NCBI GenBank assembly: GCA_029259545.1
Contig: JAPHEE010000012.1
Coordinates: 1-37,036, forward strand
Length of the DNA: 37,036 bases
DNA from: Candidatus Alkanophaga volatiphilum
Lineage (GTDB): Archaea; Halobacteriota; Syntropharchaeia; Alkanophagales; B39-G2
Direction: 5' to 3'
Numbering within the stretch: the stretch's first letter is position 1; each line of letters begins with the position of its first letter. The position numbers and the translations under genes were made by a program. The notes below the pieces were generated by a model that saw only the letters and a program-made list of their open reading frames with translations, ran no database searches and was not told where the DNA came from. Below are positions 1 to 37,036 of this stretch, piece after piece.

Positions 1-289
1 GTTCAACGAATTTGCTTCTTGATAACCATATTGCGTCTATATATCTATTAGTTAAATTGCAAAATTTATTAAGCATGTAACTTCTCTTAAGATTAGATAC
101 ATCTCTTAATCTGTCTACAACTATCAAAATATCTACATCTGGGTGTATTTTTCTTTTATTAATTTTAGTTCCAGTAACAACAGAACCATAGACCATTACT
201 AGACAAGGATTAAATAAAGCTATTAGGGAATCTAAATCAATAACACTCTCAGTAAGCGTATCTTGATATGCGCGATACTTACTTTCCAT
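1..289 (-). CDS. Minimal nucleotidyltransferase (MNT/Pol-beta-like), 3' end beyond window
   Basis: The minus strand is open from an ATG at 289 to the window edge, so about 96 residues are visible and the C-terminus is missing. The start follows GGTGACGAAA, a plausible ribosome binding site. The sequence shows the Pol-beta nucleotidyltransferase signature: Gly35-Ser36 after a hydrophobic strand (VMVYGS), then Asp51 and Asp53 in HPDVDILIVVD. Such short proteins transfer a nucleotide to a protein or small molecule, and many are the MNT antitoxin half of HEPN-MNT toxin-antitoxin pairs. A HEPN partner would lie outside the window, so that role is inference. The gene is AT-rich like the helicase operon at 458-4142 and is separated from it by a palindromic GC-rich element. 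A stand-alone aminoglycoside-type or CCA-type enzyme cannot be excluded from this fragment. Confidence 0.7.
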   Translation of the reverse strand, partial: MESKYRAYQDTLTESVIDLDSLIALFNPCLVMVYGSVVTGTKINKRKIHPDVDILIVVDRLRDVSNLKRSYMLNKFCNLTNRYIDAIWLSRSKFVE

Positions 290-311
290 TTTCGTCACCA
301 CAGTCCATGGC

Positions 312-446
312 GTATAACGGTTGGCGGGTATCTGAAGTCCGAGCGAAGCGAGGATTTGGGCGAAGGCGTAAGCCGAAGCCAGATACCTGCTTGTTGTCCG
401 AGTGCGATAGCAACGAAGCGAAGCGGAGAGTTGCGGGCGACGGACA
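312..446. repeat. Palindromic GC-rich spacer element (attC-like layout)
   Basis: This 135-bp GC-rich block sits between two AT-rich genes and contains two nested inverted repeats. The first pairs GCGGGTATCTG (324-334) with CAGATACCTGC (380-390), one mismatch, and is bracketed by GTATAAC (312-318) and GTTGTCC (393-399). The second pairs TGTCCG (395-400) with CGGACA (441-446) and GCAAC (410-414) with GTTGC (430-434). The order AAC, inverted arms, GTT recalls integron attC sites, but the RYYYAAC and GTTRRRY cores match only in part. Parts of the block (393-400 and 431-443) recur inverted at 4185-4208 on the other side of the helicase operon. It may be a recombination site or a mobile-element end. 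Confidence 0.55.
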
Positions 447-457
447 TTTTAATCACC

Positions 458-3214
458 CTATATTTCATAATGATGTTTCGAATAGCTGTTTTCCGTAGTT
501 TTTAGATTTCTTGATCTTAAATCTTTTATGATATTTTTAATAGATTCCTCTATCAGCGCTTTTTCTCCCTCTGTTGTTGTAATCAATTTGTCAATAATTC
601 CTAATTTCTCGTAAATCTGTTTTTTATAAAACCATCTATTCCTGTAGGCTCTATACTCCATTAAACCTAGATGCTCCCAATAATAATTTTCGCCATTTAT
701 AATTAACTTAAAATCTGGCTTTATACGGTATTCCAACCAAAAATCCTCCGGCTCATATTCGAATTTAATTCCCGATTCATCTAATATACTTGCAATAATA
801 TATTCAATTTTGGATTTAAGTTCAATTATTCTTCCATCTTTTAATCGCAATGAATATGCTCTTAAGGGAGATTTTTTAAACTCAAATAATAGTGTCTTGC
901 GCTGTTCTATTGCGGAATTATCATAGATTCTACTTAAGATTAAAGGAAGTTCTTGTTTCAAGTCTTCGTTTACAAGGACATATAATTGGTTCTTGGCTCG
1001 TGTAAGAGCAGTATACATTAACTCCCTTGTTATGAAGGGAGTTGCTTCAGGAAGTATAAATATTACATTGTCAAAATCACTTCCCTGAGATTTATGAACG
1101 GTTATCGCATACCCCAAATCTATTTTCCTATCTATTTGTAGAAGTGAATGTATTTCATTTTTAATATTAAATATCAGATCTTTAATTTTTTGCCATCCAT
1201 AAGTCTCAAGTAATTCATCTATCTCATCAAAACGGATATACTCTCTATCATCTAAATATCCGATTGATCCATTGGCTAGGGCAAGAATTCTCTCGTCCTT
1301 TTCTCCATCCCTTATTGTGTAATAAATATTTTCTTCGCATATTAGCTTTGTTTGAGGCAAAAATTGAACGTTTCCGTTCATAACAACATTTTGATTAATA
1401 GCCATTGTGCCAAAATTGCCCACTCTTCGTGGCGATATGATTTGGACTCTATCAAGGGATATTTTATTTTGTTCGCCTTTGAAAATCCGACTAAATAGAT
1501 TAAATATGCTCTCTTCTTTTGATTGATGCAACAACGACCTTAAAATATCTACCATCTTACCTTTGATAGACTCTACGTCTGTAAAATAATCGATTTTAAA
1601 AGTTTCATCCTGCTTTTTCAAAATTTGTTCAATTTCTGTGATAGAAGGAGGATCATTCCCTCCAAACAATTCAGTAAGCATACCCAAGCCAGAATCTGGT
1701 GAAAATCTTAAATTGGATTCGAGCCTAACAATTTTGTCCTCCAACTCTTTCTTTCTCAAATAAAAGATAATATCAGCTAAAGGTCTCCCGACACCAATGG
1801 GTGGAAGTTGTCTATCATCTCCAACAAGAATTAAGTGCTTAAGATTATCTATATTGATCATACAAAAAAGAGCACCCAATAAAATCTCATCTACCATCGA
1901 TGCTTCATCGATAATTACAACAGAAGGGTTAAATTTCCATCCCTTTTTTGAGATTTCTAAAAAATCTTTAAACAAATCCCACCTACCAGAGAGAATATCA
2001 GATACCAAATCTGTTAAGCGATATATCTCACGCTTTTTTGTGGGCATATATTGGATATATTCCACAAGACGACGATATAAAAATCTATGAATAGTTGATA
2101 TCTCAATCCTTTTTGATTTAACAAAATCATATAATCCCACATTTTTAATTCTATTTTTAATAACGAGATTTGCTTTTCCAGTAGGGGTGAAAATATAAAT
2201 CGGCACCTTGTTTTCTTCAATGAATTTTTTTACAAGCTCCACGATCGCCTGTGTTTTTCCGCTTCCGGCTTTTCCTGTAAGTATGAAAAGTCCATTGCTT
2301 AAAGCTCCTACATATGCTCTTCTCCTTTCATTAATATTTATCCTGTCCTTAAATTTCCCTTTTTCTTCCTCAATTATTCTTTCCACATATTCGTGATCAG
2401 GTTTGTATTTTTTGCTCGCCAATTTATTTATGACATTCTCTATATGTTCTTCAATTTCCCTTAGCTCTTTCAATTGATAAACAGCATCTTGTAATTCTGT
2501 CTTGATTACGAATCTCTCTTTAAATAGTGTTTCTTTTTCGTAGTCTATTAGCGTTTTCTCATTCAATCTAAACCTCTCATTAATGTAATAAAGAGGATAA
2601 TCTTCAATTCGTTTTAGTATATCACTTCTTACAAGGCAGGAGTCGCCATTTTGAGATGCTGCATCATTGAGGATCTTAACGATTAGCGCTCTAATACGTT
2701 GTGGGGATTGTGCTGAGTATTCTGTACTCCACTTTGCATATCTTACATCTGGGATCAATGCAATATCTATATGATAAAGATCTATTCCGTAATCACTTTT
2801 GTCTATATCCCAAGTGTAAACTTTGTCGTAGCTATATTTTTCAAACAAAATATAGGGATTACTTTTCAATTCATCTAATCCTATTTTACTTAAGATATCT
2901 GCTTTTATATTCTCAAATTGAGGTATCGTTAAATCAAACTGTGAAAGAAACTTTATTTCTTCTAAGTTCTTTTTTATAGCCGTTATAACTTTTATTAATC
3001 GACTGGGGATATTTTCAATATTTTTCACATTCGCTAAAAAGTTGTCAAAGTCCCCGTAGGTATTTCTCACCCACTCTTCAAACTCATTTATAATTGTAGT
3101 TAAAAAATCTTCAGGGTAATCGTACTTCAGATACGTGAACAAGAGATTTCTAAATCCTGGATACCTACCTCTTTCTTTCCAAGCAATGGATAATAACCTA
3201 TCTATTTTTTTCAA
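458..3214 (-). CDS. RecD-like superfamily 1 helicase with C-terminal PD-(D/E)XK-type nuclease domain
   Basis: This 918-aa protein has an uncharacterised N-terminal region (about 1-300), a RecD/AAA_30-type SF1 helicase core and a C-terminal nuclease-like domain. Seen directly: Walker A GKAGSGKT (314-321), Walker B VVIIDEASMVD (432-442), motif III GDDRQLPP (465-472), and the late motifs VHKSQGSDFDNV and YTALTRAKNQLYVL. From about residue 800 there is E804, then KPDF with D834, then YWEHLG with E847, then K864/K865, which fits a PD-(D/E)XK nuclease of the EHLG variety. The start is TTG at 3214, favoured by AGAGGA just upstream, and it overlaps the end of the 314-aa gene by 17 nt, so the two are co-translated. 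The gene is far more AT-rich than the chromosome to the right, which suggests transfer. DNA unwinding coupled to cleavage, perhaps in antiviral defence, is inference. Confidence 0.85.
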   Translation of the reverse strand: MKKIDRLLSIAWKERGRYPGFRNLLFTYLKYDYPEDFLTTIINEFEEWVRNTYGDFDNFLANVKNIENIPSRLIKVITAIKKNLEEIKFLSQFDLTIPQFENIKADILSKIGLDELKSNPYILFEKYSYDKVYTWDIDKSDYGIDLYHIDIALIPDVRYAKWSTEYSAQSPQRIRALIVKILNDAASQNGDSCLVRSDILKRIEDYPLYYINERFRLNEKTLIDYEKETLFKERFVIKTELQDAVYQLKELREIEEHIENVINKLASKKYKPDHEYVERIIEEEKGKFKDRININERRRAYVGALSNGLFILTGKAGSGKTQAIVELVKKFIEENKVPIYIFTPTGKANLVIKNRIKNVGLYDFVKSKRIEISTIHRFLYRRLVEYIQYMPTKKREIYRLTDLVSDILSGRWDLFKDFLEISKKGWKFNPSVVIIDEASMVDEILLGALFCMINIDNLKHLILVGDDRQLPPIGVGRPLADIIFYLRKKELEDKIVRLESNLRFSPDSGLGMLTELFGGNDPPSITEIEQILKKQDETFKIDYFTDVESIKGKMVDILRSLLHQSKEESIFNLFSRIFKGEQNKISLDRVQIISPRRVGNFGTMAINQNVVMNGNVQFLPQTKLICEENIYYTIRDGEKDERILALANGSIGYLDDREYIRFDEIDELLETYGWQKIKDLIFNIKNEIHSLLQIDRKIDLGYAITVHKSQGSDFDNVIFILPEATPFITRELMYTALTRAKNQLYVLVNEDLKQELPLILSRIYDNSAIEQRKTLLFEFKKSPLRAYSLRLKDGRIIELKSKIEYIIASILDESGIKFEYEPEDFWLEYRIKPDFKLIINGENYYWEHLGLMEYRAYRNRWFYKKQIYEKLGIIDKLITTTEGEKALIEESIKNIIKDLRSRNLKTTENSYSKHHYEI

Positions 3215-4142
3215 TGTCCTCTAAAATCTGATAATCTACAATTTGATGTTCTTTCATCTTCTCCACAGATTTTTGAAGATGATATAAAAGATAAATGCAT
3301 TTGTCATGGGATAAATGCATAGACACATACTTAAAATGAGGGATAAGAGTATGTTCTATAACTGGTGTAGATACTTCTTTCAATTTTTTCCATTTCTTCT
3401 CTTCATCCAAACTTTTATCTTCGGCTAACCACTCTAAATATTCATGGAATGGTAATACAAATGCCGTTTTTGGATCAATTCTAATCCTAAATTGCCAAGC
3501 AATTGTAGGGAAATTTCTCATTTTTGGCTCATTACGAATTTTCCTCAGCAATTCTTCAGGAATTTGATATCTTTTAGGCTCTTCTACTTCTTTCACCATT
3601 GCGGCACCCAATAGACAGTATTTATAATCATCACCTGTTATAGGATTACTGTAATTTGCATAAAAGAATACTATAGATTCATTCTCTTTGATATTTTGGA
3701 CATACTTTTTCGCTCTTTCTTCCAGCTCAGGAATAGGTGGATATATTTGGGTAGGGCTTTCATGCTCAAATGACATCAAGAAACACCATGAGAAAAGAGT
3801 ATAACTATCTACATTTTCTTCTAAAGGTGGTACCATACACTGAAAATCTTTACCCCATTTTGTTGAGTGAATAAAAGGGTGCGGATCTTTAATAATGCAT
3901 GTCTCCTCTCCCAGTGCGTTTATACACCAATAGCATGGAGGGAGATAATTATTTTCTCTAATCACTTCGGATATTTTACTGTTCGCAGTTTTTTCCTCTA
4001 CTTCCAGATTTATCCTTTTCTGAATTCTTGGGGAGAGTAAGGAGTAGTTCCCTCTACAATAAAAATTCATTCTAGGATTTTTACAGATTTTTCCATTCCA
4101 TTTATTGTCATGCCAAGCGAATCTCACTGTCAGGTGCTTCAT
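3198..4142 (-). CDS. Unknown 314-aa Cys-containing partner of the helicase-nuclease
   Basis: I do not recognise a named family. The N-terminal third carries the conspicuous string VRFAWHDNKWNG (6-17) and cysteines C20, C29, C70, C73 and C82; C70-x-x-C73 with C20 and C29 could bind zinc. The middle is rich in aromatics and beta-prone segments, and the C-terminal 60 residues look helical and charged. There is no signal peptide or membrane segment, so the protein is probably cytoplasmic. The ATG at 4142 is preceded by a strong ribosome binding site, GGAGGGGAGG, at about 4149-4158. Its 3' end overlaps the helicase start by 17 nt, so the two are an operon and probably act together, for example in recognising or regulating the DNA substrate. 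Both genes share the same AT-rich composition. Confidence 0.8.
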   Translation of the reverse strand: MKHLTVRFAWHDNKWNGKICKNPRMNFYCRGNYSLLSPRIQKRINLEVEEKTANSKISEVIRENNYLPPCYWCINALGEETCIIKDPHPFIHSTKWGKDFQCMVPPLEENVDSYTLFSWCFLMSFEHESPTQIYPPIPELEERAKKYVQNIKENESIVFFYANYSNPITGDDYKYCLLGAAMVKEVEEPKRYQIPEELLRKIRNEPKMRNFPTIAWQFRIRIDPKTAFVLPFHEYLEWLAEDKSLDEEKKWKKLKEVSTPVIEHTLIPHFKYVSMHLSHDKCIYLLYHLQKSVEKMKEHQIVDYQILEDIEKNR

Positions 4143-4161
4143 AATATTACCTCCCCTCCTT

Positions 4162-4177
4162 ATTTTTTATTAAATTT
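4162..4177 (-). promoter_or_regulatory. Probable TATA box of the helicase-nuclease operon
   Basis: On the minus strand an AT-only tract containing TTTAATAAAAAATA lies 20-35 bp upstream of the ATG at 4142, a usual archaeal TATA position. The Shine-Dalgarno sequence between it and the start argues for a short leader. The exact start site cannot be fixed by eye. Confidence 0.4.
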
Positions 4178-4181
4178 TGTT

Positions 4182-4208
4182 AGCCCGTCGCCCGCAATTT
4201 CGGACAAC
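4182..4208. repeat. Inverted copy of the left-hand island border sequence
   Basis: CCGTCGCCCGCAA at 4185-4197 is the exact reverse complement of 431-443, and CGGACAAC at 4201-4208 is the exact reverse complement of 393-400. The left copy has about 30 extra bases between the two blocks. The helicase operon is therefore flanked by an inverted sequence pair, as expected for mobile-element or recombination-site borders. Confidence 0.55.
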
Positions 4209-4211
4209 TTA

Positions 4212-4295
4212 GTATATACGAAATTCGCTTTTTGTTCGGTTTTGGGAAGATATACGAAGTTCATGTATCTTTAATTTTGGCAGTATATACGAACT
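4212..4295. repeat. Three spaced direct repeats of TATACGAA
   Basis: The core TATACGAA followed by A/G/C and TTC or TC occurs near 4212-4225, 4249-4262 and 4282-4295, spaced about 33-37 bp apart. The copies lie between the recombinase remnant and the border sequence, upstream of the helicase operon. They could be recombinase-binding or regulator-binding sites. No function can be assigned. Confidence 0.45.
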
Positions 4296-4335
4296 CATCC
4301 GTCTTTTTCACCTTTAACCATTATATCACGGATTC

Positions 4336-4444
4336 TTATCTCCTCAGATCTTTAGTAGCAACATGAGTATAAATCTCTTTCGTTTTCGAATGCTTAATGT
4401 CCAAGCAGCTCCTGAATGTATCTCAGATCAACCCCGCTTTCGAG
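4336..4444 (-). pseudogene. Remnant of a tyrosine recombinase (XerC/integrase family), C-terminal end, frameshifted
   Basis: Reading leftwards from 4444, the minus strand encodes LESGVDLRYIQELLGH, the region of tyrosine recombinases with the conserved LLGH histidine, and then hits a TAA at 4396-4394. One frame over, it continues as HSKTKEIYTHVATKDLRR and a stop at 4336. EIYTHV contains the catalytic tyrosine. Frames and motifs together show a single shift in a once intact gene. Everything upstream of LESG is gone, because a repeat element (4443-4688) begins exactly there. This is the scar of an integrase beside the AT-rich island and may have mobilised it. Confidence 0.8.
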
Positions 4445-4688
4445 TGAACTCCCTTGCTTACGCAAGGGGCTTCTCCGTTCTTCACGCTGAGGCTTCATCT
4501 GGGAGTTCGGGTTTATAGCTCCCCCATCCCATCGGACTCGTTATCCGATGGGCTATCGTTTGTTTCTCTCTTTTCCCCAAGGGGACGGCATCGGAAACCT
4601 TCCTTTATAGATTCAAAGTAAAGTTTAAAACTACCTCCAAACCCCCACTCCCCTGTATCCCCTCGCTCGCAAGGGTCTTGCAAGCAAC
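4443..4688 (-). mobile_element. Hairpin-ended element, copy G (IS200/IS605-like non-autonomous)
   Basis: On the minus strand the copy starts with GTTGCTTGCAAGACC and a hairpin at 4660-4675. It runs through GTTTCCGATGCCGTCCCC, which matches copy B closely, has a perfect 9-bp hairpin (4528-4552), and ends with GAAGCCCC, a 7-bp hairpin (4451-4468) and AGTTCACT. That ending is typical of IS605-family right ends and omega-RNA 3' scaffolds. There is no transposase or TnpB reading frame. The right end abuts the broken tyrosine recombinase gene, so insertion into that gene is likely. Confidence 0.65.
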
Positions 4689-4699
4689 AGAAAGATAAC

Positions 4700-5335
4700 T
4701 CAAACGGATCTGCAAATTGCTCTCAGTCGATGCTCGAGTCCGGCGTCGGCATCCTTTAAAAGCTGTTTCACCCTCAAATTTATGCTCTTCTCAATGTCGT
4801 TTAGTCTTCTTATGACGGCTTCCACGCTAGTCTTCGCCTCTTCCTTGTCGGGACGGACCTGCGAGTAGTAGGCAGCGGCGAACTCCGGCGAGACTTCAAT
4901 GCCAAAATAATCACGGCGATGAAAGCCCATCAACTCGCTCATCAGCGGCCGGTAAGCACGACGCAACAGCGGCACGTAGATTTTCTCTAGGATCGCTCTC
5001 GTGATTGCATCCTCTGGGAACTCCACCCAGATGCGGCGTTGTGTGACGTCGTATCTCACCTTAGAGCGGACGTCAAGTGCCTTCTTGAAGAAGAAATCAC
5101 AGTCCTCGCCCATGCGGCGGAGCGTGGTGTCGTCGTGCAACCTCGCCTCGATGAGGAAATTGTTCTTGAAAAGTATTTTCACGAGCCTCGTGCCTTCATA
5201 GATGCCATCAAGCTCCTTAATGAGCACAAGGGAAACCTCCCAGCCGATAAGCTCTTCGACTCCCTTTTTTATCGTAGACTCGTCGCTGCCTAGCACCTCG
5301 CCGATGCCCCTGAGAAGCCCACCCATGCTGAGCAT
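4700..5335 (-). CDS. Hypothetical protein, 211 aa
   Basis: I do not recognise the family. The protein looks soluble, with no signal peptide or membrane helix. After a Gly-rich start (MGGLLRGIGEVLG) it has alternating beta and helix segments, a basic central part, and a charged, helical C-terminus from about residue 160. Codon use and GC content match the chromosomal genes, not the AT-rich island. The start may be ATG 5335 or the ATG three codons later at 5326; AAAGGAG lies upstream of both. It is transcribed away from the trm112-like gene, with about 55 bp between them. Its stop lies only 11 bp from repeat copy G. Confidence 0.65.
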   Translation of the reverse strand: MLSMGGLLRGIGEVLGSDESTIKKGVEELIGWEVSLVLIKELDGIYEGTRLVKILFKNNFLIEARLHDDTTLRRMGEDCDFFFKKALDVRSKVRYDVTQRRIWVEFPEDAITRAILEKIYVPLLRRAYRPLMSELMGFHRRDYFGIEVSPEFAAAYYSQVRPDKEEAKTSVEAVIRRLNDIEKSINLRVKQLLKDADAGLEHRLRAICRSV

Positions 5336-5389
5336 GCTTCTTATCTCCTTTGCGCATAGGATTAAAAATAGTAGGTGGAATTTTGGAAT

Positions 5390-5574
5390 ATGAAGAGGAG
5401 CTTGATGGAAATACTCGCATGCCCATTATGTAAGGGAGACCTTGAGCTTGAGGTTGAAGAGGAGGACAGCGACGAGATTATAAAGGGGGCGCTTCTCTGC
5501 CGGAATTGTAATGAGCGTTATCCAATTGAAGATGGAATCCCCGACCTAAGACCGCCGGAGCTGAGAGGAGAAGG

Positions 5575-5578
<4 letters not shown>
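5390..5578 (+). CDS. Trm112-like zinc protein
   Basis: About 62 residues beginning [16 protein letters not shown], the usual opening of archaeal Trm112 proteins, with two Cys pairs, CPLC and CRNC, and the ending [15 protein letters not shown]. Trm112 is a small zinc-binding activator of SAM-dependent methyltransferases that act on tRNA, rRNA and release factor. The start at 5390 is chosen by family resemblance; GTG 5375 and ATG 5405 (behind GAGGAG) are alternatives. The stop overlaps the pyrG start as ATGA, so the two genes are translationally coupled. Confidence 0.8.
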
Positions 5579-7254
<1,676 letters not shown>

Positions 7255-8091
7255 CGGCAGCAACGGCAACGACTGCAACTATCGTCCCTACTACAACATA
7301 GTTCCTTGTTGAAATAGCTTTCAGACTGCTCTCAGCCTCGCTTTTAGCAAGATTTGCGTAGTATGTAGCGTTCTCTGCTGCCATTATGCTCTCGTTTATC
7401 CGTCCCGCATTGTAATGGGAAAGGGCGTCATCATAATATAAACGGGCGTGGTCGAGGTCGGCTTTCGCGTCGCTGACGTCTGCACCTTGCTGCGTTGCGT
7501 TGTACAGTGTGGCGTTTGCAGCTTCAATGCTATCAAGCGCCTCATTGAGCTTCAAAATCGCTGTTTCTATGAGTTCTGAGGTTACCTTACCCCATATCTC
7601 CATCACCGGATATGTCCTCTCTATCTCTTGGTCGACGTTCAGGAGCGTGACGTTTTCACGCTTCGACACTTCAGGCGCCCTGCCGTCTAGCGTTATGATA
7701 AGGCTGCTCACCAAGCCGTGGTCAACTCGCAGCCGCATACTCTTTTCGGTCTTGCTCAACACACTCACGCCGGCTTCTTCGCTCAGACCCCAAACGGCAT
7801 CTTCAAGCTCTGTGGTGAAATTCAACACAGACCTTCTACCCTTGACGTCAGGGCTGAAATTCTTAAGGATCAAAGATATCCTCACAGAACCGCCTTCACG
7901 AATCATCCCCATGATCTCACTATAAGATATCTCAGAATTTTCGACATCGACCTCCACAAACTTAGCCTCCACGACTTTATCCGGGTATTTCGCTAGCGAA
8001 GCTTCGTACGCCGCTGCTATGGGTGTAAGCAAGACGGCGATAAGCATAACTAACATGCACCCTTTACGCAACGTCCGCACACCACCACCCC

Positions 8092-9237
8092 CTAAAACAA
8101 TGGCTTTAGCTTTCCACCAGCTTCGAAAAGTTCCTCGTATTCCGATCTCTCGTTAGATAATTCTTCTATAGTCTTCTGCGCCTCCACCGCCATCTCTTGC
8201 AACTCTTTAATCCTTGGCACATCGGTGACGCCGGAGAACACGACGGTAACTGCAACATGCTTGCTCCTCGGCAGTGGAAAGTCGCCACCTCGTACCTCTC
8301 CGCCCTTTATCAGCCCTTCGATCCAGACCTTTGATTTCTCTATACCCTTCCTGTCGAGCTCGGACGGCGGTCCCGCAACAAGGATCATCGCCTTCTTTGC
8401 AGATGTGATGTCACAGGGTATCGTGAGGCGTCCCATCGCTGCCCTTCTCGTCAGGGACGTTATCCTGGCGGTCGCCTCTGCGCTGACCCTATCCTTCTTC
8501 TTCAGCTTGCTCAGAAAGCCGCCCTTCTTCTCCACTTCCTCGGCGGCGTAGCCCACTGCCGCAACCCCGCCGGCGTCGAGTGTGTTTATGATTTCGGAGG
8601 CGTCCACGACCATCTGTCCGACCTCATTGCTCTCACTGCTGCCGAAGAGCACGGAAAAGCGGCGTACTATCTCTTCGTTCATGAGGCGGTATGCATCCTT
8701 CACGCTCTCGCCTTCCCTCTTCCAGGCATCGTTGTCGAAGAGGAATAGGCTGTCCACTTCTTTCACCAGCGTCATCAAGCTGCGTGCGGCGTTCAGGGCG
8801 TATAGGCTGCCCTCGTCCTTTGCCGGCAGTATACCGAGCGCATACACGGGCTCTGCATATAGCTTCTTTAATCGCCTCGCAAGAACCGGGGCGCCGCCAG
8901 AGCCCGTCCCGCCGCCCAGCCCTGCTATTATCAGGAATGCATCCACTTGGGACGTCTCCTTCCTGTCTATAGCACTCTGTATTGTATATATCTCCTCGGC
9001 GGCGATTTTTGCTCCCAGCTCGTTATCAGCGCCGACGCCATGTCCTTTCACCACAGACTCCCCGATGAGAATTCTGTCCTCCATGGGTATGTTTTTCAAG
9101 CCTAGGAGGTCGGGCTTTGCCGTATTTATCGCTATCGCCCGCACAACGCTGTTTAATCGGGTCCTCCTGTCAAACTCGACGAACAAGTCCGCAATCTTCC
9201 CGCCCGCCTGTCCGAAGCCTATCACGAATATCTTCAT
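8092..9237 (-). CDS. cetZ: CetZ-type tubulin/FtsZ-family GTPase
   Basis: 381 aa. The N-terminus MKIFVIGFGQAGGKIADLF is the nucleotide-binding opening of the tubulin/FtsZ superfamily, and GLGGGTGSGGAP is the tubulin signature. The sequence resembles archaeal CetZ more than FtsZ1/2: it lacks the long FtsZ C-terminal tail peptide and has the CetZ-like stretch IAINTAKPDLLGL. CetZ proteins control cell shape in haloarchaea; here a role in shape or envelope is inferred. The ATG at 9237 follows AGGGAGGT. It sits between rpl10e and the surface-protein gene on one strand, which may link shape and surface functions. Confidence 0.88.
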   Translation of the reverse strand: MKIFVIGFGQAGGKIADLFVEFDRRTRLNSVVRAIAINTAKPDLLGLKNIPMEDRILIGESVVKGHGVGADNELGAKIAAEEIYTIQSAIDRKETSQVDAFLIIAGLGGGTGSGGAPVLARRLKKLYAEPVYALGILPAKDEGSLYALNAARSLMTLVKEVDSLFLFDNDAWKREGESVKDAYRLMNEEIVRRFSVLFGSSESNEVGQMVVDASEIINTLDAGGVAAVGYAAEEVEKKGGFLSKLKKKDRVSAEATARITSLTRRAAMGRLTIPCDITSAKKAMILVAGPPSELDRKGIEKSKVWIEGLIKGGEVRGGDFPLPRSKHVAVTVVFSGVTDVPRIKELQEMAVEAQKTIEELSNERSEYEELFEAGGKLKPLF

Positions 9238-9323
9238 AACAACCTCCCTATGTCTGTTCCCTTAATATATAGTAGAGGCGAGCAACACACTGTGCCAATT
9301 AATAGGAGCGGATTGCTTAAAAA

Positions 9324-9333
9324 CTTTATATAC
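9324..9333 (-). promoter_or_regulatory. TATA box upstream of cetZ
   Basis: On the minus strand GTATATAAAG lies about 90 bp upstream of the cetZ ATG, in the gap after rpl10e. It would give a leader of roughly 60-65 nt that includes the Shine-Dalgarno sequence. A second TATA-like stretch (9261-9271) is closer but would cut the leader too short to keep that site. Confidence 0.5.
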
Positions 9334-9368
9334 ACTTAACGGTATTGTTTGAAGACGCAAATTAATTT

Positions 9369-9890
9369 TTAGCCGCCGACGAGCTCGGCGCCCTCGTCGA
9401 CAACGATGCTGCAAGGCGTTGGCAACTTATAGCTTGCCCGTCGTAGTGACTCTTTAGCTTTGAGGAAGTTATGTGGCTCGACTCTGACGCTTATTATCCT
9501 CTGACCGCTTCTGACGCGAGCGGCGGTGCCGACAGCCCTACCAAAAGCTTTCCGCATGCCTTTCGAAACCCGGTCTGCGCCTGCGCCGACCGCTAGCTTG
9601 TTCTCCCTGAGCACATGGTGGGGGTAGATTCTTATCTTAAGGTGGTAGTTCATCCGCCCCACCTCTCGCATCAAAAACTTGTTCGCGGCGACTCTTGCAG
9701 CTTCGAGGGCATTATGTCTGATCTGGCACGCCTCTTTCGCGACGAGCGACACCGTCACCGGAAACTCCCTGCCCGGGTTGCCCATGTCGAATATCGTAAT
9801 CTTACTGCCAGGAACGCCGCCCATATACTCCTTTCTTGTATATGCGGGACTTTCCAAGTTCCTATACATCCTGCCTGGCTTCCTTGCCAT
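9369..9890 (-). CDS. rpl10e: Large ribosomal subunit protein L10e (uL16)
   Basis: 173 aa, typical length. It starts [20 protein letters not shown] and contains the family segment [20 protein letters not shown] and the conserved [16 protein letters not shown]10e/uL16 lies near the peptidyl-transferase region and the A-site tRNA on the 50S subunit. The ATG follows GAGGGATAGAG. A TATA-like TTCTTAAAAACG lies about 50-60 bp upstream. The gene stands alone, as often in archaea, ahead of cetZ on the same strand. Confidence 0.95.
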
Positions 9891-9955
9891 CTCTATCCCT
9901 CTGCCTTTCTTGACCTACAGAAGTATTGCTGAGATTCGTTTTTAAGAATATCGCT

Positions 9956-10191
9956 GCTGCTAATTCCCGCCTTTTCAAAGGTGCAGCAGGGGAGGCGGGT
10001 GGGAAAGTATTTATATAGCGGAATCGTATTATTTATCGCCTGCTTCAGCGAGCCTAGGGTCGGGCGACCCGAAGTGAAGCCCTCGCCGAGCCGCTGCCCG
10101 CAAGGCTGAAAGCGCTGGCGGGCGGGGATGAACTGGGAACCGAACCTCGCTGAAGAGGATGCCCCTTACTTCAGTGAGGGGAGGAGGTCAC
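9956..10191 (+). mobile_element. Hairpin-ended element, copy A
   Basis: It starts near GCTGCTAATTCC with a left hairpin whose loop is TTCA (stem 9968-9973/9978-9983), followed by GCAGGGGAGGCGGGTGGG and a BRE/TATA-like GGGAAAGTATTTATATAG (10001-10018). It ends with GATGCCCC, an 8-bp hairpin with TTCA loop and one G-T pair (10162-10181), and GGAGGTCAC. CTAGGGTCGGGCGACCCGAA recurs in altered form in copy D. No open reading frame fits it. It stands in tandem with copy B; together they fill the 650-bp gap between rpl10e and the M50 protease gene. Confidence 0.65.
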
Positions 10192-10262
10192 ACCTTCCTG
10201 CAAACTTGCTCTCACACTTGCCAGAGTAGGTGAGCAGGCGTGGCTCTACCTTTTATAAAGTT

Positions 10263-10520
10263 GTTGCTTGCAAAACCTCGCTTTTCAAAGCGGGGACAAG
10301 GGGAGGTGGGTGGGGAATATTTAAATACTCTGAATTCCTACAAAGAGATGGAATGTTTCCGATGACGTCCCCTTGCGGGAAAGAGATGGGTAGTGTTTAG
10401 CCCGCTCCTTAACGAGGGGGGCGGGATGGGGCTGTGGTGAGCAGCCCTCAACTCCCGCATAAGCTGCCGTGAAGGCGGGTGGAGCGGAGAAGCTCCGCAC
10501 TTCAGTGCGGAGCAGCTCAC
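10263..10520 (+). mobile_element. Hairpin-ended element, copy B, forming the leader of the M50 protease gene
   Basis: It begins GTTGCTTGCAAAACC, as copy G does, with a left hairpin (10276-10283/10288-10295, TTCA loop), GGGGAGGTGGGTGGGG and a TATA-like AATATTTAAATAC (10317-10329). The middle GTTTCCGATGACGTCCCC matches copy G. It ends with a perfect 9-bp hairpin with TTCA loop (10492-10513) and AGCTCAC. Only 20 bp separate this end from the protease ATG, so any transcript from the internal TATA box would carry the folded element as its 5' leader. Confidence 0.7.
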
Positions 10521-10540
10521 ATGGGAATGAGGAATGAAAG

Positions 10541-12196
10541 ATGATGGAGTACGTAACGGTAGCGCTGCTCATATTCTTCTTATACTGGCTCCTCATAGTA
10601 TATCTCAACAGAATAGGATTTCTTCAAAAATTCAACATTTCTGCAATCGGTCCTTTGCTGATGATAAGGACTAAGAGGGGTAAGAAATTACTGGAGCGTC
10701 TCGCGGTCGCCAAACGCTTTTGGAGGGCTTATGCGGCGCTCGGCGTAGTGTTTCTCTGCGTTGCTATGCTCTTCATGTTACTTTTACTCCTCTACGGTAA
10801 TTACGCAGTTGTTACTGAGAAGCCCGAGCCTACTGAGTTTAATGAGCCGAGAAACTGGCTACTCATACCCGGATTGAACGAATTCATACCCGTATGGGGC
10901 TGGATAGGACTGATCGTCGCCCTCATCGTGCATGAACTTTCGCACGCAGTCCTCTGCAGAGTGGAGAACATCGACGTGAAGTCCATGGGGGTACTCATCG
11001 CTGTGCTCCCCATAGGAGCGTTCGCAGAGCCCGACTCCGAGCAGCTCTTCGGTCCTCGTTCCGGTTCCGGCTCAGGTTCCGGCTCAGGTTCCGGCTCCGG
11101 GGCTGGGGCTGAGTCTGGGGTTGAGGTGAGTAAAAAGGTAGCCACGCCGGGGGAGCGTGCTAGGATTTTATCGGCGGGCGTCATGGGGAACTTCGCAGTC
11201 TCGATAGTTGCGCTTCTTATGTTTTTTGCGGTTCTGTCCTGCATGCATCCGGTCAGCAAGAATGCGACGGTCGTCCACGAAGTGGTGCCGGGGAGCCCTG
11301 CGGAAAAAGCGGGGATACGAGAGGGCATGCTGATCAAAGAGGTGGGAGGGGTGGAGGTCAGGAGCGCGAGCGAGGCTCTCAGCATGCTGAAGAAAGGCGA
11401 GGGGGGCAGCGTCGAGGTCGTCGTGCTGAGCGACGGCGAAGAAAAGGAAATTTCGTTGCGCACGAACGCACACGGCATAATGGTGGCAAACGTCATGAGG
11501 GGCTACCCTGCGGAAAAAGCCGGAATCGAGCCGGGAATAGTCATATCAAGGATCGATGACGTCGAGATTCGTGACTTGGACACCTTCTTGGCTTTCATGA
11601 GAAACACCACCCCCGGGCAGGTTGTCGAGGTGTATGTTTCCGACGACGACGGTCGCCTGTGGAGGCTTGAGGTCGAGCTGGCTACGGCGCCGCACGGCGG
11701 AAGCGGCTTCCTCGGCGTTTACGTCGTGGACAACGCTTTTGGTCTAACAATTCTCGATTTCCCACTGGAGGAATACCTAAAGGCTTTGAAGGACACGCCG
11801 CTTTCGTTAACGTCACCGCTTGGCTGGCTTCGCTTCATGATGCTACCGCTGCTCCCGGCGCCTTTTGGGTTCAGTGGCTTCTACCCCCACCTCGTAAAGT
11901 TCTATGAGGCGCACGGCGTGCTCGCAGCCGCAGCCATAGCCACCGACGCCGCCCCTTTCCTCATCGCCGACATTCTATTCTGGACGGCATGGATAAACTT
12001 CTACGCAGCCCTCTTCAACTGCTTGCCGGCAGTGCCTCTCGACGGGGGGCTCGTATTCCGAGACATTTTAAAGCCTTTTGTCAGGCTGTTCACCAGAGGC
12101 GACGTAGAAAAAGTAACAAACATGATAGTCACAGCGCTCGCAATTTTCATCTTCGGCTCGATAGCTTTCATCGCCGCCGGACCATATCTGATATGA
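10541..12196 (+). CDS. Site-2-protease-type membrane metalloprotease (M50) with two PDZ domains
   Basis: 551 aa, polytopic. The zinc motif HELSH (131-135) lies in a membrane helix, and the second conserved motif NCLPAVPLDGG (493-503) lies near the C-terminus, both diagnostic of M50 intramembrane proteases that cut regulatory proteins within the membrane. Two PDZ domains lie between them, each opening with a PGSPAEKAG- or YPAEKAG-like loop (about 245-310 and 312-385). An unusual Ser-Gly repeat (about 173-188), encoded by three 12-bp units at 11063-11098, sits in the first loop. ATG 10541 follows GAGG. Likely substrates are membrane-tethered regulators or surface proteins; none can be named. 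Confidence 0.9.
   Translation: MMEYVTVALLIFFLYWLLIVYLNRIGFLQKFNISAIGPLLMIRTKRGKKLLERLAVAKRFWRAYAALGVVFLCVAMLFMLLLLLYGNYAVVTEKPEPTEFNEPRNWLLIPGLNEFIPVWGWIGLIVALIVHELSHAVLCRVENIDVKSMGVLIAVLPIGAFAEPDSEQLFGPRSGSGSGSGSGSGSGAGAESGVEVSKKVATPGERARILSAGVMGNFAVSIVALLMFFAVLSCMHPVSKNATVVHEVVPGSPAEKAGIREGMLIKEVGGVEVRSASEALSMLKKGEGGSVEVVVLSDGEEKEISLRTNAHGIMVANVMRGYPAEKAGIEPGIVISRIDDVEIRDLDTFLAFMRNTTPGQVVEVYVSDDDGRLWRLEVELATAPHGGSGFLGVYVVDNAFGLTILDFPLEEYLKALKDTPLSLTSPLGWLRFMMLPLLPAPFGFSGFYPHLVKFYEAHGVLAAAAIATDAAPFLIADILFWTAWINFYAALFNCLPAVPLDGGLVFRDILKPFVRLFTRGDVEKVTNMIVTALAIFIFGSIAFIAAGPYLI
11063..11098 (+). repeat. Three 12-bp tandem units encoding Ser-Gly
   Basis: GGTTCCGGCTCA occurs three times in a row, the last copy ending in C. 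It encodes GSGS within the M50 protease and probably arose by slippage. It makes a flexible linker without breaking the frame. Confidence 0.9.
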
Positions 12197-12257
12197 GGGC
12201 GGCACTTTCGTGGGCACAACAGCCAAGCACGAGCGGCGAGGCAAGAATAACAGCGAA

Positions 12258-12266
12258 GTATTTAAG
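12258..12266 (+). promoter_or_regulatory. TATA box of mmp7 (leaderless arrangement)
   Basis: GTATTTAAG is centred about 25 bp upstream of the ATG at 12287, the usual distance from an archaeal TATA box to the transcription start. With no Shine-Dalgarno sequence between them, transcription probably starts at or next to the start codon. Confidence 0.55.
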
Positions 12267-12286
12267 GGAGCGGTGTCCAAATTCTC

Positions 12287-13225
12287 ATGACGGAAATGTA
12301 TGAGAACTACATTTTCGAGGGCGGCTCTTACAAGCACAGGAAGCTTGTGGAACTTATTGAGGACCTCGGCGGCTACATAATAACGAAGCGGATCTTCGCT
12401 CAGGAGGCGCAAATAACGTTTGCGGCGCCGATTGAGGACTACGAGCACATCGTGGCGTGCGTCAAGGAAATACAAGGCTCGATAAGGAAGGCTCCACTTC
12501 TGGGAACGGAGATCGCGGTCGTCGCACCCACGGTGACGAGGCACCATCTGCCGCACCCGCTTTGCGACATCGCCGAATTTCTGCGGCGGCGGGGCGCGCA
12601 GACGAACATGATAGGGCTCGCAAGGGGCGTGGGGCGGCGGATCGCACAGCTCACCAAGAGGGAGCGGGCGCTCATCGAGGAGCATGACGTCGCCGTCGTC
12701 TGCTTGGGGAACTTCAGGCGATGCATAGAAGAGAAGGTGAAGCTCTTCGCCGATTTGAACGTTCCGGTGGTCGTCACCGGACTTCCTGAGATCAAGGACG
12801 ACTTGGAGGGCTGTATTTACGTCAGCGGCATCGGGCGCTACCCGCATCGCTTCAAGAGGCTGACGGAGATCGACCTTCTGAGGAACGTCGCCGACGCCGT
12901 CGAGCGTGCCGTCAAAGCGAAAAAGGAGGAGCTGAGCATGGATCCGCCGCTGGTCCCGCCTTTCTTCGTGAAGAATGAGATAGCGAGCCAAGTAGAGGAT
13001 CTGAAATACACGGTCTCGCCGGGACCGATAGTCCTAAAGCTGAACGGCGTCAGAGTTAAGCTCCTTTTCGACTTGTATGCGAAGGACGTGTACAATGTGA
13101 GAGTCCTCGACTACAAGCTCGGCGAAATAAGTCGCATAAGAAGGTCGCAAATTAGGAATTACATCCTTGTGGACCTACTACCGAAGTCGTTGCTGCCAAG
13201 GACCATGCAAACAGAGGCGGCTTGA
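12287..13225 (+). CDS. mmp7: Methanogenesis marker protein 7
   Basis: 312 aa. The opening MYENYIFEGGSYKHRKLVEL and the block EIAVVAPTVTRHHLPHPLCD with FLRRRGAQTNMIGLARG are characteristic of this marker (TIGR03274), found in organisms with methyl-coenzyme M reductase. To my knowledge Mmp7 is part of the assembly that works with McrC and component A2 in ATP-dependent activation of MCR. The start may be ATG 12287 or ATG 12296, the latter nearer to family starts. The gene implies MCR elsewhere in the genome. Its stop overlaps a TTG start of the phosphatase gene (TTGA), so the two are probably co-expressed. Confidence 0.9.
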   Translation: MTEMYENYIFEGGSYKHRKLVELIEDLGGYIITKRIFAQEAQITFAAPIEDYEHIVACVKEIQGSIRKAPLLGTEIAVVAPTVTRHHLPHPLCDIAEFLRRRGAQTNMIGLARGVGRRIAQLTKRERALIEEHDVAVVCLGNFRRCIEEKVKLFADLNVPVVVTGLPEIKDDLEGCIYVSGIGRYPHRFKRLTEIDLLRNVADAVERAVKAKKEELSMDPPLVPPFFVKNEIASQVEDLKYTVSPGPIVLKLNGVRVKLLFDLYAKDVYNVRVLDYKLGEISRIRRSQIRNYILVDLLPKSLLPRTMQTEAA

Positions 13226-13836
13226 CACGTCGGCGGACGCTTAAAAGAAGGGAAAGCATGCTGAGATTGAGGTTTGCGGCGGCGTCACGCCCGAAAAGGG
13301 GTGAGACTGCGAGCGGAGACGCTTTCTTTTTCAAGGAATTTGATGAAAACGCATTGATTGTGATAGCGGACGGTTTGGGGCATGGCGAAGCCGCGGGCAT
13401 AGCGGCGCAGAAGGTTTTAGAGTTTTCAGAACGTAATTTCGAGCTCGGTGTCGAGCTTGAGGCGTTCGTACGGCGCTGCCACGAGTTCCTTAGGGGGACA
13501 AGAGGTGTTGTTATGGGTGCCGCACTCGTAGATAAGGAAAAAGAAAAGCTGTCCTATGTGGGCGTGGGCAACATCACCGCACTGATAAAGACCGAAAGTA
13601 GACCGTACCATCTGACATCCATTGGCGGCATAGTTGGGTACAACCTCAGGAAGCTACGAAGGTTCGAATACCCGTTCGAGAGCGGCAGCGTGCTCATCAT
13701 GTGCACCGATGGTATTTCGAGGTTCACACCTTCGGAATATGACTTTGCCGATCTAGAAAGCGCAGCCACAAAAATATTAGAGGAGCGTGGCAAGGACGAT
13801 GACGACGCCACCATAGTTCTTGTTAAATGCATATAA
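13222..13836 (+). CDS. PP2C/SpoIIE-type protein phosphatase
   Basis: 204 aa from TTG 13222, or 192 from ATG 13258. The metal-binding motifs of the PP2C/SpoIIE fold are visible: SGDAFF near the N-terminus, VIADGLGHGEAAG (Asp and Gly of motif II), MCTDGISRF, and a terminal KDDDDATIVLV. The size and the lack of extra domains recall RsbX-like stand-alone phosphatases that dephosphorylate Ser/Thr. The TTG start overlaps the mmp7 stop (TTGA) and follows GAGGCGG, and ATG 13258 has only a weak site, so the longer form is preferred with reserve. Coupling to mmp7 suggests, but does not prove, a link to MCR activation. Confidence 0.82.
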   Translation: MTRRRTLKRRESMLRLRFAAASRPKRGETASGDAFFFKEFDENALIVIADGLGHGEAAGIAAQKVLEFSERNFELGVELEAFVRRCHEFLRGTRGVVMGAALVDKEKEKLSYVGVGNITALIKTESRPYHLTSIGGIVGYNLRKLRRFEYPFESGSVLIMCTDGISRFTPSEYDFADLESAATKILEERGKDDDDATIVLVKCI

Positions 13837-13876
13837 GCCGTCGGGGCGGCGTTCGAGCATACCGCTCATGAGGCTG

Positions 13877-14827
13877 TTATTCAGCCGCTCTAAACTTCAA
13901 AAATGCATCTTCTAGCTGTTCTCTGCTCGGAAGCCCCATCCTACACCCGTATTCTCTAATGCAAAACGCCGCCGCTATGTTTCCAAGTTTCCCGCAGTCT
14001 TCCAAGTGTCTTCCGCTCAGCACCCCATATAGGAAACCAGCGACGAAGGCGTCGCCAGCACCTGTGGTGTCCACAACCCTATCCACAGGGTACGCTTTGA
14101 CGAGGTGCTGTTTTTCGCCGTCGGTCACATAGCAGCCGAGTTTCCCGAGCGTCACGCTCACAACATTCGCTCCCAAATCCACGAGGAATGCAGCGCCCTT
14201 CTCAGCAAGCCCCTCCTTAGTTTCGTTCTCGGTGCGCAGTCGCCCTTTAACAAGCGCCTCTAACTCCTCGAAACTGAGAAATAAGAAATCGCTCCTTTCC
14301 ACGAGCTCTAAAATGTTGTCGAGCCCGAACTTGAAGCAGAGCATGCCAGGACTGAAGCTGAGCCTCGCCTTTAAGCGTCTTACAAGCGCCTTCTGCATCT
14401 CAAGCTGCTCACGGCTTACGAAAGAGCTTGTGTGGAGGATTTTTGCGCCGTTCACGTATTCGAGGTCGATGTCTTCGAGGTGGAGGTCGTCGTTGACGCC
14501 GGGTAAGATGTAGAGGGCACGCTCGCCGCTGGCGTCTACGAAGCTCATCGCTCTTCCGGTATGTCCTTCCGTTATTTTTATGTGGGATATGTCGACGTTC
14601 TCCCTGCGGAACTCTTCGAGTATGAACTTGCCTTCGCTGTCGTTGCCCACGACGCCGATGAAGCCGACGCTCAAGCCGAGGCGGGCAAGCCCGACTATGG
14701 TGTTCGCAGCGGAGCCGCCGGCAGCGCTTTTCACGTCTATGACGCCTACTTCCTCGCCGCCCCCTGCTATCCGCTCCACGATGTACAGAACGTCAAAATT
14801 CAGAGCGCCTAAGCCCACAACGTCCAT
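13877..14827 (-). CDS. PfkB-family sugar/nucleoside kinase
   Basis: 316 aa. The N-terminal AAGGSAANTIVGLARLG is PfkB signature 1 and DTTGAGDAFVAGFLYG is signature 2 with the catalytic Asp. The family phosphorylates ribose, adenosine, fructose or similar hydroxyls with ATP; archaeal members of this type are often ribokinase- or nucleoside-kinase-like, and the substrate cannot be read from the sequence. A TATA-like AAATTTAAG (14849-14858) is centred about 27 bp upstream of the ATG with no Shine-Dalgarno, so the mRNA is probably leaderless. The gene converges with the phosphatase gene, and mobA lies upstream on the same strand. Confidence 0.9.
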   Translation of the reverse strand: MDVVGLGALNFDVLYIVERIAGGGEEVGVIDVKSAAGGSAANTIVGLARLGLSVGFIGVVGNDSEGKFILEEFRRENVDISHIKITEGHTGRAMSFVDASGERALYILPGVNDDLHLEDIDLEYVNGAKILHTSSFVSREQLEMQKALVRRLKARLSFSPGMLCFKFGLDNILELVERSDFLFLSFEELEALVKGRLRTENETKEGLAEKGAAFLVDLGANVVSVTLGKLGCYVTDGEKQHLVKAYPVDRVVDTTGAGDAFVAGFLYGVLSGRHLEDCGKLGNIAAAFCIREYGCRMGLPSREQLEDAFLKFRAAE

Positions 14828-14910
14828 ATCTTAACAAAGGCGCTTCCAACTTAAATTTGGAGACGGCAACGATGACGCCCGTGATGGTGACTCTTATTCT
14901 TCCCAACTCG

Positions 14911-15519
14911 TCACAGTCCCAGCTGCTGTAGATCAGCAGGTGAGTTTATGTTCGTGAAAGTTTTGAGATTTTTGTCTATCTCCCTTAGCCATCGCATGGG
15001 TACAAACTTCACGTTTAAAGAGCGGAGGGGAGTTCTGATACTTTTTTCTCCTCTAAGTATTGAGTGTAGGGTTGCCCTTGCCATTGCTTTAGTCTTGTAG
15101 ACTGCATGTAGCGGCTCTATATAGCCGTTATTCCATTTCGGGACGGCGGCGTCCGCTCCTGACTCTTCAGCCACTTCGAACAAGAATTCCACGACTTCCG
15201 TGCGCACGAAAGGCATATCACAGCCGAGAACCACGGAGTATTCCGCAGAAGTGGCGCTCAAGCCTGCGAGGATGCCAGCGAGCGGTCCGAAGCCCTTAAA
15301 GCTGTCGATCGCAATTTTGGCGTCGCAGATCTTCGCGACGGCATCCGCTTGCGTCTCGCTCCGCACGGCGACCACAAGCTCGTCGACGACGCCACGAACG
15401 GCGTCCGCCACCCACTTTATCAAGGGCTTGCCGCCGAACTCCAAGAAGCACTTTTCCTTACGTAGTCTCGTGCCCCTGCCGCCTGCGAGGATGACGGCGG
15501 CTCGCCGCCCCCGTGGCAT
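14911..15519 (-). CDS. mobA: Molybdenum cofactor guanylyltransferase-like protein
   Basis: About 202 aa. The N-terminus AAVILAGGRGTRLRKEKCFL is the nucleotide-binding signature of MobA-type NTP transferases, with FGGKPLIKW and VLGCDMPFV (metal-binding Asp) following. MobA attaches GMP to molybdopterin (or the tungsten form) to make the dinucleotide cofactor. ATG 15519 is preferred over the TTG just before it. moaE at 30129-30554 fits the same pathway. CobY or other small nucleotidylyltransferases share the fold, so the substrate is likely but not proved. Confidence 0.82.
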   Translation of the reverse strand: MPRGRRAAVILAGGRGTRLRKEKCFLEFGGKPLIKWVADAVRGVVDELVVAVRSETQADAVAKICDAKIAIDSFKGFGPLAGILAGLSATSAEYSVVLGCDMPFVRTEVVEFLFEVAEESGADAAVPKWNNGYIEPLHAVYKTKAMARATLHSILRGEKSIRTPLRSLNVKFVPMRWLREIDKNLKTFTNINSPADLQQLGL

Positions 15520-15926
15520 CAAACTAGGTGGAAAAATAAAAATATAAAATAAGATAGGAAGCAGTCACACGGAAACGGTCACGCCACAGCCTGCGTGTTT
15601 ATGCTCCTCAGGATTCCTCAAGAGTCGCCTTCTCTCTTGTGTGCTGGTTGGTAGCGGCACTACGCCGCATCCTACGCATCGACCTCGTAGCTCACCACGT
15701 CGAAAAGCCTGCCCATAAATACGAGGCTAAAAGGCTCGTTGCTCCAGTTTTCGACGGCTATAGGAATGTAAGCTGTTGTTCAAAGATGATAGAGCGTAGC
15801 TTGAGAAGTTTCTTCCAAAGCCCGACTTAGAGCTTGTTATTCCAAGCTTGAAGTCAAGGATGTCCACCCTGGTAACGTGACGATCAACAGAATCCATCGC
15901 CGCTCTTGTATGTGCCTTTACCATCA

Positions 15927-16126
15927 GTCGCTAAGAAGGCTCGTCCTGAGGGCGGGATGAATTGGGGGTTGGAGGCAGTTAATTTTCCGAAGTGATGCGA
16001 GTCGGAGCGAGCCGTGGGTATATCCTGCGGGCAGGGCTGCGGTGACCCGCCCGAAGGGGAGCGGCGTCCGGCACACCCCCCAACCTCCCGCGGTGGAAGC
16101 CCCTTGCTAAGCGAGGAGGAGGTCAC
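15927..16126 (+). mobile_element. Hairpin-ended element, copy C
   Basis: It begins GTCGCTAAGAAGG (shared with copy E) and a short hairpin CGTCC-TGA-GGGCG. The middle GTGGGTATATCCTGCGGGCA with GGGCTGCGGTGA is nearly identical to copy F. It ends GGAAGCCCC, a 6-bp hairpin with one G-T pair (16102-16116) and GGAGGTCAC. It interrupts the decayed gene: protein-like sequence resumes on each side. Confidence 0.62.
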
Positions 16127-16548
16127 CAACCTGGACTAAGTCAAGGCGCAATGCAGCAACGCTGCTGATATCGTTGAAGACGATGATGTCGTTTATTCTG
16201 GCTACTGTCAATATCCCACGCCACAAGAGCCAGGCAGTACCACATAGTGCATTCCGCAAAAGACGCAAGCTTCAGGCTCAGAGGTCGTGCTTCCTCAATG
16301 CTTTGGGATGATATTCCGTTCAAGCCGTTGCCGTTAAGTGTCTCCCGCACGTCCTTTCCAATTGTGCTCCAGATGTTGTCGTTGACACCCGCTACACTTC
16401 GTCAGCAGTTCAATTGTAGCCGAGTTACAACTCTTTAAAATCCGCTTCTGCCGTCCAGAACGGAAAGCCAGTACTTGTCAGAATTTCCTTCGACAGTGGA
16501 GTTCACAAGTACTTCGGGGACATCATACCATTACAGTCTACATGGTTC

Positions 16549-16778
16549 CGAGGGTGCCGCAAGCTTCAGCTTGCGGGAAATTGCGGGAAGCATATATAGT
16601 AGGAACACATTTATCACGGGGGTCGCGGTCGACCGCCTCATGTCTCTGGCATGCAGGCGGCGCTTGCCGTGGGCGACGCACGAGCTTATCAAGCCGAGGA
16701 GCGTGGGCGAGCACGCCAAAACGCACAGCGACGCACGCCAGGGACTACAAGCCACCCGCTTCAACGGGGGTAGTTCAC
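16549..16778 (+). mobile_element. Hairpin-ended element, copy H
   Basis: The left end is a perfect 8-bp hairpin CCGCAAGC-TTCA-GCTTGCGG (16557-16576) followed by GCGGGAAGCATATATAGTAG, a BRE/TATA-like box. The right end is AAGCCACCCGCTTCAACGGG and TAGTTCAC (16771-16778). The middle differs from the other copies. It lies inside the decayed gene on the opposite strand. Confidence 0.5.
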
Positions 16779-17192
16779 TGCTGAGGTCAGCACTCCAGAT
16801 GTCACCGAACGAATTTTCCTAAAGGATGCGAGCGTCGGCGGTTATTTCCGTAACGTCACGCTTTCGGCGCTCGTCCCTCACGCTGCCGGCGTCTTAGCGG
16901 CACGTCCCAGCTCCATCACGTTGTAATAGAGGCGTTGCAGCAAGCTGTATTTGCTTCCCCGCCGTGCTTGCGTCGCTCTCGTTTGTGGCGTTTGTCCGCC
17001 GGCATCGGCGGCGACACCGACCGCAGCGCGCGCAGGCAACTTAGAGCCAAGAGCGAACACAACTCCAACTGCAATTTTAAAGGCTCTGCTTCTTCGCACT
17101 CCCTTGCCATAGGAGCAAGGCTTTTAAAGTTTTGACCTCTTTGTGACTTCTGACGCTGTCATTATAAGGAGCGACTGCTAAAGGTGAATACG

Positions 17193-17537
17193 ATGACGAG
17201 CAGGAAGAAAGTGGAGTTCAAGCGGTACCTTTCAGGGGGAATAAAGAGGCTAGATGAGAGTTGGCGTCGTCCTAAGGGCATGCACAACAAGCTTAGAGAG
17301 CACGTTGCCGCAAAAGGTCCCAGGGTGCAGGTGGGCTACGGGTCGCCGAGGGAGCTCAGGGGGACGCACCCTTGCGGGTTGCGGGAGGCGCTCGTGCACA
17401 ACGTCAAGGAGCTTGAAACCCTCGATCCGCAGAGCGTCGCCGTTAGGATTGCGAGCAGCGTCGGTAGGAAGAAGAGGCTCGAGATAGAGGCGAAAGCCGC
17501 AGAACTCGGATTTAAGATTTTAAATCCTATCAGCTAG
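17193..17537 (+). CDS. rpl32e: Large ribosomal subunit protein L32e
   Basis: 114 aa from ATG 17193. The family core is clear: FKRYLSGGIKRLDESWRRPK, VGYGSPRELRGTHPCG, LVHNVKELETLDPQ and VAVRIASSVGRKKRLEI. ATG 17193 is chosen because AGGTGA ends 5 bp upstream; GTG 17184 lies inside that site. Archaeal L32e usually sits in the spc ribosomal operon between L6 and L19e, whereas here it stands alone upstream of tldE, a local rearrangement. Confidence 0.93.
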   Translation: MTSRKKVEFKRYLSGGIKRLDESWRRPKGMHNKLREHVAAKGPRVQVGYGSPRELRGTHPCGLREALVHNVKELETLDPQSVAVRIASSVGRKKRLEIEAKAAELGFKILNPIS

Positions 17538-17552
17538 CGCTGGTGCGAATGA

Positions 17553-18881
17553 ATGGTGGCGTACGGCTTTGATCCTGAAAAACTGATAAAGCATGCGCAG
17601 AAGCTCGATTTAGACCTTGAGTTATACATAGTTTCGAGACAGGGAGTTTTAATAAGCTTTGAAGACGCGAGACGAGTGGTAGGCAGGGACGAGGAAGCGG
17701 GCGTCAGTATAAGAGTCGTGAAAGATAAAAAGCTGGGGCACTATTCTTTCCCGCTCAATTCTAGGGTCGACGAAAAAGTCGCTCTGGAAAAAGCTGTAAA
17801 AATAGCAAATGCTGGAAACAGGCGTGTAAAGAGGCCACCTTTCACTTTTACGGACTCCGTAACTGAGGTTTCAGGGCTTTACGACCCCGTGGGGAACATA
17901 GATTTCGAGGAGGGTGTGAAGCTTTGTGAGGACTGTATGAGGGCTATGCGGAGCATATTGAGGGGTGCTGGTGGCTTCCCAAGGAGGGAAGCAAAGCTTT
18001 CGCTTCACCTCTCAAGCTCCGTCGAGGAAGTAACCGTGACGAACACCTACGGTATTGAAAAACATGATAAAGCCACTTACTATTCATTTCGCGCGAGCTG
18101 CATAGCCGAGGGCGGTAGGAGTAGGGAAAGTACGGTGAAGCGTCGCTTTTCCGACTTAGATCCTGTTGAGCTTGCGGAATACGTTGCAGAGATGGCAATG
18201 GAGACCATGCCTAAAGACGTGATTCAGGAGGGCAGAGCTGACGTTCTACTACACCCTAAAGTGCTTTCACGTATTCTGAACGACGCGTTCGTGCCTTGCA
18301 TCTGCGCAGACGTTGCGGGCGCGCTTCTGATGAGGGATAAAGTTGGTAAGATGGTGTTTAGCGAGCAGATAAGCGTGACGGACGACGGGACGCTCCCGGC
18401 GCTCGCGTTTTCAGCGCGTTTCGACGACGAAGGCTGGCCAACGCAGCGGAACGCAATTGTCGAGAAGGGGGTCTTCAAGGGTTTCCTCTACGATAACCTT
18501 TCGGCAATGTTCAACGAGACGTTGTCCACCGGGAATGCAAGGCGTGAGCACTACACCGCCGACGTTGCGGTGAAGCCGCATAACCTGCTCGTGGAGGCTG
18601 GAGACTACGACATGGAGGAGCTTTTTGAGGAGTGCGACGGCATTTTCGTCATAGATGCCCTGAGTGCGGCGAAGCCCACGTCAGGCGAGATAGATCTCGA
18701 AGTTTTAAGTGCGCTCAGAGTCAAGGATGGCGAGCTTCACTCTGCCTTGCATCCGTTTCACATTAAGACGAGCTTGCAGCATATCTTGGGCAGGGTCGCT
18801 GGAGTCTCAGACGTAAGAGAAGAAACCCCTGGGTACATTTGTCCTTACGTGCTTGTCAAAAGTGTGTATTGCTTCGCTTGA
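17553..18881 (+). CDS. tldE: TldE/PmbA-family metalloprotease subunit
   Basis: 442 aa. The N-terminal half carries the PmbA/TldD-type segment with Asn- and Gly-rich loops, and the C-terminal half has SFPLNSRVDEKVALEKAV-like and GNARREHYTADVAVKPHNL stretches characteristic of the PmbA/TldE side. TldD/TldE cleave peptides and degrade unstructured polypeptides; TldE carries no HExxxH itself and pairs with TldD, and no TldD gene is visible here. The gene starts 15 bp after rpl32e and its stop is 4 bp before larC, so the three genes are probably one operon. Confidence 0.87.
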   Translation: MVAYGFDPEKLIKHAQKLDLDLELYIVSRQGVLISFEDARRVVGRDEEAGVSIRVVKDKKLGHYSFPLNSRVDEKVALEKAVKIANAGNRRVKRPPFTFTDSVTEVSGLYDPVGNIDFEEGVKLCEDCMRAMRSILRGAGGFPRREAKLSLHLSSSVEEVTVTNTYGIEKHDKATYYSFRASCIAEGGRSRESTVKRRFSDLDPVELAEYVAEMAMETMPKDVIQEGRADVLLHPKVLSRILNDAFVPCICADVAGALLMRDKVGKMVFSEQISVTDDGTLPALAFSARFDDEGWPTQRNAIVEKGVFKGFLYDNLSAMFNETLSTGNARREHYTADVAVKPHNLLVEAGDYDMEELFEECDGIFVIDALSAAKPTSGEIDLEVLSALRVKDGELHSALHPFHIKTSLQHILGRVAGVSDVREETPGYICPYVLVKSVYCFA

Positions 18882-18885
18882 GGAC

Positions 18886-20163
18886 ATGAAGGTCTTGATA
18901 TTCGAGCCATTCTGCGGCGCCGCTGGCGACATGGTCATTGGCTGTCTGCTCAGTCTTGGCGCACGCCTCTCTTTTGTGAAGCATGTTGTTGACGCTCTCA
19001 GCTTAGGCATAGAACTTAAAGTCGGAAGCGTGGAGCGTGGCGGAGTCTCGGCGGTGCGTGTAGAAGTACGTTGTGAGGGTGAGGACGCAAAAGCGGAGGC
19101 AGGGGGTAGAGATTATGCCGAAATACTGAGAATTCTGGAGTCGGCGGCGAGGCGGGGCTCGATCGAGCAGAACATCATCGAAAGCTCGTTAAGGGTTTTC
19201 GAGCGGCTGGCGGCAGCAGAAGCTAGGATACACGGCGTTCCTAAGGAGAGAGTGCGGTTTCACGAGCTTGGCGCCTACGACACGATAGCGGATGTGGTGG
19301 GCGCGTGTGCAGCATTTCACGACTTGGTCGAGCGGGACGGGATCGAGAAGGTTTTAAGCACGCCGGTGGCGGTCGGCGGCGGTTTTGTGGAGGTTTACGG
19401 AGCGCCTCGGGGGCGGAAGCTGCCGGTGCCAGCGCCGGCGACGCTCGAAATTCTGAGGGGCGGCTGCTTGACGCTCAGAGGCGGACCGTTGGAGGCGGAG
19501 CTTCTCACACCGACGGGTGCTGCTCTGCTCTCTGAGTTCGTGCAAGAAACGGTACGTTTCCTGCCGGAGATGCGTGTTGAAAAAGTAGGTTACGGTGCCG
19601 GCGCTCGTGAGTTCAAGGCGGTGCCGAACGTCTTGCGGGCGACGATGGGCATGCTTGAAAAAAGTAGCGATGAGGCTGGAGACGTTGGCTTACTGAAGGA
19701 TGAAGTAGAAGTTCTCGAGACGAACGTGGACGACGTTACCGGCGAGATTCTCGGAAATTTAGTGGAGGTGTTGATGAGGGAAGGGGCGTTAGACGTTGCA
19801 GTTTTGCCGGCGACGATGAAGAAAGGGCGGGCTGGACACGTAATAAAGGTCTTGACAAAGCCTGAAGACGCCCACAGACTTGCTCGCAGAATAATCGAGG
19901 AGTCGGGGACACTGGGCGTCCGTATAATACCAACGAAGCACCGGCTCATCGCCCGGCGGCGTCTCGACACCGTTAAGATAAGAATTCACGGCGAGGAGCG
20001 TGCAGTGACCGTTAAGATCGCAGAGGATGCGCTCGGCAACGTCCTGAACGTCTCCGCCGAGTTCGAGGATGCAAAAAAAGCGGCGGAGGAGCTGGGCGTA
20101 CCGGTGCGTGAGGTCATGCGTGCCGCCGAGGAGGCTGCGAGGCGGAGGCTGGGTCGTGGCTGA
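18886..20163 (+). CDS. larC: LarC, nickel pincer cofactor cyclometallase
   Basis: 425 aa from ATG 18886, which lies 4 bp after the tldE stop. The opening IFEPFCGAAGDMVIGCLLSLG, the HELGAYDTIADVVGA block and LEAELLTPTGAALL are the LarC family landmarks, and ETNVDDVTGEILG marks the second half. LarC inserts nickel into pyridinium-3,5-bisthiocarboxylic acid mononucleotide using CTP. In many bacteria larC is split by a programmed frameshift; here it is one open frame. No larA, larB or larE is in the window. Many methanogens carry larC, but its client enzymes there are not generally known. Confidence 0.9.
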   Translation: MKVLIFEPFCGAAGDMVIGCLLSLGARLSFVKHVVDALSLGIELKVGSVERGGVSAVRVEVRCEGEDAKAEAGGRDYAEILRILESAARRGSIEQNIIESSLRVFERLAAAEARIHGVPKERVRFHELGAYDTIADVVGACAAFHDLVERDGIEKVLSTPVAVGGGFVEVYGAPRGRKLPVPAPATLEILRGGCLTLRGGPLEAELLTPTGAALLSEFVQETVRFLPEMRVEKVGYGAGAREFKAVPNVLRATMGMLEKSSDEAGDVGLLKDEVEVLETNVDDVTGEILGNLVEVLMREGALDVAVLPATMKKGRAGHVIKVLTKPEDAHRLARRIIEESGTLGVRIIPTKHRLIARRRLDTVKIRIHGEERAVTVKIAEDALGNVLNVSAEFEDAKKAAEELGVPVREVMRAAEEAARRRLGRG

Positions 20164-20258
20164 CGCCGTATCGTCGGCGGCGTGACGTGAGAAGCGACCT
20201 CCGCCGGAAGCTTTAATCGAGCGAGAGGGTGCAGAGCGGCACGGCGTGCGTGAGTGAA

Positions 20259-20363
20259 GTGAGCGAGCGAGTTGCGTCCCGTCGCGTCGGGCTGCGCACA
20301 GCCCCGCCCGCACCTTCACTTTCCCTGTTCATCTCTGCCCACGGGCGAACCCCTCTTAGCGAC
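20259..20363 (-). mobile_element. Possible degenerate hairpin-ended element, copy I
   Basis: On the minus strand GTCGCTAAGAGGGG, then GCGGGCGGGGCTGTGCGCAG and a GCTCAC ending resemble the left, middle and right parts of copies C and E. The internal hairpins are poor. The rest of the gap 20164-20536 shows no gene. Confidence 0.25.
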
Positions 20364-20536
20364 CGAGGCGGGGCGATCACGGCTTTGAGAGATATGTGTT
20401 CTGCATAGCAGATGAGGCGAATTGGCATCAAAAATTAAAAATTTGGAACGCCTCCGAGCATCACAGGAACACGATTCGAGGCAAATTTGGAGGCAATTCC
20501 TTTATCTGAAGCAGGGGAGAGGCTCTTTAACTCTCT

Positions 20537-20731
20537 GTTGCTGTAAGTCCCTTCCGTGAGGGGGGATACAGCAGGGGCGGGAGGTAAGTTTTTGTTCCCT
20601 GAACGTATTATTGCTATTGCGAGGTGGTCTAGGGCTGGGCGCCCGAAGTCACGCCCGTGTGACCGATGACGGAAATGAGTCGACACGAAAGGTGGATGAA
20701 GCGGAAGCTCCGCCCATAAGGAGTAGTTCAC
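20537..20731 (+). mobile_element. Hairpin-ended element, copy D
   Basis: It starts GTTGCTGTAAGTCCC with a short hairpin and GGGGGATACAGCAGGGGCGG, like copy G. CTAGGGCTGGGCGCCCGAAG matches copy A. It ends GGAAGCTCC, a weak CTCC/GGAG hairpin (20708-20723) and TAGTTCAC. From here to the next gene at 20909 no reading frame is supported. Confidence 0.6.
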
Positions 20732-20908
20732 TCATAGTCTCTTCCCACTCCAATCCCACCGAATAAAGCGATAAGAGTGAGTCAAGCCAGCCTTTCAGCA
20801 CTGCCCAATCACGCATTTCCGTTGTAGGGTTGTAACTTACGGCTTGGCGGCAGCGACGAGCATCCGTGCCGACGAATAAATAAAATCTCATAGCGAACAT
20901 TAAAGTGG

Positions 20909-21916
20909 ATGGAAAAAAAGAAGTTCATCAAAGACCTCAGAGAGGGCGAAGAGGTGGATGATTTCTTTTTGGTTGTCGGGAAGGAGTTACGAGAGTTTAG
21001 GACGAAACCTGGAAGTTTCTTGCAATTAAGGCTCACAGACGGCACCGGCAGTGTGAGTGCAAGATGCTGGGAGGGCGCCAAGGAGGTCTTCGCCCTCGTG
21101 AACGTCGGCGACGTCGTCCACATTAAAGGTGTGGTCGAATCTTTCCAGGACGAACTCCAAATCATATTTGAGCCCTACGACATAAGTAGGTGCGATGAGC
21201 TTTCGCCACGGGATCTGCTGCCAAAAGCTGAGAAGGATGTAGATGCTTTGCTTTCTGAGATACGAGCGACGGCGCTCTCTTTTAGGAATGAGCATTTACG
21301 ACGGCTCGTTCTCTCGTTTCTTGATGATGAAGCCTTTGTGGAGAAGTTCAAAGCGGCGCCCGCCGCTAAAACCTACCATCATCCCTACATCGGCGGGCTC
21401 GTCGAGCACACGCATGCAGTTATGAAGATCTGCGAGCTGCTCGCCGAACTTTATGGTGAGCTTGACAAGGATTTGCTGCTCACCGGCGCCATACTGCATG
21501 ACATCGGGAAGGTTCGAGGCTACGAGTTCGAAAACACAATAGACGTGAGCGTGGAAGGTGGGCTCATCGGGCACGTCTTCCTCAGCCTCGAAATGCTGGA
21601 TGAGAAGTTTGAAGAGCTCTCGAAACAGGGCTTTGAGGTACCTGAGGAGCTCCGCTTGAAACTGCGGCATCTGATCACGAGTCACCATTGCCATCGGAAA
21701 TGGGGCTCGCCGATCGAGCCGAGGTTTGCGGAGGCGAGCGCTCTATGCTATGCGGACCTCCTCGATGCGAGGGTCAACGAGTTTTTGCTGGCACAGAGAG
21801 CCGCTTTGCGGGAGCGGGAGCGCCGGGAGGGTGAGGGCGTTTGGAGCGACTTCAGCAAGAGCCTTCGTACTTTCCTCTATCTCGGAGCTAAGGACGAGGG
21901 CGGCGGGGAGGAGTGA
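20909..21916 (+). CDS. OB-fold plus HD-domain nuclease (YhaM-like)
   Basis: 335 aa. An N-terminal OB-fold (about 10-100, with LQLRLTDGTGSVSARCWEGA) is followed by an HD domain whose metal ligands are visible: HHPYIGGLVEHTHAV, then LHDIGK with the HD pair, then SHHCHRKWGSP. This order matches YhaM-type 3'-5' exoribonucleases, which shorten RNA (and DNA) ends with Mn or Co ions. The HD fold can also serve nucleotide hydrolysis, but the OB domain favours nucleic acid. ATG 20909 has no clear Shine-Dalgarno. It is followed by the archaetidylserine synthase gene after 29 bp on the same strand. Confidence 0.85.
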   Translation: MEKKKFIKDLREGEEVDDFFLVVGKELREFRTKPGSFLQLRLTDGTGSVSARCWEGAKEVFALVNVGDVVHIKGVVESFQDELQIIFEPYDISRCDELSPRDLLPKAEKDVDALLSEIRATALSFRNEHLRRLVLSFLDDEAFVEKFKAAPAAKTYHHPYIGGLVEHTHAVMKICELLAELYGELDKDLLLTGAILHDIGKVRGYEFENTIDVSVEGGLIGHVFLSLEMLDEKFEELSKQGFEVPEELRLKLRHLITSHHCHRKWGSPIEPRFAEASALCYADLLDARVNEFLLAQRAALRERERREGEGVWSDFSKSLRTFLYLGAKDEGGGEE

Positions 21917-21945
21917 TTTTTGCAGCTTCGAGATAAATACTAACG

Positions 21946-22647
21946 ATGCAGACCAAAAGCATCTTAAGCCAGATCCGGCTGCCTGACATCTTCAGCGTGC
22001 TCAACGCTCTTTTTGGTTTTTCCGCCATACTCTGGGCGAACGTCAGCTTGGAGGCAGCATTACTTCTAATCCTGCTCGCAGCGCTATGTGACGGCATAGA
22101 TGGCGTCGTCGCACGGGGCTTTGAGCGCTCCGAGCTTGGTTTGTTCCTTGACTCCTTCGCGGACTTTATTTCCTTCGGCGTGGCGCCGTCCTACGCCGTC
22201 TATGTTGTGTTCCCGCATGCGCTTACATGTGCGCTCTGCGGCGCTTACGTCACGTGCGGGATGCTCCGCCTCGCACGGTTTAACGTCACGTCCCTGAGTC
22301 GAGGTTACGACGTTGAGGGCTTTGAGGGCTTGCCGATAACCGCCAGCGGCATATTCCTGTCCTCGTTGCTGCTGACGTTACTACATCATCTCGGAAGCTT
22401 TGCCGCTTTCGCGGTCGTGATGTCGGTGGGCGCCCTCCTGAGCGTATTGATGATCAGTAGGGTGGCGTATCCGAAAATTAACGGCGTCCCGCAGGCGTGC
22501 GGCGGCGCCGCCGTTCTGATTCTTCTCGTGTTTTATGCTTTATCATTGCCGCTTTTTTATCCAGCTGCCGTCCTTCTTGCTTTAATAAGCATTTATGCAT
22601 GTATACCTTTAGGGGGGGAGTTGAATGTCAGGAGACGTTTCCGATAG
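21946..22647 (+). CDS. Archaetidylserine synthase (CDP-alcohol phosphatidyltransferase)
   Basis: 233 aa with about seven to eight hydrophobic segments. The CDP-alcohol phosphotransferase motif is complete: CDGIDGVVARGFERSELGLF continues with LDSFADFISFG, giving the four catalytic Asp residues. Position and length match PssA-type enzymes that move L-serine (or another alcohol) onto CDP-archaeol in the membrane. Other alcohols, such as inositol phosphate or glycerol phosphate, are possible in the family, but the short spacing and FISFGVAP favour the serine type. The last 23 bp overlap mptD. Confidence 0.82.
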   Translation: MQTKSILSQIRLPDIFSVLNALFGFSAILWANVSLEAALLLILLAALCDGIDGVVARGFERSELGLFLDSFADFISFGVAPSYAVYVVFPHALTCALCGAYVTCGMLRLARFNVTSLSRGYDVEGFEGLPITASGIFLSSLLLTLLHHLGSFAAFAVVMSVGALLSVLMISRVAYPKINGVPQACGGAAVLILLVFYALSLPLFYPAAVLLALISIYACIPLGGELNVRRRFR

Positions 22648-22975
22648 AGATATTGCGGCTTTCGAAGCGGGAATAAAGCTCGGCGCCCTTTATCATCAGT
22701 TCATCGGGACGCCGCTGAGTCTTGAGACCGTCGAGGTGGTGGAGAACGCTATCTCGAGAAGCGTCTCCTTACAGCCTTACGTGAAGGCTGTTAAAGTTAG
22801 GATAGATAGAGAGAAGGTTAGAGTGCGGACTACGAGATTTGGCTACTGTGAGCTCTGTGGCGACATGCTTGACGTGCAACTCGTCGTCGAGTACCGAGGC
22901 GTCAAAGTACATGCGAGTTTGAAGTTCGACGGTGAATATCCGCTGATGTTTCTGGAGAGTGTGGAGAGCCATTGA
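22625..22975 (+). CDS. mptD: Archaeal dihydroneopterin aldolase MptD
   Basis: 116 aa, family-typical length. AAFEAGIKLGALYHQFIGTP and SISRS/QPYVKAVKVRI-type segments, with the C-terminal FGYCELCGDMLDVQLVVEYR, match the archaeal MptD family (DUF372). It splits 7,8-dihydroneopterin to 6-hydroxymethyl-dihydropterin and glycolaldehyde for tetrahydromethanopterin and related C1 carriers. ATG 22625 follows a very strong AGGGGGGGAG and lies inside the end of the preceding gene, indicating translational coupling. This pathway fits an organism with archaeal C1 metabolism. Confidence 0.87.
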   Translation: MSGDVSDRDIAAFEAGIKLGALYHQFIGTPLSLETVEVVENAISRSVSLQPYVKAVKVRIDREKVRVRTTRFGYCELCGDMLDVQLVVEYRGVKVHASLKFDGEYPLMFLESVESH

Positions 22976-22996
22976 AGAGCGTGGGGCTGTAGGGAG

Positions 22997-23168
22997 GTGA
23001 CCTCCTCTTGAGGGGTGTCCACCGGCAGGAGGTTGGGGAGTGTGCCGTGAGGCACTCCCCTCCGGCTTGGCACACAGCCCCGCCCACATTAGGCGTGGGC
23101 TCGCTTCAATCCTCAGCTCCGCTCACATATTAAAAACTCCTCCCCTAATCCCTTACTTTCTTAGCGAC
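22997..23168 (-). mobile_element. Hairpin-ended element, copy E
   Basis: On the minus strand it begins GTCGCTAAGAAAG, as copy C does, with GGGGAGGAGTTTTTAATATG (a TATA-like box), a hairpin GCCCAC/GTGGGC (23082-23100), GGGCTGTG, a hairpin GGGGAGTG/CACTCCCC (23035-23060), CCAACCTCCTGCCGGTGGA, and the right hairpin with GGAGGTCAC at 22997. It fills the gap between mptD and the triphosphatase gene. Confidence 0.6.
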
Positions 23169-23231
23169 TTTCTGTAAAATTAGAGGCGGTGCCGAACTAG
23201 CTTGCGTGATATCAGCAGAGATGTAGGGGGC

Positions 23232-23768
23232 TCAGTGGTACAAATCAGCGTTTATTCTCGGAATGAGCGCCATGAGAACGCAGTGCTCAGTGATAGCCTC
23301 TCGTGTGAGGACGCCCTTCGTGAGAAAGCCGACCGCTCCTATGTTCTCGCCTATGTTCCTGATGCCGGTGAGCGTTTCCATGGCTTTGCCGACCTCGACG
23401 CCGTCGAGCGCTTTCCTTACGACGGGCGGCGGGTGCTCGAAACCCGGTCCGCAGCCGACGGTCATCCGCCCGTGCCGGTCGGCGATGGCGCACCACTGAA
23501 CATCAACGTAGCCGGTGAGCGTCCCTTTGACAGGAAAGAGCCCCGCCTCGATGCCGACGCCGAGGTCCGCCGTAGCCACCGCCTTCAGTGCGAACTGCGC
23601 CCTGTTCATCGCACCCTTTATCACGTCGTCGCCAAAGGGCTGACGAGGAACCCCCGACGGGGCGGCTACGCTCTCCACGACGACGGCGTCGTAAAAGTGC
23701 GAGAACGCTCGCTCCACGGCTCTCACCTTCACGGGGTTCTTCGAGCCGACAGCCACTCTTACCTTCAC
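23232..23768 (-). CDS. Inosine/xanthosine triphosphatase (NTPase, DUF84/YjjX family)
   Basis: 178 aa from a GTG. The opening VRVAVGSKNPVKVRAVERAF is the family signature; GVPRQPFGDDVIKGAMNRA and VGIEAGLF follow at the expected places. Such enzymes hydrolyse ITP and XTP and so keep deaminated purines out of nucleic acids. It diverges from the ATP-grasp gene, with only 20 bp between the two starts. AT-rich TTAAAATAT lies in that gap. Confidence 0.88.
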   Translation of the reverse strand: MKVRVAVGSKNPVKVRAVERAFSHFYDAVVVESVAAPSGVPRQPFGDDVIKGAMNRAQFALKAVATADLGVGIEAGLFPVKGTLTGYVDVQWCAIADRHGRMTVGCGPGFEHPPPVVRKALDGVEVGKAMETLTGIRNIGENIGAVGFLTKGVLTREAITEHCVLMALIPRINADLYH

Positions 23769-23788
23769 ACGTTAAAATATGCAGGGAC

Positions 23789-24964
23789 ATGAAAATACTC
23801 GTCGCCGGATATTCCGTGAGGCACATAGCATGCTCGGGCAACCGAGCGGGCTATAAAATCGTTGCGGCGGACGCTTTCGGCGATGTGGACTTAAGGAGGT
23901 GCGCTTGCGCATACATGCCGCTCGCCGAATTCCTGAAAATCCTCAGGGGGCATGCGAGCCATCCTTGCTTGAGGGATGTGGATGCGATCATATTAAGTTC
24001 CGGCGTCGAGTCCGCCTCCGTAGCTATAGGGGCATCGCCGTTGCGTGGCAAGAGGCTTCTGTGTAATGACGGGGAGAAGATGAAAAGGGTTTCGAACAAG
24101 CTTTGGCTGGCGAGGGCGCTCGAAGACATGGGCGTCCCGCACCCTAAAACTTTCAACAAGGAAGAGATCGAAGAAAAACTGAAGACAGGGGCGCATTTGC
24201 GCTTCCCTATCGTCGTAAAGCCTATATTTGGCGGCGGAGGCTTGGAGAACTTCTTCTGCCTCAGAGAGAGTGAGCTACGACGCTTCGTCTCGTCCGCAAA
24301 CAGCCAGAACTTCATCTTCCAAGAGTTCGTCAAAGGCAAACATACGAGCGTGTCCGTGATTTCCTCAAAGAGCAGCTCGCTGAGCATCTCCGTCAACGAG
24401 CAGTTGCTCGGCATGCCGGAGCTCGGTGCCCGCCGTCCGTTCCTTTACTGCGGCAACATATCGCCACTTGATGAACGCAGGCTTGGAAGGGCGACTGCAA
24501 AAATGGAAGAACTCGCCGAGGAAATTGTCAAAAGGTTAGGGCTCATAGGCTCGAACGGTGTAGATTTCGTCTCCTCTGAAAAGGAGGACTTCGTCATTGA
24601 AGTCAATCCGAGGTTTCAAGGTAGTCTAGACACTGTAGAGCTCGCTTTTGACGTGAACGTCTTCGATGCTCACGTCAAAGCCTTTGACGGACGTATTTAT
24701 CTTGATGAAAAGGAGTTGGCGCCGAAAAGGTATGCCGCCCGCCTTATAGTGTTTGCAGAGCGAGACGTTAAAGTTGAAAGAAGCCTTGACGTGCACGGCG
24801 TTGTCGACATACCGGAAGTGGGGAGGGAGATAAAAAAAGAGACGCCAATTGCAAGCGCTCTCTCCGCCGGTAGGACGCGAGCAGAAGCGCTTTCGAGAGC
24901 GATTCGAGTCGTAAAGTTTATAAAATCTTGCGTCTCCCCTCTCCGGGCGGCTGCATGGAGGTGA
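23789..24964 (+). CDS. ATP-grasp superfamily carboligase-like protein
   Basis: 391 aa from ATG 23789, behind GCAGGGAC. A Rossmann-like N-terminal part (MKILVAGYSVRHIACSGNRA) precedes an ATP-grasp domain with FPIVVKPIFGGGGLENFF (ATP-binding Lys and Gly loop), FIFQEFVKGKHTSVSVI, and a metal-binding end FVIEVNPRFQGSLDT. It resembles the archaeal COG2232 carboligase group; the substrate is unknown to me. ATP-grasp enzymes join a carboxylate to an amine or thiol through an acylphosphate. Its stop is 4 bp from the membrane protein start, suggesting an operon with that gene and etfB. Confidence 0.8.
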   Translation: MKILVAGYSVRHIACSGNRAGYKIVAADAFGDVDLRRCACAYMPLAEFLKILRGHASHPCLRDVDAIILSSGVESASVAIGASPLRGKRLLCNDGEKMKRVSNKLWLARALEDMGVPHPKTFNKEEIEEKLKTGAHLRFPIVVKPIFGGGGLENFFCLRESELRRFVSSANSQNFIFQEFVKGKHTSVSVISSKSSSLSISVNEQLLGMPELGARRPFLYCGNISPLDERRLGRATAKMEELAEEIVKRLGLIGSNGVDFVSSEKEDFVIEVNPRFQGSLDTVELAFDVNVFDAHVKAFDGRIYLDEKELAPKRYAARLIVFAERDVKVERSLDVHGVVDIPEVGREIKKETPIASALSAGRTRAEALSRAIRVVKFIKSCVSPLRAAAWR

Positions 24965-24968
24965 TGGG

Positions 24969-25310
24969 ATGAACCCGTTGGTTTTAGCATCCGTGGCGTT
25001 CGCGTTGTTCGTGGTATGCCCCAGAATGGCGGGGATGGTCCATGTGATTGCAGAGAGCACTCAGGTGAGCATGATCCAAGCGTCGGTCATAGGAACCGCG
25101 CTGTCGCTGCCGTTGCTCGTCGCAATGACCTTGATTTTCCGACACTATGGACTAGTTGCAGCGTTAGGGTTCTGCGTGCTGACCGACTTCGGCGCTGCGC
25201 TCGTCATGCGGGAAGTCAGCTTAAAAGCAGGACTAGAAACGCTCATAATAGCTATGTTCGTGATTTTCGGCGTGAGGATAGCGACGCTCGTTTCAAGCTG
25301 GCTACCATGA
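24969..25310 (+). CDS. Small membrane protein
   Basis: 113 aa with three to four hydrophobic helices (about 4-22, 40-62, 66-80, 90-110) and few charges, so it is an integral membrane protein. I do not recognise the family. ATG 24969 follows GGAGGTGATGGG. Its stop overlaps a possible etfB start (ATGA at 25307), and its start is 4 bp from the ATP-grasp gene, so the three are probably one transcript. Confidence 0.7.
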   Translation: MNPLVLASVAFALFVVCPRMAGMVHVIAESTQVSMIQASVIGTALSLPLLVAMTLIFRHYGLVAALGFCVLTDFGAALVMREVSLKAGLETLIIAMFVIFGVRIATLVSSWLP

Positions 25311-25339
25311 AGTTAATTTGTGATGACCAACATTACAGC

Positions 25340-26143
25340 ATGCAGTTCGTCGTATGCGTAAAGCAAGTACCAGACCCAAAGCACTTCCACGAAATTTCCT
25401 TGGACGAAGAGACAAAACGCATTCGCAGAGAAGGAATTCCGGCGGTGGTGAACCCGCTGGATGAGAACGCTGTCGAAGAGGCGTTACGACTGCGGGAACG
25501 GTACGGCGGCACCATTGTAGCAATAAGCATGGGACCGCCGCAAGCCATCTCTGCTTTAAGAAAGGCGCTGGCGATGGGTGTCGACAGCGCCATCCTCCTC
25601 TCTGACGAGGTTTTCGCTGGTGCTGACGCTCTCGCAACAGCCTTCACGCTAGCAAAGGGCATAAAAAAACTTGGCGACTTTGATTTGGTGCTCTGCGGTG
25701 CCGAATCTGTGGATGGTGGTACGTCGCAAGTCCCCCCGACGCTTGCGGAATTCCTCGGCATACCTCATGCCGTATTCGTCCGCGAAATCGAGCATCTGGA
25801 CGTGAGAAAGAAAGAGCTTGTCGTTAAAAGAGAATTGGAAGGCGGTTACATGCGGGTACGTCTTAAAATGCCGGCTGTAATTTCGGTAACTTCGGAAATA
25901 AACACGCCAAGATTGCCACCTGCTGTCAGGATAATGGAGGCAGCAAAGAAGGAAGTGAAAGTGTGGAACGCAGAAACCTTGGGCATCAAAAGAGGTGAGG
26001 TAGGGCTTCAAGGCTCGCCAACAAGGGTTTTGGAGATATTTAAGCCCGAAGTTAGGAGGCGGCGTGTCGTATTAAAGGGCGATGCTGAAGAGGTCGTGAG
26101 AAAGGCAGTAGAACTTCTCAAGACGTGGGGTGTGCGAGTTTAG
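25340..26143 (+). CDS. etfB: Electron transfer flavoprotein beta subunit
   Basis: 267 aa from ATG 25340. MQFVVCVKQVPDPKHFHEIS is the standard EtfB opening; AVNPLDENAVEEALRL-like, ISMGPPQAISALRKALAMG and CGAESVDGGTSQVPPTLAEF (AMP/FAD contact region) follow. With EtfA it carries electrons from acyl-CoA dehydrogenases. ATG 25307, overlapping the upstream stop, is a longer alternative, but its extra 11 residues do not look like the family. No etfA follows, which is unusual. The acyl-CoA dehydrogenase gene at 35359-36501 is the likely functional link. Confidence 0.9.
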   Translation: MQFVVCVKQVPDPKHFHEISLDEETKRIRREGIPAVVNPLDENAVEEALRLRERYGGTIVAISMGPPQAISALRKALAMGVDSAILLSDEVFAGADALATAFTLAKGIKKLGDFDLVLCGAESVDGGTSQVPPTLAEFLGIPHAVFVREIEHLDVRKKELVVKRELEGGYMRVRLKMPAVISVTSEINTPRLPPAVRIMEAAKKEVKVWNAETLGIKRGEVGLQGSPTRVLEIFKPEVRRRRVVLKGDAEEVVRKAVELLKTWGVRV

Positions 26144-26448
26144 CGGGAGCCTCGACCTCACCCGCATTTCGATCTCGCAGCCCTACCCCCACTACAACGA
26201 CGACGTAGGCAGCAAGGATATGCAGCAGGAGCCCATCTCACCTCTTCGACCTCCAGCTCTTTTCAAGCTCCACTTAAAGTCTTTCACGGAGAGGCTACAC
26301 TTTGACTTAACTACCTTATTACGACCGTTGCTGCGGTCGGCAAAAGTCCGTTTATGTAGATATACTCTCAGCGTCCCTAGCGGAAGCTTACATCATTACC
26401 GCTAAGCTATCCTTCACGCCGTTACTTTCTTGCGTCAAACCCTGAGGG
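26144..26448. other. Gene-free stretch downstream of etfB
   Basis: I see no supported gene here, and no etfA remnant. A CGACCG/CGGTCG hairpin (26322-26339) could end the etfB transcript, but it lacks a T-tract and is about 180 bp away. An open frame from 26130 has no family resemblance and is probably chance. Confidence 0.4.
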
Positions 26449-26514
26449 AGTTGGGGTGATGCGTCCCAAGGCGAACATGTGCCTATAAATGGCTATGTCC
26501 GCTGAACCCCAACT
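26449..26514 (+). ncRNA. Candidate structured RNA or leader upstream of purP
   Basis: A perfect 8-bp stem AGTTGGGG/CCCCAACT closes a 66-nt domain. Inside it GCG-A-ACAT-GT-GCC pairs with GGC-T-ATGT-C-CGC around a TATAAAT loop, with a 14-nt 5' internal strand (TGATGCGTCCCAAG) against a short 3' strand. The domain ends about 80 bp before purP, so it could be a leader element or a separate RNA. ACA occurs 3 nt after the stem, as in H/ACA guides, but the fit is loose. The direction is assumed from purP. Confidence 0.45.
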
Positions 26515-26592
26515 TTACAATTAGAGGTTATCCTGTTTCCCAACTTTCGAGCTCGTGTTCACCCTAGCACCTATAGCGTAAAGGGTTAAAGA

Positions 26593-27714
26593 ATGCCTGC
26601 AAAAGTTAGCACGATGATAACAAGAGAGGATATAGTGAAGGTTTTAGAGAGTTACGACGTTTCAGAGCTGCGTATTGGCGTGCTCGGCTCGCATTCAGCC
26701 CTCGAGATAGGCTACGGGGCGAGGCAGGAGGGCTTTGAGACCGTCGTGGTTTGTCAGCGCGGGCGTGAGAAGACGTACACGAAATACTACCGTAACCTAT
26801 TCGACCATGTCATCCTCCTTGAGAGGTTTGCGGACATCGTTCGTGAGGACGTGCAAGAGAAGCTCAGAGCGCTGAACACTATATTCGTGCCGAACCGCTC
26901 ATTTTCGGTTTATGTCGGTTACGACAACATAGAGCAGAAATTTCTCGTACCGCTCCTAGGGAACAGGTACATTTTACGTAGCGAAGAGCGCAATGTTGAG
27001 CGCAACCAGTATTACCTGCTGCAGCGAGCGGGCATCAGAATGCCTCGTATATTTAAGGCTCCTGAAGAAATAGATACGCTCGTAATTGTCAAAGTTCCTG
27101 AGAAGACTCGCAAAATAGAAAGAGCTTTCTTTTACGCATCCTCGCCTGAAGAATTCTGGCGGCGAGCCGAGGAGAGGATTAAGAGAGGAATAATAAGCGA
27201 GGAGGACTTGAAAAGGGCAACGATCGAGGAGTACGTCCTAGGAGCCAAGTTCAACGCCAACTTCTTCTGGTCGCCGCTCACCGACGAGCTCGACCTGCTC
27301 GGCTTCGACCGCCGCATCCAGACGAACCTCGACGGCGTCCTCAGCCTCCCGGCGGAGGAGCAGCTCGAAGCTAGGGTTCCGACGCAGAACGTCGAGATCG
27401 GGCACATGGGCGCGACGCTCAGGGAGTCGCAGCTCGAAAAGGTGTTTGAAGCCGGAGAGAAGTTCGTGGAGGCATGCAAGCGGGAGTACCCCCCGGGGAT
27501 CATCGGGCTTTTCGCACTGCAGGGCGCCTTCACCACGGACTTGGAGTTCTGCGTGTTCGACGTGTCGCCTCGTATTCCGGGTTGCCCGTGCGTCGAGCCG
27601 ACATCGCCCTACATGAAGTACAAGTACGGCAAGGAAGTGGGTCCGGGACGCAGGGTCGCCATGGAAATAAAGATCGCAGCGGAGAAGGACGCCCTGCCGG
27701 AAATCGTAACCTGA
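26593..27714 (+). CDS. purP: Formate-dependent 5-aminoimidazole-4-carboxamide ribonucleotide synthetase (PurP)
   Basis: 373 aa. It has GVLGSHSALEIGYGARQEGF at the N-terminus, an ATP-grasp core with RNQYYLLQRAGIRMPRIF, GAKFNANFFWSPLTDELDLL, and the C-terminal FDVSPRIPGCPCVEPTSPY. PurP is the archaeal enzyme that uses formate and ATP to formylate AICAR in purine synthesis, replacing the PurH transformylase. ATG 26593 could also be ATG 26614 (MITREDI). A possible structured leader lies upstream at 26449-26514. The gene converges with the DJ-1-like gene. Confidence 0.95.
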   Translation: MPAKVSTMITREDIVKVLESYDVSELRIGVLGSHSALEIGYGARQEGFETVVVCQRGREKTYTKYYRNLFDHVILLERFADIVREDVQEKLRALNTIFVPNRSFSVYVGYDNIEQKFLVPLLGNRYILRSEERNVERNQYYLLQRAGIRMPRIFKAPEEIDTLVIVKVPEKTRKIERAFFYASSPEEFWRRAEERIKRGIISEEDLKRATIEEYVLGAKFNANFFWSPLTDELDLLGFDRRIQTNLDGVLSLPAEEQLEARVPTQNVEIGHMGATLRESQLEKVFEAGEKFVEACKREYPPGIIGLFALQGAFTTDLEFCVFDVSPRIPGCPCVEPTSPYMKYKYGKEVGPGRRVAMEIKIAAEKDALPEIVT

Positions 27715-27756
27715 CGCACGGGTACGCCTCGACGCCGGCTCACGGCTCAATAGGCG

Positions 27757-28461
27757 TCACGCCGAGGTGCTGATACTCACGTTGCAAAGCGCCGCCCAGA
27801 TCGTCAAAGCAAAGTCTTCGGCGCTCTCCGGGTCTCTTGCGGTTATGACGTTGCCGGCGGTCACGACCTCTTCGTCCACATAAGTGGCTCCACCTTTTTC
27901 AAGCTCCTCTATTGCTTCAGGCGAGGGGAAGACCGTTGCTTTTTTGCCCTCAAGCACCCCAGCCCTCGCAAGAACCACCGGCGAGAGGCAGATCGCAGCC
28001 ACGACCTTGCCGGCGTCGTAAGCGTCTCTGATCAGCGTATGAAGGTCGGAATCGTCCCAGAGATATTCCATGGAGCCGGTGCCGCCGACAACGACGATAG
28101 CATCAAAATTTCCAACGGTCACATCAGGAATAACTACGTCGGGCTCCACAACGGCTCCGAGCATGCCCCTCGCCGGCTTTGCCGTCGTGCTCGCTATCTC
28201 GACTGTAGCGCCATGTTCTTCGAAAATCGCTTTCGGCACGAAAAGCTCCTCGTCTCTAAAGTCCTCTGGCGCTATAACCATGAGGATTCTGAATTTCGGA
28301 GAGGGCAAAGGCTGCGCGGGCGTCGCCGACGGTGCCGGCGGCTGCCTCTCGACGCACCCTCCGAGCAGAGCCGTTGCCACGACGGCTACGATCAGAAAGA
28401 CGACGCTCCTCGACACGCCCCTCCCGTCTCGACTCAATGCCCCAAGCTGCATGTTGATCAA
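27757..28461 (-). CDS. DJ-1/PfpI-family protein with a lipoprotein signal
   Basis: 234 aa. A hydrophobic segment (about 18-35) ends in LLGGC, a lipobox-like sequence, and is followed by a Pro-rich linker; the protein would be anchored outside the cell membrane. The DJ-1/PfpI domain begins FRILMVIAPEDFRDEELFVP (about residue 57), contains IVVVGGTGSMEYLW, and has the nucleophile elbow AAICLSPVVLARAG with Cys, where the usual ICHGP is ICLSP, so the catalytic His-Gly is changed. Members act as proteases, deglycases or redox proteins; an exported form with a changed elbow has no clear assignment. Confidence 0.8.
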   Translation of the reverse strand: MINMQLGALSRDGRGVSRSVVFLIVAVVATALLGGCVERQPPAPSATPAQPLPSPKFRILMVIAPEDFRDEELFVPKAIFEEHGATVEIASTTAKPARGMLGAVVEPDVVIPDVTVGNFDAIVVVGGTGSMEYLWDDSDLHTLIRDAYDAGKVVAAICLSPVVLARAGVLEGKKATVFPSPEAIEELEKGGATYVDEEVVTAGNVITARDPESAEDFALTIWAALCNVSISTSA

Positions 28462-28562
28462 CTCCTCCCGCCATTACAAGATTTCGGCGAGAAAGCTCAT
28501 GGTTTGAACAATGAGATGGATCGCCGTTAGTTTCATATATTCATTTTGCAATTTTGCCATTA

Positions 28563-28651
28563 GCGAGGCCGTGGGCATATCCTGCGGTCAGGGCTGCGGT
28601 GAGCCAGCCCATAACCGTGAAGCTCCCGACTTCAGTCGTGGAGCAGCTCAC
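28563..28651 (+). mobile_element. Hairpin-ended element, copy F, right part
   Basis: GTGGGCATATCCTGCGGTCA and GGGCTGCGGTGAGCC match copy C; GAAGCTCCCGACTTCAGTCG leads into a 9-bp stem with one bulge and a TTCA loop (28622-28644), ending AGCTCAC at 28651, almost as copy B does. The left end is not clear and may reach into 28525-28562. The ubiD stop codon lies in the hairpin loop. Confidence 0.62.
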
Positions 28652-30023
28652 GTAGGGGGGATCTTGCGAAATTTTTTGCTTCGGAGGGCGGGGGTGGGCA
28701 CGCCGGCGGTCGGTCAGCCGCTGGCGTGGGCGGGCGGCTCCCACACGATGCGGCAACCCTCTCGTATTTTCGGACGTCGCCCTTCTTCGTGGCGTCGATG
28801 CCCACTTTCGTGGTGAGACCTCCTTCTGAAGAAGGATCGAGCGACGAGCCTCTGACGTTTGGAATTAAAATGACATCTTTATCCCAGCGCACCCGCGTCG
28901 CCACTGCGTACTCGACATCCTGCATATCATAGATGTTCACGTCCTCGTCAACGACGATCGCCATTTTCAAGCTTGGGTGCGCCGCGAACGCTGCTATGCA
29001 GGCATTCTTGGCTTCGCCCTCTCCGCTTTTCTTTATTTGGATTACCGCATGTAAATAGCAGCAGCCGCCATCGGTAAGCACGACGTTCTTCGCTCTTGAA
29101 ACGTTGCTGACCGCTCTGAAAATCAGGGGCTCGTAAGGTACGCCCATCAGAAGACGGTGCTCACTGCCAGACGGTAGGACTGCATGGTATATCGGGTCCT
29201 TGCGGTGGTAAATTCTCGTAAGCATAAGCACCGGCTCCTCACGCACAACGTCGTAGGTGCCAGTTATATCCACAAAGGGGCCCTCCCTCGCAGTTTCGCC
29301 GCCGAAGAAGCCTTCGAGCACGAACTCAGCATGCGGCACCGCAACGCCGTTCCGCAGCCTGAAAAGCTCTACCCTCCCCTCCAACCCTGCCGCCTTTCTG
29401 AGCGCTGCAGCATACTCAAACTCCCTGCCGCGAGGTACCCTCGTCGCCGCCGCCAGCAACATGAACGGATCAACACCTATCGCAACGCCCACTTTCAACT
29501 CCTCACCGCGTTCCATCGCCTCCCGATACATGCTGTAAAGGTGCCTGCCGGGCACGAGCCGCACGGCGAGGCGGCGCTCGTCGAGGACGAGCATTCTGTG
29601 GAACGATGCGTTCGTCACGCCGTCAAGCTCGGCAACGACCACGCCTGCGGTGATGTAGGCGCCGCCATCGCCCCTAAAATGACGAAGGATGGGTAGCTCT
29701 CGGAGATCCGGCTCCTTCACAAATGCTTTCGTCTCAGAATGGTCTGAAATCCTCACAGAGTTTTGTAATCCCTCCATTGGGACTTTAGCTAGGAACGCCG
29801 CCAACTGTTCCTTTGGAACATTAAAAAGTTTACTTAACAACTCCCTTGAGCCCAATACGTTCATAACAACCTTATGCTCGCCGTCAACCGCATGAAAAAG
29901 CAGCGGAACGCCGTCGCGCTTCATGCAAAACTCCGCAACTTCATAGCTCGAAGAAATACGCTCTCGCACCTCAAACAGCAGACCCTCCTCAGAAAGTCGC
30001 CGCAGCCAATCCCTCAGTTTCAT
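28632..30023 (-). CDS. UbiD-family (de)carboxylase, C-terminus reads into a repeat element
   Basis: 463 aa. UbiD-family landmarks include FHRMLVLDERRLAVRLVPGR, VGIDPFMLLAAATRVPRG, EFVLEGFFGGETAREGPF, and the late VEYAVATRVRWDKDV and GGLTTKVGIDATKKG. UbiD enzymes use prenylated FMN to (de)carboxylate unsaturated or aromatic acids, and some work in archaeal quinone pathways. Family members usually end soon after the GIDATK motif; here about 45 extra residues, Pro- and Arg-rich, follow (from about residue 418), ending inside copy F, whose hairpin loop supplies the TGA. Activity may persist. A TATA-like ATTAAAAAC at 30046-30054 implies a leaderless mRNA. Confidence 0.85.
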   Translation of the reverse strand: MKLRDWLRRLSEEGLLFEVRERISSSYEVAEFCMKRDGVPLLFHAVDGEHKVVMNVLGSRELLSKLFNVPKEQLAAFLAKVPMEGLQNSVRISDHSETKAFVKEPDLRELPILRHFRGDGGAYITAGVVVAELDGVTNASFHRMLVLDERRLAVRLVPGRHLYSMYREAMERGEELKVGVAIGVDPFMLLAAATRVPRGREFEYAAALRKAAGLEGRVELFRLRNGVAVPHAEFVLEGFFGGETAREGPFVDITGTYDVVREEPVLMLTRIYHRKDPIYHAVLPSGSEHRLLMGVPYEPLIFRAVSNVSRAKNVVLTDGGCCYLHAVIQIKKSGEGEAKNACIAAFAAHPSLKMAIVVDEDVNIYDMQDVEYAVATRVRWDKDVILIPNVRGSSLDPSSEGGLTTKVGIDATKKGDVRKYERVAASCGSRPPTPAADRPPACPPPPSEAKNFARSPLRELLHD

Positions 30024-30128
30024 GCTCTTTAATTACGTGCACGGGATTAAAAACGGCAAGGTTCTTAGAGAGATTGAATGCCAAACCGTAAAAAGAAGTC
30101 AAGGATAATTGATGGTGGTGTGAGACGC

Positions 30129-30554
30129 ATGCAAAGTGAAATAATAGTAGAAATAAAAGACGAGGCATTTTCACTTGACGAGCTTGTGAGCGAGCTGCGA
30201 GGCGACGATATTGGCGCTGTAGTAATATTTCTAGGCGTTGTACGCAAGGATGACGGCGTCGTAAGAATGGAAATAGAAGCATATGACGAAATCGCGTCGG
30301 CGGAGCTTGAGCAAATATGTAGGGAGGCGATAGAGCGCTTCAGCGTGAGCAAGATTAGGATTGTCCACCGCAAAGGAAGGCTGAGCGCCGGTGATAACAT
30401 TGTGGCGGTCATAGCTGCTGCCAAGCACAGAAGAAATGCTTTCAGGGCGTGTGAGTACTTGATCGACGAGTTGAAGCGGCGGGCGCCTATATGGAAAAAG
30501 GAAATACTTGAAAGCGGGGAGGGGCGCTGGGTATTGCCTGAGAGCGAGAGTTAA
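30129..30554 (+). CDS. moaE: Molybdopterin synthase catalytic subunit MoaE
   Basis: 141 aa from ATG 30129, behind GGTGGTGTGAG; ATG 30078 would add 17 basic residues. VVIFLGVVRKDD (strand and loop), KIRIVHRKGRLSAGDNIV, and AAKHRRNAFRACEYLIDELK with RAPIWKKE carry the MoaE active-site lysines. It transfers sulfur from MoaD to make molybdopterin. With mobA it suggests a molybdenum or tungsten enzyme in the cell. No moaD is visible nearby. Confidence 0.92.
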   Translation: MQSEIIVEIKDEAFSLDELVSELRGDDIGAVVIFLGVVRKDDGVVRMEIEAYDEIASAELEQICREAIERFSVSKIRIVHRKGRLSAGDNIVAVIAAAKHRRNAFRACEYLIDELKRRAPIWKKEILESGEGRWVLPESES

Positions 30555-30747
30555 GGCGGAATTCATGTCGTTACGGCATCTGCGCATCACAAAATTTCAG
30601 TTGTAAGGTACATGTATTTCATTGTGCAAGTTTGGAACAATTTACGCACTTAAGGGCACAAACCATGCTATGCCTTGAGTTTCTCAAAGCTTTGCTTTGG
30701 CTAGCTTTAAAAGCATCGAATCTAGATGGTGAAATGAGGTGAACAGG

Positions 30748-31617
30748 ATGCGTGCGTCGCACATTTGGATTCCTTACGCCGCTATGGCATTAATTATAGT
30801 GACAGTTCAGGTGTTTGCGCTGTTCCTAGCGACCCCTTTCGAAGCCCAGAACATAAAAGCATTTGGAGACCCAGAGTCGGCAATCAACCCTCTGATATTT
30901 GTCCTTTTCATCCTTGCATTCACAGCTTTCGTCCTCATAGTTGTAAAGTTTAAAGCGGCATTGATACACTTTATAATCTTGGCGGCGGTGGCGTTTACCT
31001 TACTTTACGTCTTTGGAGCGTTTTTCCCGTTCGTGCCGGCGTTGCTTTTAGCTATAGTCTTCACGCTCGCCCTTTACAAGTATCCAGAGTGGTACGTGGT
31101 GAATTTCGTCGGCTTGCTCATAAGTGCGGGTGCCGCTGCTATCTTCGGAATTTCGCTCGCCATTTCACCTGCGATAGTATTGCTCGTGGCTCTGGCGGTT
31201 TACGATTTCCTTGCAGTCTACAAGACGAAGCATATGGTCTCCCTTGCGGAATCGATGATAAGCATGAAGGTACCCGTGCTGTTCGTGGTACCTCGGAGTC
31301 GCAAATACTCACTGCTGCGGCAAAGCGGCTTGCACGAAGAGGCGCACATCATGGGACTTGGGGATGCTGTCATTCCTGCCATTCTCACGGTTTCAGCAAA
31401 CGTGTTTCTCGACGCAAGTCGCCTTTTTGGATTTGTGAACTTGCCGGCGCTGCTCACGATGCTTGGCACCCTGACGGGATACTTTGCACTGATAACGCTC
31501 GCCTCAAAGAGGAAAGCACATGCAGGGCTTCCGTTTCTGAATTCAGGGGCGATCGTTGGGTTCTTCATAGGGTGCTTGATGTCAGGAGTCCCTCTCTCCA
31601 CAGCGATTTCCTTGTGA
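30748..31617 (+). CDS. Presenilin-like intramembrane aspartyl protease (A22)
   Basis: 289 aa from ATG 30748, preceded by AGGTGA; GTG 30739 overlaps that site. It has about nine hydrophobic helices. The two catalytic motifs are VYDFLAVYKTKHM (Asp153) and MGLGDAVIPA (Asp206, GxGD); LPALLTMLGT and the final AGLPFLNSG, standing for the PALP motif, follow. Archaeal relatives such as the presenilin homologue PSH cleave transmembrane peptides. A TATA-like CTTTAAAAGC lies near 30703. The substrate is unknown; surface and lipoprotein signal peptides are likely targets. Confidence 0.85.
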   Translation: MRASHIWIPYAAMALIIVTVQVFALFLATPFEAQNIKAFGDPESAINPLIFVLFILAFTAFVLIVVKFKAALIHFIILAAVAFTLLYVFGAFFPFVPALLLAIVFTLALYKYPEWYVVNFVGLLISAGAAAIFGISLAISPAIVLLVALAVYDFLAVYKTKHMVSLAESMISMKVPVLFVVPRSRKYSLLRQSGLHEEAHIMGLGDAVIPAILTVSANVFLDASRLFGFVNLPALLTMLGTLTGYFALITLASKRKAHAGLPFLNSGAIVGFFIGCLMSGVPLSTAISL

Positions 31618-31762
31618 AAACTGATACAACATCCGCAAAACTTAAATTCTCATGGATTTGAACATTTTCAAAGCTTAAGAGCGAAGTGGGCAAAACTGCC
31701 CACGAATCACGGCGGAGATGCGCGCGCTGGAGGCGGCGCGCTCCGCCGCAGGTGGTGAGCAT

Positions 31763-33964
31763 ATGGAAAAAACAAAGATAGTGACGGCAAAAGTTGCGGA
31801 GGCGATGCCGCAGGATGTAGGGCGTGGCATCGCAAGGCTTAGCAGCGAGCTTGCAGAGCAGCTTGACATCATGTCCGGCGATGTCATCGAGATCCAAGGT
31901 CCAAGGAAGAAAACTGCAGCAATAGCGTGGCCCGGCTACCCTGAAGATACCGGGAAAGGCATCGTCAGGATCGACGGCGCTACGCGGCGAAACGCTGGCG
32001 TCAGCATCGACGACAAGGTGCAGTTGCGGAAAATCATAGCGAAAGAGGCTGAAAGGATCACGTTTGCACCGACAGAGGCTCTCAGGATTATGGGCGCAGA
32101 GGAATACCTCAAACATCTTCTATACGGCAGAGTCGTGACTCGAGGTGACACGCTCACGATAAGCATTATGGGTCGCAAAATAGACCTCGTGGTCACTGCT
32201 TACAAGCCAGCAGCGGATGCCGTTATCATAACGGAAACCACGGAGATTGAAGTCAGCGAGAAGCCTGTAAAGGAGGTTGCAGTTGCAGCTATCCCAAAAG
32301 TCACGTATGAAGATATCGGAGGACTTAAGGAGCAGATTAGGAAGATTCGAGAGATGGTAGAGCTGCCATTGCGACATCCTGAACTCTTCGAACGCCTTGG
32401 CGTTGAAGCGCCTAAAGGCGTCCTTCTTCACGGGCCGCCCGGCACCGGTAAGACGCTTATTGCGAAGGCGGTCGCTAATGAGACAAATGCGCATTTCATC
32501 AGCATTTCAGGTCCCGAAATCATGAGCAAATTCTATGGAGAGTCGGAGCAAAGGCTCCGAGAAATTTTCCAAGAAGCTGAGGAAAATGCGCCTTCGATCA
32601 TCTTCATTGATGAAATAGATTCGATAGCGCCGAAGCGGGAGGAGGTCACGGGCGAGGTCGAGCGGCGTGTCGTCGCCCAGCTCCTCGCCCTCATGGATGG
32701 CTTGAAGGAGCGGGGCAAGGTGGTGGTCATCGGCGCAACGAACCGACCTGACGCCCTTGATCCGGCGTTGCGGCGTCCCGGGAGGTTCGACCGTGAGATC
32801 GAGATCGGAATCCCGGACAGGGACGGGCGTCTTGAAATTCTGAGAATACACACACGGGGCATGCCGCTCGCCGACGACGTCGACCTCGAAAAGCTGGCGG
32901 ACCTCACGCACGGCTTCGTCGGTGCGGACCTCGAAGCTTTGTGCAAGGAGGCGGCGATGCGGGCGTTGCGGCGCGTCCTGCCGGAAATCGATCTGGAATC
33001 CGAAAGCATACCCGCCGACGTCCTGAACAAGCTCGTGGTCACGATGGACGACTTTTTATCAGCTTTCAGAGAAATGGAGCCGTCTGCATTGCGTGAAGTG
33101 CTCGTCGAGGTTCCTGACATCCGCTGGGACGACATAGGCGGGCTCGAAGAGGCGAAGCAGGAGCTGAGGGAAGCCGTGGAGTGGCCGCTGAAGTACCGGA
33201 AGCTGTTCAGTTACATGCAGGCGGAGGTGCCGAAGGGCATCCTGCTTTACGGACCGCCCGGCACCGGGAAGACGATGCTTGCGAAGGCGGTCGCCAACGA
33301 GAGCGAGGCGAACTTCATTTCGGTCAAAGGTCCGGAATTTCTGTCGAAGTGGGTTGGGGAGTCCGAGCGAGCGGTACGTGAAACGTTTAGGAAAGCAAAG
33401 CAGGCAGCGCCTTGCATCATTTTCTTCGATGAAATAGATGCTATCACGCCGGTGCGTGGTGGGGGCTACGGCGACTCCCACGTCACCGAACGCGTGATAT
33501 CGCAGATACTGACGGAGATGGACGGGCTGGAGGAGCTGCACAATGTCGTCGTGATCGCAGCGACGAACCGCCCCGACATCATCGACCCGGCGCTGCTGCG
33601 TCCCGGACGCTTCGACCGTCTTGTCTACGTAGGACCTCCCGACAAAAAAGCTCGCAAAGAAATATTCAAGATTCACACACGGGGGAAGCCGCTTGCTGAC
33701 GACGTCGATCTTGAAAAGCTGGCGGAGATGACTGAAGGCTATACCGGCGCGGACATTGCGGCGGTCTGCAAGGAGGCGACGATGCTCGCCATCCGGGAGT
33801 TCGTCCAAGAGAAGGGGGACAAGGCTGAGGACGAGGAGGAGATGAAGAAGAAAAAGATAGAGATGAGGCACTTCGAGGCGGCGCTGAAGAAGGTGAAGCC
33901 GATGAGCAGGGAGGAACTGCAACGCTATATCAGGATCGCAGAGGAGTTCAGAGAGCGGCGCTGA
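31763..33964 (+). CDS. cdc48: CDC48/VCP-type AAA ATPase
   Basis: 733 aa from ATG 31763, behind GGTGGTGAG; a longer in-frame start at 31718 is less likely. The N-domain (double-psi barrel and beta-clam, about 1-185) precedes two AAA modules, each with GPPGTGKT, a Walker B (IIFIDEID and IIFFDEID), and arginine-finger regions ending RRPGRFDR and LRPGRFDR. It unfolds and extracts proteins for proteasomal or other processing. The length is normal. The gene precedes hemL on the same strand with about 80 bp between. Confidence 0.97.
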
Positions 33965-34043
33965 TGCAGTGCCCGCCGGCGCGGCGGGCTGCTGCGGAGG
34001 CTACGGCGGCGGAGATGGCGGGATGAGGGGAGGCTACGCCAAA

Positions 34044-35327
34044 ATGCCGGAGCTGGAGCTAAAAACCTCGGAAAAGCTGTATAAGGAGGCTTTGTCCCTT
34101 CTGCCCGGCGGCGTGAGCTCACCGGTGCGTGCGGTGAAGCCGTTTCCCTTCTACGCAGCACGGGCGAGGGGCTCCCGGATATTCGATGTGGACGGCAACG
34201 AGTATATTGATTACTGCATGGGCTACGGTCCTCTGATCCTCGGACACGCACATCCCGCAGTCGAGGAAGCCGTGCGGACGCAGCTCGAAAAAGGCTGGCT
34301 CTTCGGCACGCCCCACGAGCTCGAGCTGAAGCTCGCCAAGAAGATAGTGCGCCACTACAAGAGCATAGAGATGGTTCGGTTCGTGAACAGCGGCACCGAG
34401 GCTACGATGAGCGCCATACGGCTGGCGAGGGGGTTCACCGGTAGGGAGAAAATACTGAAGGTGGAGGGGGGCTTCCACGGCGCCCACGACGCCGTCCTCG
34501 TGAGGGCGGGCTCCGCAGCGACCGCCGTGCCGGCGTCGAAGGGCATACCCAAGGGCGTCATAGAAAACACGCTGCAGGTGCCGTTCAACGACGTCGAGGC
34601 GCTCTCAGAGGTGGTCGAGAGGAACAGGGACGAGCTGGCGGCGTTCATCCTCGAGCCGGTCCTCGGCAACGTGGGGCTCATCCTGCCGGAGGAGGGGTAT
34701 CTGGAGGAGGTGCGTAAGATCACTGCGGAGAACGACGTGCTCCTCATATTCGACGAGATCATCACGGGCTTCAGGCTCGGCATGGGCGGCGCCCAAGAGC
34801 GCTTCGGCGTCCGTCCCGACATAACGACCCTGGGGAAGGTCGTGGGCGGGGGCTTCCCGCTCGGCGTCGTCGGCGCCCGCCGTGAGATCATGGAGCACAT
34901 GGCGCCCGCAGGCGACGTCTACCAAGCAGGCACCTTCAACGGAAACCCCATTTCGCTGTGCGCAGGGCTCGCCGCCGTAGAAACTCTTGAAAGGGAAAAA
35001 ATCCACACCAAACTCGAAAAGCTGGGGGACGAACTCGTGAGGGCTTTAGAGGATATAATAAGCGATAGGAAGCTGGGCGGCGTCTCGATAAGCGGCATCG
35101 CTTCCATGTTTCAAATATTTTTCGGGCAGTTCGACGGGCGTCCACCTCGGAACTACGAGGAGGCGCTGAAGTGCGATAAGGAGAAGTACCTAGAGCTTTT
35201 TTGGAGAATGTTGAGACGGGGAGTTTTCCTGCCGCCCTCACAGTTCGAAACTTGCTTCATATCGGCGGCGCACAGCGATGAAGACATAGAAACGACGATA
35301 GAAGCTTACGACAGGAGTTTAGCCTAA
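34044..35327 (+). CDS. hemL: Glutamate-1-semialdehyde 2,1-aminomutase
   Basis: 427 aa from ATG 34044, chosen because the family starts about 10 residues before [13 protein letters not shown] and GGGGAGG-like GGGGAGG bases lie upstream; ATG 34023 and GTG 33969 add a Gly-rich tail without family support. The PLP-binding Lys is in [42 protein letters not shown] and [12 protein letters not shown] are typical. It makes 5-aminolevulinate, the tetrapyrrole precursor, needed for coenzyme F430, corrinoids and sirohaem, which fits an MCR-bearing organism. It converges with the acyl-CoA dehydrogenase gene. Confidence 0.95.
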
Positions 35328-35358
35328 GATTAGGAGAAAGAGGGAAGAAAAAAGTGAG

Positions 35359-36501
35359 TTAAGCAAGGAGGGATCTTGCGATCGTCATCAGTTCTGCTTC
35401 CCTGACGCCCTCGTAGATTTCAAGCACCTTGACGTCCCTGTACGCTCTTTCTATGGGGTACTCGTTGATGTAGCCGTAGCCGCCGTGCATCTGGAGGCAA
35501 TCGTCGATGACCTCGACCGCCATACGAGCGGCGTACCACTTCGCCATCGCCGAAAGCGTCGGGTCGAAGTCGCCTTTATCTATCTTCCATGCCGCCTTGT
35601 AAAGCATGTTCCTGCACGCTTCTATCCACGTTGCGTGCTTCGCAAGCCTGAACTGGATGTCTTGGTTCATAGCCACGGGCATGCCGAAGGTCTGCCGCGT
35701 CTTCACGTGCTCAATCGTCCTCTCGAGGACGCCTTGAGCGGCGCCGACCGCCTGGGCGGCGACCCACAGCCTCCCGATGTCGAAGAACGTGAGCGTCTGG
35801 CGGGCGCCGGCGCCGCGCTCTCCGACAAGGTTCTCCTTTGGTACTCTGACGTCCTTGAATGTGATCTCCGCCGTGTCGGAGAGGCGTATGCCCATCTTGC
35901 CGTGAATCTTACTGCGTTCCACGCCGGGACGATCCGTCTCAACGATAATGATGCTGTGCCGCCTCGACCGCTTCTGCGCGTCGGGGTCGGTGAGGCAGAG
36001 CGTCACGAAAAAGTTCGCAATCGTGCCGTTTGTGATGAACATCTTGTTGCCGTTGATGACCCACTCGTCGCCATCGAGCACTGCTGTCGTCTTTGCCGCT
36101 AAAAGATCGGTACCGGCATCCGGCTCTGTGAAGGCGCCGCCACAAATCCACTCCCCCTTGCACAGCGGTGGCAAGTACTTCTGTTTCTGCTCCTCGTTGC
36201 CGAAGAGGTAGATGATGTCGGCGCCGAAGATCGTAGCGAGCGTGAACGTCAGTCCCAAGTCCACCCTCGCAAACTCCTCCATCACTAGAACGCCATCAAG
36301 GTAGCCAAGGCCTTGACCGCCGTATTCCTCAGGCCAGTGCATCCCGACGAAGCCCAGCTCGCACGCCTTCTTCCAGATGTCGAACGGGAATTCTTCCTTC
36401 TCGTCCAGCTCCCTGAACCGGTTCTCGTCATATTCCTTCTCTGCAAATTCGCGAGCGGCGTTCTTAATATCCTTCTGTTCTTCCGTCAATTCGAACTCCA
36501 T
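35359..36501 (-). CDS. Acyl-CoA dehydrogenase
   Basis: 380 aa, typical length. N-terminal helices (FELTEEQKDIKNAAREFAEK), the FAD/substrate segment GGAFTEPDAGTDLLAAKT, KMFITNGTIANFFVTLCLT, QTFGMPVAMNQDIQFRLAK, and the C-terminal MHGGYGYINEYPIERAYRD with IYEGVREAE are as in the family; E364 in IYEG is the probable catalytic base. It oxidises acyl-CoA to the 2-enoyl form, passing electrons to EtfAB. GTGAGGAG precedes the ATG. It follows the SDR gene by 52 bp on the same strand, forming a beta-oxidation-type operon. Chain length preference is not readable. Confidence 0.95.
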   Translation of the reverse strand: MEFELTEEQKDIKNAAREFAEKEYDENRFRELDEKEEFPFDIWKKACELGFVGMHWPEEYGGQGLGYLDGVLVMEEFARVDLGLTFTLATIFGADIIYLFGNEEQKQKYLPPLCKGEWICGGAFTEPDAGTDLLAAKTTAVLDGDEWVINGNKMFITNGTIANFFVTLCLTDPDAQKRSRRHSIIIVETDRPGVERSKIHGKMGIRLSDTAEITFKDVRVPKENLVGERGAGARQTLTFFDIGRLWVAAQAVGAAQGVLERTIEHVKTRQTFGMPVAMNQDIQFRLAKHATWIEACRNMLYKAAWKIDKGDFDPTLSAMAKWYAARMAVEVIDDCLQMHGGYGYINEYPIERAYRDVKVLEIYEGVREAELMTIARSLLA

Positions 36502-36553
36502 GGCTCCTCACTCATGCCTCTCTCAAGGGTGGAAATAAAGTTTTCTAATTAGA

Positions 36554-37036
36554 TCAGAACATGGTATAGCCGCCACTCACGCTAAGCGTCTGCCCGGTGA
36601 TGTGCCCTGCGCACTTATCCGAGGCGAGGAAAAGGACGGCGTACGCAACGTCCTCAGGCGTGCCTATTTTCCTCAGGGGATAAGCTTTCTTTATCTTTTC
36701 CAAGACCTCCGGCTTTGCAAATCGCTCTTGCATCTCCTTGCTCCGCCAGAGGCTCTTTTCACCGATCTCCTGCTCCCAGTCCTTAGGGAGCGTAAGCCCT
36801 GGGCATACGACGTTCAGTCTGATACCGTAACGCCCAACCTCACGAGCAAGTGTCTTCGTCAATCCGATGATCGCCGCCTTACAGCCGGCATAAACCCCTT
36901 CCATGTATTCGCCCATACGCCCGGCGTCGGAACCTATACTCACGATGTTCCCGCTCTTCTGCTCAACCATCTTTTCAAGGACGGCTCTCGTACAGTAGAT
37001 CATGCCCTTATAATTGATAGCAATGACCTTATCCCA
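36554..37036 (-). CDS. Short-chain dehydrogenase/reductase, N-terminus beyond window
   Basis: 161 codons are visible; the frame stays open to the window edge (WDKVIAINYKGMIYCTRAVL), so the nucleotide-binding TGxxxGxG part lies outside. SIGSDAG holds the catalytic Ser, and VYAGCKAAIIGLTKTLAREV holds the Tyr-x3-Lys. IRLNVVCPGLT and ITGQTLSVSGGYTMF are usual for FabG/3-hydroxyacyl-CoA dehydrogenase-like SDRs. With the adjacent acyl-CoA dehydrogenase gene it fits the hydroxyacyl-CoA step of beta-oxidation, but cyclohexane-type or other alcohol substrates are possible. Confidence 0.9.
   Translation of the reverse strand, partial: WDKVIAINYKGMIYCTRAVLEKMVEQKSGNIVSIGSDAGRMGEYMEGVYAGCKAAIIGLTKTLAREVGRYGIRLNVVCPGLTLPKDWEQEIGEKSLWRSKEMQERFAKPEVLEKIKKAYPLRKIGTPEDVAYAVLFLASDKCAGHITGQTLSVSGGYTMF

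What the first reader, a model, noticed from the sequence alone, without database searches (positions are those of the whole stretch)
458..4142. Two-gene helicase-nuclease module with an unrecognised partner: candidate defence system
A RecD-like helicase with a C-terminal EHLG-type PD-(D/E)XK nuclease overlaps by 17 nt with a 314-aa protein carrying a C20/C29/C70/C73 set and an odd WHDNKWNG motif. Fused helicase-nucleases with a conserved unknown partner on an AT-rich, recombinase-associated island are typical of antiviral systems, yet I cannot match this pair to a named one.
Basis: partly seen in the sequence, partly recalled or inferred. Interest (0 to 1): 0.75.

Follow-up and report, generated by a model that had tools for sequence, protein, structure and literature searches.

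The report
Split archaeal PDC-S68 defence-candidate gene
The supposed new two-gene system is one known but untested antivirus-candidate gene (a DNA helicase with a DNA cutter and an unidentified recognition module) that in this archaeon is cut in two by a small indel in a run of A's and sits in what looks like an exchangeable integron-type gene cassette.

Summary
The two ORFs exist as described (458-3214 and 3198-4142, minus strand), but they are two halves of one known gene. Both match, end to end, the same PADLOC profile of the single-gene phage-defence candidate PDC-S68 (PDLC05064: partner at model positions 71-362, E 1e-102; helicase-nuclease at 369-1271, E 1e-199). All 18 relatives readable across the junction are single proteins. 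The window breaks at an A7 run; 6 or 9 A's would give one open frame. Relatives sit beside type I, III and IIG/ISP restriction genes, BREX plus Gabija, QatC or SIR2-pAgo, or ride on plasmids and phages. A defence role is therefore likely; no activity test exists here or in the papers I could search. The N-terminal module has conserved C20/C29/C70 and WHD..W.G (C73 is not conserved). A good model of a relative (pLDDT 81) gave no significant fold match; four of the five best weak PDB hits are EVE/YTH domains. My mechanism, a restriction-like helicase-nuclease guided by a (possibly modified-base) reader, is inference. The gene is flanked by attC-like sites in cassette orientation, and its 5' boundary is shared exactly with a relative in another archaeal phylum: integron-type mobility. 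Whether the split copy still works is open.

The parts
3198..4142 (-). N-terminal (presumed recognition) module of PDC-S68, here a separate 314-aa ORF; conserved H3, R7, WHD(10-12), W15, G17, C20, P23, N26, C29, C70
   Evidence: PADLOC PDLC05064 model 71-362, E 1e-102; alignments A1, A5, A9; no Pfam/NCBIfam/PDB sequence match
458..3214 (-). RecD-like SF1 helicase plus C-terminal nuclease-like domain of PDC-S68, 918-aa ORF with TTG start
   Evidence: PADLOC PDLC05064 model 369-1271, E 1e-199; Pfam; alignment A4
965..2320 (-). SF1 helicase core (aa 299-750): Walker A with K320, D436-E437, Q-L-P-P-I-G, HKSQGS, YTALTR motifs
   Evidence: RecD and RecD2 structures 1w36_D and 3e1s by profile
605..826 (-). 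C-terminal PD-(D/E)XK-like nuclease (aa 797-870): SK.E ... PDF ... WEH.G ... K
   Evidence: invariant residues in A4
3205..3211 (-). A7 run (T7 on the plus strand) at which the reading frame breaks; 6 or 9 A's would give one open frame
   Evidence: intact junction in L002 and in 17 further loci
309..399 (-). attC-like recombination site at the 3' end of the gene, same strand as the gene
   Evidence: RNA-type model R1 (this copy is in the training set), dispersed copies, 8-bp stem with compensatory changes
4179..4208 (-). cassette 5' boundary, GTTGTCCGAAATTGCGGGCGACGGGCTAAC, identical 5' of the relative in L003; sequences diverge exactly left of GTTGTCC
1..289 (-). start of a small nucleotidyltransferase-like gene, presumably the next cassette (continues on contig C11)
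   Evidence: exact 127-nt overlap with G000:C11; family by eye only

Best explanation
The pair is one PDC-S68 gene. The protein is a fused anti-invader restriction-type machine: an N-terminal module (C20/C29/C70, possibly metal-binding, and a beta-rich core that may be EVE/PUA-like) recognises a feature of foreign DNA, the RecD-type SF1 motor loads and unwinds, and the C-terminal PD-(D/E)XK-like domain cuts. It most likely backs up resident restriction-modification or BREX systems, possibly against modified phage DNA that escapes them. In this genome the gene sits in an integron-type cassette and is split by an indel at an A7 run, giving two overlapping ORFs. Shown here: family membership, fusion in relatives, intact motifs, defence neighbours in relatives, the frame break, attC-like flanks. 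Inferred: antiviral function, what the N-terminal module reads, order of action, and whether the split copy is functional.
For: Both ORFs match consecutive parts of one PADLOC profile. Fusion in all 18 relatives readable across the junction. 6 or 9 A's instead of 7 give one open frame, and the 9-A version (DIEKKIDRLL) lines up with L002 and L045. Neighbours of relatives: type I RM (L040; L059; L090), type III RM (L041, L049), IIG/ISP directly 5' (L042), BrxC-PglXI-S68-GajA/GajB-BrxHI (L048), QatC (L064, L065), DrmD and TmtA models (L058), HEC-05 (L045), SIR2-pAgo (L044). Ten other window proteins give one PADLOC hit, a generic AAA. Weak fold hits of a pLDDT-81 model: EVE/YTH at ranks 1, 2, 3 and 5 of the PDB list.
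Against: No antiviral test exists in what I could search. No known defence gene was found near the window's own copy. The EVE/YTH hits are not significant (best E 0.2) and profile comparison with archaeal EVE proteins is not significant (P 0.31). PDC-S68 is itself a candidate defined by guilt by association, so neighbour evidence is partly circular. The relatives were gathered by several kinds of search, so the neighbour tally is not an unbiased sample.
Confidence: 0.6

Rival explanations
1. The split is functional: the two ORFs are made as separate subunits (TTG start inside the upstream ORF, translational coupling) and/or joined by transcriptional slippage on the A7 run, so this lineage really has a two-subunit S68.
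For: Both ORFs are otherwise intact with all conserved motifs; a GAGG lies just 5' of the TTG; losing one A or gaining two by slippage would make the full protein. Exact 127-nt overlap of contigs C11 and C12 suggests a short-read de Bruijn assembly, in which an A7 indel error is less likely.
Against: No relative is split at this point. The helicase frame is +1, so ordinary -1 frameshifting on an A7 site would not reach it. TTG start, very short spacing.
Confidence: 0.3
2. The window copy is a decaying, inactive allele of S68, or the break is an assembly error.
For: Two other family members are also damaged: L045 (deletion plus frameshift in the N-terminal module) and L043 (transposase-like ORF between helicase and nuclease parts). 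Homopolymer indels are a common first lesion. The genome is a draft of 89 contigs.
Against: It is the only lesion in 3.7 kb of AT-rich DNA; motifs and nuclease are intact.
Confidence: 0.45
3. It is a DNA-repair or recombination helicase-nuclease carried by mobile elements, not a defence protein.
For: The core is RecD-like; several copies are phage or plasmid cargo without a recognised defence neighbour (L046, L060-L063).
Against: Far below the RecD and RecD2 cut-offs; sporadic distribution, 5 of 394 phylum genomes; scattered phylogeny; repeated adjacency to RM, BREX and others.
Confidence: 0.12
4. On phages and plasmids it acts in competition between mobile elements (superinfection exclusion), with use on chromosomes secondary.
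For: Copies beside phage tail and terminase genes and on plasmids.
Against: Chromosomal copies embedded in BREX and RM operons.
Confidence: 0.25

Closest known systems
PDC-S68 (PADLOC-DB 2.0 single-gene phage-defence candidate)
   Same: Same domain order and whole-length profile match; fused relatives in the same kinds of defence neighbourhood
   Different: Window copy is two overlapping ORFs; it sits alone in an archaeal integron-type cassette array rather than inside another defence operon
RecD / RecD2 (exodeoxyribonuclease V alpha, SF1B helicase)
   Same: Helicase core; last part of the RecD2 HHH domain (E 1e-4, below cut-off)
   Different: Scores far below the equivalog cut-offs; extra N-terminal module and C-terminal nuclease; not part of RecBCD
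Type IV (modification-dependent) restriction enzymes and EVE/YTH reader fusions
   Same: Reader plus motor plus nuclease layout; weak EVE/YTH fold hits
   Different: Reader identity not significant; SF1 RecD motor instead of a GTPase or SF2 motor; no substrate known
Gabija, Hachiman (helicase-nuclease defence systems)
   Same: Helicase and nuclease jointly used against invading DNA
   Different: No TOPRIM/OLD or HamA subunit; one polypeptide; in L048 S68 lies next to a Gabija pair, so it is not Gabija
Archaeal integrons / CALINs (PMC9668308)
   Same: attC-like sites in cassette orientation, clustered arrays; archaeal cassettes were already known to carry toxin-antitoxin and phage-resistance genes
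   Different: No canonical IntI above cut-off here; the recombinases beside such arrays in relatives seem to lack the IntI-specific insert

Membership tests
PDC-S68 | Match to the PADLOC PDC-S68 profile along its length | tested here: met
   PDLC05064 model 71-362 and 369-1271 covered by the two ORFs
PDC-S68 | Single-gene system (one ORF) | tested here: not met
   Frame break at A7, 3205-3211; 18 of 18 relatives are one ORF. So: a broken or split member, not a textbook one
PDC-S68 | Found embedded in or beside other defence systems | tested here: inconclusive
   Met in relatives; none found near the window's copy
PDC-S68 | Antiviral activity | not testable with these tools
   No paper in the library names PDC-S68
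RecD / RecD2 | NCBIfam equivalog cut-offs | tested here: not met
   180.6 against 310 and 179.3 against 500 bits
Type IV restriction with EVE/YTH-type reader | Recognisable modified-base reader fold | tested here: inconclusive
   EVE/YTH at Foldseek ranks 1, 2, 3, 5 but E 0.2-0.7; hhalign P 0.31
Type IV restriction with EVE/YTH-type reader | Cleaves only modified DNA | not testable with these tools
   needs biochemistry
Integron gene cassette | attC-like folded site 3' of the gene, in gene orientation | tested here: met
   309-399 minus strand; stem with compensatory changes; 12 further sites in G000 outside the training set
Integron gene cassette | Sharp cassette boundary at G/TT | tested here: met
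   Window and L003: 30 of 30 identical right of GTTGTCC, 33% left of it
Integron | IntI-type integrase in the genome | tested here: not met
   No TIGR02249 match in G000; genome 88% complete

The most novel reading that the evidence does not exclude
Archaea of several lineages share an integron-like cassette platform run by a tyrosine recombinase that lacks the IntI-specific insert, and this platform shuttles whole defence genes such as S68 between archaeal phyla; S68 itself is a modified-base-reading helicase-nuclease (a RecD-powered type IV restriction enzyme).
Probability: 0.25. Interest if true: 0.75.

Novelty: new member of a known kind. Interest (0 to 1): 0.42.

Why it matters
It turns an apparently new two-gene system into a specific, testable prediction about a listed but uncharacterised defence candidate: what its N-terminal module reads and whether it rescues restriction-modification from modified phages. 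It also gives a concrete case of a large (about 3.8 kb) defence gene in an archaeal integron-type cassette with the same 5' boundary in two archaeal phyla, which makes cassette-borne movement of archaeal immunity testable.

Tried and rejected
Two-gene module with unknown partner: rejected, the partner is the N-terminal third of a fused protein. RecD or RecD2 proper: rejected by score. Programmed -1 frameshift at A7: rejected, the helicase frame is +1. Zinc set C20/C29/C70/C73: C73 not conserved, so at most three of these Cys (plus a conserved His) could bind metal. First structure prediction (window sequence, 10 rows): pLDDT 51.5, not used. Sequence searches of PDB, Pfam and NCBIfam with the N-terminal module: nothing. 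Comparison with a single EVE protein: nothing. The C11/C12 overlap, checked as possible evidence of homopolymer errors in the assembly: exact over 127 nt, so no such evidence. Rfam on 1-5600: only sub-threshold hits. Whole-helicase PADLOC profiles in genome searches ring for any RecD-like helicase and were read only at full length. Two early literature queries returned nothing or unrelated papers.

Full report
Observation. The minus strand carries ORFs 3198-4142 (314 aa) and 458-3214 (918 aa, TTG start) with a 17-nt overlap, in an AT-rich stretch (GC 0.32-0.34 against 0.46-0.63 beyond about 5 kb). The large ORF is a RecD-like SF1 helicase with a C-terminal SK.E...PDF...WEH.G...K nuclease-like domain. 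K320, D436-E437, D834, E847 and H848 are invariant over eight family members. The small ORF has no Pfam, NCBIfam or PDB match.

What it is. PADLOC profile PDLC05064, the single-gene phage-defence candidate PDC-S68, is covered by the two ORFs in sequence: 71-362 by the small one (E 1e-102), 369-1271 by the large one (E 1e-199). Relatives were collected from genomes, plasmids, phages and viral contigs. In all 18 loci where the junction can be read (L002, L040-L046, L048, L056, L058-L060, L063-L065, L090, L093) it is one ORF; L045 is frameshifted elsewhere, in its N-terminal module. L003 and L049 end before the junction.

The break. The minus-strand junction reads ...GAC ATT GAAAAAAAT AGA TAG. 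With 6 or 9 A's the frame is open throughout; the 9-A version, DIEKKIDRLL, aligns with L002 (EIEKKVERLL) and L045. The helicase frame is +1 to the partner, so standard -1 frameshifting would not join them; transcriptional slippage could. The two contigs that meet at the window's left end share an exact 127-nt overlap, which I read as the mark of a short-read de Bruijn assembly; that makes a plain homopolymer sequencing error less likely but does not exclude it. Whether the split copy works is open.

Neighbours. PADLOC scans and record annotation put relatives beside type I restriction (L040, L059, L090), type III RM (L041, L049), a IIG/ISP enzyme less than 20 nt upstream (L042), BrxC-PglXI-S68-GajA/GajB-BrxHI in an archaeon (L048), QatC (L064, L065), DrmD and TmtA models (L058), an HEC-05 model (L045), SIR2-pAgo plus WYL (L044), and a methyltransferase (L093). 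L056 has what look like HsdM, HsdS and HsdR next door (by eye). Others are phage cargo near terminase or tail genes (L046, L060-L063; by eye). Ten other proteins of the window gave a single PADLOC hit, to a generic AAA protein. The sample is not unbiased, and PDC-S68 was defined by such neighbours (guilt by embedding; PMC12988326 citing doi 10.1101/2024.01.29.577857), so this supports but does not prove defence. PMC12988326 says validation is pending for most such candidates. In the phylum a partner homologue occurs in only 5 of 394 genomes; archaeal copies fall in three places of a tree of 17, which fits horizontal transfer.

Mechanism. In 12 diverse N-terminal modules H3, R7, W10-H11-D12, W15, G17, C20, P23, N26, C29 and C70 (window numbering) are invariant; C73 is not. 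AlphaFold on the window sequence failed (pLDDT 51.5); on a viral relative (L056) with 12 rows it gave pLDDT 81.1 and pTM 0.85. Foldseek against PDB found nothing below E 0.001, but ranks 1, 2, 3 and 5 are EVE/YTH domains (2hd9, 7r5w YTHDF2, 1wmm, 2p5d; that the Pyrococcus and Methanocaldococcus entries are EVE proteins is my own knowledge), and the viral library has an EVE protein at rank 3. hhalign with archaeal EVE proteins is not significant (P 0.31) but aligns the same core, kSLVFFYAk..rRvlVGvgrVk with GDkllIYl..riVgvyeVvS. I therefore propose, as inference, a reader-motor-nuclease enzyme that acts like type IV restriction, backing up RM or BREX. Rivals are listed with their tests; the split being functional and the split being decay are alternatives about this copy, compatible with the family-level explanation.

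Mobility. Window 309-399 (minus) is one of a family of folded repeats in this genome: an 8-bp stem with compensatory changes between AAC and GTT(A) boxes. A covariance model of five copies finds 17 sites in the window's genome (five are the training set), 9 in the genome of L002 and 3 in that of L003, often a few hundred to a few thousand bases apart. In 60 phylum genomes it rings in 20, in clusters, and not in the other 40. The elements sit 3' of the gene on the same strand, as attC sites do. The 5' boundary GTTGTCCGAAATTGCGGGCGACGGGCTAAC is identical in the window and in L003 (Candidatus Aenigmatarchaeota); left of GTTGTCC identity drops to 33%. That is the pattern of cassette insertion at G/TT. 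On contig C11, joined through the 127-nt overlap, two more sites follow, with a nucleotidyltransferase gene between them (PF01909), before what look like ribosomal genes. Integrons in archaeal MAGs, mostly without integrase and with phage-resistance genes among the cassettes, are known (PMC9668308). No IntI was found in this genome. In four relatives, recombinases matching the IntI family below cut-off lie directly beside such arrays, with almost nothing in place of model positions about 179-232; I take this to be the missing IntI-specific insert.

Verdict. Real, a known candidate family, with a split that may be trivial. The function is likely defence and the mechanism untested. Moderate interest, raised by the cassette context and by a testable reader hypothesis.

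Noticed in passing
L129 826-1881 with sites 2252-5722; L130 1164-2081 with sites 3104-6899; L131 (frameshifted recombinase) with site 2700; L132 2861-3850 with sites 1451-2257: In four archaeal relatives a tyrosine recombinase (best but sub-cut-off IntI matches, IntI-specific insert apparently missing; a weak HARP-like N-terminus in L129) lies directly beside attC-like arrays on the same strand: a possible non-canonical archaeal integron platform.
   Followed up: partly
G000 contigs C3, C4, C8, C9, C11, C21, C37, C49, C60, C62; also 20 of 60 phylum genomes: Dispersed and clustered attC-like sites, bimodal between lineages; several at contig ends, as expected if cassette arrays break assemblies.
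   Followed up: partly
window 1-289 and L133 1-222: Contigs C12 (window) and C11 share an exact 127-nt end overlap inside a nucleotidyltransferase-like gene, so the cassette array continues onto C11.
   Followed up: yes
L134 515-2194 and L135 1799-3466: Two similar DUF262-like ORFs (by eye) each lie between attC-like sites in the window's own genome, possibly further cassette-borne restriction genes.
   Followed up: no
L043 9713-15660: Rhizobium plasmid copy of S68 with a transposase-like ORF between its helicase part and its nuclease part.
   Followed up: no
L046 and L047: Two contigs of archaeal genome G187 carry the same provirus-like stretch with S68, in opposite orientation, beside a terminase-like gene (by eye).
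   Followed up: no
L002 579-2117: RNase HII-like protein (PF01351) with a C-terminal PIN-like region, two genes upstream of an archaeal S68; not in PADLOC.
   Followed up: no
window 4207-4300: Three near-direct repeats of TTCGTATAT(A)C just upstream of the cassette 5' boundary; GTATATAC is self-complementary, perhaps a degenerate attC stem.
   Followed up: no
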